64,000 nucleotides of DNA from Pseudarthrobacter oxydans (GTDB lineage Bacteria > Actinomycetota > Actinomycetes > Actinomycetales > Micrococcaceae), in the NCBI RefSeq assembly GCF_030812335.1, contig NZ_JAUSSN010000005.1, positions 62,001-126,000 of the forward strand, in the 5' to 3' direction. The translations under genes and the position numbers were made by a program. The notes below the pieces were generated by a model that saw only the letters and a program-made list of their open reading frames with translations, did no database searches and had not been told where the DNA came from. Positions 1-64,000 of the stretch are shown piece after piece. How positions within the stretch are numbered: position 1 is the first letter of the stretch; each line of letters begins with the position of its first letter.

Positions 1-541
1 CCGCGACGACGGGGTTGAAGTTCTGCGCGGTGTAGCGGTAGATCAGGTTGCCGTCGGTGTCGGCGGTGTGGGCGTGCACCAGGGAAACGTCGGCCTTGAT
101 GGCGCGTTCCAGGACGAACGTCTCGCCGTCGAACTCCGCAAGCGGTTTGCCTTCAGCGACGAGGGTGCCGACGCCGGTCTTGGTGTAGAACGCCGGGATG
201 CCGGCGCCGCCGGCGCGGAGGCGCTCGGCCAGGGTGCCCTGCGGGGTGAACTCCACCTCCAGCTTGCCGGCGAGGTACTGCTCCGCGAAGAGCTTGTTCT
301 CGCCCACATAGGAGGCGATGACCTTGCGGACCTGGCCGGCTTCAATCAGCACGCCGAGGCCCTTGCCGTCCACGCCCATGTTGTTGGACACCACGGTGAG
401 GTCCTTGACGCCTGAGTCGCGCACCGCCTCGATCAGATCAGCCGGGATGCCGCTGAGGCCAAAGCCTCCGACAGCGAGCGTCATGCCGTCCCGCAGTACG
501 TCCTGCAGCGCGGCGGCCGCTCCGGATTTCAGCTTTGACAT
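1..541 (-). CDS. 3-oxoacid CoA-transferase subunit A (3' end beyond window)
   Basis: N-terminal 180 residues of the alpha subunit of a two-subunit 3-oxoacid CoA-transferase, which moves CoA from succinyl-CoA onto a keto acid in the cytoplasm. The glycine-rich GGFGLSGIP near residue 25 and FYTKTGVGT near residue 118 are family signatures. The start at 541 is set by GAGGAG a few bases upstream (MSKLKSG). The gene runs off the left edge, so the C-terminus and any beta subunit are not visible. It diverges from an IclR regulator, the usual arrangement for aromatic or beta-ketoadipate degradation. That would suggest a PcaI-type enzyme, but ScoA or AtoD types cannot be excluded from this fragment. 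Confidence 0.88.
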
Positions 542-570
542 TGCATCTCCTCATTGAGCTCTTGACGCAA

Positions 571-704
571 TCCACTTTGTGGACTGTTCCTCTGGTGTTG
601 GAGCCTACGGTGCCGAAATGGGGGCTGTCAATGGATAATTTTGGCCTCAAAGGTGCCGTTATTACAGTGTGGACGGTAGGCTGTTCACCATCCACAATGT
701 GGAT
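571..704. promoter_or_regulatory. Twin IclR-type operators between CoA-transferase and iclR
   Basis: Two palindromes share the 13-mer TCCAC-N3-GTGGA. One is at 571-583 (TCCACTTTGTGGA). The other, at 690-704, is longer and pairs 7-1-7 (ATCCACAATGTGGAT). Their starts are exactly 120 bp apart within the divergent intergenic region. The spacing, symmetry and position fit binding sites for the adjacent IclR protein, with the left site just downstream of a candidate promoter for the CoA-transferase gene. Binding is inferred. Confidence 0.6.
602..631 (-). promoter_or_regulatory. Candidate promoter of the CoA-transferase gene
   Basis: On the minus strand a perfect TTGACA (631-626) is followed after 18 nt by TAGGCT (607-602), which fits the actinobacterial TANNNT -10. 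Transcription would begin near 595, just before the operator at 571-583, so a bound regulator would block initiation or clearance. Confidence 0.45.
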
Positions 705-741
705 AGTCTGGATGGATCCAACGCAAAGTCCGAGGAAAAAG

Positions 742-1536
742 ATGTCTTCATTACCGGTCCAGGGCGCACAAGTCGTCAGCCGCGTGGCGTCCCTGCTGCG
801 CATCGTCGGGCGGAAACCGGAGGGCTCCCCGCTTGTGGAACTCGTCAGGGAATCCGGGCTCACCCGTCCCACCGTGCACCGCCTGCTCAGTTCGCTGGCC
901 GCCGAGGGGCTGCTGGACCAGGACCCGGCCAGCGGCAACTGGGTGCTGGGACCGGAAATCCTGCTGATGGGTTCGGTGGCCTCGGCGCGGTTCCCGCTGG
1001 AGGACATCGCCCGGCCCAGCCTCCGCCGGCTCGCCGAAGAGACCGGCGAAAGCGCATTCTTCTCCATCCGGCGCGGCGCCGAAACGGTGTGCCTGCTCCG
1101 GGAGGAGGGCAGCTTCCCGGTGCGGTCCTTCGTGCTGCACGAGGGCGTCCGTTTCCCGCTCGGGGTCGCTTCCGCCGGGACCGCCATCATGACGTTCCTG
1201 CCCGAGGCGGAGCAGGAGGAACTGCTGGCAGACTGGCCCGCGCACGCGGGCAGTTTCGCGGCAGCCCACACCGAGGCGTTGGTCCGGGCCAACCTGGCCG
1301 CGACGCGGCAGGCCGGCTACTCGGTGAATCCTGGGCTCGTGCTGGAAGGCAGCTGGGGGATGGGGGCAGCGGTGTTCGACCAGCGCGGGCGTCCGGCCTG
1401 GGCGCTGTCACTGACCGGCATCGAACCGCGCTTCAAGGGGGAACGCCAGGCGATGCTGGGCCGCCTGCTGATGGACGAGGCCCACCGTATCTCCACGCTG
1501 CTGCAGGGCACCACCCAGGCGCAGGGCACCACCTAG
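742..1536 (+). CDS. IclR family transcriptional regulator
   Basis: 264-residue DNA-binding regulator. Residues about 10-70 form the winged helix-turn-helix (LVRESGLTRPTVHRLLSSL), and the rest is the IclR effector-binding domain (GVRFPLGVASAGTAIMTFLP). The ATG at 742 follows GAGGA at 732-736. The frame is open further upstream, but an earlier start would run through the operators and has no ribosome site. It probably controls the divergent CoA-transferase and itself through the twin TCCAC-N3-GTGGA sites. The ligand is not readable from sequence; IclR proteins beside CoA-transferases usually sense aromatic-pathway intermediates. Confidence 0.9.
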   Translation: MSSLPVQGAQVVSRVASLLRIVGRKPEGSPLVELVRESGLTRPTVHRLLSSLAAEGLLDQDPASGNWVLGPEILLMGSVASARFPLEDIARPSLRRLAEETGESAFFSIRRGAETVCLLREEGSFPVRSFVLHEGVRFPLGVASAGTAIMTFLPEAEQEELLADWPAHAGSFAAAHTEALVRANLAATRQAGYSVNPGLVLEGSWGMGAAVFDQRGRPAWALSLTGIEPRFKGERQAMLGRLLMDEAHRISTLLQGTTQAQGTT

Positions 1537-1542
1537 CTTCCG

Positions 1543-1624
1543 CCGTCCGGGGGCACATTGGCACGGATACGCCGGCCCCGGGCGCCGAAACCGTCCGGTC
1601 AGGGCTCAAAGTGCCCCCGGACGG
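1543..1624. terminator. Bidirectional terminator-like hairpin between iclR and nadE
   Basis: Perfect 14-bp inverted arms CCGTCCGGGGGCAC (1543-1556) and its complement (1611-1624) enclose a 54-nt GC-rich loop. It lies between the convergent ends of iclR and nadE. There is no T-run, so termination by this element alone is uncertain. Confidence 0.4.
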
Positions 1625-1650
1625 CCGGACCGCTGACTATCCGGGGCCGG

Positions 1651-2472
1651 CTACTTCCACCAGGTGTCAAAGATGGTGACCGGGACGGTGCGCTTGTGCC
1701 GGGTGCGGAGGTATTTCTCTTCGATCAGCTGGGCCTCGGCATCGGGGATGTCTCGGCCCTCAAGGTAGTCATCGATCGTGTCGTAGCTGATGCCCAGTTC
1801 GTCCTCGTCGGTGCGTCCGGGCTGGCCGTCGAGGAGGTCGGCCGTGGGCACTTTCTCCCAGATCCGGGCCGGGGCGCCCAGCTCGGCGAGCAGGGCACGG
1901 TTCTGGCGCTTGTCCAGTCCGAACAGCGGCAGGATGTCCGCGCCGCCGTCGCCGTACTTGGTGAAGAAGCCGATGACCGATTCCGCGCCGTGGTCCGTGC
2001 CGATGACCAGGTAATTGTGCTCGCCGGCGAGGGCGTACTGCGCGATCATGCGGGTGCGGGCCTTGGTGTTGCCCTTGTGGAAGTCGGAGATGCCGTTGCC
2101 CACGGTCTTTTCGAATTCGTCCTCAAAGCCGTCCACGGCCGCGGAGATGTTGAACGTCCACTCGGTCTTCGCCTGGATGAAGTCCAGTGCGGCCTGGGCG
2201 TCGTGCTCGTCGTGCTGCACGCCATACGGGAGGCGGACGGCGACAAAGTCGGCGTCCACACCTTCGGCGGTGAGCTCGTCGACGGCGAGCTGGGCCAGAC
2301 GGCCGGCGAGGGAGGAGTCCAGCCCGCCGGAGATCCCGAGGACGAATCCCTTGGTGTGGGTCGCTTTCAGGTAGTCCTTGAGGAAGGTGACGCGTTTACG
2401 CACCTCCCCGGCGGGGTCGATCCGGGGCAGCACGCCCATTTCTTCGATGATCTTCGCCTGGAGTTCACGCAT
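1651..2472 (-). CDS. nadE: Ammonia-dependent NAD+ synthetase
   Basis: 273-residue enzyme that amidates nicotinic acid adenine dinucleotide to NAD+ using ATP and ammonia, the last step of NAD synthesis. The N-type ATP pyrophosphatase P-loop SGGLDSS is at residues 48-54. The length matches the short NH3-dependent class, which lacks a nitrilase/glutaminase domain. The start at 2472 looks leaderless: the minus strand has TAGGCT (2485-2480) followed by 7 nt and then ATG, with TTGAGC 18 nt upstream of the -10. It is convergent with iclR and stands alone. Confidence 0.95.
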
Positions 2473-2538
2473 GACTCAAAGCCTAGCCAGCAGTGTCAAC
2501 CATGCTCAACTGTGTCCGTCCGGCTGGCGCGCCCGCCG

Positions 2539-3561
2539 TCACACCAGCGGAGCCGGCCCGGTGGAGCCGCGGACCGTGAGGTGCGTGGGCATTACGGACC
2601 GGTTGCGGGCACCGCCGCCGGCCAGGGGATTCAGCCGGGCGAGCAGCATGGACACGGCCACCCGGCCCGCCTGCTCGATCGGCGAGGCCATGGTGGTCAG
2701 CGGGGGGTTGCAGAAGTCGGCGCCGAAGATGTCGTCGCAGCCCACGATGCTCATGTCCTCCGGTACGCGGATGCCGCGTTCGCGGAGCCGCTGGAGCATG
2801 CCGATGGCGATGAGGTCGTTGAACGCAATGCAGGCTGTCACCCCGCTATGCACGGCGGCGTCCGCGGCTGCCGCGCCGGACTGTTTCTTGGGCGCGAACG
2901 GTCCCAGCCGGCGCACTTCCACGCCGCGCTCCTCGGCCGCCCCGGACAGGGTGGTCCAGCGCCGGGTGCTCGACTGGGACGTCAGCGGCCCGGCCATGTA
3001 GGCGATCCGGGTGTGGCCGAGCGAGATGAGGTGGTCGAGCGCCTGGCTAGTGGCGGACGGGGTGTCGATGAGGACGGCGGGGACGCCGGGAACGTCACGG
3101 TTGATGGTGACCAGGGGCATCTTGGCCGCCGCGGCCAGCAGGGCGTCGTCGCTGAGCCGGGACGCGGCAACGATGATGCCGTCGGCACTCTTTCGCAGCT
3201 GCTCCACGGTGCTGGCTTCCACTTCGTCCGATTCCTCCGTGTCCACCAGCAGCTGGGTGTAACCGGCCGCCTTCAGCTGGAGCTGGGTGCCCCGGATGAG
3301 GTCGAAGTAGAACGGGTTGGTGATGTCCGGGACAAGCACTCCCACTGCGCCTGTGCGGCCGGAGCTCAGCGCCTTGGCCTGGCTGTTGGGGATGTAGTGC
3401 AGCTGCGCCGCGGCCGCCTGGATCCGCTGGCGCGTCCTGATGTTGACACGGTCCGGTGTGGAGAGCGCCCGGGAAACGGTGGAGGCCGCCACGCCGCAGA
3501 GCGCGGCGATGTCATGGATGGTGGCAGGGCGGTCCGCTGCTGCTGGTTGCGTCGTAGCCAC
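2539..3561 (-). CDS. LacI family transcriptional regulator
   Basis: 340-residue LacI-type repressor. The N-terminal helix-turn-helix is TIHDIAALCGVAASTVSRAL, with the hinge region ending near residue 60. A periplasmic-binding-protein-like sensor domain follows (VGVLVPDITNPFYFDLIRG), and the C-terminus retains DDIFGADF. The GTG at 3561 follows AGAGGAG at normal spacing; a longer open frame to 3690 would run across the operator at 3673-3690 and is less likely. The gene diverges from the sugar isomerase at 3802. It is the best local candidate to bind the TGGCAACCGGTTG-type sites of this island. It resembles the LacI protein at 13336 in its sensor domain (both have a DDIFGADF segment), so the two may share sites. 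Confidence 0.9.
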   Translation of the reverse strand: MATTQPAAADRPATIHDIAALCGVAASTVSRALSTPDRVNIRTRQRIQAAAAQLHYIPNSQAKALSSGRTGAVGVLVPDITNPFYFDLIRGTQLQLKAAGYTQLLVDTEESDEVEASTVEQLRKSADGIIVAASRLSDDALLAAAAKMPLVTINRDVPGVPAVLIDTPSATSQALDHLISLGHTRIAYMAGPLTSQSSTRRWTTLSGAAEERGVEVRRLGPFAPKKQSGAAAADAAVHSGVTACIAFNDLIAIGMLQRLRERGIRVPEDMSIVGCDDIFGADFCNPPLTTMASPIEQAGRVAVSMLLARLNPLAGGGARNRSVMPTHLTVRGSTGPAPLV

Positions 3562-3672
3562 GGCGCTCCTCTCTGAACGTGGTGGCCGGGCCGTGCCGGC
3601 CGGGTCGATGGGACAGGCCTGTGACTGGAGACACAGATCCGCTCTGCAAAGAATGCCACAGATTGTCAAACT

Positions 3673-3712
3673 ATGGCAACCGGTTGTCATGGTTCGCTGC
3701 GCTGGCTAAACT
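3673..3712 (+). promoter_or_regulatory. LacI-type operator fused to the promoter of the 3802 operon
   Basis: ATGGCAACCGGTTGTCAT (3673-3690) is an 18-bp palindrome with one mismatched pair. Its right half contains a -35 box TTGTCA (3684-3689), followed after exactly 17 nt by TAAACT (3707-3712). A repressor on the palindrome would cover the -35. The same layout recurs at 5745 and 17401, and more weakly at 14438. Confidence 0.7.
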
Positions 3713-3801
3713 GAGCCGGACACCGTTTGTGAACTGCGTCACCGCGCTGGAGCCGAAGTGAGGGCTGCCCGTGCGGTGGCCTCGAAATCCAGGAGATCCG
3801 C

Positions 3802-4650
3802 GTGAGCGAAACAACAACCGCAGTCTGGCCGCTCTCAGGCTTCGGCGACGAAATTGATCCCGATCCCGCGGTGCAGGCCGCCGTATTGCTGGCCCTCGGC
3901 GCTGGCTACATCGAGGTGCGCAGCGCGTGGGGCACCAATGTTTCCGAGCTGGAACCGAAGCAGGTTGCCGCCCTCAAGGACATCCTCGATGAGAAAGGCC
4001 TCAAGGTCTCGGCCGTGGCCAGCCCGATCGGCAAGGTGGACGTGAGCCTGCCGGTGGAGCACGAACTGGCCCGTCTCCGCCAGATCATCTCCGTGGCCAA
4101 AGGCCTCGATACCAAATACGTCCGGATCTTCTCCTTCTACCGGGCGGACGGCCGGAGCGCCGAGAACATCCGCGACGACGTCATGGTGCGCATGGGTGCG
4201 CTGGCAGCGCTCGCTGAAGAGGCCGGCGTCGTGCTTCTGCATGAAAACGAAAAGGGCATCTTCGGCGACACTCCCGAACGCGTCCTCGACATCATGACGA
4301 CCGTGGATTCCCCGGCCCTGCGGGTCGCCTGGGACAACGCCAACTTCGTCCAGGTGGGCGTCAAGCCCTATACGGACGGTTACGCCATGCTGCGCCCCTA
4401 CCTCGAGTACTTCCAGGTCAAGGACGCGCTGTCCACCACCGGCGAAGTGGTGCCCGCCGGCGAGGGCGACGGCGAACTGGACGCCACCATTGCCGCACTC
4501 AAGGCGGACGGCTATTCCGGCTTCGCCTCCCTGGAGCCGCACCTGGCCAGCGCCCACGAACTGGGCGGCTTCTCGGGTCCCGTCGCTTTCGGCACTGCCG
4601 CCCGCGCCTTCGCGGCGCTCGCCGCGAAAAACGGGGTTGAACTCTCGTGA
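3802..4650 (+). CDS. Sugar phosphate isomerase/epimerase family protein (copy 1)
   Basis: 282-residue TIM-barrel protein of the xylose-isomerase-like / IolE superfamily, which isomerises, epimerises or dehydrates sugars and keto-sugars using a divalent metal. Barrel-strand acidic and histidine positions are visible: the LLHENEKGIFGD segment and VAWDNANFVQVG, then EYFQVKDA and FASLEPHL. The GTG start at 3802 follows AGGAG at 3791-3795. The stop overlaps the start of the following dehydrogenase (GTGA), so the two are translationally coupled. Substrate unknown. The pairing with a Gfo/Idh/MocA oxidoreductase suggests a keto-sugar intermediate. A second pair of the same type occurs at 11197-13240. 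Confidence 0.82.
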   Translation: MSETTTAVWPLSGFGDEIDPDPAVQAAVLLALGAGYIEVRSAWGTNVSELEPKQVAALKDILDEKGLKVSAVASPIGKVDVSLPVEHELARLRQIISVAKGLDTKYVRIFSFYRADGRSAENIRDDVMVRMGALAALAEEAGVVLLHENEKGIFGDTPERVLDIMTTVDSPALRVAWDNANFVQVGVKPYTDGYAMLRPYLEYFQVKDALSTTGEVVPAGEGDGELDATIAALKADGYSGFASLEPHLASAHELGGFSGPVAFGTAARAFAALAAKNGVELS

Positions 4651-5657
4651 GTGCAACGGCAGCGGTCATCGGCTGCGGCGACGTTTCAGCCGTGCACTTC
4701 GAGGCGGTGGCAAAGCTCGACGGTGCCGAACTGGTGGCGGTCTGCGATTCGGATCCGCAGCGGCTGGCGGCCGCGGTGGCCGTCCACGGCGTCCCCGGCT
4801 TCGCCGACCACTTGAGCCTCCTCGAGGCGGTCCGGCCGGATGTGGTGCACATCTGCACGCCGCATGACCAGCACGCCTCGGTGGCGGCGGACTGCCTGGA
4901 GCGTGGCGTGCATGTCATTGTGGAGAAGCCGCTGGCCCACACCCTGGCCGAGGGCCGGCGGCTGGTTGAAGCCGCCTCGGCCGGCAGCACAAAGATCGCC
5001 GTGTGCTTCCAGAACAGGTACAACGCGACGTCGCAGGCCATGCACGGACTGCTGCAGTCCGGCGAGCTGGGCGCGGTGGTGGGAGCATCGGCAACGGTGA
5101 TGTGGCAGCGGTCCGCGCAGTACTACCTGGACCGGCCATGGCGGGGGACCTGGGCCGGCGGCGGCGGCGGGCTGATGATGAACCAGGCCATTCACACCGT
5201 GGACCTGCTCCAATGGCTGGTGGGCGACGTCGTTGCCGTCACCGGAAATGCCTCCACGCGGTTCCTGGGCGGCACCATTGAAGTGGAAGACACGGCGGAA
5301 TTCGTGGCGGAACACGCGAACGGTGCACGAAGCGCGTTCTATGCCACGCTCGCCAATGCCTTCAACGCGCCGGTGACGCTCGAAGTGGTCACCGAGAAGG
5401 CGGTCCTGAGCCTGCGGGGCGACCTCACGGTGGCCCATGGGGACGGACGGGTGGACGTCGTTCCGGAGCGCCGGAGCGACTCCGGCGGCCGGTCCTATTG
5501 GGGGGTTTCGCACGAGCTGCTGATCAACGACTTCTACGCCCGGCTGGACGAGCCGGAGCCGTTCTGGATCAGCCCGGCGGAGGCTGATAAGTCGCTGCGC
5601 ATCATCAAGGACGTCTACCGCCAGAGCTACCCGGAAGCGGCTGACCTAGTCTCCTGA
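4647..5657 (+). CDS. Gfo/Idh/MocA family NAD(P)-dependent oxidoreductase (copy 1)
   Basis: 336-residue sugar or cyclitol dehydrogenase. The N-terminal Rossmann fold begins AAVIGCGDVSAVHFEAV; the family EKP motif is in VHVIVEKPLAHT near residue 95; the C-terminal substrate domain holds GGLMMNQAIHTVDLLQW with the usual histidine. It probably oxidises a hexose or hexuronide hydroxyl to a ketone with NAD(P). Coupled to the upstream isomerase by a 4-nt overlap and presumably driven from the operator-promoter at 3673. The exact substrate is unknown. Confidence 0.85.
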   Translation: MSATAAVIGCGDVSAVHFEAVAKLDGAELVAVCDSDPQRLAAAVAVHGVPGFADHLSLLEAVRPDVVHICTPHDQHASVAADCLERGVHVIVEKPLAHTLAEGRRLVEAASAGSTKIAVCFQNRYNATSQAMHGLLQSGELGAVVGASATVMWQRSAQYYLDRPWRGTWAGGGGGLMMNQAIHTVDLLQWLVGDVVAVTGNASTRFLGGTIEVEDTAEFVAEHANGARSAFYATLANAFNAPVTLEVVTEKAVLSLRGDLTVAHGDGRVDVVPERRSDSGGRSYWGVSHELLINDFYARLDEPEPFWISPAEADKSLRIIKDVYRQSYPEAADLVS

Positions 5658-5667
5658 GCGTCCACTG

Positions 5668-5685
5668 ATACAACCGGTTGCGACT
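5668..5685 (+). promoter_or_regulatory. Auxiliary LacI-type half operator
   Basis: The core CAACCGGTTG (5671-5680) is a perfect 10-bp palindrome identical to the centre of the operators at 3673 and 14438, but the outer bases (GATA..CGAC) deviate. It lies 78 bp centre-to-centre upstream of the operator at 5745, a distance compatible with looping between two repressor dimers. No promoter boxes fit around it. Confidence 0.4.
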
Positions 5686-5744
5686 CCGTGCCGGTCCTTT
5701 GAACGTTTCATTTCCGGGCATTGAGAGACAATAATGCAACACCA

Positions 5745-5784
5745 TTGACAATCGGTTGCCAAAACGGGCAGCACTGCGTACTGT
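5745..5784 (+). promoter_or_regulatory. LacI-type operator fused to the promoter of the ABC transporter operon
   Basis: TTGACAATCGGTTGCCAA (5745-5762) matches the island operator. Its right half supplies a -35 box TTGCCA (5756-5761); 17 nt later is TACTGT (5779-5784). Transcription would start near 5791, giving a leader of about 75 nt before the lipoprotein start at 5866. Confidence 0.7.
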
Positions 5785-5865
5785 GAGTCTCACCAGGCAG
5801 GTGTGGCCCACGCCACACCCACCTACTCCGTAAGCCCCAAGTTCCACAGATTCAAGGAGCCAACA

Positions 5866-7392
5866 ATGAAGTTAGGTCCCAAAGCGGCAGCAACCGCCCT
5901 CACAGTCAGTGCGGCACTAGCCCTGACCGCGTGCGGCGGCGCCGCGAACTCCGGCCCGGCGGCCGGTGCGGCTGCCACCGCACTGACGATCGGCACCATC
6001 CAGGACGTACGTTCCTGGGACCCGGCCCAGGCCCACGTGGGACACGTGCTCCAGCCTTACCAGGCTGTATATGACTCGCTGATCCTGCGCGAACCGGATG
6101 GAAAGCTCAGCCCGCTGCTGGCCACCGGCTGGAAGTACAACGACACGAACACCAAGCTCACCGTGGACCTGCGCACGGACGTCACTTTCAGCGACGGCGC
6201 CAAGTTCGACGCCGAAGCCGCCAAAGCCAATATGGACCACTTCAAGAAGGCCAACGGCCCGCAGCTGGCCCAGCTCGCCGCCGTCCAGGATGTCGCCGTG
6301 GTCGACGCGGACACCATCGACATCAACCTCGCCACGCCGGACCCGGCACTGGAGTACTTTCTCAGTCAGGCCGCCGGCCTAATGGGCAGCCCCACGGCGC
6401 TGGGAACCGAGGGGATCAAGACGGAGCCGGCCGGTTCCGGCCCCTACGTTATGGACAAGGCCGGCTCCGTCAAGGATTCGCAGACCGTGTTCAATGCTCG
6501 CCAGGACTACTGGAACAAAGACCTGCAGAAGTACCAGAAGCTCACATTCAAGATCCTGGCGGACATCACCGCCCGCACTAACGCCTTGGTTTCCGGCCAG
6601 GTTGACGCCACAATCCTGGACCCCAAGACGGGCAAGCAGGCCGAGGGTGCCAAAATGAAGCTCGCCGCCAACGAGGTGGACTGGCAGGGGCTGCTGCTGA
6701 TGGACCGTGACGGCACCAAGAACGCTCCGCTGAAGGACGTCAAGGTCCGCCAAGCCATCAACTACGCGTTCGACCGCAAGACCATCCTTGACCAAGTCAT
6801 GCTGGGCCAGGGCACCCCCACGTCCCAGCCGTTCGGCAAGGAAAGCGGAGCCTGGACCGAAGGGCTGGAGAATCACTACAGCTACGATCCGGCCAAGGCC
6901 AAACAGCTCCTCAAGGAAGCCGGCTACGAAAACGGCGTCACCCTGGAAATCCCGGGCATCCCGAACTTCGAAACCCAGATCTCCGTAGTGAAGCAGCAGC
7001 TGGCGGACGTGGGCATCACCCTCAACGTCGGTGCCGCGCTGACCAACACCTTCACATCCGACGTCGCAGCACAGAAGTACACCACCATGTACTTCTCCCT
7101 TTTCCAGGGCGAGCCGACGGTCGCCATCAACCAGATCATCTCCACCAAGGCGCTCTACAACCCGTTCAAGAACGCCGATCCGGAGCTGGACGCAAAGATT
7201 GAGGCCGTACGCACCGGCGGCGCCGATGCCGGCAAGCTGGCCCAGGACGTGAACAAGTACGTCGTTGACCAGGCATGGTTTGCCCCGCTGTTCCGCGTCA
7301 ACCAGATGTACTACCACAACTCCAAGGTGGACGTGGTGCCGCAGATCCAGCAGGCCGTTCCTTCCATCTACAACTACTCACCGGCCAAGTAG
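5866..7392 (+). CDS. ABC transporter substrate-binding lipoprotein (SBP family 5)
   Basis: 508-residue extracytoplasmic solute receptor of the DppA/OppA/NikA family. A signal peptide ends in the lipobox ALTAC with the lipidated cysteine at residue 23. The family-5 pattern is visible (LDLRTDVTFSDGAKFDAEA-type segment near residue 110, and VKVRQAINYAFDRKTIL). The ATG at 5866 follows AAGGAG; a longer open frame from 5803 has no ribosome site and would bury the signal peptide. It heads a transporter operon with the two permease genes and the ATPases downstream. Family 5 receptors carry peptides but also oligosaccharides and glycosides. The neighbourhood favours a glycoside or glucuronide ligand, which is inference. 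Confidence 0.92.
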   Translation: MKLGPKAAATALTVSAALALTACGGAANSGPAAGAAATALTIGTIQDVRSWDPAQAHVGHVLQPYQAVYDSLILREPDGKLSPLLATGWKYNDTNTKLTVDLRTDVTFSDGAKFDAEAAKANMDHFKKANGPQLAQLAAVQDVAVVDADTIDINLATPDPALEYFLSQAAGLMGSPTALGTEGIKTEPAGSGPYVMDKAGSVKDSQTVFNARQDYWNKDLQKYQKLTFKILADITARTNALVSGQVDATILDPKTGKQAEGAKMKLAANEVDWQGLLLMDRDGTKNAPLKDVKVRQAINYAFDRKTILDQVMLGQGTPTSQPFGKESGAWTEGLENHYSYDPAKAKQLLKEAGYENGVTLEIPGIPNFETQISVVKQQLADVGITLNVGAALTNTFTSDVAAQKYTTMYFSLFQGEPTVAINQIISTKALYNPFKNADPELDAKIEAVRTGGADAGKLAQDVNKYVVDQAWFAPLFRVNQMYYHNSKVDVVPQIQQAVPSIYNYSPAK

Positions 7393-7398
7393 GGCACC

Positions 7399-8340
7399 AT
7401 GATCAGGTTCATTGCGAAAAGGCTGGGCAGCGGGCTGGCGGTGCTGTTTGTTGTCTCGGCGATCACCTTCTTCCTGCTGTATATGTCCAGCGGAAGCATC
7501 GCCCGGAACATCCTGGGCGATCAGGCCACGGCTGAGCAGGTGGCGCTGAAAGAAGCGGAACTGGGGCTGGACCAGCCCCTAGTGGCCCGCTACTTCTCTT
7601 GGGTGTTCGATGCCCTGGGCGGAAACCTGGGTGCTTCGTGGTTCACCTCGGAGCCGGTGGCCAATTCCCTAGCCAGCCGGATTCCGGTCACCATGACCAT
7701 GGTTTTCGCTGCAATGATCCTGATCGCAATTTGTGCCACGCTCATCGGCGTTACTGCCGCGGTGAAGCGCGGCTGGGTGGACAGGGTGGTCCAGGTTGGC
7801 GCCATCATCGGTGACTCCATTCCGGGGTTCGTGATCGGCGTTATCCTGGTCACCGTCCTGGCCATCCAGCTGGGCCTCTTCCCGGCCACCAGCACCATTT
7901 CCCCGGAATCCGGTCCCGACGCGTGGGTCTATTCCATGTCCCTTCCGGTGATCGCCTTGCTGGTCAACGGCGTCACCGGTGGGGCGCAGCAAATCCGCAG
8001 CGCCGTCATCAAACAGCTCGAGCGGGATTATGTCCGCACCCTTCGCAGCCGCGGCATCGGCGAGCGCGAGATCCTGTTCAAACATGTACTGCGCAGTGCT
8101 GCTCCGGCCGGTCTGACCGTTCTGAGCCTGCAGCTAATCGGCATGCTTGGCGGCGTGGTGATCATCGAGCAGATCTTTGCCCTCCCGGGCATGGGTCCAC
8201 TGGCGGTCACTGCCACCGGCCAGTCGGATCTTCCCGTGGTGATGGGCGTCGTGATGTACACGGTGGGCGTCGTCATCGTGGTGAACCTGCTGGTGGACGT
8301 TCTTAACGGCTGGCTCAACCCGAAGGTACGTGTGTCATGA
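7399..8340 (+). CDS. ABC transporter permease (DppB/OppB type)
   Basis: 313-residue inner-membrane permease beginning MIRFIAKRLGSGLAVLF, with the family's N-terminal hydrophobic helix and about six membrane segments. The binding-protein-dependent transport signature is in the ERDYVRTLRSRGIGEREILFK stretch near residue 210, which couples to the ATPase. It starts 6 nt after the lipoprotein stop and overlaps the next gene by 4 nt (ATGA). It forms the translocation channel with the permease half of the following fusion protein. Confidence 0.93.
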   Translation: MIRFIAKRLGSGLAVLFVVSAITFFLLYMSSGSIARNILGDQATAEQVALKEAELGLDQPLVARYFSWVFDALGGNLGASWFTSEPVANSLASRIPVTMTMVFAAMILIAICATLIGVTAAVKRGWVDRVVQVGAIIGDSIPGFVIGVILVTVLAIQLGLFPATSTISPESGPDAWVYSMSLPVIALLVNGVTGGAQQIRSAVIKQLERDYVRTLRSRGIGEREILFKHVLRSAAPAGLTVLSLQLIGMLGGVVIIEQIFALPGMGPLAVTATGQSDLPVVMGVVMYTVGVVIVVNLLVDVLNGWLNPKVRVS

Positions 8341-10211
8341 GCGATTCAGTAGAAACTGCGGCAGTGGCCGCGCCGGCCCCCGGTACCTCCACTCAACCCG
8401 CCCCGACTCACACAGGGCAGAGCGGTACGGTGGTCCGTTCCACCGTCCTCCGGCGCCTGTTCAAGAACCCCCTTGGCATCGTTGCCATGGCGATCCTGCT
8501 GGTGATCTCGCTCCTGGCCGTCCTGGCTCCGGTCCTGGCGCCCTTCGAGGAGAACTACTCGAACATCGCCAAGACGCTGGCCGCTCCGGACTCCGTGAAC
8601 ATCCTCGGAACGGACAGCGCCGGGCGCGACGTCTGGAGCCGGCTGCTGTTCGGTGCGCAGCTGACCCTTCTGTCCGCTTTGCTCTGCGCGGGCGTTGCCA
8701 TCGCCATCGGCCTGCCCGCCGGCCTGATCGCTGGCTACTACGCCGGAAAGTTCGAAGCGGTCTCCAACTGGGTGGTCAGCATCCTGATGAGCCTTCCCGG
8801 CCTGATCGTGCTCCTGACCATCCGGGCGGCGTTCGGCCCGTCGGTATGGATTTCCATGATCGCCTTCGGCATCCTGATCAGCCCGTCCTACTTCCGGCTG
8901 ACCCGCACGGCCGTGCAGTCGGTGCGCAACGAGCTGTACGTTGACGCCGCCCGGGTGTCCGGGCTGTCCGACTGGAGCATCATCGCGCGCCACATCTTCT
9001 CCGTGGTCCGCGCCCCCATCATTATCCAGACCGCGGCCATTGCCGGCGTGGCCATCGCCATCCAGTCCGGGCTCGAGTTCCTCGGCCTGGGCGACCCCAG
9101 CAAGGCAACCTGGGGTGTGATGCTCTCCGAGGGCTTCAAGAACGTCTACCTGACCCCCACGCTGCTCTTCTGGCCCGCGCTTGCCATGGCGCTGACCATC
9201 GGCGGCCTGGTCCTGCTGGGCAACGCTATCCGTGACGCCCTGGAAGACGGCGAGAAGATCAAACACCGCAAGAAAAAGGCCACGCTGGAAGGTTCGACGG
9301 CGGCGCCCGCCGCCGCGCGCCCGTCCCGTAAGTCTGTTGCCGCCGTCGACGCCGGCACCGAGCACCACCTCGTGAAGGTGACCAATCTCGGCGTCGGCTA
9401 TCCGCAGGCCGACGGCTCCATCAAGAAAGTGGTGGACGACGTCTCCTTCCACGTGGACCGCGGCGAGATCCTGGGCATCGTGGGAGAATCCGGGTCGGGC
9501 AAGTCCCAAACCGCCTTCTCCATCCTGGGACTGCTTCCGGACAACGCGCGCATCGTTGCCGGCTCCATCCAGTTCGATGGCAACTACACCGTGGCCCCCG
9601 GCGAGGAACTCGTCAGCCAGGCGCGGCTGTCCAAGCTGCGCGGCAGGCGGATCTCCTACATTCCGCAGGAACCCATGAGCAACCTGGACCCGGCCTTCAC
9701 CATCGGCTACCAGTTGGTCACCCCCATGGTGCGGGTCCTCGGCATCGCCAAGGAGGAAGCCCGCAAGCGGGCCCTGAAACTCCTGACCGACGTCGGGATT
9801 ACCAACCCGGAGCGGACCTTTAACGCCTACCCCCACGAGGTCTCCGGCGGCATGGCGCAGCGCGTGCTGATCGCCGGTGCCATCAGCTGCGAACCTGACC
9901 TGGTCATCGCGGACGAGCCCACCACGGCTCTGGACGTCACGGTGCAGGCGGACGTGCTGGACCTCCTGCGCGAACTCCAGCAGCGCCTGAACATCGGCGT
10001 GATCCTGGTGACCCACAACTTCGGGGTGGTGGCGGACCTCTGCGACCGGGTGGCCGTGATGCAGAACGGCCGGCTCGTGGAGGAAGGATCCGTCCGCGAC
10101 ATTCTCCGGAACCCCAAAGAGCCGTACACCCGGACCCTCCTGGCGTCCATGCTTGAAGGCAAAACCCCTATGTCCATGCTTGTATCCAGGCAGAAGGAGC
10201 CGGTCGCATGA
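8337..10211 (+). CDS. ABC transporter permease-ATPase fusion (DppC + DppD)
   Basis: 624-residue fusion of two subunits that are normally separate. Residues about 35-300 are a DppC-type permease (LGTDSAGRDVWSRLLFGA and the EAA loop YVDAARVSGLSDWSIIARHI). A charged linker with HRKKKATLEG follows. Residues about 335-610 are a DppD-type ATPase with Walker A GESGSGKS at 383-390, the signature SGGMAQR, and Walker B ending DLVIADEPTTALDV. Such fusions are known in actinobacterial peptide-type transporters. The 4-nt overlaps with both neighbours keep it in a coupled operon. Bases are continuous through the linker, so it is a true fusion rather than a readthrough. Confidence 0.92.
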   Translation: MSDSVETAAVAAPAPGTSTQPAPTHTGQSGTVVRSTVLRRLFKNPLGIVAMAILLVISLLAVLAPVLAPFEENYSNIAKTLAAPDSVNILGTDSAGRDVWSRLLFGAQLTLLSALLCAGVAIAIGLPAGLIAGYYAGKFEAVSNWVVSILMSLPGLIVLLTIRAAFGPSVWISMIAFGILISPSYFRLTRTAVQSVRNELYVDAARVSGLSDWSIIARHIFSVVRAPIIIQTAAIAGVAIAIQSGLEFLGLGDPSKATWGVMLSEGFKNVYLTPTLLFWPALAMALTIGGLVLLGNAIRDALEDGEKIKHRKKKATLEGSTAAPAAARPSRKSVAAVDAGTEHHLVKVTNLGVGYPQADGSIKKVVDDVSFHVDRGEILGIVGESGSGKSQTAFSILGLLPDNARIVAGSIQFDGNYTVAPGEELVSQARLSKLRGRRISYIPQEPMSNLDPAFTIGYQLVTPMVRVLGIAKEEARKRALKLLTDVGITNPERTFNAYPHEVSGGMAQRVLIAGAISCEPDLVIADEPTTALDVTVQADVLDLLRELQQRLNIGVILVTHNFGVVADLCDRVAVMQNGRLVEEGSVRDILRNPKEPYTRTLLASMLEGKTPMSMLVSRQKEPVA

Positions 10212-11098
10212 GCACCACGGAGAACGACCCGGTCCCGGCAGCCCCGCTCCTGTCTGTGGACCACCTGGTGGTGGAATACCCCAGCAAGAAGTTCAGGGCC
10301 AAGCCGTTCCGGGCGCTGACGGACATCAATATCACTATCGGCCGGGGAGAAACCCTCGGCCTGGTGGGGGAGTCCGGCTCCGGCAAGACCACCCTGGGCC
10401 GGGCGGTCCTGGGCCTGGCCCCGGTGACCGGCGGAAAAATCATCTTCGAGGGCAAGGACATCAGCCACGCCACTCGCAGGCAGCGGCGCACCCTGAGCCG
10501 GGACCTGCAGGTGGTCTTCCAGGATCCGTACACCTCGCTGAATCCGGCACTGGAGATCGGCGCCATCCTCGCCGAACCCCTCGGCGTGCAGGGCATGGAA
10601 CAGACGGCGGCGAAGAAACGGGTCAAGGAACTGCTGGACCAGGTGGGGCTCCCGTCGGACGCCATCCACCGCCTGCCCCGGGAGTTCAGCGGCGGCCAGC
10701 GCCAGCGCGTGGCAATCGCCCGGGCGCTCGCCCTCTCGCCGAAGCTGATCGTCTGCGACGAACCCGTCAGTGCACTCGACCTGTCCACCCAGGCGCGTGT
10801 CCTTGACCTGTTCCTGCAGATCCAGAAGGACACCGGCGTTTCGTACCTCTTCGTCTCCCACGACCTGGATGTCGTGCGGCACATCAGCCACCGGGTGGCT
10901 GTGATGTACCACGGCGAGATTGTGGAGCAGGGGCCGGCCGACGTCGTCACCCGGGACCCGGAGCACCCCTATACCCAGCGTCTCCTGCTGGCGTCCCCGG
11001 TACCTGATCCGGACCGGCAGGAACAGCGCCGGGCGGATCGCCATCGGCTGCTGGAAATCCAGCGGCATCAGAAAGAACAGGCCGGTGCAGTCGCCTAA
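10208..11098 (+). CDS. ABC transporter ATP-binding protein (DppF/OppF type)
   Basis: 296-residue second ATPase of the same importer. Walker A is GESGSGKTT, the family Q-loop region is VVFQDPYTSLNP, the signature is FSGGQRQRVAIARAL, and Walker B leads into DEPVSALDLSTQ; the C-terminal oligopeptide transporter extension HPYTQRLLLASP is present. It overlaps the fusion gene by 4 nt. Its stop codon lies inside the first unit of a small tandem repeat. Together with the DppD half it powers uptake for the lipoprotein at 5866. Confidence 0.93.
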   Translation: MSTTENDPVPAAPLLSVDHLVVEYPSKKFRAKPFRALTDINITIGRGETLGLVGESGSGKTTLGRAVLGLAPVTGGKIIFEGKDISHATRRQRRTLSRDLQVVFQDPYTSLNPALEIGAILAEPLGVQGMEQTAAKKRVKELLDQVGLPSDAIHRLPREFSGGQRQRVAIARALALSPKLIVCDEPVSALDLSTQARVLDLFLQIQKDTGVSYLFVSHDLDVVRHISHRVAVMYHGEIVEQGPADVVTRDPEHPYTQRLLLASPVPDPDRQEQRRADRHRLLEIQRHQKEQAGAVA

Positions 11099-11144
11099 CA
11101 CCCGGCAAGCACAACACCCGGCAGGCACAGCACCCGGCCAGCAC
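11097..11144 (+). repeat. Three 16-bp tandem repeats after the ABC operon
   Basis: Three adjacent 16-bp units, AACACCCGGCAAGCAC (11097-11112), AACACCCGGCAGGCAC (11113-11128) and AGCACCCGGCCAGCAC (11129-11144), begin inside the stop codon of the ATPase gene. They differ at 1-3 positions. They look like replication-slippage products; no spacer exists, so this is not a CRISPR array. Confidence 0.75.
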
Positions 11145-11196
11145 AGCAAAACGGCAAAGCGGCCCTTGCGGGTCCGGAACACAACGGAGGAACACA

Positions 11197-12057
11197 GTGG
11201 CCAAAATTGGCGTACAGGCGATGATGCTGAAAGGCAGCTTCGCCGAACTCGGAGCATTTGAAACGCTTCGCAAGGTCAGCGCGATCGGTTACAACGCCGT
11301 CGAGATCTCCCAGATCCCGATGACACCGGAGAACGTGGCGGAACTGGACCGCTCCCGCAGTGAGCTGGGCATGGACATCGCGGCGTTGTCGGTCGCGGTG
11401 GAAGCCCCCAAAGGAATGCCCGTTGATTCCCTCAAGGACGATTTCGACAAGATCGTGGACAACGTCAAACGCCTCGACTCAACGCTCCTGCGGATCGGCA
11501 TGTTGCCCTTTCCGGCCATGAAGTCGATTCATGCCGTGATGGACTTTGCCAAGCAGGCCAACGAGTACGCCGAGCGGCTGCAGGAGCAGGGAATCAGCCT
11601 CTACTACCACAACCACCACATCGAGTTTGCGAAGTTCGACGGCAAGTACATGCTGGACATCATCGCCGAGAACTCCCCGGCCATGGGTATGGAGATCGAC
11701 GTCCACTGGGTGCAGCGCGGCGGCCTGGACCCGGTCCGGACGCTGGAGAGGTACGCCGGCCGCACGGCCATGGTGCACCTGAAGGACTACCGCATCGGCC
11801 AGATGCCGGAGGCGGCGTTCGGCATGTTGCAGACCGGCGATTTCCCGGGCTTCATGGCGGAGTTCAGGAACGTGGTCCAGTTCGCCGAAGTGGGCGAAGG
11901 CAACCTGGACTTCCCCGCCATCATCCCGGCCGCAGAGGCCGCCGGAGCCCAGTACATGCTGGTGGAGCAGGACGAACTTTACGGCCGCACCGTGTGGGAC
12001 GCGCTTCAGACGTCCTACGACAACCTGACGGCCATGGGCCACTCGAACCTTTTCTAG
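11197..12057 (+). CDS. Sugar phosphate isomerase/epimerase family protein (copy 2)
   Basis: 286-residue TIM-barrel protein of the xylose-isomerase-like family. Metal- and substrate-ligand segments are visible: LYYHNHHIEFAKFDGKYMLD near residue 130, the GMEIDVHWVQRGG region, MVHLKDYRIGQM and VEQDELYGR. The GTG at 11197 follows GGAGGA. It is followed closely by a Gfo/Idh/MocA dehydrogenase, repeating the arrangement at 3802-5657, although the two isomerases differ clearly in sequence. It belongs downstream of the ABC operon with no promoter I can identify. Probable role: conversion of a keto-sugar derived from the imported glycoside. Confidence 0.84.
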   Translation: MAKIGVQAMMLKGSFAELGAFETLRKVSAIGYNAVEISQIPMTPENVAELDRSRSELGMDIAALSVAVEAPKGMPVDSLKDDFDKIVDNVKRLDSTLLRIGMLPFPAMKSIHAVMDFAKQANEYAERLQEQGISLYYHNHHIEFAKFDGKYMLDIIAENSPAMGMEIDVHWVQRGGLDPVRTLERYAGRTAMVHLKDYRIGQMPEAAFGMLQTGDFPGFMAEFRNVVQFAEVGEGNLDFPAIIPAAEAAGAQYMLVEQDELYGRTVWDALQTSYDNLTAMGHSNLF

Positions 12058-12073
12058 ACAGGAGCATCACCAT

Positions 12074-13240
12074 ATGAGCAAGAAAGTACGCCTCGGCATC
12101 ATCGGCCTGGGCCAGCAGGGCGGCGCCTACGCCAGGTTCATCAGGGACGGCATGGTCCCCAACATAGAAGTCGGCGCCATCTGCGACACCGACCCCGCGA
12201 AGAAGGAACTGGCCGCGTCGCAGTACCCGGACGCACCCTTCTACGACGACTACATCACGATGTTGGAAAGCGGCGACGTCGACGCCGTCGTCACGTGCGT
12301 ACCGCACTTCCTGCACCCGGAAATGGGCATCGAGACGCTCAAGCGGAACGTGCACGCCCTCGTGGAGAAGCCCGCCGGCGTGTACACCAAGCAGGTCAAG
12401 GAGCTCAACGAGTTTGCTGCGAGCAAGCCCGATCTGTCCTTCGCCATCATGTTCAACCAGCGCAACAACCCGCTGTACCGGAAGCTCAAGGAGATCGTCG
12501 ACAACGGCGAAATCGGTGCCATCCGCCGCAGCAACTGGATCATCACCAACTGGTGGCGCCCGCAGGGCTACTACAACTCCAGCGAATGGCGCGCCACGTG
12601 GGGCGGCGAAGGCGGCGGAGTCCTGGTCAACCAGGCACCGCACCAGCTGGACCTGTGGCAGTGGATCTGCGGTGTGCCCAAGTCCGTCTACTCCAAGGTT
12701 GCCTACGGCTTCCGCCGCGACATCGCCGTGGAGGACGAGGTCACGGCGGTGGTGGATTACGGCAACGGCGCCACCGGCGTCTTCGTCACGGCCACGCACG
12801 ACCTCACCGGCACGGACCGCTTCGAGATCCTGGGCGACCAGGGCAAGATCGTCGTCGAAGACTCCAAGACCGCCACCGTGACCCGCCTGAAGAAGCCCGA
12901 GCGCGAACTCAGCGACGCCATGGATATGGACGATGTCCGCAAGCTCTTTATGGGCGAGCTGAACCCCGAGCAGTACTACACCACCGAGGTCATCGAGTTC
13001 GAGTCCGTCTGGGGCGCCCAGCACGCCGGCGTCCTGGAGAACTTCGCGGCGAACATCCTGGACGGCACCCCGCTGCTGGCGCCGGGCTCGGACGGCATCA
13101 ACGGTGTCCGCCTGGCCAACGCCATCCACCTTTCCAGCTGGACCGGAAGGGAAGTGGGACTGGACTTTGACGAGGACGAGTTCCTCGCCGAGCTCAACAA
13201 GCGCATCGCGGACGAAGGCAAGTTCCCCGAGCGCTCCTAG
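12074..13240 (+). CDS. Gfo/Idh/MocA family oxidoreductase (copy 2)
   Basis: 388-residue NAD(P)-dependent sugar dehydrogenase. The Rossmann start is RLGIIGLGQQGGAYARFI, the EKP motif is HALVEKPAGVYT, and the C-terminal catalytic histidine lies in VNQAPHQLDLWQWI. It starts 16 nt after copy 2 of the isomerase with AGGAG upstream. It is longer than copy 1 (388 against 336 residues), and the WWRPQGYYNSSEWRATWGGEG segment differs from its equivalent there, so the two pairs probably handle different substrates or steps. Confidence 0.86.
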   Translation: MSKKVRLGIIGLGQQGGAYARFIRDGMVPNIEVGAICDTDPAKKELAASQYPDAPFYDDYITMLESGDVDAVVTCVPHFLHPEMGIETLKRNVHALVEKPAGVYTKQVKELNEFAASKPDLSFAIMFNQRNNPLYRKLKEIVDNGEIGAIRRSNWIITNWWRPQGYYNSSEWRATWGGEGGGVLVNQAPHQLDLWQWICGVPKSVYSKVAYGFRRDIAVEDEVTAVVDYGNGATGVFVTATHDLTGTDRFEILGDQGKIVVEDSKTATVTRLKKPERELSDAMDMDDVRKLFMGELNPEQYYTTEVIEFESVWGAQHAGVLENFAANILDGTPLLAPGSDGINGVRLANAIHLSSWTGREVGLDFDEDEFLAELNKRIADEGKFPERS

Positions 13241-13255
13241 TCCAGCCCAACTGAG

Positions 13256-13301
13256 TCGCAGCTGCGGCCGTTCTGAGCGCTCAAAACGGCCACAGCTGCG
13301 A
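13256..13301. repeat. REP-like palindrome, family A, and likely terminator
   Basis: Nested hairpin: TCGCAGCTG (13256-13264) pairs with 13293-13301; after a C-A mismatch GGCCGTT (13266-13272) pairs with 13285-13291; after a second mismatch TGA pairs around a GCGC loop. The same architecture and the core CCGTTCTGAG recur at 49455-49514. It lies after the dehydrogenase and could end that transcript, though no T-run follows. Confidence 0.6.
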
Positions 13302-13335
13302 GCTAGTTAGGTTGTTTCGTCGTTAGGATGGGGCG

Positions 13336-14397
13336 GTGACTGAACCCAAGACGCCGGACGCTGACGCCACCAAGGCTCCGGCCAAGAAGCACGCCCGCGA
13401 CGGAAAATCCAGCGCCACCATCTACGACATCGCCAAGGTAGCCGGCGTCAACCCGTCCACGGTTTCCCGGGCGCTCAGCAAACCCGGCCGGGTGAGCGCC
13501 AAGACGCAGAAACTCATCGAGGATGCCGCCGCCGAGCTCAACTACCAGGTCAACCCCTTCGCCCGTGCGTTGCCGACCGGCCGGACCAACACCTTCGGGC
13601 TGATCGTCGCGGACATCACCAACCCCACGTTCTTCGACATCATCCGGGGGGCGGAGACCACCGCGACAGCCCGGGACTACACCCTGGTGCTCGCCGAGTC
13701 GGCGGAATCCGCGATCACTGAGCTGACGGCCGCCCGGCGGATGATGGCCACCGTGGACGGCCTCATCCTGGCCAGCCCGCGCATGGACGACGACGACATC
13801 CGGGCCCTCGCCCGCGACAAGCCCGTGGTGGTCATCAACCGCGAGGTCGACGGCGTGCCGTGCGTGGTCCCCGACGTGAACAAGGGCATCAGCGAGGCGG
13901 TCCGCAGCCTGGCCGCCAACGGCCACCACAAAGTTGCCTTTGTGGCCGGACCGCCGCAGTCCTGGATGTCCGCCCGCCGCTGGGAGGGTGTGCAGGCGGC
14001 CTGCGAGTGGTCCCGGCTGGACGCCGTGCGGCTCGAATCCGGCAAACCCACGGTCGACGGCGGCCGACAGGTGGCGCGCGACGTCCGGGCCAGCGGCGCC
14101 ACGGCCGTGCTGACCTACAACGACCTCCTGGCCATCGGCCTGATGCAGGAACTTCAGGCCGCCGGGGTGGTGGTCCCGGACCAGATCAGCATCGTGGGCT
14201 TCGACGATATTTTCGGGGCGGATTTCACCACGCCGCCGCTGACCACCGTGCGTTCGCCTCTCGGCGAGTGCGGCTCGGGTGCTGCCGCGTTGCTGCTGGA
14301 TCTCCTGCACGGCACGGGGGAGCCGGCCGGGACCGTGCGCGTCGAAACAGAACTCGTGCTGCGGGGTTCCAGCGGACGGTTGCTGCCCGCGGGCTAG
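13336..14397 (+). CDS. LacI family transcriptional regulator (second)
   Basis: 353-residue LacI-type repressor with a 30-residue polar N-terminal extension, then the helix-turn-helix TIYDIAKVAGVNPSTVSRAL and a sensor domain (FGLIVADITNPTFFDIIRG). The start is GTG at 13336, placed 6 nt after a TAGGAT box (13324-13329) with no Shine-Dalgarno, which suggests a leaderless mRNA. It precedes the uxaC promoter, whose operator at 14438 it could bind. The recognition helix (VNPSTVSRAL) is close to that of the other LacI protein (VAASTVSRAL), so both may read the same TGGCAACCGGTTG motif. Confidence 0.9.
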   Translation: MTEPKTPDADATKAPAKKHARDGKSSATIYDIAKVAGVNPSTVSRALSKPGRVSAKTQKLIEDAAAELNYQVNPFARALPTGRTNTFGLIVADITNPTFFDIIRGAETTATARDYTLVLAESAESAITELTAARRMMATVDGLILASPRMDDDDIRALARDKPVVVINREVDGVPCVVPDVNKGISEAVRSLAANGHHKVAFVAGPPQSWMSARRWEGVQAACEWSRLDAVRLESGKPTVDGGRQVARDVRASGATAVLTYNDLLAIGLMQELQAAGVVVPDQISIVGFDDIFGADFTTPPLTTVRSPLGECGSGAAALLLDLLHGTGEPAGTVRVETELVLRGSSGRLLPAG

Positions 14398-14437
14398 CGT
14401 TGCCGGGAGGGCGAACCGCGCAACTGAATGGCAATTT

Positions 14438-14478
14438 ATGGCAACCGGTTGACAAGAACCTGCGGCAGGCCGGACCAT
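14438..14478 (+). promoter_or_regulatory. LacI-type operator and putative leaderless promoter of uxaC
   Basis: ATGGCAACCGGTTGACAA (14438-14455) carries a perfect -35 box TTGACA (14449-14454) in its right half. The best -10 is GACCAT (14473-14478, spacing 18), weaker than at the sister promoters. Six nucleotides separate it from the uxaC ATG at 14485, and no ribosome site is present, so the mRNA may be leaderless. Confidence 0.6.
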
Positions 14479-14484
14479 TGAGCT

Positions 14485-15885
14485 ATGTCACAGTCGATTG
14501 CCGCCAACCCTGACCGGCTCCTGCCCGCGGATCCCGGAACGCGCAGCATTGCGCGCGAACTCCTCGGCCGGGTCCAGGACCTCCCCATCATTTCTCCGCA
14601 CGGGCACGTTGACGCCGCCGTCATCGAGCACAACACCCCCTTCCCGGACCCGGCAGCGCTGCTGGTCAGCCCGGACCACTACGTCACCCGGCTGATCCAC
14701 GCCAGCGGCGTCCCGCTGGACCGGCTGCGGGATACCTCGGAACCGGACTCCCGCACCGTCTGGCGCGAGTTCTGCCGGGCCTGGCCCTTGTTCGAGGGCA
14801 CCGCCTCCGGATACTGGCTCCGCACCCAGTTCGAAAACGTCTTCGGCCTCGAGCAGGAGATCAGCGCCGAGGCCGCAGACGCCAGTTACGATGCCATTTC
14901 CGCCAAGCTGCTGGAGCCCGGCTTCCGTCCCCGGCAGCTCTTCAAGGACTTCAATATCGAGGTCCTGGCCACCACGGACGACCCCCTGGACAGCCTGGCC
15001 AGCCACAAGTCAATCGCCCAGGACCCCACGTTCCACGGTCGCGTCCTGCCCACGTTCCGCCCGGATGCCTACCTCAACATCGCGCACTCCACGTGGTCCG
15101 CAAACGTTGACCGGCTCATCGCGGCAGCGGGCGACGGCGCCACCGGCTATGCCGGCTACCTCACCGCGCTGGAAAACCGGCGTCGTTATTTCGTGGACCA
15201 CGGCGCAGTCTCCGCCGACCACGGCGTCCGCACGCCCGCAACGCTCAAGCTCGACGCCGCCGACGCAGCGAAGCTGTTTGACCGTGCGCGCTCCGGCCAG
15301 GCGACGGCGCAGGACCGCGACGACTTCGAAGCCCACATGATGTACCAGATGGCGCGGATGTCCGTGGAGGACGGCCTCGTGATGACCATCCACCCGGGGT
15401 CCTACCGCAACCACCACGGCCCCACGTTCGAAAAGTTCGGCACGGACACCGGCCACGACATCCCGTTCGCCGTGAACTACACCGAGGCCATCCGCCCGCT
15501 GCTGCAGGACTTCGGCACCGCCAAGGACTTCCACCTGGTGCTGTTCACCCTGGACGAGACGGTCTTTTCCCGCGAACTCGCGCCGCTGGCCGGCTTCTAC
15601 CCGTCCGTCTACATTGGCGCCCCGTGGTGGTTCCTTGATGCTCCGGATGCCATGCTGCGCTTCCGCTCGGCCGTCACTGAAACAGCCGGCTTCTCCCGGT
15701 CCTCAGGCTTCATCGACGACACCCGGGCCTTCTGCTCCATCCCGGCACGGCACGACGCCTCCCGCCGGATCGAGGCCTCCTTCCTGGCCCGCCTCGTGGC
15801 GGAGCACCGGGTCAGCGAGGACCGCGCCCACGAACTCATCGTCGACCTCGTCGACGCCTCACCCCGAAGGGTCTTCAAACTGTGA
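14485..15885 (+). CDS. uxaC: Glucuronate isomerase
   Basis: 466-residue uronate isomerase of the amidohydrolase superfamily, converting D-glucuronate to D-fructuronate (and galacturonate to tagaturonate). The metal-binding SPHGHVD is at residues about 36-42. The family regions FENVFGL, VLATTDDPLDSL, LPTFRPDAYL and the C-terminal FIDDTRAFCSIPARHD are all present, and the length equals that of E. coli UxaC. The ATG at 14485 has no Shine-Dalgarno and fits a leaderless start behind the LacI operator. It is coupled to the next gene by a 4-nt overlap. This is the entry step for glucuronate released by UidA. Confidence 0.96.
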   Translation: MSQSIAANPDRLLPADPGTRSIARELLGRVQDLPIISPHGHVDAAVIEHNTPFPDPAALLVSPDHYVTRLIHASGVPLDRLRDTSEPDSRTVWREFCRAWPLFEGTASGYWLRTQFENVFGLEQEISAEAADASYDAISAKLLEPGFRPRQLFKDFNIEVLATTDDPLDSLASHKSIAQDPTFHGRVLPTFRPDAYLNIAHSTWSANVDRLIAAAGDGATGYAGYLTALENRRRYFVDHGAVSADHGVRTPATLKLDAADAAKLFDRARSGQATAQDRDDFEAHMMYQMARMSVEDGLVMTIHPGSYRNHHGPTFEKFGTDTGHDIPFAVNYTEAIRPLLQDFGTAKDFHLVLFTLDETVFSRELAPLAGFYPSVYIGAPWWFLDAPDAMLRFRSAVTETAGFSRSSGFIDDTRAFCSIPARHDASRRIEASFLARLVAEHRVSEDRAHELIVDLVDASPRRVFKL

Positions 15886-17315
15886 GCATCGACCTGCAAC
15901 CCGAAGCGGAACCCGCTGTGGAACTTCCCCGGCTGAACCGCCGCCTGCTGCCGGCGACCAAGTCTCCCGTGCGCATCGTGCACCTGGGGCTGGGCGCGTT
16001 CCACCGCTCGCACCAGGCCTGGTACACCCACCAGGCGGGCGACGCCGCGGACTGGGGCATCGCTGCCTTCACCGGCCGCCGCCCCGACGCGGCCCTGGCC
16101 CTGGCCGAACAGGACGGGCTCTTCACCGTGGTGGAACGTGCCGACGCCGGCGATTCCTTCACCGTGGTCAGCAGCATCGTGGAGGCAGCGGACGGCGCTG
16201 ACGTGCAGCGGCTGGCGGAACTGCTCGCGGCTCCTGCCACCACCGTCGTCACCCTGACCATCACCGAAGCCGCCTACCGGCTCGGCCCCGACGGACAGCT
16301 TGACCGCACCGCGTCCGACGTCGTTGCCGACCTTGCGCTGCTGGCTTCCGGAAGCGGACATCCGACGACGCCGCTGGGCCGGCTGGTGCTGGCCCTCGCC
16401 GCCCGCCGGGCTGCCGAAGCGGGACCGCTGGCCGTGGTCTGCTGCGACAACCTCTCCAGCAACGGGACCGTGGCACATAACGCCGTGGTGGGTATGGCCG
16501 GCGCCTGGGACGAAGGCCTCGCCGACTGGATTGACGCAAACGTCAGCTTTGTCAGCACCTCCGTGGACCGCATCACGCCGCGTACCACGGAAGAGGACGT
16601 TGCGCTGGTGGAGGCTGCGTGCGGCTACCGGGACAATTCCCCCGTGGTGGCCGAACCCTTCTCTAACTGGGTGCTCAGTGGGGACTTTCCCGCGGGGCGC
16701 CCGCGCTGGGAAGACGCCGGCGCCGTGTTCGTCGCGGACATCGAGCCCTACGAAAACCGCAAACTCTGGCTGCTCAACGGCGCGCACTCGCTGCTCGCGT
16801 ACGCAGGGCAGCTCCGCGGCCACACTACCGTGGCCCAGGCGCTGGCGGACCCGCTGTGCCTGCAGGCGGTTGAAGGGTTCTGGGACGAGGCCGAGGCGAA
16901 CCTTGCCGGCGGTGGGACGGCGGGCGCCGACCTGCAGATCCCGGCCTACCGGGCCGCCCTGCTTGCACGCTTCAGCAACGCCCGGATCGCCCACCACCTC
17001 GCGCAGATAGCCATGGACGGCAGCACCAAGTTGCGGATGCGCGCAGTTCCGGTGCTGGAGGCTGAACGTGCCGCCGGCCGCACCGGTGCCGCTGCCGCGC
17101 TGATGATTGCGTCGTGGATGGACTACAGCTCTGCCGCCGTCGCGTTCCAGGATCCGCTGGCCGATGAGGTGGCCGCCGCCAACCTCATCAGCGGCGCCGA
17201 ACGGATCCGTGCCTTGCTGGCCCTGGTGGACCCGGTCCTCGCCGCGGACGCGGCGGTTGTGGACCTGATTGAAGACTTGTGCGGAACGTTCGGGGAGCGG
17301 GCTGTCTCCCTTTAG
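15882..17315 (+). CDS. uxuB: Mannitol dehydrogenase family protein, probable fructuronate reductase
   Basis: 477-residue long-chain polyol dehydrogenase. The N-terminal nucleotide-binding region is IVHLGLGAFHRSHQAWYTH; the catalytic lysine with its following Asn and His is in the ENRKLWLLNGAHS motif. Sitting directly after uxaC with a GTGA overlap, it most likely reduces D-fructuronate to D-mannonate with NADH, the second step of the Ashwell pathway. Mannitol or altronate dehydrogenase activity would be the alternatives within this family. The GTG start at 15882 is fixed by the overlap. A strong terminator follows. Confidence 0.88.
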   Translation: MSIDLQPEAEPAVELPRLNRRLLPATKSPVRIVHLGLGAFHRSHQAWYTHQAGDAADWGIAAFTGRRPDAALALAEQDGLFTVVERADAGDSFTVVSSIVEAADGADVQRLAELLAAPATTVVTLTITEAAYRLGPDGQLDRTASDVVADLALLASGSGHPTTPLGRLVLALAARRAAEAGPLAVVCCDNLSSNGTVAHNAVVGMAGAWDEGLADWIDANVSFVSTSVDRITPRTTEEDVALVEAACGYRDNSPVVAEPFSNWVLSGDFPAGRPRWEDAGAVFVADIEPYENRKLWLLNGAHSLLAYAGQLRGHTTVAQALADPLCLQAVEGFWDEAEANLAGGGTAGADLQIPAYRAALLARFSNARIAHHLAQIAMDGSTKLRMRAVPVLEAERAAGRTGAAAALMIASWMDYSSAAVAFQDPLADEVAAANLISGAERIRALLALVDPVLAADAAVVDLIEDLCGTFGERAVSL

Positions 17316-17332
17316 CGTCGTCCGCGCACGCG

Positions 17333-17378
17333 CTGCTGCCCGGCTCCCGGATCGCGGGGGCCGGGCAGCAGTGTTTTT
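17333..17378 (+). terminator. Rho-independent terminator after uxaC-uxuB
   Basis: A perfect 12-bp stem, CTGCTGCCCGGC (17333-17344) with its complement at 17360-17371, is followed directly by TGTTTTT. This is the clearest intrinsic terminator in the window. It ends just before the uidA operator, isolating that promoter. Confidence 0.88.
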
Positions 17379-17400
17379 AATGAACTTTCAACAAAAATGT

Positions 17401-17440
17401 ATGGCAACCGCTTGCCATTTGATTGCCACGTGACTAGAAT
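17401..17440 (+). promoter_or_regulatory. LacI-type operator fused to the uidA promoter
   Basis: ATGGCAACCGCTTGCCAT (17401-17418) is an 18-bp palindrome with one central mismatch. It contains the -35 box TTGCCA (17412-17417); 17 nt later is TAGAAT (17435-17440), 5 of 6 to the consensus. It is the best-formed of the four sister promoters. The leader to uidA would be about 85 nt. Confidence 0.75.
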
Positions 17441-17531
17441 TACATTCAGACGAAGGCGCTCCGGGACGACAACCCGGCCGCCGCCCAGACCCGCAGGCGC
17501 ACCCCCGCAACGACGCGTAAGGACTCCCCAG

Positions 17532-19355
17532 ATGCTCAAGCCCCAGGCAAATGAAACCCGTGAGCTCGTCAACCTTGACGGGCTGTACCGGTTCAAGGTG
17601 GACTTCGACCGGTCCGGCCACCGGGACGAATGGTTCAAGGCGACGCTCGACTCGCCGCTGGAAATGGGCGTCCCCGCCAGCTACAACGACGTCTTCCCGG
17701 ACAAAGCCATCCGGGACCACGTCGGCTACGTCTGGTACCAGCGCGACGTGCGGGTGCCCCGCGGCTGGGCAGGGGAGCGGATCCACCTGCGCCTCGACTC
17801 CGCCACGCACGAGGGGATGGTGTGGGTGGACGATGTTCTGGTCGCCCAGCACGCCGGCGGCTACATGCCGTTCAGTGCCGACATCACGGACCACGTAACC
17901 CCCGGCCAGGCCTTCCGCCTCACCGTCTCGGTGAACAACGAGCTCACCCAGGCCACGATCCCGCCGGGCAGCATCACCGTTACCGAGGACGGCCGCCGCC
18001 AGCAGAGCTACCTGCACGATTTCTACAACTACGCCGGGCTGCACCGCAGCCTGTGGCTGTTCAGCACCCCCGCGGTGACCGTGGACGACATCACGGTCGT
18101 CACCGGCTTCGACGGGCCCACGGGCAGCGTCAGCTACTCGGTAGCCACGGCCGGCGGGACGGGCAGTGAAACGGTGACCGTTTCGCTCAGGGACGCCGAC
18201 GGCGTCGAGGTGGCCCGCGCCGACACCGCCCGGGGCACGCTGTCGGTCGCCGACGTCGTGCTCTGGAAGCCCGGCGCCGCGTACCTCTACAGCCTGACGG
18301 CCGAGATCCGCGACGGCGGCACGCTGCTGGACAGCTACACGCTGCCGGTCGGCGTCCGGACGGTCGAAGTCAGCGGCAAGGAATTCCTCATCAACGGGGA
18401 GCCGTTCTACTTCACCGGCTTCGGCATGCACGAGGACCACGTCACCGTCGGCAAGGGCCACAGCAACGCCCAGATGGTCAACGACTTCCAGCTCCTGGAC
18501 TGGGTGGGCGCCAACTCGTTCCGGACCTCGCACTACCCCTACGCCGAAGAGGTCATGGAGTTCGCGGACCGCCACGGGATCGTCGTGATCGACGAAACCG
18601 CCGCCGTCGGGCTGCACCTGGGCTTCGGCGCCGTCTTCGGCGGCATTGCCAAGAAGACCTACGAGGACGGCGGGGTGGACGCCAACACCGCCGCCAGCCA
18701 CCGCCAGGCCATCACCGAGCTCGTGGCCCGGGACAAGAACCACCCGTCGGTGGTGATCTGGTCCATCGCCAATGAACCCAACGGTTCCGAGGAAGGCGCC
18801 CGCGAGTACTTCCAGCCGCTGGTGGAACTCACCCGCGAGCTGGACCCCACCCGTCCAGTGGGCTACGTCAACGTCATGTTCGACACCCCGGACAAGGAAC
18901 TGCTCGGCGACCTCTTCGACGTCATCATGCTCAACCGCTACTACGGCTGGTACCTGAACAACGGGGACCTCGAAACCGCCGAACAGGTCCTGGAAAAGGA
19001 ACTCCGGGAATGGGAAGCCAAGTACGGCAAGCCCATGATCATGACCGAATACGGGCCGGACACCATGCCCGGGTTCCACTCCATCTATGAACAGCCCTGG
19101 AGCGAGGAATACCAGGCCGCCTTCCTGGCCATGTACCACCGCGTCTTTGACCGCGTGGACGCCATGGTGGGCGAGCAGGTCTGGAACTTCGCCGACTTCC
19201 AGACGTCCAACGGCATTATGCGCGTGGACGGCAACAAGAAGGGCGTCTTCACCCGCGACCGCCGGCCCAAGCCCGCCGCGTTCGCCCTCCGGCAGCGGTG
19301 GACCGCGCTGGCCGGCACGAAGAACGGCAGCACGAAGAGCATCACCACCCCCTAG
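17532..19355 (+). CDS. uidA: Beta-glucuronidase (GH2)
   Basis: 607-residue glycoside hydrolase family 2 enzyme that releases D-glucuronate from glucuronides. Jelly-roll and immunoglobulin-like domains precede a TIM barrel. The acid/base E415 is in SIANEPNGSEEG and the nucleophile E506 in MTEYGPDT, matching E413 and E504 of the E. coli enzyme. The glucuronate-specific NxK motif is present in VDGNKKGVFTRD, which argues against beta-galactosidase. No signal peptide, so it is cytoplasmic. The ATG at 17532 (MLKPQANET) aligns with family N-termini; an open frame from 17397 would extend through the promoter. It leads the uidA-uidB-manD-kinase/GH3 operon. Confidence 0.95.
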   Translation: MLKPQANETRELVNLDGLYRFKVDFDRSGHRDEWFKATLDSPLEMGVPASYNDVFPDKAIRDHVGYVWYQRDVRVPRGWAGERIHLRLDSATHEGMVWVDDVLVAQHAGGYMPFSADITDHVTPGQAFRLTVSVNNELTQATIPPGSITVTEDGRRQQSYLHDFYNYAGLHRSLWLFSTPAVTVDDITVVTGFDGPTGSVSYSVATAGGTGSETVTVSLRDADGVEVARADTARGTLSVADVVLWKPGAAYLYSLTAEIRDGGTLLDSYTLPVGVRTVEVSGKEFLINGEPFYFTGFGMHEDHVTVGKGHSNAQMVNDFQLLDWVGANSFRTSHYPYAEEVMEFADRHGIVVIDETAAVGLHLGFGAVFGGIAKKTYEDGGVDANTAASHRQAITELVARDKNHPSVVIWSIANEPNGSEEGAREYFQPLVELTRELDPTRPVGYVNVMFDTPDKELLGDLFDVIMLNRYYGWYLNNGDLETAEQVLEKELREWEAKYGKPMIMTEYGPDTMPGFHSIYEQPWSEEYQAAFLAMYHRVFDRVDAMVGEQVWNFADFQTSNGIMRVDGNKKGVFTRDRRPKPAAFALRQRWTALAGTKNGSTKSITTP

Positions 19356-19407
19356 TTTTCACGATTTTGCCGGCCCCAGGGGCGGCCCCGGGTAAAGGAG
19401 CCCACAC

Positions 19408-20847
19408 ATGAAGAAGCCCAAGAAACTCAGCAAGTTAAGCATCATCGGCTATGGCGCCGGCGACGCTGCCAACAACCTCGCCTTCACCACCGCCACCATG
19501 TTCCTGCTGGTGTACTACACGGACGTGGCCGGGATTTCGGCAGCCGCGGCCGGCACCCTGCTGCTCACGGTCAGGATCTTCGACGCCTTCGCCGATGTCT
19601 TCGCCGGCCGGGTAGTGGACCGGACGTTCAGTAAGCGCTTCGGCAAGTTCCGCCCGTTCATCATGTTCGGATCCATCCCGCTGCTCCTGCTGAGCGTGGC
19701 AACGTTCTCCATCCCGGAGCTCGGTGAGTCAGGCACGCTCCTGTACGCCTACGTCACGTATGCCGCCCTCGGCCTGGCCTACAGCCTCGTCAACATCCCC
19801 TACGGTTCCCTGGCCGGCGCCATGACGCAGGATCCGGGGGAGCGGGCAAAGCTGGGCTCCGCCCGCATGATCGGTGCGCTGCTGGTGGGCTCCGCCCTCG
19901 GCATCTTCGTGGCACCGCTCATCAAGCCGGGGGCCGACCTCCAGGAAACCTTCACCACCATCACCGTGGCGTTCGTGGTGGTCGGCGCCGCCCTCTACTT
20001 CTTCACCGTCCTGACCGCCAAGGAACGGGTCCACCGCGCGGTCCCGAACGTTACCTTCAAACAGAGCATGGACACGCTCAAGGGCAACAAGCCGCTCCTG
20101 ATGCTCTGCCTGAGCTCCTTCTTCTTCCTCTCCGGCTACCTCGCCCTGACCTCGGTCCAGCTGTACTACCTGCGCGACGTCCTGGGACGGCTGGACCTGT
20201 ACCCGGTCCTGTCCATCATCCAGCTGGTCCTCACCTTCGTGCTGGCCGGGTTCATGCCCAGGCTGGTCCGGAATTTCGGCAAGAAGCGGGTCTACATCTA
20301 CTCCTCACTGCTGACGGTCATCGGCGGCATCACGGTCTTCCTCGCCCCGGCCAGCCAGGTCTGGATCGGGTTCACGGGCCTGGTCGTGAGCCTGCTGGGC
20401 GTCCTCGCCGTCAACATCGTGGTGTGGGCACTGGAGGCCGACACTGTGGAATACGGCGAATGGAGGACCGGTGTCCGCACGGAAGGCATCACCTACGCGC
20501 TCTTCTCCTTTACCCGCAAAACCGGCCAGGCCGTGGGCGGAGCACTCGCCGCATACGCCCTGGCGCTGGGCGGCTACAAGTCCGGCGCCGTCCAGACCGC
20601 AGAAGCCGTGTTCGGAATCCAGGTCGCCGCCGGTGCCATCCCGGCCGTGCTGACCATCGTCGCCGTGGCCGTGATGTCCAAATACAAGCTCACGGACGCC
20701 CGGCATGCGGAGATCCTCGCGGAGATCCGGTCCCGCCGCGACAGCGGCGCCGACGACGCTGCCGGGGGCACGTCCGACGACGCTGCCAGCAGCAGCCCGG
20801 ACGGCCCCGCCAGCGACACGAAACCCCTCGCGTCCACCACCAACTAA
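19408..20847 (+). CDS. uidB: GPH-family sugar:cation symporter, UidB-like
   Basis: 479-residue membrane transporter of the glycoside-pentoside-hexuronide family with about twelve predicted helices. Diagnostic segments are SIIGYGAGDAANNLAF at the N-terminus, the loop RTFSKRFGKFRPFIMFGS, and the C-terminal EYGEWRTGVRTEGITYALFS region. It sits between uidA and manD with GTAAAGGAG before the ATG at 19408. It probably imports intact glucuronides. The last 45 residues are a polar Asp/Ser-rich cytoplasmic tail unusual for the family. Confidence 0.88.
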   Translation: MKKPKKLSKLSIIGYGAGDAANNLAFTTATMFLLVYYTDVAGISAAAAGTLLLTVRIFDAFADVFAGRVVDRTFSKRFGKFRPFIMFGSIPLLLLSVATFSIPELGESGTLLYAYVTYAALGLAYSLVNIPYGSLAGAMTQDPGERAKLGSARMIGALLVGSALGIFVAPLIKPGADLQETFTTITVAFVVVGAALYFFTVLTAKERVHRAVPNVTFKQSMDTLKGNKPLLMLCLSSFFFLSGYLALTSVQLYYLRDVLGRLDLYPVLSIIQLVLTFVLAGFMPRLVRNFGKKRVYIYSSLLTVIGGITVFLAPASQVWIGFTGLVVSLLGVLAVNIVVWALEADTVEYGEWRTGVRTEGITYALFSFTRKTGQAVGGALAAYALALGGYKSGAVQTAEAVFGIQVAAGAIPAVLTIVAVAVMSKYKLTDARHAEILAEIRSRRDSGADDAAGGTSDDAASSSPDGPASDTKPLASTTN

Positions 20848-20886
20848 GCCCCTGACCCAGCCACGACTGAAGGAACAGTTAAGACC

Positions 20887-22116
20887 ATGAAAATCATTGC
20901 TGCGGAAGTCTTTGTGACCAGTCCGTCCCGTAACTTCGTGACCCTGCGGATCACCACCGAGGACGGGGTGACCGGGATCGGGGACGCGACGCTGAACGGG
21001 CGTGAGCTTGCGGTGGCGGCGTATTTGAAGGAACACGTTGCGCAGCTGCTGATCGGGAAGGATCCGCACCGGATCGAGGACACGTGGCAGTTCCTGTACC
21101 GGTCCTCGTACTGGCGCCGGGGTCCGGTGACGATGGCCGCGATCGCGGCGGTGGATATGGCGTTGTGGGACATCAAGGGCAAGATGGCCGGGATGCCGGT
21201 CTACCAGCTCCTCGGCGGGGCGTCGCGGAACGGGCTGCGGGCCTACGGCCATGCCTCGGGCGCGGACCTTCCCTCGCTGTTTGATTCGGTCCGGGAGCAC
21301 CTGGAACTGGGCTACAAGTCGGTGCGGATCCAGACCGCGGTGCCCGGGATCAAGGCCGTGTACGGGGTCGCGGCGCAGGCCCAGGCCTCCGGGGAGCGCT
21401 ACGACTACGAGCCCGCGGGCCGCGGGGCGTTCCCGGCGGAGGAGGACTGGGACACCCGGGCGTACCTGCGGCACCTGCCTTCGGTGTTTGAGGCGGTGCG
21501 GAACGAGTTCGGCCCGGAGCTGCCGCTGCTCCATGACGGGCACCACCGGATGACCCCGATCCAGGCCGCGAAGCTGGGCAAGGCGCTGGAACCCTACGAC
21601 CTGTTCTGGCTCGAGGACTGCACCCCGGCGGAGAACCAGGAGGCGCTGCGTCTGGTCCGCCAGCACACCACCACGCCGCTGGCGATCGGGGAGATCTTCA
21701 ACACCGTCTATGACTTCCAGGCCCTGATCAAGGAACAGCTGATCGACTATGTCCGGGCCGCGTCGACGCACTTCGGCGGGATCTCGCCGCTGAAGAAGGT
21801 GATGGACTACGCCGCGCAGTACCAGATCAAGTCCGGCTTCCACGGACCGACGGACATTTCCCCGGTCGGGTTCGCCGCGCAGCTGCACGTGGGCCTGGCG
21901 ATCCACAACTACGGCATCCAGGAATACATGCCGCACTCGGACGCGACGAACACGGTGTTCGAGCAGTCCATGACGTTCGTCGACGGCTACCTGCACCCGG
22001 GCGAGGCGCCCGGCATCGGGGTGGAATTCAACGAGGAAGCCGCCAACAGCTACCCCTACCAGCAGGCCTACCTGCCCTACAACCGCCTCGTCGACGGAAC
22101 GGTCCACGACTGGTGA
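20887..22116 (+). CDS. manD: D-mannonate dehydratase, enolase superfamily
   Basis: 409-residue ManD/RspA-type enzyme dehydrating D-mannonate to 2-keto-3-deoxy-D-gluconate. The Mg2+ ligands D217, E243 and E269 lie in [16 protein letters not shown] and IGEIFNT, and the catalytic H219 follows the first. The spacing equals that of the characterised enzyme from Novosphingobium (D210, E236, E262, H212). This replaces UxuA in the pathway. The interior of the gene uses GGG and GCG far more than its neighbours, which use GGC and GCC. That hints at a separate origin; the last 100 bp revert to local usage. Confidence 0.93.
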
Positions 22117-24425
22117 CGCGCCCTACAACCGGCCCCGCCCCCGCCCGCCGCGTCGTCGTCATGGGCGTCTCCGGCTGCGGCAAGACCACCATCGGTGACC
22201 TCGTGGCCCGCGAACTGGGGGTGCCGTTCCTCGACGGCGATTCCCTGCACCCGGTCGAGAACGTCGCCAAGATGGCGGCCGGCACGCCGCTGACGGACGA
22301 CGACCGCTGGCCCTGGCTCGCCACCGTGGGCAGCACCCTGGCCAACGAGGGCGACGACGGACTGGTCCTGGCCTGTTCCGCGCTCCGGCGCAGCTACCGG
22401 GACGCCATCCGCGCCCTGGCGCCCGGGACCGTGTTCCTGCACCTGCACGGCAGCAAGGAGGTCCTCGGGTCCCGGCTCGAAGGCCGTTCTGGCCATTTCA
22501 TGCCGGCCGCGCTGCTGGAATCACAGCTCGCGACGCTGGAACCCCTCGACGCCGACGAATCCGGGATCGTGGTCGACATCGCCGCCCCGGTCCACCAGGT
22601 CGTGACCGAGGCGCTGGCCGGGATAGCCGCCGTCGCCACTCCGGCCGGCAACGCCATCGGTGGGGCGGGCACCCGGCGCCGCCGGTTCGACGTCGACCTT
22701 CAGGCGGCGCCGTTCAACCTTGACGATGACGCGGTCGCGTGGGTGGATTCCACGATCGCCGGGATGAGCCTCGAGGAAAAGATCGGCCAGCTGTTCATCA
22801 ACCACAACAACGACTACTCCCCGGAGTATCTGGACGGCATCCTGGAGAACTACCACGTGGGCGGGATGCGCTACCGGCCCGGCCCCTCCGCCGCGGTGCA
22901 GGACCACATCCGTTATGCGCAGTCCAAGACCCGCATCCCGCTGCTCGTGGCCTCCAACCCGGAAATGGGCGGAGCCGGAAGCTGCGACGACGGAACGTTT
23001 GTCTCGACGCACCTGCAGGCCGGCTCGCACCCGGACAAGGCCATCGCCCGGCAAATGGGGCGCGTGGCCGGTGTCGAAACCGCGGCGCTGGGCTGCAACT
23101 GGGCGTTCGCGCCGATCGTTGACATCCACTACAACTGGCGGAACACGGTCATCTCCACCCGGGCCTTCGGCAACACCCCGGAGATCGTAGTGGAGCGCGC
23201 CAAGGAGTATTTCGACGGCATCAGTGAGTCCGCCACCGTCTGCGCCATGAAGCACTTCCCGGGCGACGGCATGGACGAACGCGACCAGCACGTCGTCACG
23301 TCCTACAACACCCTCGGTTACGAGGAATGGAACCGGACCTACGGGCACGTGTACCGGGAGATGATCGGGCACGGCGTGCAGTCCATCATGATCGGGCACA
23401 TCGGGGCGCCGGAACTTTCCCGGCACTTCCGCCCCGGCCTGGCGGACGGGGACATCCTGCCCGCGACCCTCGCGCGGGAACTGCTCCAGGACCTGCTCCG
23501 CGGCGAGCTCGGCTTCAACGGGCTGATCCTGACGGACGCGTCGCAAATGATCGGCCTGACGCAGGCCATGAAGCGCAAGGACCTGGTGCCGGCCACCATC
23601 GCCGCCGGCTGTGACATGTTCCTGTTCTTCCGCAACCCCGCGGAGGACTTCGAGTACATGCTGGATGGCTACAAGTCCGGCGTCATTTCCGAGGAACGCC
23701 TGCACGATGCGCTGCGCCGGATCCTGGCGCTGAAGGCCAGCCTGGGGCTGCACCGCAAACCGGCCGCGGAACTTGTCCCGCCGGCGGAAGCACTCGCGGT
23801 GATCGGAAGCGACGCCCACCGGGGCGTGGCAGCGGCGATCGCGGACAAGACCGTCACCCTGGTCAAGGACACCGCGTACAACCTGCCCATCACGCCGGAG
23901 ACGCACCCGCGGATCCGCCTGTACGGCATCTCCGGCGGTGCGGACTTCACCCGCGCGGATCCGCTGGCCTACCTGGACACGGTCAAAGCCGAGCTAGAAG
24001 ACGCCGGTTTCGAGGTGCACCTGTTCAAAACGGCGGACCAGCGGGAAGCGGCGGGGGAGACGGGCGTGAATTTCATGTCGGTCATCTCCGAGGAAGCCAC
24101 CGGCGATTACGCAGACAAGTACGACGCCGCCTTCGTGTTCGCCAACGTCAAGGGCTTCGCCCAGGAGTCGGCCATCCGGATCAAATGGTCCACCCCCATG
24201 GCCGCGGAAATCCCCTGGTACGTCACCGAGGTCCCCACCGTCTTCGTCTCGCTCAACCAGCCCAACCACCTGATTGACGTGCCGATGGTAAAGACCGCCA
24301 TTCACGCCCACGCCGGAACCCGGGAGGCCATCCGGGCCACCATCGAGAAGATCCGGGGCAAGTCGGAGTTCCAGGGCACGTTCAACGAGAACGTGTTCTG
24401 CGATTCCTTCGACACACGGCTCTGA
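22113..24425 (+). CDS. Gluconokinase fused to a GH3 family glycosidase
   Basis: 770-residue two-domain protein. Residues about 12-175 are a GntK-type gluconokinase: P-loop GVSGCGKTT at 18-26, then [30 protein letters not shown]-type segment and the [17 protein letters not shown] lid. Residues about 195-770 are a glycoside hydrolase family 3 catalytic domain with the KHFPGDG loop (380-386) and probable nucleophile D475 in LILTDASQ. The joining stretch (residues 176-195) is continuous with no stop. The GTG start overlaps the manD stop by 4 nt. The kinase may phosphorylate gluconate or a related acid; the GH3 half may split another glycoside. I know of no such fusion, so sequencing error at the junction should be excluded. 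Confidence 0.85.
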
Positions 24426-24477
24426 CCGGGGCCGACCTTTGTGACCTGACGCGGCGCCTCGGGATGGCCGCTACGCT

Positions 24478-24518
24478 CGATACCCGGCGCTGCCGTACTC
24501 CCGTAGCGCCGGGTATCG
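24478..24518. terminator. Hairpin after the glucuronide operon
   Basis: Perfect 14-bp arms (24478-24491 and 24505-24518, CGATACCCGGCGCT and complement) around a 13-nt loop lie 50 nt after the kinase-GH3 stop. No T-run follows; probably a terminator or an RNA-stabilising 3' end. Confidence 0.5.
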
Positions 24519-24608
24519 TGCGCCGCGCGAGCCCGGAACCGCAGCGCCGGTCCGGAACCGCCGCGAAAACATCTCCCGCGGCACCGTGCGCAGGCGTAGC
24601 GTATGGCC

Positions 24609-25850
24609 ATGGAGAAGACCGGATGTGTGGTGGTCGGCGGCGGGCCGGCGGGCATGATGCTGGGACTGCTGCTGGCGCGGGCCGGCGTGCAGGTCACGGT
24701 GCTGGAGAAGCACAATGATTTCTTCCGGGACTTCCGCGGCGACACCGTCCACGCCTCCACCATCCGGCTGATCGATGAGCTGGGCCTGGGCGAGGAGTTC
24801 CGCCGGCTGCCGCAAAGCCGGCTGAGCAACGTCGCCTTCCCTGTCCCCGGCGGTCCGCCCGTGACCATGGGCAACTTCGATTCGCTGCCGCCGCCCTACA
24901 ACTACGTGGCCATGATGCCGCAATGGGACTTCCTGAACTTCCTGGCCGACGCCGCCGCCCAGGAACCGTCCTTCAGCCTGCGGATGGGCCACAAGGGAAC
25001 CTCGCTGGTCCGCAACGGCGGCCGGGTCACGGGGGTCCGCTACCGGACCGCTGACGGGGCCGGGGGGGAGATCCGCGCGGACGTGGTGGTGGCGACCGAC
25101 GGACGCCATTCCGCCCTGCGCGCCGCGGCAGGTCTGGCCACGAAAGAGTATCCCGTGCCGTTCGACGCCTGGTGGTTCCGCCTGCCGCGCTACGCCTCCG
25201 AGCCTGGCGCCGTGGCGGGGATCGTTCCCGCGTTCGGCCGGGGTGAGGCCCTCGTCGCGCTCAACCGCACGGACTACTACCAGATGGGGTATCTGGCACC
25301 GAAGGGAACGGACGCCCGGATCCGCGCCGAGGGTATTGAGGGCTTCCGACGCCGGATCGCAGCGCTCCGCCCGGACCTCGCCGACCGGGTTGACGCCATC
25401 GCGTCACTGCAGGATCTGCGCTGGCTCGACGTGCGCCTCGACCGGCTCCGCCAATGGCACATCAACGGATTGCTCTGCATCGGCGACGCCGCCCATGCCA
25501 TGTCCCCGGCAGGCGGGGTCGGGATCAACCTCGCCGTCCAAGACGCCGTGGCCGCCGCGGAGATCCTTGCCCCTGCGCTGCTCCGCGGGCAGGTGCCACG
25601 CGCCGAGCTGGCCAAGGTCCAACGGCGGCGTCAGAGGCCCACGGTGATTGTCCAGACCGTACAGCGGATCATGCACCGCCTGATTTTCGGTCCGATCATG
25701 ACTGGAAAGCGGTCCGGGGCGCCGGCTGTCCTGCTGTTCCTGGGCAGGCGCATACCGGCCATCGGCAGGGTGATGCCGCGCTTTATCGCATTCGGACCGC
25801 GGCCGGAGCACGCCCCCGCGTTCGCCCGGCGCGCCCCGCAACGCCGGTAG
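24609..25850 (+). CDS. FAD-dependent aromatic-type monooxygenase
   Basis: 413-residue flavoprotein of the p-hydroxybenzoate hydroxylase / UbiH group. The N-terminal dinucleotide fold is VVVGGGPAGMMLGLLLARAG, the middle DG motif is VVATDGRHSALR, and the second FAD motif is LLCIGDAAHAMSPAGGVGIN. I prefer the ATG at 24609 to the one at 24603 because it stands 6 nt after TAGCGT (24597-24602), the leaderless pattern seen repeatedly here. Substrate unknown; NCBI-type annotation would be FAD-dependent oxidoreductase. It is followed after 19 nt by a RibD/DHFR-like gene, perhaps co-transcribed. Confidence 0.88.
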   Translation: MEKTGCVVVGGGPAGMMLGLLLARAGVQVTVLEKHNDFFRDFRGDTVHASTIRLIDELGLGEEFRRLPQSRLSNVAFPVPGGPPVTMGNFDSLPPPYNYVAMMPQWDFLNFLADAAAQEPSFSLRMGHKGTSLVRNGGRVTGVRYRTADGAGGEIRADVVVATDGRHSALRAAAGLATKEYPVPFDAWWFRLPRYASEPGAVAGIVPAFGRGEALVALNRTDYYQMGYLAPKGTDARIRAEGIEGFRRRIAALRPDLADRVDAIASLQDLRWLDVRLDRLRQWHINGLLCIGDAAHAMSPAGGVGINLAVQDAVAAAEILAPALLRGQVPRAELAKVQRRRQRPTVIVQTVQRIMHRLIFGPIMTGKRSGAPAVLLFLGRRIPAIGRVMPRFIAFGPRPEHAPAFARRAPQRR

Positions 25851-25869
25851 CAAAGATGAGGAGCCGATC

Positions 25870-26457
25870 ATGGGTCAACTGGTTGTCCAGGAATTCGTGA
25901 CCGCCGACGGGTTCGCGGCCAACACCAACAACGAATTCAACACGTACGAGATGCTCCAAGGCGGCACCGCAGAGTTTGACCGCAGCCAGCTGGCATGGCT
26001 CGACACCGTGGACGCCATGGTGCTCGGGGCCGCCACCTACCGCATGTTCGTGGAATTCTGGCCCACCCCGGCCTCGGACGGGGAACTCATAGCCCCGGCG
26101 CTGAACGGTCTCCGCCGCTTCGTCTTTTCCCGCAGCCTCAGGAACGCGCCATGGGGCGACCTGCCCGCGGCAACCATCGAATCCGGCGACGCGGTCGAGG
26201 CGATCCGCCGGATCAAGCACGAGGTCGAGGGCGCCATGGTGCTGTGGGGCAGCCTGACCTTGAGCGAGGCGTTCTTCGCCGCCGGCGAAGTGGACTCCGT
26301 GCGGCTCGTTGTGATGCCGATCGCGATCGGCGCGGGCCGTGGTGTGTTCCCGGCCCGCCCGGATCCGACCCTGCTGAGCCTGCGGAGCGCGAAGACCTAC
26401 GACGCAGGGTTGGTCGAGCTCGACTACGCGGTCCGCGCGGTGCGCTCCGGCGGGTAG
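25870..26457 (+). CDS. Dihydrofolate reductase family protein (RibD C-terminal domain)
   Basis: 195-residue protein of the bacterial bifunctional deaminase-reductase C-terminal family, an NADPH-binding fold shared by DHFR and RibD. Characteristic segments are VVQEFVTADGFAANT at the N-terminus, the GAATYRMFVEFWP loop and the late VLWGSLTLSEAFF region that precedes the nucleotide site. GAGGAG precedes the ATG at 25870. Most members have no known substrate. It lacks a deaminase domain, so it is not RibD itself. Confidence 0.85.
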   Translation: MGQLVVQEFVTADGFAANTNNEFNTYEMLQGGTAEFDRSQLAWLDTVDAMVLGAATYRMFVEFWPTPASDGELIAPALNGLRRFVFSRSLRNAPWGDLPAATIESGDAVEAIRRIKHEVEGAMVLWGSLTLSEAFFAAGEVDSVRLVVMPIAIGAGRGVFPARPDPTLLSLRSAKTYDAGLVELDYAVRAVRSGG

Positions 26458-26478
26458 AGCGACGACCCGGCCGCCGGC

Positions 26479-26732
26479 TCAGCCGTGTGTCTCGAGGTAG
26501 CCAATCAGTCCCTTTACGGTGGCCACTGCCGGGTAGTCCCGCTCCGGGATGTCGACGCCGGTGGCCGTGTCGATCGTTTCGACCAGCCGGAGGAAATCCA
26601 GCGAATCGAGCTCGAGGTCCTGCCGGAGCCGGGCGCGCCCTCGTCCACCTCGGCCAGGCCCACGTCCGGCGCCACCTTGCCCAGAGCCGCCTCCACGGCC
26701 GCCTTGGCGTCCTGTTCGTTCAGGTTCCTCCC
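26479..26732 (-). pseudogene. Frameshifted acyl carrier protein
   Basis: The C-terminal half reads LELDSLDFLRLVETID with the phosphopantetheine-attachment serine of the DSL motif, then VKGLIGYLETHG to the stop at 26479. The N-terminal half (NLNEQDAKAAVEAALGKVAPD) lies in another frame. The shift falls in the GC-rich stretch around 26628-26640, where an in-frame reading would need one base added or two removed. No ATG is visible at the expected start near 26726, only GGGAGG followed by AACCTG. Either decay or sequencing error explains the shift; decay of the genes just upstream favours decay. Confidence 0.7.
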
Positions 26733-26735
26733 GTT

Positions 26736-27014
26736 TCACAGTTGCTCCGGTGCCTGCAGCAGCTCGTCGATCCGCGCCAGGTAGCGGCCGCCGCGCAGCC
26801 CGTCGCTGACCCGGTGGTCGGCGGAGAGTGTGGCGGTTACGGCGGGCCGGACGCCGAGCATCCCGTTCAGCGCCCACGGCTGTTCCAGGACCCTGCCGAA
26901 ACCAACCATCGCAACCCGCGGGGGATAGATGACGCCGAAGACACTTTCCACACCGAGGTCCCCCAGGTTCGTCACCGTGATCGTGGGATCCGCCATTTCG
27001 GCGCGCTGCAGCCG
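26736..27014 (-). pseudogene. C-terminal remnant of a 2-oxoacid dehydrogenase E2-type acyltransferase
   Basis: About 90 residues of the lipoamide acyltransferase catalytic domain: [18 protein letters not shown], then [20 protein letters not shown] and the active-site histidine region [13 protein letters not shown]. The lipoyl domain, the linker and most of the catalytic domain are missing; the sequence breaks near 27014 where it meets the remnant of a different gene. Its stop is about 10 nt upstream of the acyl carrier protein remnant, showing that they were one operon. An ATG at 26996 could give an 86-residue peptide, but nothing suggests it is functional. Confidence 0.75.
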
Positions 27015-27106
27015 TCATAGTCCATCAGGTTCGGCCGGACCCGGAAGCTGCCGACGTCCTTGCGAATGGCGGGCCAGCGGGTCGAAGGTTCCGTTCCTGC
27101 CGTCAT
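27012..27106 (-). pseudogene. N-terminal remnant of an acyl-CoA synthetase-like protein
   Basis: From ATG at 27106 the frame encodes about 31 residues, including RWPAIRKDVGSF and VRPNLMDYD. The VRPNLxDY pattern is typical of the N-terminal edge of AMP-forming acyl-CoA synthetases. It then runs out of frame into the E2 fragment at 27012-27016 and stops at 26972. A single deletion joining the start of a synthetase gene to the end of an E2 gene explains this. The assignment rests on a short segment and is tentative. Confidence 0.5.
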
Positions 27107-27247
27107 GGTTCCATCGCACTCCTGCCCGGCAGGGGTTCCTAGAGTACAAAGACCCGCCGCCGGATCAGGGGAGCCGGCGGGAGGCGGGGCCGACATCAAA
27201 GTGGCCGGCTGGGAATCCGGTGCCGGCCAGCCACTAAACTGGGTCCC

Positions 27248-27832
27248 ATGACTGCCAACAGTGCCCCTGCAGCTGACACCGCTGCCGCCCGTGCCCGCCT
27301 GCTTGAACTGATCAAGGAGCTGGCCGTCGTGCGCGGCAAGGTCATCCTCTCCAGCGGCGCCGAGGCCGACTACTACATCGACCTGCGCCGGATCACGCTG
27401 CACCACGAGGCCTCCAAGCTGGTCGGCCAGGTCATGCTGTCGATGCTGGACGACGCCGGCATCGACTTCGAGTGCGCCGGCGGGCTCACCATGGGGGCCG
27501 ACCCGGTGGGCACCGCCGTGATGCACGCCGCCGTCGACGCCGGACGCCCCGTGGACGCCTTCGTGGTCCGCAAGGCGCAGAAGTCCTACGGCATGGGCCG
27601 CCAGGTGGAGGGCCCCTCCGTCGAGGGCCGCAAGGTGCTGGTGCTGGAGGACACCTCCACGACCGGAGGCTCCGCGCTGGCGGCCGTCGAGGGCGTCCGC
27701 CGGGCCGGCGGCAACGTCGTCGCCGTCGCCGTGATCGTGGACCGCGACACCGGTGCCAAGGAAAAGATCGAGGCAGAGGCCGGAGTTCCCTACCTCTTCG
27801 CCTTCGGCAAGGACGAACTCGGCCTCAGCTAG
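27248..27832 (+). CDS. pyrE: Orotate phosphoribosyltransferase
   Basis: 194-residue enzyme joining orotate to PRPP to make orotidine 5'-phosphate in pyrimidine synthesis. The PRPP-binding motif VLVLEDTSTTGGSAL is at residues about 131-145, and the flexible loop is VVRKAQKSYGMGRQVEG. The ATG at 27248 stands 7 nt after TAAACT (27235-27240) without a Shine-Dalgarno, so the mRNA is probably leaderless. It stands apart from other pyr genes. Confidence 0.95.
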   Translation: MTANSAPAADTAAARARLLELIKELAVVRGKVILSSGAEADYYIDLRRITLHHEASKLVGQVMLSMLDDAGIDFECAGGLTMGADPVGTAVMHAAVDAGRPVDAFVVRKAQKSYGMGRQVEGPSVEGRKVLVLEDTSTTGGSALAAVEGVRRAGGNVVAVAVIVDRDTGAKEKIEAEAGVPYLFAFGKDELGLS

Positions 27833-27925
27833 GAGTTCACCCTTCAGCGGACGCGTGTGGACGGTGGATTGACCGTGAATTATCATTTTCAGATATCCAC
27901 CCCACCCCTCCGGAGATCAAGCGCC

Positions 27926-28699
27926 ATGCTCCTACCCGAAGAAGACCTCGAATCTGAGCCCCTCAGCACCGTCGACCAGATCCAGAACCTCATCCTGGAC
28001 AGCGCCGATTTTGAGGAATTCCTCAACGAACTCGCTCGTTTCTCCGCCCACCAGGTCGCCGGCTCCGGCGACGACGCCCTGTGCGGCATCACCCTGCTGC
28101 GCGACCGCAAGGCCGCGACCATCGGTTGGAGCAGCGACTCCGCCCGCGAGGTCGACGAAATCCAGTACCGGCTCTCGCAGGGCCCGTGCTTGACGGCGGC
28201 GCAGGAGGAACGTGAAGTCTACGTTCCGGACCTGTTCGATGAGGACCGCTGGGGCCCGGACTATGCCGACGCCGTCGCGTCGCACGGCCTTCGTTCGGTG
28301 CTATCCGTGCCGTTCCACCTGCAGGGCGAAGCCCAGGCGGCGCTGAACCTGTACTCCGACGCGCCGCACAAGTTCGACGGCGATGTGGCCGCCCGGGCGC
28401 GCGGCTACACCCGCCAGATCTCGCAGGCGCTCCGGCTCGCGGTCCGCTTCTCCCTGCACACCGACAGCGCCACCAACCTCCGGGCCACCCTCGAATCCCG
28501 CACCGTGATCGACATCGCCATCGGGATCGTCATGGCACAAAACCGCTGCAACCAGGAGACGGCCGTCCGGATCCTCACCGACGCGTCCAGCAACGGCAAC
28601 GTCAAGCTGCGCGATATCGCCGCCTCCCTGGTCCAGTCTGTGGGCGGCACCACCTCGCGTACGCACTTCGAGGAACCCGGCCGGAGACAAATCGGCTAA
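27926..28699 (+). CDS. GAF and ANTAR domain transcription antiterminator
   Basis: 257-residue regulator. A GAF sensor domain occupies residues about 20-165 (GITLLRDRKAATIGWSSDS; LRSVLSVPFHLQGEAQAALNLY-type core). The ANTAR RNA-binding helices occupy about 175-235 (LESRTVIDIAIGIVMAQNRC). ANTAR proteins bind paired hairpins in nascent RNA to block termination. The ATG at 27926 with GGAG upstream is preferred; the frame opens earlier at 27857. It is followed by a STAS protein, possibly part of the same signalling route. Targets are not evident in the window. Confidence 0.87.
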   Translation: MLLPEEDLESEPLSTVDQIQNLILDSADFEEFLNELARFSAHQVAGSGDDALCGITLLRDRKAATIGWSSDSAREVDEIQYRLSQGPCLTAAQEEREVYVPDLFDEDRWGPDYADAVASHGLRSVLSVPFHLQGEAQAALNLYSDAPHKFDGDVAARARGYTRQISQALRLAVRFSLHTDSATNLRATLESRTVIDIAIGIVMAQNRCNQETAVRILTDASSNGNVKLRDIAASLVQSVGGTTSRTHFEEPGRRQIG

Positions 28700-28793
28700 C
28701 CGTTACCGGCGTATGACTTGTGCGCGCCTCCTGCGGCCGATACCCTGATCGAGGTTGAGCCGTCGGCCATAGACACCCTTTTTTGGAGTACCT

Positions 28794-29399
28794 ATGGACA
28801 CCTCGTTGAACGCCCACGCCAAGCTGGACATCGCCTCAGATGTCGTCCGGATCGATGTCCGGGGCAGCCTCACGCAGCACTCCCGCCCCAGCCTGATGCA
28901 GCTGATCCAGCGCGTCCGCCGGATGGGCATCACGTCCCACATCCGGGTGGACCTCGGCCAAGCCGCCTTCGTGGAGTCCTCTGCCCTGGCAGGCCTCCGC
29001 AACGACCTCAACGCCATCGACGGCGCCGCGGCGCTCGTCGACACCGCCGGAGCCCTGCCGAGCTCGGCCGGCGTGTCCCTGGAGCTGAGTCCGTCCCGGG
29101 ACACCGCCGCCGCCGCGCTGCCGTCCCTCGATCTCTCGGCGGACTTCACCGCGTCCATTGACACCACCGCGACACGGCCGCTGAACGTCTTCTCCGACGC
29201 CGAACTGCTCGCCGCGAGCGACTCCGTGTTCGGCCTGCTGGACAATCCGGCGGACATGGCCCGATCGCAGCTCCTCGCGACCTACGACGAAATCGGCCTC
29301 GAAATCAACCGCCGGGAAGCCGGACCGGAAACCGTCCGCCACGACGTCGGCCTGGAAATCAGCCGCCCCGGGTTGGGCCGGGAACCGGAACCGGCCTAG
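28794..29399 (+). CDS. STAS-domain protein (anti-sigma antagonist-like)
   Basis: 201-residue protein. Residues about 10-85 resemble a STAS domain: VVRIDVRGSLTQHSRPSL then HIRVDLGQAAFVESSALAGL, where an SSAL segment occupies the phosphoserine position of anti-sigma factor antagonists. The C-terminal half is low-complexity (many Ala, Asp, Ser) and ends with a conserved-looking LLATYDEIGLEINRRE. TTTTTTGGAG precedes the ATG at 28794. It likely acts by partner switching with an unlinked kinase. The tail's role is unknown. Confidence 0.7.
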   Translation: MDTSLNAHAKLDIASDVVRIDVRGSLTQHSRPSLMQLIQRVRRMGITSHIRVDLGQAAFVESSALAGLRNDLNAIDGAAALVDTAGALPSSAGVSLELSPSRDTAAAALPSLDLSADFTASIDTTATRPLNVFSDAELLAASDSVFGLLDNPADMARSQLLATYDEIGLEINRREAGPETVRHDVGLEISRPGLGREPEPA

Positions 29400-29483
29400 G
29401 CGGCGCCAGCCGGACCGGGCTGTAACTGAGCTGTTATCCGGCACCGTTTCTGATCCGCGTTCCTCGGTGGCTACGGTAGAGAT

Positions 29484-30524
29484 GTGCCGCGTGAGCCTGA
29501 AGTTGAGGATGTGGGCGGGGCCGGCGATGCCGACGCCCGTGTGCTCCGGCACGCCGCCGAACTCCGGCGGTTCTCCCGGCGGGGCTTGCTGATTGGTGCC
29601 GGCGCGGCCTCCGTGCTGGCGGCGGACATGCTGCTGACCCGTCGGGTGCAGGCCGAACGCCGGGTTCATAAAATCCTCACGGTGCCGGACGAGACCGCCG
29701 AGCGGTACTTTCCCAACGCCAGCTGGTTCCTCTTTCCCGGCTACAAGACGAGCTGGGAGGAAGCCCTGTGGATCCTGAACGCCCTGCGTGGCGCGCTGAA
29801 CAAGCGCGGCCAGCTCGCCGCCGTCGGGTACTCCAATGTGGGCCTCGACATCGACCAGATCGTGATCGCCGTGGTTGAGCACGCGCGGGCGCATCAACTG
29901 ACCACGTTCTACTTCTACGGCCACAGCTTCGGCGGCATGGTGGCCACCCAGGTCGCCGCCCGGCTCCGGGAACTGCACGGGATTGAGGTGGCGTTTATCC
30001 TGCTGGACTCCAGCCCTTACAGCAAGTACGACGTGCTGGACCAGAGCTGGTTCGAGGGGGTCGTGTTCCTCTACGAGAGCGGCTTCCGGTTCCCCTCGGT
30101 GCTGCGCGGCGGCTATGAACTTGGTGAGCGGATGATGCACAAGGACGAGCGCAGCTGGGGGCAGGTCGTGGACCAGACCCTGGAACAGCTCTCGCCGATT
30201 GCACCCTCCAGCGTGCTGATCCAGTCCGAGTCCGCCTACATCTACCACTATGACGCCACCCGCTTCGCCGGCAAGCTCGGCGGGACCCGGATGGCCTTCG
30301 TCGGCAACCCGCGGGACCGGACGGTCGACTACGAGACTGCCCGGGACTCCTGGTCGTTGATCTTCAAGGACAACATGGCCGCCGATTCACTGCGGACCGA
30401 CGGCGCCCAGCCGGCGCACGCCAGCCCGGGCTGGAATCCGTTCATATACCGGCCGATCATCGAGGAGCTGCAGGACGGGATCCTCCCGCTGCCCTCCGGC
30501 GGAGGCAAGAAGACCGCCTTCTAG
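29484..30524 (+). CDS. Exported alpha/beta hydrolase fold protein
   Basis: 346-residue protein with a nucleophile elbow GHSFGG (YFYGHSFGGMVATQ) characteristic of alpha/beta hydrolases such as lipases and esterases. The N-terminus has FSRRGLLIGAGAASVL, resembling a twin-arginine signal, preceded by about 30 polar residues. The start is GTG at 29484, placed 6 nt after TACGGT (29472-29477), a leaderless pattern. I do not recognise a specific family or substrate; acid and histidine of the triad cannot be placed with confidence. Confidence 0.65.
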   Translation: MPREPEVEDVGGAGDADARVLRHAAELRRFSRRGLLIGAGAASVLAADMLLTRRVQAERRVHKILTVPDETAERYFPNASWFLFPGYKTSWEEALWILNALRGALNKRGQLAAVGYSNVGLDIDQIVIAVVEHARAHQLTTFYFYGHSFGGMVATQVAARLRELHGIEVAFILLDSSPYSKYDVLDQSWFEGVVFLYESGFRFPSVLRGGYELGERMMHKDERSWGQVVDQTLEQLSPIAPSSVLIQSESAYIYHYDATRFAGKLGGTRMAFVGNPRDRTVDYETARDSWSLIFKDNMAADSLRTDGAQPAHASPGWNPFIYRPIIEELQDGILPLPSGGGKKTAF

Positions 30525-30528
30525 AGTG

Positions 30529-31383
30529 CTAGATCTGGTTTTTCAGGTCGGCCACGGAGTTCAGGATCTGGTTGGGCCGGAACGGGTAGGCGGCGATGTC
30601 GTCCTTGTGGGTGATGCCGCTGAGCACCAGCACCGTGTGCAGCCCCGCTTCCATCCCCGCGATGATGTCGGTGTCCATCCGGTCACCGATCATGGCCGTG
30701 GTTTCCGAGTGCGCATCGATCTGGTTCATGGCCGAGCGGAACATCATCGGGTTCGGCTTGCCCACAATGTAGGGTTCCCGGCCCGTGGCCTTCGTGATGA
30801 GCGCCGCGATCGCGCCGGTGGCCGGCATCGGGCCGTCCTTCGAGGGGCCGGTGGCGTCCGGGTTGGTGGCGATGAACCTCGCCCCGCCCAGGATCAGCCG
30901 GATGGCCATGGTGATGGCTTCAAAGGAGTAGGTGCGGGTTTCGCCGAGCACCACGAAGTCCGGGTCCTGGTCGGTGAGGATAAAGCCGGCCTCGTGCAGC
31001 GCGGTCGTCAGGCCCGCTTCGCCGATCGTGTAGGCGCGGTTGCCGGAATCCGAGCCGCGCACCTGGTCCTTGAGGAACTGGGCCGTGGCCAGTGCGGAGG
31101 TCCAGATGTTCTCTTCGGGGATTTCCAGGCCCGAGCTCTTCAGCCGGGCGGCGAGGTCCCGGGGCGTGAAGATCGAGTTGTTGGTCAGGACAAGGAAGCG
31201 CCGGGACGTGTCCACCCAGCGCTGGATGAGTTCAGCGGCGCCGGGGATGGGCTGGTTTTCGTGGACCAGGACACCGTCCATGTCGGTCAGCCAGCACTCG
31301 ATCTCCTGGCCGCTGCGGTACACGGATTTGAATGAACGCACGTGGTCCGCGTCTTCCCTGTGGTCTGCCTGCTGCTCCGCCAT
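30529..31383 (-). CDS. HAD-IIA family phosphatase (NagD-like)
   Basis: 284-residue haloacid-dehalogenase phosphatase. Motif I DMDGVLVHENQP is near residue 33, motif II VLTNNS near 68, the C2-type cap follows, and motif III/IV GDRMDTDIIAGMEAG is near 233. HAD-IIA enzymes dephosphorylate nucleotides or sugar phosphates. GGAGGAC precedes the ATG at 31383. It is convergent with the hydrolase gene (4 bp between stops) and divergent from the methyltransferase gene. Confidence 0.92.
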   Translation of the reverse strand: MAEQQADHREDADHVRSFKSVYRSGQEIECWLTDMDGVLVHENQPIPGAAELIQRWVDTSRRFLVLTNNSIFTPRDLAARLKSSGLEIPEENIWTSALATAQFLKDQVRGSDSGNRAYTIGEAGLTTALHEAGFILTDQDPDFVVLGETRTYSFEAITMAIRLILGGARFIATNPDATGPSKDGPMPATGAIAALITKATGREPYIVGKPNPMMFRSAMNQIDAHSETTAMIGDRMDTDIIAGMEAGLHTVLVLSGITHKDDIAAYPFRPNQILNSVADLKNQI

Positions 31384-31435
31384 GCTGTCCTCCGCCGATA
31401 ATGTGCCGATGCCAGTCCCAGTCTAATGTTGAGGC

Positions 31436-32116
31436 GTGACTGAACCCGAGATCCCCAGCGAAACCCTTTCCGGCACCCCGGCGGAGCCGGAGGCAGAGGC
31501 CAAGGCGGAGGTCGGCGTCGGGCCCTGGGAAGGGGAACTGCCGGAGGGCGCTCACTGGGACCCGGACCTCCTGGCGGACGGTGACCGCCGCAACGTGGTC
31601 GATAAATACCGCTACTGGAAGCACGAGTCGATCGTCGCGGACCTGGACTCCAGGCGGCACAACTTCCACATCGCGATCGAAAACTGGCAGCACGACATGA
31701 ACATCGGCACTGTCGTGCGCAGCGCCAACGCGTTCCTGGCCAAGGAAGTCCACATCATCGGGCGACGCCGGTGGAACCGCCGCGGGGCCATGGTCACGGA
31801 CCGGTACCAGCACATCCGGCACCACCCCACCGTCGCGGACTTCGTGGCGTGGGCGCAGGGGGAGGGCCTGGCGATCATTGGCATCGACATCTTCCCGGAC
31901 TCCGTCCCGCTGGAAACCTATGAACTGCCCAGGGACTGCGTGCTGGTGTTCGGCCAGGAGGGCCCGGGACTTTCCCCCGAGGTCCACGAAGCGGCGGTGG
32001 ACACCTTGTCGATCGAACAGTTCGGCTCCACCCGCTCGATCAATGCCGCCTCCGCCGCCGCCATCGCGATGCACGCCTGGATCCGCCGGCACGTTTTCAA
32101 CCAGCTCCCAGGGTAG
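31436..32116 (+). CDS. TrmH/SpoU family RNA methyltransferase
   Basis: 226-residue SPOUT methyltransferase that 2'-O-methylates tRNA or rRNA with SAM. Motif 1 is NIGTVVRSANAFLA, motif 2 VLVFGQEGPGLSPEV, and motif 3 STRSINAASAAAIAMHAWIRR forms the trefoil knot. The first 45 residues are acidic and low-complexity. The GTG start at 31436 lies 6 nt after TAATGT (31424-31429) with no Shine-Dalgarno. The RNA target cannot be read from sequence. Confidence 0.92.
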   Translation: MTEPEIPSETLSGTPAEPEAEAKAEVGVGPWEGELPEGAHWDPDLLADGDRRNVVDKYRYWKHESIVADLDSRRHNFHIAIENWQHDMNIGTVVRSANAFLAKEVHIIGRRRWNRRGAMVTDRYQHIRHHPTVADFVAWAQGEGLAIIGIDIFPDSVPLETYELPRDCVLVFGQEGPGLSPEVHEAAVDTLSIEQFGSTRSINAASAAAIAMHAWIRRHVFNQLPG

Positions 32117-32140
32117 GTGGCGGCGGGCGCGCCGCGCTCA

Positions 32141-32203
32141 CATCGAGTTGGCATTTCGTGGCAATGTTTCACGCCAACACTGCCACGAAATGCCAACTCG
32201 ATG
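32141..32203. repeat. REP-like palindrome, family B (perfect)
   Basis: Arms of 23 bp (32141-32163 and 32181-32203, beginning CATCGAGTTGGCATTTCG) are perfectly complementary; inside, after one A-C mismatch, TGTT pairs with AACA around a 7-nt loop. It lies between the methyltransferase and the DUF559 gene. A degenerate copy of the same element brackets the other end of the DUF559 gene at 33208-33266. Confidence 0.85.
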
Positions 32204-32221
32204 CCCCCGGCTGCATAGGGC

Positions 32222-32230
32222 TGTGGATAA
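32222..32230 (-). promoter_or_regulatory. DnaA-box-like motif upstream of DUF559 gene 1
   Basis: TGTGGATAA is the exact complement of the classical DnaA box TTATCCACA. It begins 46 nt before the ATG at 32268. The 11-mer TGTGGATAACT is identical upstream of the paralogue at 48508 (motif at 48461, 47 nt before its ATG). It may be an operator or upstream promoter element of this gene family. Confidence 0.4.
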
Positions 32231-32267
32231 CTCAACCGAGACGTGATCGAAGCAGGCACAATGGGCC

Positions 32268-33215
32268 ATGCGCAGGGCACCGCTTCCGCTCCATCTCACT
32301 ACCGGATCCTTTTCCCTGCGTGCCGCGGACCAGGCGGGCGTCACCCGCACGCGCACCGCGGCGCGGGACCTGGTGACGGTCTCTCGCGGCATCCGGATCT
32401 GTGCGGGCTCCGCCGCAGCCGGAGCCGCCGCGCTGCGGGCCTACACCGATCTCGACGACGAGGCCACCCTCAGCCTCGGGTCGGCGGCGCGCCTGTGGAA
32501 CGCGCCCCTGCCCGGCTGGCTGGAGGAGGACTGGCGCATCCACCTCGCCCGGCGCAGGGGTCTCAGCACACCGCGTCGGGTCAACATCGTAGGGCACCAG
32601 TTGGCGCTGCTGCCGGACGAGGTGGTGGAGCTCGACGGCGTCCGGCTCACGTCGCCCGCCCGGACCTGGCTGGATCTGGCCTCGGTACTCAGCATCGACG
32701 ACCTTGTCATTGCCGGCGATTCCATGGTTTGCGAGCACGGGCCGGAGTTTCCCTTTCCCCGGGAAGCCTTGTGCAGCATCGAAGACTTGCGGCGCATGCT
32801 TGAGCGGCACCGGGGAAGCCGGGGCGTGCGGAAGGCGCGGGCCGCCGTCGAGCTAATCCGGGTGGGTGCCGATTCGCCGCCCGAAACGCGGCTGCGCCTG
32901 GCGCTCGTGCGTGCCGGACTGCCCGAACCCGTCCTGAACCATGTCATCTGGAGTGAGGACCCCTGGGGCGGCCCGGGCTCTCCCGTCCTGTGGCCTGACG
33001 CCGCCTACCCGCAGTGGCGGATTGCCCTCCAATACGAAGGGGCGCAACACAATGGGGAAGACCAGTATTTGCGTGACATCCGGAGGGCAGACACTACGGC
33101 GCGTTCCGGCTGGCTCGAGGTGCGCGTATCCCGTTGGGACCTCGCAGGGGAGCGTCCGGCAGCCGTCCGCAAGGTCCGCGCCGTCCTCGAAGGCCGTATC
33201 AGGCCCGCGAGTTGA
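32268..33215 (+). CDS. DUF559 (VSR-like nuclease fold) protein, paralogue 1
   Basis: 315-residue protein. The C-terminal third resembles the DUF559 / very-short-patch-repair endonuclease fold (PD-(D/E)XK): a PDAAYPQW segment, then RIALQYEGAQHNGED. Upstream is a shared core LTSPARTWLDLASVLSIDDL and a basic helix ERHRGSRGVRKARAAVELI. The N-terminus resembles the winged helix seen in AbiEi-type antitoxins. It is clearly paralogous to 48508-49449 (LDG-LT-P-RTWLDLA and RHRG-RG-R-AR blocks match). Here the second catalytic acid reads Q-Y-E rather than E-Y-E. Function unknown: DNA end or mismatch processing, or an orphan toxin-antitoxin component. Confidence 0.75.
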   Translation: MRRAPLPLHLTTGSFSLRAADQAGVTRTRTAARDLVTVSRGIRICAGSAAAGAAALRAYTDLDDEATLSLGSAARLWNAPLPGWLEEDWRIHLARRRGLSTPRRVNIVGHQLALLPDEVVELDGVRLTSPARTWLDLASVLSIDDLVIAGDSMVCEHGPEFPFPREALCSIEDLRRMLERHRGSRGVRKARAAVELIRVGADSPPETRLRLALVRAGLPEPVLNHVIWSEDPWGGPGSPVLWPDAAYPQWRIALQYEGAQHNGEDQYLRDIRRADTTARSGWLEVRVSRWDLAGERPAAVRKVRAVLEGRIRPAS

Positions 33216-33266
33216 CAGTTCGCGGCAATGTTTTCGCACCATACTGCCGCGAAGTGCGAAATCGAT
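33208..33266. repeat. REP-like palindrome, family B (degenerate)
   Basis: TTCGCGGCA (33219-33227) pairs with TGCCGCGAA (33245-33253); outer pairs are interrupted by mismatches out to CGA/TCG (33208-33210 with 33262-33264). Left arm and loop (GAGTTGACAGTTCGCGGCA then ATGTTTTCGC) align with the element at 32141. The stop codon of the DUF559 gene (33213-33215) lies inside it. Confidence 0.7.
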
Positions 33267-33344
33267 GGGCTGCCGGGACGCTGATCACGCGCGGGCGAGT
33301 ATTACAGGCACGAGTGACCGGAACCACTGCCCGGGCGAAGGAAT

Positions 33345-33364
33345 GGCTAGGATGGTTCCTAGCC
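33345..33364 (+). promoter_or_regulatory. Palindrome over a candidate fba -10 box
   Basis: GGCTAGGA (33345-33352) and TCCTAGCC (33357-33364) form perfect 8-bp arms around TGGT. The left arm contains TAGGAT (33348-33353), a plausible -10 about 70 nt upstream of fba. No convincing -35 is seen. Could be an operator that covers the start site. Confidence 0.35.
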
Positions 33365-33423
33365 GACGAGGTTCACTTCAGGGTGAGCCCAGCCCGCAGA
33401 CGAAACTCACTTTAGGAGTCAGC

Positions 33424-34443
<1,020 letters not shown>

Positions 34444-34445
34444 GC

Positions 34446-34874
34446 ATGTCGGACGAGTTCCGCAAGAACCTGATGGGTCCCGAGCCCACGCTCCTGCCCG
34501 CCGAGACCGAGGTCTACGCGGCGCTGGACGCGGGCCAGGAAGCCCTGGACCTGGTGGAAAAGCACCCGACATCCTCGCTGCTCTGGGCCGTGCTGGCCGA
34601 GGAAGCGTGGAGCGAGGGCCGGACCATCGATTCCTACGCCTACTCCCGCGTCGGCTACCACCGCGGCCTGGATTCGTTGCGCCGCAACGGCTGGCGCGGC
34701 GTCGGGCCCATCCCGTGGGAACACGAACCGAACCGCGGCTTCCTGCGGGCCCTGTATTCGCTGGGCCGGGCCTCCGCGGCGATCGGCGAGGCCGAGGAGC
34801 CGGAACGGATCGAGAAGTTCCTCAACGACTCGGACCCCTCCGCCAAGGCAGCCATCGAAGCCGAAAAGCGCTAA
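34446..34874 (+). CDS. DUF3151 family protein
   Basis: 142-residue soluble protein typical of actinobacteria (MGPEPTLLPAETEVYAALDAG, HPTSSLLWAVLAEEAW, YSRVGYHRGLDSLRRNGWRG). It lies between fba and purA in many genomes of the phylum, as it does here. The helical repeats with regularly placed Trp and Tyr resemble a TPR-like fold. Function unknown. It starts 2 nt after the fba stop and is probably co-transcribed. Confidence 0.88.
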   Translation: MSDEFRKNLMGPEPTLLPAETEVYAALDAGQEALDLVEKHPTSSLLWAVLAEEAWSEGRTIDSYAYSRVGYHRGLDSLRRNGWRGVGPIPWEHEPNRGFLRALYSLGRASAAIGEAEEPERIEKFLNDSDPSAKAAIEAEKR

Positions 34875-34878
34875 CCAC

Positions 34879-34939
34879 AACGCGGGGTCACTCCCGGCCC
34901 ATTCCACACCTTGGGATGGGCCGAATGTGACCCCGCGTT
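34879..34939. terminator. Bidirectional hairpin between DUF3151 and the UDG-like gene
   Basis: AACGCGGGGTCAC (34879-34891) pairs perfectly with 34927-34939, and a second inner stem GGCCCAT (34896-34902) pairs with 34916-34922. It lies between convergent genes. Confidence 0.65.
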
Positions 34940-34953
34940 CTTAGTTAAAGTGC

Positions 34954-34992
34954 GACGGCGGGCGTCCACCAGTGTGGTGGGCGCCCGCCGTC
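34954..34992. terminator. Second hairpin, terminator of the UDG-like gene
   Basis: GACGGCGGGCG (34954-34964) pairs with 34982-34992, with inner CCACC/GGTGG pairing. On the minus strand it follows the UDG-like gene and leads to a short T-run (CACTTTAAC). Confidence 0.6.
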
Positions 34993-35009
34993 GTTGTTGT
35001 TGCGGAGAA

Positions 35010-35642
35010 CTAGCTGGTCTTGGCCAGACCGGTCCGGGCCATGGCGTCCGCGTAGACGGTGCCCATCTCGTCGAGGTACTGCTCCTGGCGGGCCGGGGTG
35101 CCGGCGAAGGCGCGGCCGCTGAGCGAGCGGACCTTGTAGGTCTTGAGGCCGCGGCGCCAGATCATGGGCACCTCGGTCTTGAGGAGCAGGTTCGCGAGGC
35201 GGTTGGCCTCGGTGCCGTGGGCAACAATCACCGAGGCGCGGGGCACGACGGCGAGGAACTTCAGCAGCGGCTTCAAGCCGGCGGAGATCTGGTCCGGCGT
35301 GAACTTGCCGTTGGGCTCGCCCGGGACATACCAGGGGTGGACGTTCCAGGGCATCACGTACTCGGGCCGCAGGCCGAGCTTCCACTGGACGCCGAGCAGG
35401 CGGGTGGCCGCTTCCTCGTCGCCGGCGGTGATGAAGCCCGACTCGTCCTCGGTTCCGATGTTGGAGAAGAGGCTGATGATCCGGCACTCGTCGACGTCGT
35501 GCAACGGGTCCACATACGGGACGTTCGTGCCAGCTTTGGTTGCCTGCAGCGTGTCGCACAGCTCGTTGACTGCTGCAACGCTAGGTTCGTAGCGGCGGCT
35601 CAGAAGCTGTTCGCGTGAATTTTCAGTGGCCAAGGCTGTCAT
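35010..35642 (-). CDS. Uracil-DNA glycosylase superfamily-like protein
   Basis: 210-residue protein distantly resembling the UDG fold: DPLHDVDECRIISLFSNIG then DESGFITAGDEEAATRLLG, MPWNVHPWYVPGEPNGK, and VIVAHGTEANRLANLL in the place of the HPSP-type loop. Catalytic residues cannot be confirmed. I chose the ATG at 35642 (MTALATENS); AGGAG lies about 12 nt upstream, rather far, and an ATG at 35717 remains possible. Stand-alone gene, convergent with DUF3151. If it is a glycosylase it would remove uracil or another deaminated base. Confidence 0.6.
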   Translation of the reverse strand: MTALATENSREQLLSRRYEPSVAAVNELCDTLQATKAGTNVPYVDPLHDVDECRIISLFSNIGTEDESGFITAGDEEAATRLLGVQWKLGLRPEYVMPWNVHPWYVPGEPNGKFTPDQISAGLKPLLKFLAVVPRASVIVAHGTEANRLANLLLKTEVPMIWRRGLKTYKVRSLSGRAFAGTPARQEQYLDEMGTVYADAMARTGLAKTS

Positions 35643-35813
35643 ATATTGCTGAGTCTCCTGCGGGATTGGTAAAGCTGCCAGACCGTACACGGCATGCCGG
35701 GCACCGGGGCATGCCAAGTACGGTGTGGTTTGAAAATGTGGTGTGGACCGATTCCTAGTCGATCCTTATTAGTCTATCAAGCCCTGCGAAATGCCGTTTC
35801 GGCCGAAGCCGGA

Positions 35814-37022
35814 TTACCAGAGCCGCGTGGTGGCGCGGCGGGCGCCTTCCCCCAGAGATTCCAGCTTGGCGAAGGCGATTTGCGGGTGCACACGGCCGCC
35901 GAGTCCGCAGTCTGTGGAAGCAATCACATTTTCCCGGCCAACCAGTTTGGCGAAGCGTACGATCCGGTCCGCCACCAGGTCGGGGTGCTCCACGACGTTG
36001 GTGGCATGGGAGACGACGCCGGGGATGATGACCTTTCCGTCGGGGAGCCTGGTGTCCTCCCAGACGCGCCATTCGTGCTCGTGGCGGACGTTGGCGGCCT
36101 CGAAGGAGTAGCCGCCGGCATTGATCTGCAGCACGGAGCCGATGATGTCCGCGAAGGGAATGTCCGTGGTGTGCGGGCCGTGCCAGGAACCCCAGCAGAC
36201 GTGCAGCCTGATCTGCTCCTGGGGGAGGCCGCGCAGGGCCCAGTTGGTGGCTTCAACCCTGAGCTGGATGAATTTGAGATAGTCCGACAGGCTCGGTTCC
36301 GGGTTGATCTGGTCCCAGCTTTCGGCCAGCGACGGATCGTCGAGCTGGACCGTGAGCCCGGCGTCGATGATGGCCTTGTACTCCTCGCGCATGGCGTCGG
36401 CGCAGGCGTAGAGGAGTTCCTCATCGGTCTTGTAGTACTCGTTGGCGACGCGGGCGCAGGAGCCGGGGGAGAGGGAAGCGACGAAGCCCTCGGCCAGCCC
36501 GGCGGCGGCCAGGCCGGTTTTGAGGTTGGCAATGTCCGAGGCCACGAGGGCCTGCCCGGTGTAGTGCAGCCGGCCGGCAATTTTCGGCTGCGTGACACTC
36601 TTGCGGTGCGCCAGGATCCCGGAGGACGGGTCGTTGTAGGCCTCGTTGAACTTCTGCCGGTCGCGCCGGTCCGGGAAGGACGTCAGCACGATGTTGCCCG
36701 GTGTGGAGCGGTGCACCGCGGCGTCGGCCCAGCGGTCGACCTCCGTCGGCTCGAGGCCGCCGAGCCGGCTGAAGGAGTAGTTCCACCACGCGCCGTAGTC
36801 CACCGAGCTGGACATCGTGTGCCCGTATTCGCCGTCGTTGGGGATGTCGATGCCGAGGTCCTTCTGGCGCTGGACGATGTCCACTACGGAGGCTTCCAGC
36901 AGATCCAGGAACTCGGGGGTGACGCCGTCTGCTTCCCTGGCCTCGTTCGCGGCAATGAGTTCGGGGGTGCGGGGCAGGGATCCGGCGTGCGTGGCGCGGA
37001 TATGGTTGATTTTCTGGCGCAT
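35814..37022 (-). CDS. Cobalamin-independent methionine synthase-like protein (MetE C-terminal type)
   Basis: 402-residue protein of the short MetE/archaeal methionine synthase II family, transferring a methyl group to homocysteine or another thiol. The N-terminus (ATHAGSLPRTPELIAANEA) carries the family HxGSxPR motif; zinc ligands are visible as RLHVCWGSWHGPH and IASTDCGLGG. Full MetE is about 750 residues, so the N-terminal folate-binding half is absent. ATG at 37022 follows AAGGA at 37035-37031. A SAM-I riboswitch lies directly upstream, which supports a role in methionine synthesis or thiol methylation controlled by SAM. Confidence 0.85.
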   Translation of the reverse strand: MRQKINHIRATHAGSLPRTPELIAANEAREADGVTPEFLDLLEASVVDIVQRQKDLGIDIPNDGEYGHTMSSSVDYGAWWNYSFSRLGGLEPTEVDRWADAAVHRSTPGNIVLTSFPDRRDRQKFNEAYNDPSSGILAHRKSVTQPKIAGRLHYTGQALVASDIANLKTGLAAAGLAEGFVASLSPGSCARVANEYYKTDEELLYACADAMREEYKAIIDAGLTVQLDDPSLAESWDQINPEPSLSDYLKFIQLRVEATNWALRGLPQEQIRLHVCWGSWHGPHTTDIPFADIIGSVLQINAGGYSFEAANVRHEHEWRVWEDTRLPDGKVIIPGVVSHATNVVEHPDLVADRIVRFAKLVGRENVIASTDCGLGGRVHPQIAFAKLESLGEGARRATTRLW

Positions 37023-37035
37023 GGGGCGCATCCTT

Positions 37036-37138
37036 TCCATCGGTCCTGGCGGTAGCACCCTTCACCGGCACAAGGCTGTGTCCGGGCAGGGTTGCTGCGG
37101 CGTCAACGGTCCAGGTCCCTCGGCCGCTCGGGATGGTC
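37036..37138 (-). promoter_or_regulatory. SAM-I (S-box) riboswitch of the MetE-like gene
   Basis: On the minus strand the conserved S-box order is visible: GAGCGGCCGAGGGACCTGG, then GACGCCGCAGCAACCCTG, a variable P3 arm, GGTGCTACCGCCAGGACC and the closing GATGG. P1 forms between CCATC (37136-37132) and GATGG (37041-37037). The Shine-Dalgarno AAGGA (37035-37031) abuts the 3' strand of P1. No terminator hairpin or T-run lies between P1 and the start codon, so control is probably at translation. Confidence 0.88.
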
Positions 37139-37421
37139 AACTCTCACTTAATTCCACCCGGCCGGCCGGCGCAAGTGCGTGCGCCGAAGTTCCGCTGGCT
37201 GGACGCAGGGCCGCGGGCCGCAGCCGGCGGGAAGTCCATTGGATGGTCAAATGAGTCGCCGCCACCGCCATCCGCTAAACTTGGGTGGTAAGAGCCCCGG
37301 ACTCTGGCGTTGTTAAGAGCACAGCGGTAGATTCGGGGCGTTCTCATGAACGGCGCTGAGTTCCGGTGACCACCCAGGTGAATCACGCGGACTTCGGCCC
37401 GAACGAATGGGGGAGGATCCC

Positions 37422-38711
37422 ATGCCAGCAATCGTGATCGTCGGAGCCCAATGGGGCGACGAAGGCAAAGGCAAGGCCACTGACCTGCTTGGTGGCCGAG
37501 TCGACTACGTCGTCAAGCCCAACGGCGGCAACAATGCCGGGCACACCGTCGTCGTAGGCGGTGAGAAGTATGAGCTCAAGCTCCTTCCGGCCGGCATCCT
37601 GAGCCCCAACGCGGTTCCGATCATCGGCAACGGCTGCGTGGTGAACCTCGAGGCGCTGTTCCAGGAGATTGACGGCCTCGAAGCCCGCGGCGCCGACACC
37701 TCCAAGCTGCGTGTCTCCGCCAACGCCCACCTCGTGGCGCCCTACCACCAGGTCCTGGACAAGGTCACGGAGCGGTTCCTCGGCTCCCGCGCCATCGGCA
37801 CCACCGGCCGCGGCATCGGCCCGGCGTACATGGACAAGGTGGCCCGCCTCGGCATCCGCGTCCAGGACGTCTTTGACGCCTCGATCCTGCGCCAGAAGGT
37901 CGAAGGGTCGCTGCGGCAGAAGAACGAACTCCTGGTCAAGGTCTACAACCGCCGCGACATCGAGGTGGACGAGATCGTGGAGTACTTCCTGTCCTTCGCC
38001 GAGCGGCTCCGCCCGCTGGTCATCGACAGCACGTATGTCCTGAACACCGCCCTGGACGAGGGCAAGGTGGTCCTCATGGAGGGCGGCCAGGCGACGTTCC
38101 TGGACGTTGACCACGGCACCTACCCCTTCGTGACCTCCTCGAACCCGACGGCCGGCGGCGCCTCCGTGGGCTCGGGCATTGGCCCCACCCGCATCTCGCG
38201 CTCCATCGGCATCATCAAGGCGTACACCACCCGGGTGGGCGCAGGCCCCTTCCCGACGGAGCTGTTCGACGAGATGGGCATGTACCTGCAGAAGACGGGC
38301 GGCGAGTTCGGCGTCAACACCGGCCGGCCGCGCCGCTGCGGCTGGTACGACGCCGTGCTGGCGCGCCACGCCTCGCGCGTCAACGGGTTCACCGACTACT
38401 TCGTCACCAAGCTGGACGTGCTCACGGGCATCGAGCAGATCCCGGTCTGCGTGGCCTACGACGTCGACGGCGTCCGGCACGATGAAATGCCGATGACGCA
38501 GACCGAGTTCCACCACGCCAAGCCGATCTTCGAGCACTTCGACGGCTGGACCGAGGACATCACCGGCGCCCGCACCCTGGAGGACCTCCCGGAGAACGCC
38601 AAGAACTATGTGCTGGCGCTCGAGAAGCTCTCCGGCACGCGATTCTCGGCGATCGGCGTCGGCCCGGACCGCGACCAGACGATTGTGATCAACGACCTGA
38701 TCAACGACTGA
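37422..38711 (+). CDS. purA: Adenylosuccinate synthetase
   Basis: 429-residue GTP-dependent enzyme converting IMP and aspartate to adenylosuccinate, first step of AMP synthesis. The GTP loop [11 protein letters not shown] is at residues 7-17, followed by FQGGNNAGH-like [13 protein letters not shown], the [11 protein letters not shown] signature and the C-terminal [13 protein letters not shown]. The ATG at 37422 follows GGGAGGA; the frame opens 15 nt earlier without better signals. A TAAACT box at 37276-37281 may be its -10, giving a leader of about 135 nt. Confidence 0.97.
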
Positions 38712-38739
38712 CACTGATTGACGCTTCAGAAGCTGACGC

Positions 38740-38782
38740 ACGACGGCGGCGGGTCACCTGCGAGGTGACCCGCCGCCGTCGT
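38740..38782 (+). terminator. Terminator hairpin after purA
   Basis: Perfect 20-bp arms (38740-38759 and 38763-38782) close a 3-nt loop GCG, about 30 nt after the purA stop. No T-run follows, as is common for actinobacterial terminators. Confidence 0.75.
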
Positions 38783-38932
38783 TAACGGGCGCCCAACAAG
38801 TCCTTGACCGCGGATCGGGTCGGAGCCACCATGGGAAAAGCGCTGCACCGTCCGGCGCGGCCGATTGATCCCGGCGGGTGCCAGGAGAAGGCTGCGGCCC
38901 GGCCGCCGCGGAGCGGAACGAAAGGACGCGAC

Positions 38933-39118
38933 ATGAGCGAAACGCCAGAGGGCGAACGCCGCCACAGTGAGGCGCCGGCTGAGGGGGATCCGGACGCGGA
39001 CACTTCGGAAACCAGGGTCCACTCGCAGGACCCTGCCGAAGGCCCTGATACGGAAAACGGGGACCGTGTGCCGCCGGCCGGAGGCCGGGACGAACCCAAC
39101 CCGGCTAGCGCCGGTTAG
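38933..39118 (+). CDS. Small acidic hypothetical protein
   Basis: 61 residues, rich in Glu, Asp, Pro and Gly and without hydrophobic core (MSETPEGERRHSEAPAEG, ending NPASAG). AAAGGA precedes the ATG at 38933. Predicted intrinsically disordered. The frame continues upstream to 38804 without another good start. It may be a real small protein or a chance frame in GC-rich DNA; the ribosome site is the main support. Confidence 0.4.
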   Translation: MSETPEGERRHSEAPAEGDPDADTSETRVHSQDPAEGPDTENGDRVPPAGGRDEPNPASAG

Positions 39119-39200
39119 CACCGCGCATCGGCGCTAACCGGCAAACTGGCAGCGGTGCCGACGGATGCGCCCGGAACGGGATTGATGACGGGGGGTTTAG

Positions 39201-40085
39201 ATGAGCCAGAGGACGTCGGAATCCTGGGGGCAGGAACCCGACGTGTCCGCCGAGCCCGCGAGCGTCGACGTGCTGATTCCGACCTGCGACCGTCCAGCCG
39301 AGCTGGGGGTCACCCTGGCGGGCCTGGCGGCCCAGGACGAGCCGTCCTTCCGGGTGGTGATCAGCGACCAGTCGCGCGAGCAGCCGGCCTGGCAGCACCC
39401 CGCCCCGGCGGCGATGATCCGTGTCCTGCAGGCCCAGGGACGCGAAGTGGTGGCGCTGCGCCATGAACCCCGGCGCGGTCTGGCCGAGCACCGGCACTTC
39501 CTGCTGGAGCAGGCGCGGACGGGTCACTGCCTGTTCCTGGATGACGATATATGGCTGGAACCGGGCGCGCTGCACTGTATGCACGACGCACTGCGGGAGT
39601 TAGGCTGCGGCTTTGTCGGAATGGCACCCCAGGGCCTGTCCTTCCTCCAGGACCGGAGACCGCACGAGGTTGTGACCTTCGAGCGGTGGGAAGGAACCGT
39701 TTCACCGGAACGAATCCGGCCGGACGCCCCGGGATTTAGGCGCTGGCCGCCGCACAACGCAGCGAACCTCAGCCATCTGGCCGCCGACCTAAGATTGCGC
39801 CCGGGTGAGTGGGTTCCCTACCGGGTGGCGTGGCTGGGCGGCTGCGCCATGTACGACCGCGAGGCCCTGGCCGACGTCGGCGGCTTCAGTTTCTGGCATC
39901 TGCTGCCCCCGGAGCATTGCGGCGAGGACGTTGTGGCACAGTGGCGGGTAATGGAGAAGTTCGGCGGCGCGGGCATCCTGCCTTCCGGGGCCGTGCACCT
40001 GGAGTCGCCGACCACGGTCACGGACCGAAGAGTCGAGGCCTACACGGTAGTTATGCCGGAGGAATCGGACACGGCAGAGCCTTGA
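39201..40085 (+). CDS. Glycosyltransferase family 2 protein
   Basis: 294-residue GT-A fold glycosyltransferase. The nucleotide-sugar site begins VDVLIPTCDRPAELGVTL; the metal-binding DXD motif is CLFLDDDIWLEPG near residue 115; the acceptor side has WLGGCAMYDREALADVGGF and EHCGEDVVAQWR, which supplies the ED base motif. No transmembrane segment. ATG at 39201 follows GGGGGTTTAG, a weak ribosome site. It stands alone, so the sugar and acceptor are unknown. Confidence 0.88.
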   Translation: MSQRTSESWGQEPDVSAEPASVDVLIPTCDRPAELGVTLAGLAAQDEPSFRVVISDQSREQPAWQHPAPAAMIRVLQAQGREVVALRHEPRRGLAEHRHFLLEQARTGHCLFLDDDIWLEPGALHCMHDALRELGCGFVGMAPQGLSFLQDRRPHEVVTFERWEGTVSPERIRPDAPGFRRWPPHNAANLSHLAADLRLRPGEWVPYRVAWLGGCAMYDREALADVGGFSFWHLLPPEHCGEDVVAQWRVMEKFGGAGILPSGAVHLESPTTVTDRRVEAYTVVMPEESDTAEP

Positions 40086-40113
40086 CCCCCGCCCGCGCAG
40101 GGCGGGGGTCAAG
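40081..40113. terminator. Bidirectional terminator between GT2 and the sulfur operon
   Basis: CTTGACCCCCGCC (40081-40093) pairs perfectly with 40101-40113 around a 7-nt loop. The GT2 stop codon (40083-40085) is in the left arm. It serves the two convergent transcripts. Confidence 0.75.
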
Positions 40114-40122
40114 TCAGCGCGG

Positions 40123-40617
40123 CTAGGCCAGGACCTGCCGCTTCGAGGAAATGACCCCCGTGTCGAAGCCGGCCAGATGCAGGCCGCCGTGGAACCGGGC
40201 ATGCTCAATCTTCACGCAGCGGTCCATCACGACGTCGAGCCCGGCAGCTTCCGCTTCCTTCGCGACGTCCTCGTGCCAGGAGCCGAGCTGCAGCCAGAGC
40301 GTCTTGGCGCCGGCAGCGATGGCCTCGTCCAGGACTCCCGGCAGGTCACCGTGCTTGCGGAACACGTCCACGATGTCCGGGCTCTCGGGCAGGTCCGCGA
40401 GCGAGGCGTAGGTCTTCTCGCCCAGGATCTCCTTCACCACCGGGTTCACGAAGTACACCTTGTAGCGCGTGGAGGACTGCAGGTAGGTCGCCACAAAGTA
40501 GCTCGCACGGGACGGCTTATCCGAGGCGCCCACAATCGCGATCGATTTCGCCTGCCGCAGCAGGTTCAGCCGCTCCGGCGCCGACGGTCCGGCCCAGGTG
40601 CGCTCTTCAATGGTCAT
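40123..40617 (-). CDS. CoA-binding domain protein (YccU-like), copy 1
   Basis: 164-residue single-domain CoA-binding protein (Rossmann-like CoA_binding_2 fold). The nucleotide loop is SIAIVGASDKPSRASYFVATYL, and the later LWLQLGSWHEDVAKEAEAAGL and a DRC segment (VVMDRCVKIEH) are typical. Its start codon overlaps the metY stop by one base (TGATG), so it is the last gene of the acs-sfnG-metY operon. The role is unknown; related domains bind acyl-CoA in succinyl-CoA and acetyl-CoA synthetases. A paralogue (45563-45988) stands at the other end of this operon, divergently oriented. Confidence 0.85.
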   Translation of the reverse strand: MTIEERTWAGPSAPERLNLLRQAKSIAIVGASDKPSRASYFVATYLQSSTRYKVYFVNPVVKEILGEKTYASLADLPESPDIVDVFRKHGDLPGVLDEAIAAGAKTLWLQLGSWHEDVAKEAEAAGLDVVMDRCVKIEHARFHGGLHLAGFDTGVISSKRQVLA

Positions 40618-42020
40618 CAGTTCGCTCCGATTGTGCAGGTGTCGGCCTCCGGTGCATCCGCACGCGGCTTAGACACACCGCCTCGTTCCTCGGCGGCGCG
40701 ATGCGCCGCTTCCGCGGATACACCGTCGGCCCCCATGAAAGACGCCACGTCCAGGGCCTGGTCAAGGTCCCAGAGGATGTCCTCGATGTCTTCCAGACCG
40801 ATCGAAATCCGGATCAGGTCCTCGGGGATACCGGCGGATTCGAGCTGCTGCGGGCTGAGCTGCTGGTGGGTGGTGGAGCCCGGGTGGATCACCAGGGTCC
40901 GTGAGTCGCCGACGTTGGCCAGGTGCGAGGCCAGCTGCAGGGACTCGATGAACTTCTGGCCCGCGGCCCGGCCGCCCTTCACGCCGAAGGAGAACACCGA
41001 TCCCGGTCCCAGCGGCAGGTACTTTTTCGCCCGCTCGAAGTGCGGGTGCGAAGGCAGGCCGGAGAAGTTCACGTAGGCCACGCGCTCGTCGGCTTCGAGC
41101 CATTCCGCCACGGCCTGGGCGTTCTTGAGGTGCTCGTCCAGGCGCTGCGGGAGGGTCTCCACGCCCTGCAGGAGCTGGAACGCGGACATCGGCGACAGCG
41201 CGGGTCCGATGTCGCGCAGCTGCTCGCAGCGGAGCTTGGTCAGGAAGCCGTACTCGCCGAAGTTCCCCCACCAGGAGACGTTGCCGTAAGACGCGACCGG
41301 CTCGGTCATGGTGGGGAACTTACCGTTGCCCCAGTCAAAGCGGCCGCTCTCGACAATGACGCCGCCGAGGGTGGTGCCGTGCCCGCCGAGGAACTTGGTG
41401 GCGGAGTGGATCACGATGTCCGCCCCGTGTTCGATCGGCCGCACGAGGTACGGGGTGCTCAGGGTGGCGTCGACGACGAGGGGGATGCCGGCGTCGCGCG
41501 CGACCTTGGCCAGCCCCTCCAGGTCCTGGACCTCCGAGGACGGGTTGGCGACCACCTCGACGAAAATTGCCTTGGTGTTCTCGCGGACCGCCGCGGCGTA
41601 GTCCGCCGGGTCGGTGCCGGGGACGAACGTGGTGTCCACTCCGAAGCGGCGCAGCGTAACGTCCAGCTGGGTCACGGTGCCGCCGTACAGCTGGGAGGCC
41701 GCGACGATGTGGTCGCCGGACTGGGTGAGCGCGGCGAAGGTGATGAACTCCGCGGCCATGCCCGAGGACGTGGCCACCGCGCCGATGCCGCCCTCCAGGG
41801 ACGCAATGCGTTCCTCGAACGCGGCGACCGTGGGGTTGCCGATCCGGGAGTAGATGTTGCCGTACTTCTGCAGCGCGAAGAGGTTGGCGGCGTCCTGGGC
41901 GTCCTTGAACACGAAGGACGTGGTCTGGTAGATCGGCACGGCCCGGGCGCCGTGCTCGGCGTCGGGCGTTCCTCCGGCGTGCAGGGCGCGGGTGCGGAAA
42001 CCGAACGTGCGGTCGGCCAT
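40617..42020 (-). CDS. metY: O-acetylhomoserine sulfhydrylase, with an in-frame palindromic insertion
   Basis: 467-residue PLP enzyme making homocysteine from O-acetylhomoserine and sulfide (or methionine from methanethiol). FGFRTRALHAGGTPD starts the Cys/Met-metabolism fold; the PLP-lysine is in IVIHSATKFLGGHGT. The ATG at 42020 overlaps the sfnG stop (TAATG), so translation is coupled. Near the C-terminus the stretch EAAHRAAEERGGVSKPRAD is encoded by a short palindromic element (40656-40719) also found in the acs gene of the same operon; it precedes a native-looking APEADTCTIGAN end. Expression should be controlled by the S-box at 45307-45390. Confidence 0.94.
   Translation of the reverse strand: MADRTFGFRTRALHAGGTPDAEHGARAVPIYQTTSFVFKDAQDAANLFALQKYGNIYSRIGNPTVAAFEERIASLEGGIGAVATSSGMAAEFITFAALTQSGDHIVAASQLYGGTVTQLDVTLRRFGVDTTFVPGTDPADYAAAVRENTKAIFVEVVANPSSEVQDLEGLAKVARDAGIPLVVDATLSTPYLVRPIEHGADIVIHSATKFLGGHGTTLGGVIVESGRFDWGNGKFPTMTEPVASYGNVSWWGNFGEYGFLTKLRCEQLRDIGPALSPMSAFQLLQGVETLPQRLDEHLKNAQAVAEWLEADERVAYVNFSGLPSHPHFERAKKYLPLGPGSVFSFGVKGGRAAGQKFIESLQLASHLANVGDSRTLVIHPGSTTHQQLSPQQLESAGIPEDLIRISIGLEDIEDILWDLDQALDVASFMGADGVSAEAAHRAAEERGGVSKPRADAPEADTCTIGAN
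40656..40719 (-). repeat. Intragenic palindromic element, copy in metY
   Basis: The 46-nt core 40664-40709 matches the reverse complement of 43494-43539 at 38 of 46 bases. Stems: GCGGC (40664-40668) with GCCGC (40705-40709), CCGCC (40678-40682) with GGCGG (40692-40696), and an outer ATCCGC/GCGGAT (40656-40661 with 40714-40719). Loops TTAGACACA, TCGTTCCTC and CGCGATGC are identical in both copies. It reads through in frame, adding about 20 residues. Confidence 0.75.
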
Positions 42021-43228
42021 TACGCGTTCACCAGCTCGCTGGCAGTGCCGGCCGGAGCTGCCGGAGTGCCGGACAGGTCCAGTTCCGTGCCGTTCTTCCG
42101 GGCGAGGTCGGCTTCGAGTTCGCGGACGATCGGCAGGATGTCCTGGCCGAAGGCCGCGACCTCCTCCTGGAAGTGCAGGTAGCCGGTGAGGAACAGGTTC
42201 ACGCCGATCTTCTTGTACTCCACGATCCGTTCGGCGATCTGCTCCGGGGTGCCGATCAGCTGGGTCTTGAAGCCGTCGTTGTACTGGACCAGGTCCTCGA
42301 AGCTGGAGTCGGCCCACATGCCCTTGCCGTCCTTCGTGGAGGCGCCGGCTTCCTGGACCGCGGCGCGGAAACCCTCGACGGCGGGCTTGTGCGCCTTCGC
42401 GACGATCTCGCGGAGGGTGTCCCGGGCCTCCTTCTCGGAGTCGCGGGCGATGACGAAGCCGTTCAGGCCAAATTTCGGGTTGGGGAGCGCCCCGTCGGTC
42501 CCGCGGCGGGTCTCGCCGGCCGCGGCGACGACGCCGGCGATGTTCTCCTTGAAGCCTTCGAGGTCCTTGCCATTGGAGAAGTACCAGTCCGCCACGCGGC
42601 CGGCCGTGGCCTGCGCGGCGGTGGAGTTGCCGCCGAAGAAGATCTCCGGGTGCGCCCGGCCCGGCACGTCCACCGGTGCCGGGTTCAGGGTGAAATTGTT
42701 GATGTTGTAGTACTTGCCGGACTGGCTGTAGTCCTGCTCGGTCCAGAGCCCGCGGAGGACCTTGATGAACTCCTCGGTGCGGACGTAGCGTTCGTCGTGC
42801 TCGAGCCATTCGAGGCCGAAGTTCTCGAACTCCGCCTTGAGCCAGCCGGAGACGATGTTCACGGCGGCGCGGCCGTTGGAGATGTGGTCGGCGGTGATGA
42901 TGAACTTCGCCAGCACACCGGGGTGCCACATGCCCGGATGGACGGCGGAGATCACCTTAATCCGCTCGGTGGCGGCCAGCAGCGCGAGGCTGAAGGAGGT
43001 GGCCTCGTGCTGCTTGTCCGCGCCGTAGGAGGCGGCGTAGCGGGTCTGGGTCAGGGCGTACTCGAAGCCGGAGTTCTCCGCGATCCGGGCCAGTTTCTTG
43101 TTGTACTCAAAGTCCCAGCCGGTGCGCTGTTCGATGGTGGAGACCACGAGGCCGCCGGAGACATTCGGAACCCAGTAGGCGAACTTGAGCGGATCGGAAA
43201 GACGGGCGACGTTGCTGATGTCAGTCAT
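42020..43228 (-). CDS. sfnG: Dimethylsulfone monooxygenase (SfnG-type, luciferase-like)
   Basis: 402-residue FMNH2-dependent monooxygenase of the bacterial luciferase superfamily. It matches SfnG along its length: FAYWVPNVSGGLVVSTIEQRT at the start (20-residue core), FEYALTQTRYAASYGA, GRAAVNIVSGWLKAEF, WLEHDERYVRTEEFIK, FEDLVQYNDGFKTQLIGTPEQ. SfnG converts dimethylsulfone to methanesulfinate and formaldehyde, letting cells use it for sulfur. AAGGAAC precedes the ATG at 43228, 9 nt after the acs stop. A flavin reductase partner is not seen in the window. A SAM riboswitch heading this operon ties it to sulfur starvation. Confidence 0.9.
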   Translation of the reverse strand: MTDISNVARLSDPLKFAYWVPNVSGGLVVSTIEQRTGWDFEYNKKLARIAENSGFEYALTQTRYAASYGADKQHEATSFSLALLAATERIKVISAVHPGMWHPGVLAKFIITADHISNGRAAVNIVSGWLKAEFENFGLEWLEHDERYVRTEEFIKVLRGLWTEQDYSQSGKYYNINNFTLNPAPVDVPGRAHPEIFFGGNSTAAQATAGRVADWYFSNGKDLEGFKENIAGVVAAAGETRRGTDGALPNPKFGLNGFVIARDSEKEARDTLREIVAKAHKPAVEGFRAAVQEAGASTKDGKGMWADSSFEDLVQYNDGFKTQLIGTPEQIAERIVEYKKIGVNLFLTGYLHFQEEVAAFGQDILPIVRELEADLARKNGTELDLSGTPAAPAGTASELVNA

Positions 43229-43237
43229 GGATGTTCC

Positions 43238-45298
43238 TTACTTCTGGGGTATTTCGAGTTGGTCATTGCGTTCACGCAGGACGGTCTGGATGCCGGCGAT
43301 CGACGGTTCGTTCTGCAGCGAGGTCGTGTCACCGAGCGTGGTTCCTTCGAACAGCTGGGTCAGCAGCCGGCGCATGATCTTGCCGCTGCGGGTCTTCGGC
43401 ACATCCTCGACGACGACGACATCGCGCGGCTTAGCGATCGGCCCGATCTCCTTCGCGACGTGCGCCTTCAATTCGGACGCGATGTCCTCGGTAGCCGCGC
43501 ATCGCGCGAGCGAGGAACGAGCGAGTGTGTCTAAGCGGCGCGAGGACATCGCGTCCGAACTCTTCAGCACCACGAACGCCACGACGGCGTGGCCGGTCTT
43601 CGGGTCTGCGACGGGGCAGACGCCGGCCTCCACGACGTCGGGGTGCGAGACGAGGGCCGATTCGATCTCGATCGTGGAGAGCAGGTGTCCGGAGACGTTC
43701 AGGGTGTCGTCCACCCGCCCGAGGATCCAGATGTCGCCGTCGTCGTCGTACTTGGCGCCGTCACCGGCGAGGAACCAGCCCTGGTCGGCGTACTGGCGCC
43801 AGTAGGAGTCGAAGTAACGCTGCGGATTGCCCCAGACGGTGCGGGCGATGGCGGGGCCGGGGGCGTCCACCACAATGAAGCCCTGGACGCCCGGCGGGAC
43901 CGTGTTGCCGGCGTCGTCCACGATCCGGGTGCTGACGCCGGGCAGCGGCCGGGCGGCGCAGCCGGGCTTGAACTCGGTGTCGGTCGGCGCGGGGGAGAGG
44001 ATGGTGGCGCCGGTTTCGGACTGCCACCAGGTGTCCACCACCGGAGCCGTGCCGGACCCGACGTTCTTCCGGAACCAGCGCCACGCCTCGGGGTTGACGG
44101 CTTCGCCGACCGTGCCGAGCAGGCGGATGGAGGAGAGGTCGTAGCCCGCCGGGACGCCGTCCGGGAACCAGCCCATCAGCGAGCGGATCAGGGTGGGCGC
44201 GGTGTAGTACTGCGTGACGCCGTAGCGTTCGATGATTTCGAAGTGCCGGCCCGGGTGCGGAGTGTTCGGCGTGCCCTCGAAGATCACCTGGGTGGCGCCG
44301 TTGGAGAGGGGGCCGTAGAGCTCGTAGGTGTGGGCCGTGACCCAGGCGAGGTCCGCCGTGCACCAGTGGACGTCGGCGTCGCGGAGGGCGGGGTCCGGGT
44401 TACTGAAGAGGTGCTCGAAGCTCCAGGACGCCTGGGTGAGGTAGCCGCCGGAGGTGTGGACCAGACCCTTGGGCTTGCCGGTGGTGCCGGAGGTGTACAT
44501 GATGAACAGCGGCGTTTCGGCGTCGAAGGCTTCCGGCGTGTGGTCCGCGGAGGCCTGCCCGACGGCGTCATGCCACCAAACGTCGCGGCCCGCGGTCATC
44601 GGGACGGTGTCCAGTAGTTCCGGTGCGGTGGTGCGGTTGACCACCAGGACGTGCTCGACGGCGTTGTCCCCGGCGACGGCCGCGTCCGCGTTGTCCTTGA
44701 CCGGCACGGCGACGCCGCGGCGGAACTGCCCGTCGGTGGTGACGAGCAGTTTGGCGCCCGTGTCCTCCACCCGGAACCTGAGTGCTTCGGCGGAGAAGCC
44801 ACCGAAGACGAGCGAGTGGATGGCGCCGATGCGCGCCACGGCCAGGGTGATGATCACGGTTTCCGGGATGACCGGGAGGTAGATGACCACCCGGTCGCCC
44901 TTGGTGATGCCCAGGTCCAGCAGGGCGTTGGCGGCCCGGGAGACCTCGCGCTGCAGCCCGGCGTACGTGATGGTGCGGCGGTCCCCGGGCTCGCCCTCGA
45001 AGTGCAGGGCCGCCTTGTCCCCGCGTCCCGCCGCGACATGGCGGTCGACGCAGTTGTAGGCGACGTTGAGCCGGCCGCCGTCGAACCAGGTGATGTCCGG
45101 GCCGGTGCCGGCGCCGACGTCGGCCGGGACCCGGCGGTGGGTGGTGTGCCAGGGTTTGTCCTGACCGGGAATGTCCTCCCAGTCCAGCCGGAGGGCCGCC
45201 TCCTCCCAGAAGGCGAGGCGCTCGGCTTCCGTGGCCGGGTGGCTGGCCGGGGCTGTTTGGTGCACTGTGCGCGCGGGCGAGGAAAGGGCAGTTGTCAT
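43238..45298 (-). CDS. Acetyl/propionyl-CoA synthetase-like protein, with an in-frame palindromic insertion
   Basis: 686-residue AMP-forming acyl-CoA synthetase. The N-terminal ACAS domain (WFDGGRLNVAYNCVDRHV) and the AMP-binding motif YTSGTTGKPKGLVH are clear, as are WWQSETGA and the C-terminal catalytic lysine in KTRSGKIMRRLL. It is 25-30 residues longer than usual: SSRRLDTLARSSLARCAAT, just before the EDIASELKAHVAKEIGP region, is encoded by a palindromic element shared with metY. ATG at 45298; its GGAG lies inside the riboswitch P1 helix. It is the first gene of the operon with sfnG, metY and a CoA-binding protein. Acetate or propionate is the likely acyl substrate; its link to sulfur use is unclear. 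Confidence 0.9.
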   Translation of the reverse strand: MTTALSSPARTVHQTAPASHPATEAERLAFWEEAALRLDWEDIPGQDKPWHTTHRRVPADVGAGTGPDITWFDGGRLNVAYNCVDRHVAAGRGDKAALHFEGEPGDRRTITYAGLQREVSRAANALLDLGITKGDRVVIYLPVIPETVIITLAVARIGAIHSLVFGGFSAEALRFRVEDTGAKLLVTTDGQFRRGVAVPVKDNADAAVAGDNAVEHVLVVNRTTAPELLDTVPMTAGRDVWWHDAVGQASADHTPEAFDAETPLFIMYTSGTTGKPKGLVHTSGGYLTQASWSFEHLFSNPDPALRDADVHWCTADLAWVTAHTYELYGPLSNGATQVIFEGTPNTPHPGRHFEIIERYGVTQYYTAPTLIRSLMGWFPDGVPAGYDLSSIRLLGTVGEAVNPEAWRWFRKNVGSGTAPVVDTWWQSETGATILSPAPTDTEFKPGCAARPLPGVSTRIVDDAGNTVPPGVQGFIVVDAPGPAIARTVWGNPQRYFDSYWRQYADQGWFLAGDGAKYDDDGDIWILGRVDDTLNVSGHLLSTIEIESALVSHPDVVEAGVCPVADPKTGHAVVAFVVLKSSDAMSSRRLDTLARSSLARCAATEDIASELKAHVAKEIGPIAKPRDVVVVEDVPKTRSGKIMRRLLTQLFEGTTLGDTTSLQNEPSIAGIQTVLRERNDQLEIPQK
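43472..43559 (+). repeat. Intragenic palindromic element, copy in acs-like gene, with 19-bp inverted flanks
   Basis: A 50-nt core (43491-43540) containing the element shared with metY in opposite orientation is bracketed by a perfect 19-bp inverted repeat: TTCGGACGCGATGTCCTCG (43472-43490) and its complement (43541-43559). The inner stem GCCGC (43494-43498) pairs with GCGGC (43535-43539). The whole 88 nt can fold back on itself and is translated in frame without a stop. Confidence 0.8.
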
Positions 45299-45306
45299 TG
45301 GGATAC

Positions 45307-45390
45307 TCCATCGGTCCTGGCGGTAGCACCCTGCGATCAGGGTTGCTGCGGCGTCATGGATCCAGGTCTCTTGGCCGCTCGGGATGGTCC
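45307..45390 (-). promoter_or_regulatory. SAM-I (S-box) riboswitch of the acs-sfnG-metY operon
   Basis: Minus strand shows GAGCGGCCAAGAGACCTGG, GACGCCGCAGCAACCCTG, a very short P3, GGTGCTACCGCCAGGACC and closing GATGG. P1 pairs CCATC (45387-45383) with GATGG (45312-45308). The ribosome site GGAG (45309-45306) overlaps the 3' strand of P1, 7 nt before the ATG, so SAM-stabilised P1 would hide it. It is about 20 nt shorter than the copy at 37036, the difference being in P3. Confidence 0.9.
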
Positions 45391-45562
45391 TTCCCAACTA
45401 AAACGGATCGGCGGCGTTTCCTCAAATTCCGAGGATTTGTCGCGTAATATTCGGCCAGATGCCCTTCGGGGCGGAAGTGTCGGTCAATTGTTCGGATTGC
45501 AGTGCCCCTCGGAAGTCCTGTCGTTGGCCGTGACCAGGCGCGGTGGCGGTTAGGCTGTGCTC

Positions 45563-45988
45563 ATGGCCCACGTCAACGATCCGGCAGTCCTCGAAAAGCT
45601 CATGCGCACCAAGGGGCGGTGGGCCATTGTCGGACTGTCCACGAACCAGTGGCGTGCCGCCTATGACACGTCCCTGTTCATCCGGGACCGGCTCGGGATG
45701 GAGATCATTCCGGTGAATCTGCCGGCCGATCCCGTGCACGGGGAAACCGGCTACGCCGCGCTCGCCGACATTCCCGCCGAGAAGCAGCCGATCGACGTCG
45801 TCGACTGCTTTGTGAATTCCCGGAAGGTGGGGGCCGTGGTGGACCAGGCGATCGCCGTCGGCGCCAAGGCTGTCTGGATGCAGCTCGGTGTCATCGACGA
45901 AGCTGCCGCGGCCCGGGCGAAGGCCGCCGGGCTTGACGTCATCATGAACGCCTGCCCCGCGCAGGACGCCAGGCGCTTCGGCCTCTGA
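45563..45988 (+). CDS. CoA-binding domain protein, copy 2
   Basis: 141-residue CoA_binding_2 protein (WAIVGLSTNQWRAAYDTSLF; AVWMQLGVIDEAAAARAKAAGL; VIMNACPAQD with the family's cysteine). The ATG at 45563 is 6 nt after TAGGCT (45551-45556) with no Shine-Dalgarno, hence probably leaderless; a GTG at 45557 would sit directly against the -10 box and is unlikely. It diverges from the riboswitch-controlled operon and is a paralogue of its last gene, though only about as similar as family members usually are. Confidence 0.85.
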   Translation: MAHVNDPAVLEKLMRTKGRWAIVGLSTNQWRAAYDTSLFIRDRLGMEIIPVNLPADPVHGETGYAALADIPAEKQPIDVVDCFVNSRKVGAVVDQAIAVGAKAVWMQLGVIDEAAAARAKAAGLDVIMNACPAQDARRFGL

Positions 45989-46072
45989 CCGGACTCCCGC
46001 TGGAACCGGAGCGGCCGGCCGTCCCGGCAGTAATGCCTGCAGAATGTCCGGGCCGGCCAGTAGGCTCGGCAC

Positions 46073-46483
46073 ATGGATGCAGCTGAACTCCGGGGAATCT
46101 GCCTGGGCTTTCCCGGCGCCTTCGAGGACTTCCCGTTCGGGCCCGAGACATCGGTGTTCAAGGTGCGGGCCGCAGTGTCCGGCGGCGCCCGCCACGCCGC
46201 CAAGATGTTCGCCCTCTCCGCCCTGGCGGCGGCCGACCTCTCCGTCAGCCTGAAGTGCGAGCCCGCCCTGGCCGAACAGCTCCGCGCGGCGCACCCGGAG
46301 ATCACCGGAGCGTGGCATATGAACAAAAAGCACTGGAACGGGGTGCGCCTGGACGGGACCCTGCCCGATGCGATGGTGCGTGACATGGTGGAGGATTCCT
46401 ACGACCTCGTGGTGGCCCAGCTGAGCCGCCGCCAGCAGGAGCAGCTGGGCTGGGCGCGGCTGGCCGACGGCGGCCGGGCGTGA
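46073..46483 (+). CDS. MmcQ/YjbR family protein
   Basis: 136-residue double-wing DNA-binding-fold protein (CLGFPGAFEDFPFGPETSVFK at the N-terminus; HMNKKHWNGVRLDG; MVEDSYDLVVAQLS). The ATG at 46073 stands 6 nt after TAGGCT (46061-46066), again without a ribosome site. It overlaps the following DUF1990 gene by 4 nt (GTGA). Function is not established; the family is often treated as DNA-binding by fold only. Confidence 0.88.
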   Translation: MDAAELRGICLGFPGAFEDFPFGPETSVFKVRAAVSGGARHAAKMFALSALAAADLSVSLKCEPALAEQLRAAHPEITGAWHMNKKHWNGVRLDGTLPDAMVRDMVEDSYDLVVAQLSRRQQEQLGWARLADGGRA

Positions 46484-47061
46484 CCGCGCGGATCGCCCGG
46501 GGCGACCTGAACTACCCCGGCATCGGATTCACCAGCGAGGGCCGGGCTCCGGAGGGCTTCGACCGGTCCCGGGCCAGCACCCACCTGGGCGAGGGCTTCG
46601 AAACCTACCGCCGCGTCGCCGACGGGATCCTCAACTGGCAGATCCAGCGCCGGTCCGGGCTGCGGGTCCGTACCGAAACCGAGGCGGTGGAGTCCGGCTC
46701 CCGGATTGTCAGCGGCTTCGGCATCGGGCCCTTCCGGATCAAGGCGCCGTGCGAGGTCGTGTGGGTCCGGCACCCGGTCTCCGGAAACACGGCGCAGTCG
46801 GCAGGGTTCGGCTACGGCACACTCCCCGGCCATCCGGAGCGCGGCGAGGAAGCGTTTGAGGTCTCCATCGACGCCGCCGGCGCCGTGACCTTCACCATCA
46901 CCGCCTTCAGCAGGCACTCCAACTGGTTCTACGCCGCCGGCGGGGCAGCGGCCAAGGCCGCCCAAAGGCTCATCACTTCCCGATACATTGACAGTGCACG
47001 TCAACTGGCCGCAGGTGAGAGCCGATCAGGAGCAGGCAATGCTGAATCAAACCACGCTTGA
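46480..47061 (+). CDS. DUF1990 family protein
   Basis: 193-residue protein of unknown function with the family pattern LNYPGIGFTSEG at the N-terminus, FETYRRVADGILNWQIQR, AGFGYGTLPGHPERGEEAF and FSRHSNWFYAAGG. The fold is predicted to be lipocalin or START-like. The GTG start at 46480 is fixed by the overlap with the upstream gene. Its 3' end overlaps the TPR gene by 23 nt, making a compact three-gene operon. Confidence 0.85.
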   Translation: MTARIARGDLNYPGIGFTSEGRAPEGFDRSRASTHLGEGFETYRRVADGILNWQIQRRSGLRVRTETEAVESGSRIVSGFGIGPFRIKAPCEVVWVRHPVSGNTAQSAGFGYGTLPGHPERGEEAFEVSIDAAGAVTFTITAFSRHSNWFYAAGGAAAKAAQRLITSRYIDSARQLAAGESRSGAGNAESNHA

Positions 47062-47641
47062 TGAACTTTGGAACTTCGAGGACCCGCAGGCCTCGGAAGC
47101 CCGCTTCCGGGCGGCAGCGGCCGATCCGGCCTACGACGCCGACGAACGCGCCGAGCTGACCACCCAGCTGGGCCGCGCGATCGGCCTGCAGGGCCGGTTC
47201 GAGGAAGCCGACGCGCTGCTGGACGCGGTCGACGGCGACGAACCCACGGTGGCGGTCCGCGTGCTGCTGGAGCGCGGCCGGGTGCTGAACTCCAGCGGGA
47301 ACGCGGAGATGGCCGTGCCGCTCTTCGAACAGGCCGCCGAACTCGCGGACCACCTGGGCGAGGAATTCCTGGCCGTGGACGCGCTGCACATGCTCTCCAT
47401 CGCCGATGCGGGCCACGCCGAGACGTGGACCCGCAGCGCGTTGGAATACGCGTCCGCCGTGCACGACGAGCGGACCAGACGGTGGCTCGTGGCCCTTCAC
47501 AACAACCTGGGCTGGACGCTGCACGACGCCGGGCGCTGCACCGAGGCGATGGTGGAGTTCCAGCTCGCCGCGCAGTGGGCGGACCGCGTGGGCACCCCGC
47601 GGCAGCAGGCACTGGCCCGCGAGGCGATCGAGGCTTGCTGA
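47039..47641 (+). CDS. Tetratricopeptide-repeat protein
   Basis: 200-residue helical-repeat protein. Successive TPR-like units are visible: LTTQLGRAIGLQGRFEEAD, ALLERGRVLNSSGNAEMAVP-type unit, FLAVDALHMLSIAD and LHNNLGWTLHDAGRCTEAMV. The ATG at 47039 follows AGGAG at correct spacing, inside the end of DUF1990. Such proteins act as interaction scaffolds; related actinobacterial genes are annotated only as tetratricopeptide repeat proteins. Confidence 0.82.
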   Translation: MLNQTTLDELWNFEDPQASEARFRAAAADPAYDADERAELTTQLGRAIGLQGRFEEADALLDAVDGDEPTVAVRVLLERGRVLNSSGNAEMAVPLFEQAAELADHLGEEFLAVDALHMLSIADAGHAETWTRSALEYASAVHDERTRRWLVALHNNLGWTLHDAGRCTEAMVEFQLAAQWADRVGTPRQQALAREAIEAC

Positions 47642-47701
47642 GACCGGTCCCTCGGACTGCAAGAATGGAAGACCGTCCCGCCATACCGAAAGGCAGTTCC
47701 C

Positions 47702-48019
47702 ATGATCTTCATTGTCGTCAAATTCAAGGTCAAGCCCGACTGGTCCGACCGCTGGCTCGGCCTCGTGCACGACTTCACCCAGGCGACCCGCCAGGAACCG
47801 GGCAATCTGTGGTTCGACTGGTCCCGCAGCGTGGAGGACCCCGACGAATTCGTTCTGGTCGAGGCCTTCAAGGACGACGCCGCCGGGGACCACGTCAACA
47901 GCGCACACTTCAAGCAGGCCATGGCGGTCATGCCCCAGGCTTTGCGGGAGACGCCGCACATCATCAGCCGCCAGTTCGACGGCGAGGGCTGGGACCGGAT
48001 GGGCGAGCTCACCATCTAA
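47702..48019 (+). CDS. Putative quinol monooxygenase (ABM domain)
   Basis: 105-residue antibiotic-biosynthesis-monooxygenase-like ferredoxin-fold protein (FIVVKFKVKPDWSDRWLGLV; RQEPGNLWFDWSRSVEDPDEF; HVNSAHFKQAM). Dimers of this family oxidise quinols without cofactor or degrade haem. The ATG at 47702 follows GAAAGG. It stands alone, followed by a large family-A palindrome. Confidence 0.87.
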   Translation: MIFIVVKFKVKPDWSDRWLGLVHDFTQATRQEPGNLWFDWSRSVEDPDEFVLVEAFKDDAAGDHVNSAHFKQAMAVMPQALRETPHIISRQFDGEGWDRMGELTI

Positions 48020-48030
48020 CCCCCGTCGGT

Positions 48031-48078
48031 TGCTCCGTAACCGCCCTTTTGGCACCCCAAAACGGCAGTTACGGAGCA
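48031..48078. repeat. REP-like palindrome, family A (copy before DUF503)
   Basis: TGCTCCGTAAC (48031-48041) pairs with GTTACGGAGCA (48068-48078); after a C-A mismatch GCC pairs with GGC, and after another mismatch TTTTGG pairs with CCAAAA around CACC. Relative to the copy at 49455, paired positions change together. Confidence 0.8.
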
Positions 48079-48095
48079 CTCGCTAGGATAAATGC

Positions 48096-48389
48096 ATGTG
48101 GATCGGCTGGATTGAATTCGACGTCCTCCTCAGAGACGTCCACAGCCTGAAGGAGAAGCGCTCCGTGGTGCGCCCGGTGCTCGCCGAGCTCAAGCGCCGC
48201 TTCGACGTCTCCGCGACCGAGGCCGGACTGCACAATCAGTACCGCCGCACGGTGATCGGCGTCGGGCTCGTCGCGGCGGACCGGGCGCACCTCGTCGAGG
48301 TGCTGGCCGCCGTCGAACGCTTTGTCGCGGCGCGGCCGGAACTGGAACTGCTCAGCGCCCGCCAGCGCGAACTCCGCAGCGACGACTAA
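48096..48389 (+). CDS. DUF503 family protein
   Basis: 97-residue conserved protein (WIGWIEFDVLLRDVHSLKEKR, the family hallmark, and FDVSATEAGLHNQYRRTVIG). Homologues are often near rbfA and nusA, but here it lies among palindromes. The ATG at 48096 is 6 nt after TAGGAT (48084-48089) without a Shine-Dalgarno. Function unknown; a ferredoxin-like fold is known for the family. Confidence 0.9.
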   Translation: MWIGWIEFDVLLRDVHSLKEKRSVVRPVLAELKRRFDVSATEAGLHNQYRRTVIGVGLVAADRAHLVEVLAAVERFVAARPELELLSARQRELRSDD

Positions 48390-48398
48390 AACCATCGA

Positions 48399-48448
48399 TT
48401 GCTCCATAGGTGCCCTTATGAGGTGTCATAACGGCACCTGTGGAGCAG
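48399..48448. repeat. REP-like palindrome, family A (copy before DUF559)
   Basis: TGCTCCA (48400-48406) and AGGTGCC (48408-48414) pair with GGCACCT (48433-48439) and TGGAGCA (48441-48447) with one T-G between them; an inner TTATGA/TCATAA stem surrounds GGTG. Same outline as the copies at 48031 and 49455 but a changed central helix. Confidence 0.75.
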
Positions 48449-48460
48449 CGGATTGGGTGG

Positions 48461-48469
48461 TGTGGATAA
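48461..48469 (-). promoter_or_regulatory. DnaA-box-like motif upstream of DUF559 gene 2
   Basis: TGTGGATAA, part of the 11-mer TGTGGATAACT that also precedes DUF559 gene 1, starts 47 nt before the ATG at 48508. A TCTCAT box (48496-48501) sits 6 nt before that ATG, so the motif would lie around position -40 of a leaderless transcript. Confidence 0.4.
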
Positions 48470-48507
48470 CTTCTGCGGCGTTCCCGCGGTTCTGGTCTCA
48501 TGAAGCC

Positions 48508-49449
48508 ATGAAAACCGCACGCCCGCTGCCGGACGATTTCCGTGGACGCCCCTTCACCGTTGTGGAAGCCGCCGCGGCCGGAGTGTCGCCCAAGCGGCTC
48601 CGCCACCGCTCCCTCGCAGCGCTGGGGAAGGGGATTCGTTCCCAGAGCCCGACGCCGGGGATTCCGTTGAGCGTGAGGGTGCGGCCATTCATTGAGGTCA
48701 ATGAGCGATGCGCCGCGTCGCACCTCACCGCGGCGGAGCTTGGTTCGCTTCCGGCGCGGCGTCAAAAGGAGGGACCGCCGATGTATCACGTGATCAGACC
48801 CGAGGGTGCAGCCCATCTCAACCGTCCGCATGTCATCGTTCACCGCATGAAGCTCTACGACGACGAGATCACGCTCCTGGACGGGATTCCCCTCACCACA
48901 CCGGAGCGAACCTGGCTGGATCTCGCCGAAATGCTGACCGTGGACGAACTTGTGGTGGCCGGCGACAGCTGCGTCCGCGTCCCCCGGCTCGAGTTCGAGG
49001 GCAGGGACATGCCGTTATGCAGCCTCGCGGATCTGCAGCGGATGATCGACCGCCACAGGGGAAAGCGAGGAATCCGCAGGGCGCGGGAGGCCATAAGGCT
49101 CATACGCGTGGGCTCGGATTCGCCGCAGGAATCCATGCTGAGACTTGCCATTGTCCGGGGCGGTCTTCCGGAACCGGAACTGAACGTGCCGATCGTCGAC
49201 GATGCAGGAACGCGGCACCACGAACCCGACTTGTCGTACCGGAAATACAGGATCGGCATCGAGTACGAGGGCGAGCAGCACGGCGAAGAGGGACAGATTG
49301 TCCGGGATATCGCCCGATCCGAGCGGTACACGGCCCTCGGCTGGACCGAGGTCCGGATCTCCAACCGGCATATGCACAATGACGCCAAGGCTGCCGTGGC
49401 CAAGGTCCGGGCCGCGCTGGTCCAGGCCGGCTGGCGGCCGGGCCGTTAA
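48508..49449 (+). CDS. DUF559 (VSR-like nuclease fold) protein, paralogue 2
   Basis: 313 residues. The N-terminal FTVVEAAAAGVSPKRLRHRS resembles the winged helix of AbiEi-type antitoxins; the middle block is LTTPERTWLDLAEMLTVDEL; residues 235-260 form the PD-(D/E)XK-like active site with D241, E252 and E254 (EPDLSYRKYRIGIEYEGEQH). All three acids are intact here, unlike paralogue 1. The start at 48508 (MKTARPL) is preferred over an open frame from 48322, which crosses the DUF503 end and the palindrome. It is bracketed by family-A palindromes at 48399 and 49455. Function unknown; possibilities are DNA repair nuclease, mobile-DNA processing or defence. Confidence 0.78.
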   Translation: MKTARPLPDDFRGRPFTVVEAAAAGVSPKRLRHRSLAALGKGIRSQSPTPGIPLSVRVRPFIEVNERCAASHLTAAELGSLPARRQKEGPPMYHVIRPEGAAHLNRPHVIVHRMKLYDDEITLLDGIPLTTPERTWLDLAEMLTVDELVVAGDSCVRVPRLEFEGRDMPLCSLADLQRMIDRHRGKRGIRRAREAIRLIRVGSDSPQESMLRLAIVRGGLPEPELNVPIVDDAGTRHHEPDLSYRKYRIGIEYEGEQHGEEGQIVRDIARSERYTALGWTEVRISNRHMHNDAKAAVAKVRAALVQAGWRPGR

Positions 49450-49454
49450 ACCAC

Positions 49455-49514
49455 ATCGACTGCTCCGAAACCGCCGTTCTGAGGGTTCAGAAGGGCAGTT
49501 GCGGAGCAGTCGAT
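49455..49514. repeat. REP-like palindrome, family A (copy after DUF559)
   Basis: ATCGACTGCTCCG (49455-49467) pairs perfectly with 49502-49514. The inner helix includes GTTCTGA with TCAGAA; the core CCGTTCTGAG is identical to that at 13256-13301. It separates the convergent DUF559 and purL genes and may terminate both. Confidence 0.8.
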
Positions 49515-49537
49515 GGTGGTGCGTGGGGCGGTGGGGG

Positions 49538-51877
49538 CTAGCCGAAGTACTTCGGCAGGGTGGCCTCGTGGGCTTCGCGGAGGGATTCGAGGTTCATGGT
49601 CTCGACGCCGGTGATCTCCAGCGTGCCGCCCTCAGCGTCGACGACGCCGATCCGCAGATGCGGGAAGCCGCGGGCGGTGCACATGTCCGTGAAGCGGATC
49701 TCCTCGGAGCGGGGCACAGCCACGATGGCGCGGCCCTGCGTCTCGGAGAACAGCGCTGTGAACAGGTCCACGCCGTCGCGGTCCAGGATATCCTGGAGCG
49801 CGACCCGGGCACCCACGCCGTAGCGCAGCGAGGACTCCACGAGGGCAGCCGCTAGGCCGCCTTCGGAGAGGTCGTGCGCGGAGTCCACCATGCCGTCGCG
49901 GGAGGCGTTGATCAGGATCTCACCCAGGGCGCGCTCGGCGGCGAGGTCAACCTTGGGCGGCAGGCCGCCGAGGTGTCCGCGCATGTTGGACCATTCGGAG
50001 CCGTCCAGTTCCGCCGCCGTGGTGCCGAGCAGGTAGATGGCCTGGCCGTCTTCCTTCCAGCCCGACGGCGTGCGGCGGGCGACGTCGTCGAACTTGCCGA
50101 GCACGGCCACCACGGGGGACGGGTGGATGGGGGTGGTGCCGGTCTGGTTGTACAGCGAGACGTTGCCGCCGGTGACCGGGATGCCCAGCACCATGCAGGC
50201 GTCCGACAGCCCGCGGATGGCTTCGGCCAGCTGCCACATCACGTCGGGGTCCTCGGGGGAGCCGAAGTTCAGGCAGTCGCTGACCGCCATCGGCACGGCA
50301 CCGGAGGTGGCGACGTTGCGGTACGCCTCGGCCAGCGCCAGCTGCGCACCGTGGTACGGGTCGAGGTAGGTGTAGCGGCCGTTGGCGTCGGTGGCCAGGG
50401 CCACGCCCAGACCGGTTTCCTCGTCCACGCGGACCACGCCGGCGTCGTCCGGGAACGCCATGGCGGTGTTGCCGCCCACGTAGCGGTCGTACTGGTTGGT
50501 GATCCAGGACTTGTCGCACATGTTCGGTGAGGCGACGAGTTCGGTGATGGCGGCGGCCAGTTCCGCGGGGCCGGACGGGCGGCCGGCGTCCTGCACGGAC
50601 CCGGTGAAGGCATCGGCCTGCACGGCGTCCTGCCACTCGGGGCGGGCGTACGGGCGGTCGTAGACCGGACCGTCGTGGGCTACGGTGCGCGGGTCGACGT
50701 CGACGATAACGTCGCCTTCCCAGGTGATGATGAGGCGGCCGGTATCCGTCACCTCGCCGAGCCAGGAGTACTCCACAGCCCACTTGTCCATGACCGCTTC
50801 AAACGCGGCGACGTTCTCCGGGGTGACCACGGCCATCATGCGTTCCTGCGACTCGGACATCAGGATTTCACCCGGGGTCAGGGTCGGGTCGCGGAGCAGG
50901 ACGGAGGTCAGCTCGACTTCCATGCCGCCGTCGCCGTTGGAGGCGAGCTCGGACGTGGCGCAGGAAATGCCGGCGGCGCCGAGGTCCTGGATGCCGTCCA
51001 CCAGGGAGCCCTTAAACAGCTCGAGGCAGCATTCGATCAGGACCTTCTCGGCGAAGGGGTCGCCGACCTGCACGGCGGGGCGCTTGGACGGCTTGGTGTC
51101 GTCGAAGGACTCCGAGGCCAGCACGGAGGCGCCGCCGATGCCGTCGCCGCCGGTGCGGGCGCCGAAAAGCACCACCTTGTTGCCCTTGCCGGAGGCATTG
51201 GCGAGGCGGATGTCCTCGTGCCGCATGACGCCGACGGCGAGGGCGTTGACCAGCGGGTTGCCCTGGTACACGGAGTCGAAGACCATTTCGCCGCCGATGT
51301 TCGGCAGGCCCAGGGAGTTCCCGTAGCCGCCGATGCCGGCCACGGCGCCGTGCATGACGCGGGCCGTGTCCGGGTGGTCAATGGCGCCGAAACGCAGCGG
51401 GTCCATTACAGCCACCGGGCGGGCGCCCATCGAGATGATGTCGCGGACAATGCCGCCGATGCCAGTCGCGGCGCCCTGGTAGGGCTCCACGAACGACGGC
51501 GAGTTGTGGGACTCGATCTTGAACGTCACGGCCCAGCCGTCGCCCAGGTTGGTGACACCGGCGTTTTCGCCGATGCCCACCAGCATGTCCTTCTTCATCT
51601 CGTCGGTGACCTTTTCGCCGAACTGGCGCAGGTGGTTCTTCGAGGATTTGTAGGAGCAGTGCTCGCTCCACATCACGGAGTACATGGCGAGTTCGGCGCC
51701 GGTCGGGCGGCGGCCCAGGACCTTGACGACCTCGTCGAACTCGTTCTGCTTCAGGCCGAGTTCGGCCCAGGGGAGTTCGACGTCCGGGGTCTTGGCCGCG
51801 TTCTCGACGGTGTCGATGTTGAACTTCTTGGTCTCGGTGGCGGTGCCGGCCGTCCGGCCAGTCGACGTCTCCGTCAT
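49538..51877 (-). CDS. purL: Phosphoribosylformylglycinamidine synthase subunit PurL
   Basis: 779-residue small-type PurL that makes FGAM from FGAR, ATP and ammonia delivered by PurQ. Key segments: [21 protein letters not shown] start region, [21 protein letters not shown] (20 residues of the active site), [30 protein letters not shown] and [16 protein letters not shown]. The ATG at 51877 overlaps the purQ stop by 4 nt. An open frame to 52234 extends upstream in a different gene's territory and is not part of it. Confidence 0.97.
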
Positions 51878-52644
51878 TTGTTGTCTCCCACGATCTTGTT
51901 CAGGACAGAGGTGAAGAAGCCGAGGCCCTCGGTGCCGGAGCCGATTTCGGGCCCGAAACCGGCCTCGACGGCGTGCTCCGGGTGCGGCATGAGGCCCACC
52001 ACGTTGCCCGCGGCGTTGGAAATGCCGGCGATGTCGCGGCGGGAGCCGTTCGGGTTGAAGCCGACATAGCGGAACACGACCCGGCCCTCGGCCTCCAGGG
52101 CATCGAGGGTCTTCTCGTCCGCGATGTACTGGCCGTCCTGGTTCTTCAGCGGCACAGTGATTTCCTGGCCGACGGCGTAGTCCCGGGTCCAGTCGGTGGT
52201 GTTGTTCTCCACGCGCAGGATCTGGTCGCGGCACATGAACAACAGGCCGTCGTTCTTGATCATCGAGCCGGGCAGCAGGTGCGACTCGGTGAGGATCTGG
52301 AAGCCGTTGCAGATGCCCAGGACGGGCAGCCTGGCGTCCGAGTTGGCGGCGTCGATGATCCTGGCCATGAGCGGCGCGAACCGGGAGATGGCGCCGGCAC
52401 GCAAGTAATCGCCGTAGGAGAAACCGCCGGGAATCACGACGGCGTCGACGTCGCCGAGGGTGGTGTCGGCGTGCCAGAGAGGCACGGCGGCGGCGCCGGC
52501 CAGGCGGACCGCGCGGACGGCGTCGCGGTCGTCCAGGGTGCCGGGGAACGTGACAACGCCGATCCTCGCACCCGTGAGCTTGCGAACATCAGGAGCTTGA
52601 TCGGCGACGGCGACGGCCTCGCCGATCAGGGGAAGTTCAGTCAT
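51874..52644 (-). CDS. purQ: Phosphoribosylformylglycinamidine synthase subunit PurQ
   Basis: 256-residue class I glutaminase that supplies ammonia to PurL. The nucleophile cysteine is in [15 protein letters not shown], the oxyanion region in [17 protein letters not shown], and the histidine in [11 protein letters not shown]. About 20 extra N-terminal residues precede [10 protein letters not shown], where most homologues begin, so a later start is possible. It lies 1 nt after purS and overlaps purL. Confidence 0.96.
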
Positions 52645-52645
52645 C

Positions 52646-52897
52646 TCAGGCCTCGACGACCTCGACGTTGACGACGTCCTCGATGACCGGGTTGGACAGC
52701 AGGGTCTCGGCGGCGTTCCGGGCCTGGGCCAGGATCTCCTCCGTCACCTCGCCATCGACCGTGAGTTCAAAGCGCTTGCCCTGGCGGACAGAACTAAACG
52801 CGGTGAAGCCCAGACGAGGGAGTGCACCCACGATGGCCTTCCCCTGCGGGTCGAGAATCTCGGGCTTGGGCATGACGTCGACAACGATCCGGGGCAT
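52646..52897 (-). CDS. purS: Phosphoribosylformylglycinamidine synthase subunit PurS
   Basis: 83-residue structural subunit bridging PurL and PurQ ([51 protein letters not shown]). The ATG at 52897 follows AGGAG. First gene of the purSQL operon. Confidence 0.96.
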
Positions 52898-53196
52898 CCG
52901 GCAACTCCTGTGCGTGAGCATTGGGTAAGGGCGCAGCGGAGTGATGCCGTCTCACGCCGGTCCGCTGTGTGGTGAGGACTGCTTGATGAACACAGCGTGA
53001 AAGGGCGCTCCGCGAGCTTGCATGCCCATTCTACCGGCCGCGGCGCGTCCGGCCGCATTGGCGGCGGGAAGTGTGAACGAAGCTGCCCGGCCGCCCGGAC
53101 AGCACTCGGGGGGACGCCCACGTCAAACGCGCGGCGGCCCGGCCTGGCCTGCGCCGATCTATGGTCACACCGGTGCGCCGTCAGTAGGATGTGCGC

Positions 53197-53382
53197 ATGT
53201 CTGAGAAATCAAAATCCATGGTCTTGCCCGTCGTCGCTGCCGCCGTTTTCGCCGGCCTGGGCCGGATGGTGCTGCAAAAAATCAAAGCGGACCGCAAAGC
53301 CCGGGAAAGCAATGTCGCCGGGCCGCTGGATGACAAGACCCGCGAGTGGATCAGCGAAGTGGTCAGAACTCCCCGCCGGTAG
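53197..53382 (+). CDS. Small membrane protein
   Basis: 61 residues: a hydrophobic stretch SMVLPVVAAAVFAGLGRMVL near the N-terminus, a basic segment and a polar tail ending VVRTPRR. The ATG at 53197 lies 6 nt after TAGGAT (53185-53190), the leaderless pattern; a GTG at 53191 would abut the -10 and is unlikely. It diverges from purS. I do not recognise the family. Confidence 0.6.
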   Translation: MSEKSKSMVLPVVAAAVFAGLGRMVLQKIKADRKARESNVAGPLDDKTREWISEVVRTPRR

Positions 53383-53685
53383 CGGGCGCTGGAGTTCCCT
53401 GGCTCCCCAGTAGCGCCTCCGGAGCCCTGAGTCCGTCCCCGATCGGCCGACCCGGCAGGGCCGGCCGCGCCCCTCCGGGCGTGGCCGGTCCGCCGGGTCT
53501 TGTCGATTTGATTGACAAATTTTGATTTACCCTTTGTGGGCTATGTCATATCCGGCTCTCAGTCTGTACTGTATGAATCGGCTGGTATCCGTCGGGCCCG
53601 TGAGAGTCTCAGCTCTTTCTGTCCGGCCAGTCCGTTGACCCGGCACCACCGTCGGGACCGTTCCTTATGAAAGGTTCAACCACAC
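53383..53685. other. Intergenic region before the subtilase
   Basis: The first 110 nt hold a strong GC-rich hairpin: GACCCGGC (53449-53456) pairs with 53482-53489 and encloses a further GGCCGGCC-type stem, a probable terminator for the small membrane protein. From 53490 to 53580 the DNA becomes notably AT-rich (TTGATTGACAAATTTTGATT) and probably contains the subtilase promoter. TTGACA at 53512-53517 has no -10 at a standard distance. No gene seen. Confidence 0.5.
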
Positions 53686-56600
53686 GTGAAATCACCAGGA
53701 AAGAGCTTCCTTCGAAGCGGGGGACTCCGGAGGGCCATGGCACTGACCCTGGGCTTGCCGGTCCTCTTGTCAACAGTCGCGATCGCGCCCGCCACCGCGG
53801 CACCGGGATCCACCGTTGCCCAGGTTGCACAGAAGAATCTGGATCCCAGCAGCTACCCGGACGGGCGCTACATCGTCCAGCTGGCTGAGAAGCCGGCAGC
53901 GAGCTACGAAGGCAGCACGCCTGGTTTTGCGGCCACCAAGCCGGCGACAGGCAAGAAACTCGACGCCGGGAAGGCCGAGGTCAAGCAGTACCGGGCCCAC
54001 CTGGAAAAGAAGCAGGCCGAGATCGCCGGACAGCAGGGCGTGCAGATCAAGCGCCAGTTCTCCGCAGCCGTCAACGGCTTCAGCGCCACGCTCACCACGG
54101 ACCAGGCCCTCCAGCTCGCCAAGGATCCCAGCGTCCTGATGGTTTCCCCCGACACGGAAAACGCCCCGGATTACTCCAGCACCGATTTCCTGAAGCTCAG
54201 CGGCGAAAACGGCACCTGGAACACCAAGTTCGGCGGCCAGGACGGTGCCGGCAAGGGCGTCGTCGTCGGCGTCATCGACACCGGGTACACCCCGGGCAGC
54301 GCCTTCTTCGCCGGCGAAGAGGTCAAGCCCCTCGTCGGCAAACCCGTCGTTGGTGTGCCGTACAAGACGGCCGACGGCAAAATTGCAATGCTCAAGTCCG
54401 ACGGAGAAATCTTCGCCGGTGAGTGCCAGGCGGGCGAGGACTTCGACGGTTCGGCCTGCAACTCCAAGGTCCTCAGCGCCCACTACTTCTCGGAGGACTT
54501 CGAGGCGAACGTGCCCCCGGCCAACCGTGCTCCGGAGGAGCTGTTGTCCCCGGTCGACGTCGACAGCCACGGCACCCACACCGGCAGCACCGCCGTGGGC
54601 AACGCCAACATCGAGACGTTCGTCGACGGCCGCAGCTTTGGCTTGACCAGCGGCATCGCGCCCGCCGCAAAGCTCTCCGTGTACAAGGTCTGCTGGGAAG
54701 ACACCGACCCGAACACCGGCGGCTGCTACAGCTCCGCGTCCGTGGCCGCCGTCGAACAGGCCATTGAGGACGGGGTGGATGTGCTGAACTACTCCATCTC
54801 CGGCTCCGCGACGTCCGTGATCGATCCCGTTTCGGTGGCCTTCCTGAGCGCCTCCACCGCGGGAATCTTCGTCGCCGCGTCAGCCGGAAACTCCGGACCG
54901 ACGGCCAGCACCGTCAACCACGGCGGCCCTTGGGTCACCACGGTTGCGGCCAGCAGTTTCTCCCAGGAGCTCCAGGGCACGGTTGAATTCGCCGACGGCG
55001 CCAAGTTCCGCGGCGCCAGCATCATGAACAAAGAGGTCAAGGACGCTGGCGTCGTGCTGGCTGCCGACGCGGCCGCAGCGTCCCCGCCGTCGTCCCCCGC
55101 GCTGTGCGGGCCCGGCACGCTGGACCCGGCGAAGGTCGCCGGCAAGGTCGTCGTCTGCGACCGTGGTGTTGTCGACCGCGTCGCCAAGAGCGCCGAGGTC
55201 GCCCGCGGCGGCGGCGTCGGGATGATCCTGGTGAACCTCAGCAGCTCCTCGCTGGACACGGACAAGCACGCCGTCCCGACCGTTCACGTGAACCCGCCGG
55301 CCACCGAGGCCATCAAGGCCAAGGTCACCGCCAACCCGGCCCTCACGGTGTCACTGGTAGCCAAGGACACCACCGGGCTGGCGCTGGAGGCTCAGCCGCA
55401 GATCGCCGGATTCTCCTCCCGCGGGCCGCTGCTGGCCACCGGCTCCGACCTGCTCAAGCCTGACGTCGCCGCCCCCGGCGTCGCCGTCCTGGCCGGCGTC
55501 TCACCGATCGGCACGGGCGGCGACGACTTCGGATTCCTGTCCGGTACGTCCATGGCCGCGCCGCATGTTGCCGGCTTCGGCGCCCTGCTCCTGGGCAAGA
55601 ACCCGAACTGGTCCCCGGCCACGGTGAAGTCCGCCATGATGACCACGGCAGGCAATGTGGTCAACGCTGACGGCTCCAAGAACACCGACGTCCACGCCAC
55701 CGGCGCGGGCCAGGTGGATCCGGCACGCATGGTCGATCCGGGTCTGGTCTACGACGCGAACCTCGGGGACTACCTGAAGTTCATCCAGGGCACGGGGGTC
55801 AACATTGGCCAAGCGTCCAGCACCCTTCCGCGGGATATGAACGTTCCGTCCTTCTCGCTGGGCAGCCTGACCGGAAAAATCACCGTGACCCGCACGCTGA
55901 CTGCCCTGACCCCGGGCGTCTACAAGGTCCAGGCGAATGTGCCCGGCATCAAGGTCAGCGTGGCTCCGGCCTCCCTGAACTTCAAGGCCGCCGGCGAGAA
56001 GAAGACCTTCAAGGTGAGCTTCGAAAACAAGGGAGCCGCTCTGGCCCAGTTCGCTATGGGCTCCCTGAGCTGGGAGGGCGCGGGCAAGACCGTCACCTCG
56101 CCGATCGCAGTCCGTCCGCAGTCCGTCCTGGCTGCCAAGGAGGTCTCCTTCACCTCGGAGGCCGGCACCGGCTCCGGTGACATCAACGTTGTCTCCGGCA
56201 CCGACAAGCCGATCTCGATGACGCTGGATGGACTCTCCAAAGCGGATTCCTCCGCAGTGGAACTGATCCCGGGTGCGTTTACCGGCCGTGCTGACGCCTC
56301 AACGTTCGTCAAGACGGTGCAGGTCCCTGCCGGTGTCCCGCTGGCCAAGTTCTCGGTCATCTCCTCTGACGAGGCCTCGGACTTCGACATGTGGGTGGTC
56401 ACCCCCCGGGGTGTCGAGCAGGTCGCCACGGCGTCGGCCAGCGAGTCGCTGTCCATCCCGAACCCGGCAGCCGGCTCGTACACGATCTACGCGAACCTGT
56501 ACTCCAGCCCGGGTAACCAGGCCACCAAGGCATCGGTGGACGCGGCTGTCCTCGGCGCCAATGAGAAGAATGCGACGCTCACGCCGAACCCGCTGGTGCT

Positions 56601-56820
56601 GCCCAACGGCGAGGCCGGCAAGGTCACGCTGAACTGGACCGGCCTTGAGCCCGGCTCCTACATCGGACGGGTCACCTTTGCCGGAACCAGTGAGCCGACG
56701 TTCGTCAGCGTCCTGGTGAATGGCGCCGGCGAGGCTGCGGTCGCGCCGACGTCGGACGGCTCGGCCGGGCTGTCCAAGTTCCTGAACCAGGAGCTGGACC
56801 GCCCGAACAACGCCATCTAG
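53686..56820 (+). CDS. Secreted S8 family subtilisin-like protease
   Basis: 1044-residue exported serine protease. A signal peptide covers residues 1-39 (ending APATAAPG). An I9-type propeptide follows (RYIVQLAEKPAASY to about 160). The catalytic domain has D198 (GVIDTGYTPG), H295 (DSHGTHTGS), oxyanion N402 (ASAGNSGP) and S622 (SGTSMAAPH). A PA domain is inserted between H and S (about 440-560). The C-terminal 340 residues contain fibronectin-like and pre-peptidase-type domains, as in plant cucumisin-like subtilases. The GTG start at 53686 gives a proper signal peptide; GAAAGG lies about 13 nt upstream. It converges with an operon encoding subtilisin-inhibitor-like proteins. Confidence 0.93.
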   Translation: MKSPGKSFLRSGGLRRAMALTLGLPVLLSTVAIAPATAAPGSTVAQVAQKNLDPSSYPDGRYIVQLAEKPAASYEGSTPGFAATKPATGKKLDAGKAEVKQYRAHLEKKQAEIAGQQGVQIKRQFSAAVNGFSATLTTDQALQLAKDPSVLMVSPDTENAPDYSSTDFLKLSGENGTWNTKFGGQDGAGKGVVVGVIDTGYTPGSAFFAGEEVKPLVGKPVVGVPYKTADGKIAMLKSDGEIFAGECQAGEDFDGSACNSKVLSAHYFSEDFEANVPPANRAPEELLSPVDVDSHGTHTGSTAVGNANIETFVDGRSFGLTSGIAPAAKLSVYKVCWEDTDPNTGGCYSSASVAAVEQAIEDGVDVLNYSISGSATSVIDPVSVAFLSASTAGIFVAASAGNSGPTASTVNHGGPWVTTVAASSFSQELQGTVEFADGAKFRGASIMNKEVKDAGVVLAADAAAASPPSSPALCGPGTLDPAKVAGKVVVCDRGVVDRVAKSAEVARGGGVGMILVNLSSSSLDTDKHAVPTVHVNPPATEAIKAKVTANPALTVSLVAKDTTGLALEAQPQIAGFSSRGPLLATGSDLLKPDVAAPGVAVLAGVSPIGTGGDDFGFLSGTSMAAPHVAGFGALLLGKNPNWSPATVKSAMMTTAGNVVNADGSKNTDVHATGAGQVDPARMVDPGLVYDANLGDYLKFIQGTGVNIGQASSTLPRDMNVPSFSLGSLTGKITVTRTLTALTPGVYKVQANVPGIKVSVAPASLNFKAAGEKKTFKVSFENKGAALAQFAMGSLSWEGAGKTVTSPIAVRPQSVLAAKEVSFTSEAGTGSGDINVVSGTDKPISMTLDGLSKADSSAVELIPGAFTGRADASTFVKTVQVPAGVPLAKFSVISSDEASDFDMWVVTPRGVEQVATASASESLSIPNPAAGSYTIYANLYSSPGNQATKASVDAAVLGANEKNATLTPNPLVLPNGEAGKVTLNWTGLEPGSYIGRVTFAGTSEPTFVSVLVNGAGEAAVAPTSDGSAGLSKFLNQELDRPNNAI

Positions 56821-56841
56821 GCGGAGTCCAACCCTGATAGC

Positions 56842-56885
56842 AAAGGCCAATGGCCGGCGGTTTCCACCGCCGGCCATTGGCCTTT
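56842..56885. terminator. Bidirectional terminator between subtilase and inhibitor operon
   Basis: Perfect 19-bp arms (56842-56860 and 56867-56885) around a 6-nt loop start with AAA and end with TTT, so it can act on both convergent transcripts. Confidence 0.8.
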
Positions 56886-56939
56886 AAGCTGCCATTCAGA
56901 CTTCCGGTGGGGCCAACACTGGCGTTCCGCGGGGGCGGC

Positions 56940-57302
56940 TCAGATCGCTCCGGTGGAGCCCGCAACTCCGCCCAGCAGCGGCGCCATGGTGCGCCAGCGG
57001 GCGATCTCGCAGCCGTCGGTGCGGCTGAACTCGCTGCTGACTTCCCGGCCCAGGAACCAGCCGGTCACCACGGCGACCTGCGGGCCGCCGTACTGCTGGG
57101 TGCACAGCTTCGGCGGGCCAGGCTTGGGGAAGAAGATGTCCTCCCCGTGCTGCGTGACTGCCGCGAGGGCGGCGGCGGAATCCGGCAGGGTGCAGCCCTC
57201 GGCGAGGGCTCCACCGCTGGCCTCCAGCCGGAAGACGTGCTCCGGGGCGCCGGGGGCCTCGGTCAGGCGGATGGTGAGATCGATCTCGTGGGCGGCGGTC
57301 AT
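56940..57302 (-). CDS. Subtilisin-inhibitor-like (SSI family-like) protein, cytoplasmic form
   Basis: 120 residues resembling the Streptomyces subtilisin inhibitor fold: a C-x-L-P segment (GCTLPDSAAAL), PKLCTQQYGGPQVAVVTGWF and GREVSSEFSRTDGCEIARW, giving three visible cysteines. The second half closely matches the lipoprotein at 58254 (YGGPQ-A-VTG, then F-RDGCEIA-W). It has no signal peptide, unlike true SSI. The ATG at 57302 overlaps the stop of the upstream gene (ATGA). Whether it inhibits a protease is unproven. Confidence 0.7.
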   Translation of the reverse strand: MTAAHEIDLTIRLTEAPGAPEHVFRLEASGGALAEGCTLPDSAAALAAVTQHGEDIFFPKPGPPKLCTQQYGGPQVAVVTGWFLGREVSSEFSRTDGCEIARWRTMAPLLGGVAGSTGAI

Positions 57303-58297
57303 TGCTGTCCTTCCGTGCGTTCGGGAGCAGGTCCGGGGCCGGAACCCGCCGACTGGAGCAGGGGCGTGAGCTCCCGCAGCAGCCGGCGCCGCAGCTCCTG
57401 CGATTCGTCGGAGAAGGCCCGCTGGTGCTCAACGTACTCGGCCTTTCCTTCTGCCGTTTCGATCAGGATGGCGGGATATCCCCATTCCTCCAGGTCGTAG
57501 GGTGACGCCTGCATGTCCATGGCCCTGATCCGCCAGGACAGCTCGAAGCAGTCCATCACCAGGTCGCTGGGCAGCAGCGGCGCGAGTTTGTAGGCCCACT
57601 TGTACAGGTCCATGTTGGCGTGCAGGCACCCCGGCTGTTCCATGCTCCGCTGGTTCTCCCGGCTCGGCGCCAGGCTGTTCAGCGGCACGGCGTCCGGCGT
57701 GTAGAAGCGGAAGGCATCGAAGTGCGAGCAGCGGATCCGGTTCTCCTCCACCACCTCGTCGGTCCGATCGGAGCCGAGCCGCAGCTGGAGGTACTCGTGC
57801 CGGAGCTCGAATTTGTCCTGCCGGTACACCATCGCCCACTCGTGCAGCCCGAAGCAGCCGAACTGCGCCGGCCGCGCCGCCGTCCCGGCCAGGATAATTC
57901 CGGCGAACTGCAGTGCGTCCCGCCGGTCCCGGACGAACGCCTCGACGTCGACCGTGACGGCCGCGCTGCCCGGCAGCAGGCCGGCGGCGGCGAGTTCGCC
58001 GTCGTCGGGCGTGCGGTAGTACTTCCAGCCGGTGCGCTCCGCCGCGTCGGGACCGGAGAGCACGACGCCGGCACCCGGGTGCCAGCGCAGCAGCTGGCCC
58101 GGCTTCTGGGTGTAGTAGGTGAAGAGGAAGTCCTCGACCGGGTGCTTCCGCCCGGCGGACCGCCGGGCGAGGTAGGGATCCGCATAGCGCCGGACTCGCG
58201 CCTGATGAGCGGCCTGGCGCTGCAGCCAGGCTTCCTGGGGGAGGCAGTGCAGCTTAGACAGCCCCGCCGGTCGAGCCAAGGACGTCCTTGGCGGCAT
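57299..58297 (-). CDS. Conserved protein, annotated in relatives as 3-methyladenine DNA glycosylase
   Basis: 332-residue soluble protein (KHPVEDFLFTYYTQKPGQLLRWHPG; FGLHEWAMVYRQDKFELRHEY split by short variable stretches; CSHFDAFRFYTPDAVPLNSL; PGCLHANMDLYKWAYKLAPLLPS). I recall this family being labelled 3-methyladenine DNA glycosylase in actinobacterial genomes, but I see no helix-hairpin-helix or AAG-type motif that proves it. Start uncertain: ATG at 58297 overlaps the end of the upstream lipoprotein gene by 44 nt, and no good ribosome site is visible. It is the middle gene of a three-gene operon. Confidence 0.6.
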   Translation of the reverse strand: MPPRTSLARPAGLSKLHCLPQEAWLQRQAAHQARVRRYADPYLARRSAGRKHPVEDFLFTYYTQKPGQLLRWHPGAGVVLSGPDAAERTGWKYYRTPDDGELAAAGLLPGSAAVTVDVEAFVRDRRDALQFAGIILAGTAARPAQFGCFGLHEWAMVYRQDKFELRHEYLQLRLGSDRTDEVVEENRIRCSHFDAFRFYTPDAVPLNSLAPSRENQRSMEQPGCLHANMDLYKWAYKLAPLLPSDLVMDCFELSWRIRAMDMQASPYDLEEWGYPAILIETAEGKAEYVEHQRAFSDESQELRRRLLRELTPLLQSAGSGPGPAPERTEGQQ

Positions 58298-58811
58298 TCC
58301 AGGCCGCGATCTCGCAGCCGTCGCGCAGCGTGAAGGTCGCTTCGACCGCCCGGCCGTCCACCACGCCCGTGACCGTGGCCTCCTGCGGGCCGCCGTACTG
58401 CATGGTGCAGGCCTGGTCCGTTGGCCGGGGCGCGGGACTGAGCACCGCCGCGTTGTTCTTTACGGCCAGGCAGGCCGCGGCAGCATCGGGATGCTGACTC
58501 TCGGCGGCCGGGACCCCGCCCTGGCAGACAAGGGTGAAGTTCGCGGGTGTGCCCGTCTCGGACGGCTTGACCATGATCGCCAGTTCGGCGTTGCCTTCCC
58601 CGGGACCGGAGGTCACGGGTACGGCAGACGGCGAGGGGGCCGGCGTCGTCGTTTCAGTGTCCGGCGAGGGGGTGGCCGTAGCGGAGGGGCTTGCCTCCGT
58701 CGGGCCGGGGGACGTGGCCGACGGCGACGGGGTTCCGCCGCCCGGCGTGCAGGCGGCCAGTCCGGCTACCGCCATCAGAACGAGCGCCGCGTGGCTCAGT
58801 TGCTTGCGCAT
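58254..58811 (-). CDS. Lipoprotein with subtilisin-inhibitor-like domain
   Basis: 185 residues. A signal peptide with lipobox GLAAC places the lipidated cysteine at residue 21. A Pro/Ser/Thr-rich linker of about 50 residues follows. The C-terminal domain has FTLVCQGG, QHPDAAAACLAV, ACTMQYGGPQEATVTG and LRDGCEIAAWN, so four cysteines are spaced as in SSI-type inhibitors (HPxxxxAC and YxPV-like core). The start at 58811 follows AGGAGG; the frame opens slightly earlier at 58835. It would display an inhibitor-like domain on the outer face of the membrane. The nearby convergent subtilase is a natural candidate target. Confidence 0.75.
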   Translation of the reverse strand: MRKQLSHAALVLMAVAGLAACTPGGGTPSPSATSPGPTEASPSATATPSPDTETTTPAPSPSAVPVTSGPGEGNAELAIMVKPSETGTPANFTLVCQGGVPAAESQHPDAAAACLAVKNNAAVLSPAPRPTDQACTMQYGGPQEATVTGVVDGRAVEATFTLRDGCEIAAWNAAKDVLGSTGGAV

Positions 58812-58838
58812 CAGCAGTCCTCCTGTGTTTTGCACAGT

Positions 58839-59312
58839 CTACCGCCGAGCCGGGCCGTTGGGACCAGCCTTCGTGGCCGCAATCAGATCCATCATGGAGG
58901 CGTGCAGCTGGCTGACCTGTTCACGGGTCAGGCCCAGCCGGTCCATCATGGTGCCGGGCACAGCGGTGGCCTGCTGCCGCAGCGCAGCTCCTTGCGGGGT
59001 CAGTCCCACGGCAAGGGTCCGTTCGTCGCCGGGCACCCGCTGGCGCGTGATGAAGCCGGCCGCTTCCAGACGGCGCAGCAGGGGCGAAATCGTTGCGGGC
59101 TCCTGGGCGAGGGCCTCGCTGATGTCGCGCACGGAGCGGGGGCTGGACTCCCAGAGGCACAGCATCACCAGGTACTGGGGGTGGGTGAGTCCGAGCCTGT
59201 CCAGCACCGGCTTGTACGCGCCGACGACGCTGCGGGATGCCACCGTGAGCGCGAAACAAAGCTGGTGCTCCAGCAGGAGGTCGTCCTGGGTTCCGTCGGT
59301 CACATCCGCCAC
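58839..59312 (-). CDS. MarR family regulator, OhrR-like
   Basis: 157-residue winged-helix repressor. The N-terminal LLEHQLCFALTVASRSV places C19 in the position of the peroxide-sensing cysteine of OhrR; LTHPQYLVMLCLWE and VRDISEALAQEPATISPLLRRLE form the DNA-binding part, followed by the wing RQRVPGDERTLAVGLT. It diverges from a small gene at 59393 with a palindrome between them, so it likely represses that promoter and its own. No ohr gene is visible in the window, so peroxide sensing is inferred from the cysteine only. Confidence 0.85.
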   Translation of the reverse strand: MADVTDGTQDDLLLEHQLCFALTVASRSVVGAYKPVLDRLGLTHPQYLVMLCLWESSPRSVRDISEALAQEPATISPLLRRLEAAGFITRQRVPGDERTLAVGLTPQGAALRQQATAVPGTMMDRLGLTREQVSQLHASMMDLIAATKAGPNGPARR

Positions 59313-59331
59313 GTGGGCCCTCCTTGAATAG

Positions 59332-59343
59332 TTAGTGCACTAA
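59332..59343. promoter_or_regulatory. Probable OhrR/MarR operator
   Basis: TTAGTGCACTAA (59332-59343) is a perfect 12-bp palindrome in the divergent region. A looser relative, TTAGCGTACACTGA, follows at 59347-59360. The position fits autoregulation and control of the divergent small gene. Confidence 0.55.
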
Positions 59344-59392
59344 TCATTAGCGTACACTGATGGGAACGTCTCGTTCTTAGGAGTGGATAGTG

Positions 59393-59626
59393 ATGGCCAA
59401 GGAAAAAGCCGAAAACGCCTCGCAGAGGTTCATGCGCGCTATGGGCAAACTCCGGATGATTTTCGGACCCGCCAACCGCAGCTCCCTGGTGCACGAGATG
59501 ACCGAGCAGAACCGTGAGCTGCTGGCCCGGCGCGAAGCCGAAACCCAGCAGTGGGAGACCCTGCACCGCCCCGACGGCAGCACCTACGTTGTGCCGCGCA
59601 ACCCCGAGGACAAGTCGCTGCGGTAA
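59393..59626 (+). CDS. Small protein with FGPA motif, copy 1
   Basis: 77 residues, basic N-terminus, then MIFGPANRSSLVHEMTEQN, a charged helix and GSTYVVPRNPEDKSLR. AGGAG at 59379-59383 precedes both GTG 59390 and ATG 59393; I use the ATG. It is divergent from the OhrR-like gene and probably its target. It shares FGPAxR, an acidic helix and a Y-x-V tail with the small protein at 59819, suggesting an old duplication. Function unknown. Confidence 0.65.
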   Translation: MAKEKAENASQRFMRAMGKLRMIFGPANRSSLVHEMTEQNRELLARREAETQQWETLHRPDGSTYVVPRNPEDKSLR

Positions 59627-59818
59627 AGCCGCTGCCGGCTGCGCCTGCGGCCGTGCTCCCGGGCCGGTCCCCGCGGATCCCGGACTCGTCCCCGCGGAGT
59701 TTCAGGAGGCGGGCACCCATGCCTTTCCCCCGGCGTCGGGCGTAAAATAAGGTCACTGGCACCAGCACTTAGCCACGGCCGTTCCCCGTGGCCGCACAGG
59801 GGAGAGGGGGTGGGAATT

Positions 59819-60052
59819 GTGGCACTTCCACTGAAGAAGGCTGCCCTGAGGCAGCACCTGCACCCGTCTTCATGGGCACGCTTCCTTTTCGGCCCTGCCT
59901 CACGAGGGGACTACTCGGCACCGGTCATTCACAAGCATGACGAGTTCGAGACGGCCTCCGAGGCGGAGCTCGCCGGTTTTGAAGTGGAAACCGACGCACA
60001 CGGACATCACTACGCTGTCCGAAAGGAAGACCTCCCGAAAGAGCAGGTCTGA
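59819..60052 (+). CDS. Small protein with FGPA motif, copy 2
   Basis: 77 residues: LHPSSWARFLFGPASRGDYS, then HKHDEFETASEAELAGFEVE and HGHHYAVRKEDLPKEQV. GGAGAGGGG lies 9-10 nt before the GTG at 59819; another GTG at 59810 is in frame but too close to that site. It resembles copy 1 in the FGPAxR segment and in the final D-G/H-Y-V portion. A strong hairpin follows. Function unknown. Confidence 0.6.
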   Translation: MALPLKKAALRQHLHPSSWARFLFGPASRGDYSAPVIHKHDEFETASEAELAGFEVETDAHGHHYAVRKEDLPKEQV

Positions 60053-60060
60053 GCAGCGCC

Positions 60061-60136
60061 CCGCCGGGGGCATAACGAAGGGAGCGGCAGATGCCGCTCC
60101 CTTCGTCGGTTAATTCCTGGGGCTAACCCCCGGCGG
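60061..60136. terminator. Nested bidirectional hairpins between small gene and lysC
   Basis: CGAAGGGAGCGGCA (60076-60089) pairs perfectly with 60092-60105 around GA. An outer stem CCGCCGGGGG (60061-60070) pairs with 60127-60136. It lies between convergent genes. Confidence 0.75.
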
Positions 60137-60141
60137 GTGAC

Positions 60142-61500
60142 TCAGCGGCCGGTACCGCCGTGCACCCTCGCCTCATCATCGCTGTCCAGGTCGAAGGCCT
60201 TGTGGATCACGCGCACGGCGTCGTCGAGCAGGTCCGCGTGCGTGACGACCGAAATCCGGATCTCCGAGGTGGAGATCATGTTGATGTTGATCCCGGCCTC
60301 GGACAGCGCCGCGAAGAACCGCGCCGAGACGCCCGGGTGGGAACGCATGCCGGCGCCGATCAGCGACAGCTTGCCGATCTTCTCGTTGTACTCGATGCTC
60401 TCGAAACCGATCCGGTCCTGCGCGGCGTGCAGGGCGGCCAGGGCGTCGGCGCCCTCGACGATCGGCAGCGTGAAGGAGATGTCGGTCCGGCCCGTTCCGT
60501 GCGTGGAAACGTTCTGGACGATCATGTCGATGTTCGAGTGCGCATCGGCGATGACCTGGAAGATCGCGGCAGCCTTGCCCGGGATGTCGGGAACCCCGAC
60601 GACCGTGACCTTGGCTTCGGAACGGTCGTGTGCAACACCGGAGATGATTGGCTGCTCCAAGGCAACTCCCTCTTGGGTTGTGATTTTGTCGTCGGCGCTG
60701 GGCATGACCCAGGTGCCTTCGTTCTGGCTGAATGAAGAACGGACATGCAGCGGCACGCCGAAACGGCGGGCGTACTCGACGCAGCGCAGGTGCAGGATCT
60801 TGGCGCCGGACGCCGCCAGTTCCAGCATTTCCTCGCTGGAGATCCGGTCGATCTTGCGGGCGGAGGGCACGACCCGCGGGTCGGCGGTGTAGATCCCGTC
60901 GACGTCGGTGAAGATCTCGCACACGTCCGCGTCCAGGGCGGCGGCCAGTGCCACCGCCGTCGTGTCCGAGCCGCCGCGGCCCAGCGTGGTGATTTCGTTC
61001 GTGGTGCGGCTCATGCCCTGGAAGCCCGCGACGATCGCAATGTGGCCCTTGTCCAGGGCGGTGCGGATGCGGTGCGGGTCGACGTCGATGATCCGGGCCT
61101 TGCCGTGAATGCCGTCGGTGATCATGCCGGCCTGGGAACCGGTGAAGGACTGGGCCGACGCGCCGAACTTGTTGATGGCCATGGCGAGCAGTGCCATCGA
61201 GATGCGTTCGCCGGCGGAAAGGAGCATGTCCATTTCACGGGCGGGGGCGGAGTCGGTGACCTGGGCCGCGAGATCGAGCAGCTCATCGGTGGTGTCACCC
61301 ATGGCCGAGACCACCACGACCACTTCGTCGCCGGCGTTCTGGGCATCCACGATCCGGCGGGCCACGCGCTTAATGCCCTCGGCGTCCGCCACGGAGGAAC
61401 CGCCGAACTTCTTCACCACAAGGTGCTTCGTCGTGGCGGCAGCAGCGGGCAGTTCCTGTGGCTGCGGTCCGGGATGGACTTCGGTAGTGGGCAAACTCAT
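60142..61500 (-). CDS. lysC: Aspartate kinase
   Basis: 452-residue enzyme making aspartyl phosphate, the first step towards lysine, threonine and methionine. The kinase motif [18 protein letters not shown] is near residue 30, [16 protein letters not shown] near 190, and two ACT domains occupy the C-terminal 150 residues ([37 protein letters not shown]). About 27 extra N-terminal residues precede the kinase start; GAGGG lies before the ATG at 61500. No asd gene follows in the window. Feedback by lysine plus threonine is usual for this class. Confidence 0.96.
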
Positions 61501-61825
61501 GCGCGCACCCTCACTGGATTATCGGGTCTGGGCCAAGCAACCAAACGGCGCGACGGCGTAACTTCTCACCCCAGTTTATCGCCGGGACGCCTTGGTTGCT
61601 GAATTGTGACCGCATGCCAGACAGCCCCGCATCTGTTCCGCTGCACATGCGCTCCGCCGCGGGCATGGGGTGGGCATGTGCTCCGGCCCGTTGCGGACAT
61701 GCCCTCCGGGGTGGCCGGGCGATGGGCATATTGGCCTTATGTCCATCCGTGGGCGCGGAGGCTGGGCATGTCCACGCCGGGCAGAAGGGCGACGGCGGCA
61801 GCCGCCGAGGCGATTGGCGGAGCCG
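61501..61825. other. Intergenic region lysC-recR with clustered GGGCATG motifs
   Basis: 325 nt with no convincing gene. Between 61643 and 61772 the motif GGGCATG or its complement recurs: GGGCATGG (61661), GGGCATGTG (61672), GGACATGCCC (61695-61704), GGGCATAT (61724) and GGGCATGTCC (61763-61772); the two 10-mers are exact inverse complements 59 bp apart. Upstream of lysC (minus strand) a TAATCC box and GAGGG are the only promoter-like features. Short open frames here have no ribosome sites. Confidence 0.4.
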
Positions 61826-62425
61826 CTAGCTCAGGGCGTTGCGCCGGCCTTCGAAGGCGCGGCCGAGAGTGACCTCGTCGGCGTATTCGAGGTCTCCGCC
61901 CACGGGCAGGCCCGAGGCCAGCCGGGTCACGGCGATGCCTATCGATTTGAGCATCCGCGCCAGGTAGGTCGCGGTGGCCTCGCCCTCCAGGTTGGGGTCG
62001 GTGGCGATGATGATTTCCTGGATGGCGCCGTCGTTGAGCCGGGTGAGGAGTTCCCGGATCCGGAGCTGCTCGGGGCCGATACCGGCAATGGGGTTAATCG
62101 CCCCGCCGAGCACGTGGTACCGGCCCCGGAAGGAGCGGGTACGCTCGACGGCGAGGACGTCCTTGGATTCCTCAACCACGCAGATGATCGAGGGGTCCCG
62201 GCGGGGGTCGCGGCAGATGTTGCACAGCTCCTGTTCCGTGACGTTGCCGCACACGGTGCAGAATTTGACCCGTTCCTTGACGCTGGTGATGGCGTCGACG
62301 AGCCGCTTCATGTCCTGCGGATCGGCCTCGAGGATGTGGAAGGCCAGCCGCTGGGCGGACTTGGGCCCGACTCCGGGAAGGCGTCCGAGCTCGTCGATCA
62401 GCTCTTGAACTGCACCTTCGTACAC
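61826..62425 (-). CDS. recR: Recombination protein RecR
   Basis: 199-residue DNA-clamp protein of the RecFOR gap-repair pathway. The helix-hairpin-helix [17 protein letters not shown] lies at residues 16-32; the zinc finger cysteines are C56, C59, C68 and C71; the Toprim domain follows ([32 protein letters not shown]). It is next to dnaX on the same strand, a conserved order, with about 50 nt between them. Confidence 0.96.
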
Positions 62426-62476
62426 TGTGTCCTCGTTCGTTTGGGGTGGTGACGGGTGGTGGACCCGGCGGTGCGG

Positions 62477-64000
62477 CTAGAAGCGCGGCGGCAGCGGGCT
62501 TCCGTCCAGGGACCGCTCTTCAACAAGTTTTCCGCCCAGGATGCGCTCGACGGCGGCCCGTCCGAAGACGCCCGATTCCTCGATCGTTTCGTCATCCGCG
62601 CTGGGGATGTCCTGGACATAGGTGGTCGTGGCGGCCGTTGCCCGGGCCGGGGCTTTGGCGCGGCCTGCTTCGGCTTCCGGGCTGTTGGAGAGCCGTTGAT
62701 AGAGGCTTTGCCGGCCCGTCGAAGGCGCCGCTGCCGCGGATGCGGTGGCCGCAGCCGGCGACGCGGCCGGTGACGCGGGTGCGGCCGCTGGGGCGGTGGT
62801 TGCTGAGGGCGCGGGCGCAGCCATCGGCGCGGCGTTTGTGGAGGCCGGAAGGGAGGGGGCGCCCACCGACACCAACTCCGCGGAATCTCCCCACCCGTTG
62901 GACGACGAGGTGACCGGCTCGTACGCGGCGGTAGCCGACACTGCTGCGGCGTAGTGCGGGACCTGGGCCGCCGCAGGTTCGTAGTGCGGCGGTTCCGGCT
63001 CCGGCGCCGGCTCGGGGGCCACGGGTTTCCCGGGCGCGTAGCTTCCGACGTTGGAGTCGGAGCCGATCGTCCAGATTCCGGGGGCCTGCTCGACGGCGCG
63101 GGCCCACGGGTCGTTGGCGGTGTCCGGAGCCTGCGGTGCCGGGGTGCCGGCTGGAGGGTTCGCGGCAGCGCGGGAACGCGCCGGCGAAGCGGCCCTCTTG
63201 CGGGCCGGAGCGGCGGAGGGCGGGGCGGGAGCCGGCTGGGCGGCCCGCGCCACGACTGGGGCCGCGGGGTCCCAGTCCATGGGCGGTTCCTCGTCCAGCG
63301 GCGGAGCGTCCTCGTCCCGCGGCGGGCCCCAGTCATCGTCGGGGTAGGCGTAGGAGCCGGCGGCCTCCGGGGAAGCGCTCGGAAGTTCACCTTTGGCCGG
63401 GGCTGCCGGCACAGCAGACGGCGGTTCCTCGGGGGCAACAGCTGCCGGAACGTGCGTCGGCGCCGGGGAAGGCGAGATGGATGCGGCGGCGGGTGTCTGG
63501 ACCGGAGCGGCCGGTGTGACGGGACGAGATGCTGGTGTCTCTGCAGCAGGCGAAGGCTCCGACCCTGCCGGGACGGTCTCTGCTGCACCGGAAGGAGCCG
63601 GGGCGGCGGCCGGCGTCAGGCCCCAGTCCGCGTCGGTGGACGTGGCCGGGACGTCCCGGCTAACGGGTGCTTTTGGGTTTGGCTCAGAGCTCGCTGCGCT
63701 GTTGCTTCCGCTGGCCACGGCATTGATCTGGCATTCTATGCCGATGGTCTTGTGGATCGCCTGCCGCAGGTTCTCGGAGTGATCCGCCCGGCCGAACGCG
63801 CCGGCCAGCCCTGAGGTGGTGAAGGCGAGCGTCAGGACATGGTCTTCGAAGTGGCCCACCTGGGCATTGGGTTCGACCAGGGCCCACGTGCTCCGCTTGA
63901 TCTTGGTCAGCGTCTGCAGGATCTCCGGCCAGGCGCGGCGGAGCACTTCGACGTCGGGCCCGGAGCCGGTGGCCGCGGCGCGCGGGGCTGAGGGAGCCGC
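62477..64000 (-). CDS. dnaX: DNA polymerase III subunit gamma/tau, C-terminal part
   Basis: The last 507 codons of dnaX; the 5' end with the AAA+ clamp-loader ATPase lies beyond the right edge. The visible part begins in an Ala/Gly-rich linker, then the conserved LRRAWPEILQTLTKIKRSTWALVEPNA-type domain (VLTLAFTTSGLAGAFG) of the tau C-terminal region. A very long Ala/Pro/Ser-rich tract of roughly 330 residues follows, and the protein ends FGRAAVERILGGKLVEERS near the stop at 62477. Tau's tail links the clamp loader to the polymerase and helicase. Antisense and shifted frames here are long only because of the repetitive GC-rich tract. Confidence 0.9.
   Translation of the reverse strand, partial: AAPSAPRAAATGSGPDVEVLRRAWPEILQTLTKIKRSTWALVEPNAQVGHFEDHVLTLAFTTSGLAGAFGRADHSENLRQAIHKTIGIECQINAVASGSNSAASSEPNPKAPVSRDVPATSTDADWGLTPAAAPAPSGAAETVPAGSEPSPAAETPASRPVTPAAPVQTPAAASISPSPAPTHVPAAVAPEEPPSAVPAAPAKGELPSASPEAAGSYAYPDDDWGPPRDEDAPPLDEEPPMDWDPAAPVVARAAQPAPAPPSAAPARKRAASPARSRAAANPPAGTPAPQAPDTANDPWARAVEQAPGIWTIGSDSNVGSYAPGKPVAPEPAPEPEPPHYEPAAAQVPHYAAAVSATAAYEPVTSSSNGWGDSAELVSVGAPSLPASTNAAPMAAPAPSATTAPAAAPASPAASPAAATASAAAAPSTGRQSLYQRLSNSPEAEAGRAKAPARATAATTTYVQDIPSADDETIEESGVFGRAAVERILGGKLVEERSLDGSPLPPRF

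Follow-up and report, generated by a model that had tools for sequence, protein, structure and literature searches.

Why should a gluconokinase-type kinase be made as one protein with a family GH3 glycosidase? The question is raised by one gene in a 64,000-nucleotide stretch of Pseudarthrobacter oxydans DNA (the window), for which a reading of the sequence alone had proposed that the glycosidase hands its product directly to the kinase.

One reading frame joins two complete enzymes

The gene and its parts are listed below.

22113..24425, plus strand: GntK-GH3 fusion gene, a single ORF of 770 aa with a GTG start
22152..22619, plus strand: GntK/IdnK-type gluconokinase domain, residues 14-169 (TIGR01313, 185.7 bits; PDB 3t61, 187.2 bits)
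22626..22712, plus strand: flexible linker, about residues 172-200 (pLDDT below 50 at 176-191)
22710..24422, plus strand: BglP-type two-domain GH3 enzyme, residues 200-770 (PF00933; 5vqd; Foldseek 5vqe)
22869..22871, plus strand: Arg253 codon (residue comparison between GH3 branches)
23250..23291, plus strand: K380-H381 and the D391/H393 acid-base dyad (all four residues constant in 44/44 GH3 rows)
23535..23537, plus strand: D475 (TDASQM), predicted catalytic nucleophile (constant in 44/44 rows)

The kinase domain lies well above the NCBIfam cut-off for TIGR01313 (113.75 bits), and its P-loop, GVSGCGKT, begins at residue 18. The GH3 barrel scored 188.2 bits against Pfam PF00933 (cut-off 27; residues 220-539), with KHFPGDG at residues 380-386 and D475 at the nucleophile position. 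The sequence-only reading, which had described a complete GntK and a complete GH3 in one frame and had named these motifs, was correct on each of these points. A second GH3 domain, absent from that reading like the BglP kinship and the glucuronide operon described below, spans about residues 558-770 in the AlphaFold2 model and the 5vqd alignment. In this model (mean pLDDT 87.3, pTM 0.73) both halves are predicted with confidence, and residues 176-191 between them are disordered. With two well-conserved halves that the model folds with confidence, the protein ought to be amenable to experiment. The gene is confirmed as a genuine fusion of a sugar-acid kinase and a glycosidase in one protein, built from known families, GntK and GH3, in a new combination. 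As the earlier reading had also supposed, no description of a gluconokinase-GH3 fusion was found among the open-access papers listed.

Conservation of the fusion

The same fusion was looked for in relatives and found, full-length and in a single frame, in 89 of 150 genomes of the genus, a count that takes in the window's own genome. Full-length copies were those matching from residue 13 or earlier to residue 769 or 770 without a stop; G013, matched in two pieces in one frame, was added. A frame or assembly error that makes two genes look like one, a concern of the earlier reading at the junction, could draw on the broken or partial copies in at least eight more genus genomes (G051, G053, G054, G070, G092, G131, G138 and G146), but the uninterrupted frame in 89 genomes excludes it at the junction, and we rejected this explanation as having practically no chance of being right.

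Among 59 loci read there were 45 full-length fusions, 43 of them distinct (the duplicates L044/L045 were dropped before the linker counts). These 43 copies, chosen for a single frame, have linkers of 22 to 60 aa without a conserved internal start, and two of the 43 have a start behind a ribosome-like core. The linker of the window copy has no in-frame internal start codon, and an internal start yielding a separate GH3 was rejected on these results. In 33 fused genus copies belonging to the window's lineage, the median dN/dS of GntK was 0.108 and that of GH3 0.090, against 0.486 in the linker; purifying selection on the two enzymes is strong, and the linker evolves loosely. Kinase motifs were intact in 38-43 of the 43 fused copies and GH3 motifs in all 43.

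The GntK domains form two lineages, A (at least 70% identical to the window kinase) and B (57-61%), each with fused and solo members. In both lineages the GH3 part of a full-length fusion shares 85-95% identity with the window GH3. The fused label changes 12 times on the GntK tree, at least 5 of the changes being forced (the bootstrap had not settled; L187 and L076 were dropped). A quick GH3 tree, from which L185, L076, L074 and L187 were dropped, placed the lineage-B copies in two groups, and a constrained single group had the better likelihood (p-AU 0.80). Two joinings and a single exchange of the kinase half both fit the trees.

Outside the genus, 6 of 197 family genomes carry a GH3 of the window type. 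It is fused in G287 and G176, encoded in G242 as the second of two clean adjacent genes, behind a ribosome-like site, found alone after ManD in G225 and alone at an unrelated locus in G261, and broken in G244. The earlier reading would have been refuted had close relatives all possessed two separate genes; this is not so, given the 89 fused genus genomes, although G242 has two clean ones. The locus of the G261 GH3 (L073; 88% identity to the window GH3) has neither GntK nor uronate genes, a context that suggests transfer.

No match outside the family contained both halves among 396 genomes of the order (two top candidates scored in each); GH3 matches there start at residue 154 or later. The class search found window-type GH3 at 1e-60 in 2 of 394 genomes, both of the window's genus. 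The nearest plasmid-collection record, from Arthrobacter sp. StoSoilB13, matched the entire query in two pieces at 78.8% identity. G951 has unfused GH3 and GntK genes separated by about 17 kb in a single cluster, which also holds the same transporter, dehydrogenase and uronate genes. Directly 3' of this unfused GH3, on the same strand, is a 6-phosphogluconate dehydrogenase gene (L201, 6400-7866), which may be a housekeeping copy.

The fusion ends a glucuronide operon

The following genes lie upstream of the fusion.

20887..22116, plus strand: ManD D-mannonate dehydratase, directly upstream of the fusion (NF043051, 685.3 bits, cut-off 550)
19408..20847, plus strand: UidB-type glucuronide transporter, GPH family (NF007353, 649.7 bits, cut-off 528)
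17397..19355, plus strand: GH2 beta-glucuronidase (NF007538, 878.9 bits, cut-off 544)
15882..17315, plus strand: fructuronate reductase-like (UxuB) dehydrogenase (NF011611, 260.1 bits, below the cut-off of 603)
14485..15885, plus strand: UxaC glucuronate isomerase (NF002794, 571.7 bits, cut-off 387)
13336..14397, plus strand: LacI-type regulator (best model NF047341, 196.1 bits, below the cut-off of 382)
5803..11098, plus strand: Opp/Nik-type ABC transporter, including a permease-ATPase fusion at 8337-10211 (first three genes scanned; models below cut-offs)

The genes run in the order UxaC, UxuB-like dehydrogenase, GH2 beta-glucuronidase, UidB-type transporter and ManD, then the fusion, and the stop of manD shares 4 bases with the GTG start of the fusion gene. 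The set from UxaC to the fusion is a glucuronide catabolic operon with the fusion at its end. Farther upstream are the Opp-type ABC transporter, xylose-isomerase-like barrels, inositol-dehydrogenase-type dehydrogenases and the LacI regulator. The ORF at 8337-10211 unites an ABC permease and an ATPase domain, a layout that recurs near the GH3 genes of family f52, where ABC transporter homologues adjoin the GH3.

A BglP-type GH3 branch associated with uronate genes

The nearest solved relative of the GH3 half is BglP/BglX (PDB 5VQD/5VQE), with 385.5 bits over 571 aa and 37% identity in a full-length alignment to 5vqd. The best fold match of the AlphaFold2 model was 5vqe (Foldseek E 5.0e-55; TM 0.92 normalised by 5vqe). 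The acid-base dyad, the nucleophile and the C-terminal domain are common to both enzymes, and the GH3 half differs from ordinary beta-glucosidases. K380-H381 is presumably the sugar-binding pair, as in GH3. The Asp-His dyad, D391/H393, was found in the KHFPG loop in 44 of 44 GH3 rows compared. Such a dyad is the acid-base in BglP/Nag3-type GH3 enzymes, where it replaces the Glu acid-base, according to one report (PMC8950772). A second report terms another enzyme of this kind a hydrolase and adds that phosphorolysis is perhaps not general (PMC6572805); the motif itself does not tell hydrolysis from phosphorolysis. Key active-site residues are common to the window GH3 and BglP, a glucoside-acting enzyme. 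Of 25 near rows, 18 share Gln478 with BglP and the other 7 have Leu. Unlike BglP, the window protein carries an N-terminal kinase, and residues 230, 253, 348 and 506 differ between the branches.

Genomic context differs as well. BglP-type relatives sit with beta-phosphoglucomutase, the gene for which was present in 75 of 93 BglP-type loci and 0 of 33 loci of the window's branch, whereas a UxaC, ManD or UxuA gene was present in 25 of the 33 and in 0 of the 93. The 93 loci comprise the best 80 of 473 from a contig scan plus 13 from the order search; L212, on the BglP side and without phosphoglucomutase, was left out (75/94 with it). The 33 loci are carriers of Arg253, among which the window's family is represented by 23 long-flank loci. 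In a profile scan of 70 of the 80 best far loci, TIGR01990 was matched by 31 of 115 immediate neighbours, after 25 of 140 proteins, the longest by eye, had been left out; 9 of the 80 gave no clear ORF. No genome of the 150 in the genus had a beta-phosphoglucomutase (TIGR01990) above the cut-off, and two had weaker matches. No UxaC, ManD or UxuA was seen in the stretch read at eight branch loci (L073, L201, L202, L206, L207, L214, L226 and L227); for L201, uronate genes follow at a greater distance (L216), and a GUS-like gene is present in L206. At L069, and at L203-L205 with L229/L230, the GH3 has uronate genes beside it but no GntK.

Position 253 is Arg in 56 of 56 window-branch rows and Met in 90 of 93 phosphoglucomutase-type rows; N230, S348 and F506 are likewise specific to the window's branch. 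The residue lies on a predicted strand directly before Y254-R255-P256, and Arg253 may bind a carboxylate. R255 is constant in the window's family and changed in six relatives from other families. The residue comparison between the branches dropped window-family copies with fewer than about 540 matched residues, together with L207, L212, L214, L226 and L227; the branch tree included those five loci and used 12 of 50 window-family copies. Because the Arg253 rows form one side of a single branch (FastTree support 100, with long-branch and composition warnings), Arg253 counts as one event and not as repeated evidence. As judged from gene context, this GH3 branch is tied to glucuronate catabolism. 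It is an apparently uncharacterised BglP-type branch whose genomic link has moved from beta-glucose-1-phosphate metabolism to glucuronate catabolism, and a new substrate range is therefore likely. A conserved, weakly recognised HAD-like protein adjoins the GH3 in L205 (9797-10714) and in L203, L204, L206 and L207 (f49 and one more genome); no relative was found in the 150 genus genomes at 1e-10, in a search without a positive control.

The kinase half

The kinase half resembles GntK/IdnK-type gluconokinases (PDB 3T61, 4EUN, 1KNQ) in being a complete domain with like P-loop and substrate motifs, and differs from them in being fused and encoded after ManD in a glucuronide operon. It did not reach the E. 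coli-type gluconokinase equivalog models (NF008583, 137.1 versus 265 bits; NF007336, 122.6 versus 304 bits). It is 63% identical over 143 residues to the other GntK of the same genome. That second gene is one of 14 GntK-only genus loci fetched; in the other 13, GntK directly follows mannonate dehydratase, without GH3.

Elsewhere in the window's genome are a PfkB-type gene, probably a KdgK, and KDPG-aldolase-family genes, so that KDG kinase activity of the fusion is not needed. As a check on whether GntK could be the sole KDG kinase, close KdgK relatives were sought: one at least 70% identical was present in 66 of 150 genus genomes and 39 of the 89 with the fusion, and weaker PfkB relatives, some near aldolases, may substitute. 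A PF01081 aldolase was undetected at 1e-10 in 10 of the 89 fused genomes, and the KDPG route is therefore not universal. On another contig of the window's genome (L080, G000:C19, 114-3862), a second, near-identical ManD lies beside PfkB-type kinase, KDPG-aldolase-family and dehydratase-like genes. Among loci L088 and L090-L092 (G000:C20 and C19), the PfkB-type kinase and nearby aldolase matches on C20 are each in two pieces; these are broken genes or sequencing errors.

Explanations for the fusion

Our preferred reading, to which we give slightly better than an even chance, is that of a conserved bifunctional cytosolic enzyme ending the glucuronide operon, in which GH3 would cut glucuronate-bearing beta-glycosides and GntK would phosphorylate a sugar acid of the same route. 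The glycosides would be imported into the cytosol and cut, by water or phosphate, by the retaining BglP-type GH3 half, with D475 as nucleophile and D391/H393 as acid-base. The GntK half would use ATP on a six-carbon sugar acid of that route, either gluconate, as its family suggests, or 2-keto-3-deoxygluconate from the adjoining ManD, as its operon position suggests. The floppy linker would give joint synthesis and proximity of entry enzyme and committing kinase, with no fixed channel. Each half is found next to uronate genes without its partner, so the likeliest account is that the fusion brings together two enzymes of a single glucuronide pathway. Several findings count against the preferred reading: the operon already encodes a GH2 glucuronidase, the glucoside-acting BglP shares key active-site residues, eight branch loci show no UxaC, ManD or UxuA, KdgK-like and KDPG-aldolase-family genes are present elsewhere in the genome, and a KDPG route is not universal among the fused genomes. 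A further proposal, which we regard as quite doubtful, is phosphorolysis by GH3 of disaccharides bearing glucuronate or an aldonate, whose acid group Arg253 would hold; the tethered kinase would phosphorylate the sugar acid, so that both products emerge phosphorylated. If true, the GH3 half would be a phosphorylase of beta-glucuronides or glucosyl-uronates, and the fusion a bifunctional enzyme of a new type.

Neighbouring operon genes might also have been joined neutrally, with no benefit from tethering. This is compatible with the other readings, and we hold it as a less probable but serious candidate: the 4-base overlap between neighbouring genes, the clean split in G242 and the frequent changes of the fused label all favour it, whereas the retention of the fusion in 89 of 150 genomes with both halves under strong selection, and the joining of two GntK lineages to the same GH3, do not. 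Under direct hand-over, the substrate of GH3 would be an aldobionate, for instance the cellobionate-like beta-glucosyl-gluconate, and the attached GntK would phosphorylate the gluconate so released. This could hold if the product of GH3 is an aldonate such as gluconate, and a kinase score above the TIGR01313 cut-off is in keeping with it, as is the f52 GH3 joined to beta-phosphoglucomutase, which would act on the other GH3 product; but the E. coli-type equivalog model was not reached (137.1 versus 265 bits), the linker is unconstrained, and the operon enzymes are those of glucuronate and not gluconate. If glucuronate is what GH3 frees, three enzymes of the established pathway, UxaC, UxuB and ManD, separate it from a KDG kinase. 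Cellobionate phosphorylase is a GH94 enzyme. In one report, Neurospora cellobionate use in yeast required cellobionate phosphorylase and gluconokinase (PMC4537572), a pairing of a glycoside-cleaving step with a gluconokinase as in the window fusion; there the two are separate proteins, whereas the window has one protein, which could hold both activities, in an operon for glucuronate. The earlier claim finds support in part: the fusion exists, and its two halves belong to sugar-acid and uronate metabolism. The proposed hand-over is neither shown nor required, given the solo GntK after ManD at 13 of 14 loci, the solo GH3 beside uronate genes and the unfused pair in G951, and we consider a dedicated hand-over pair unlikely. 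It is likewise improbable, in our judgement, that the GH3 is a BglP-like beta-glucoside phosphorylase giving beta-glucose 1-phosphate, with the uronate context incidental. The full-length 5vqd score, the identical catalytic dyad and Gln478 in 18 of 25 near rows speak for it, but the missing beta-phosphoglucomutase (0/150 genus genomes above the cut-off, 0/33 branch loci), the branch-specific N230, R253, S348 and F506, and the change of Gln478 to Leu in 7 near rows speak against it.

A parallel fusion in family f52

Nine of the 15 f52 loci read (L208, L211, L215, L220-L224 and L228) encode beta-phosphoglucomutase followed in frame by a BglP-type GH3. The GH3 is of the same type as in the window fusion and is again joined N-terminally to a sugar-phosphate enzyme; the f52 partner is a HAD mutase, whereas the window partner is a P-loop kinase. 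Together the two pairings offer a comparison for why product-processing enzymes become tethered to a glycosidase. An internal ATG with a ribosome-like site precedes the GH3 in five of the nine f52 fusions, from which two products are possible, and none does in the other four. An Opp-type permease-ATPase gene like the window's is present in seven of the nine loci.
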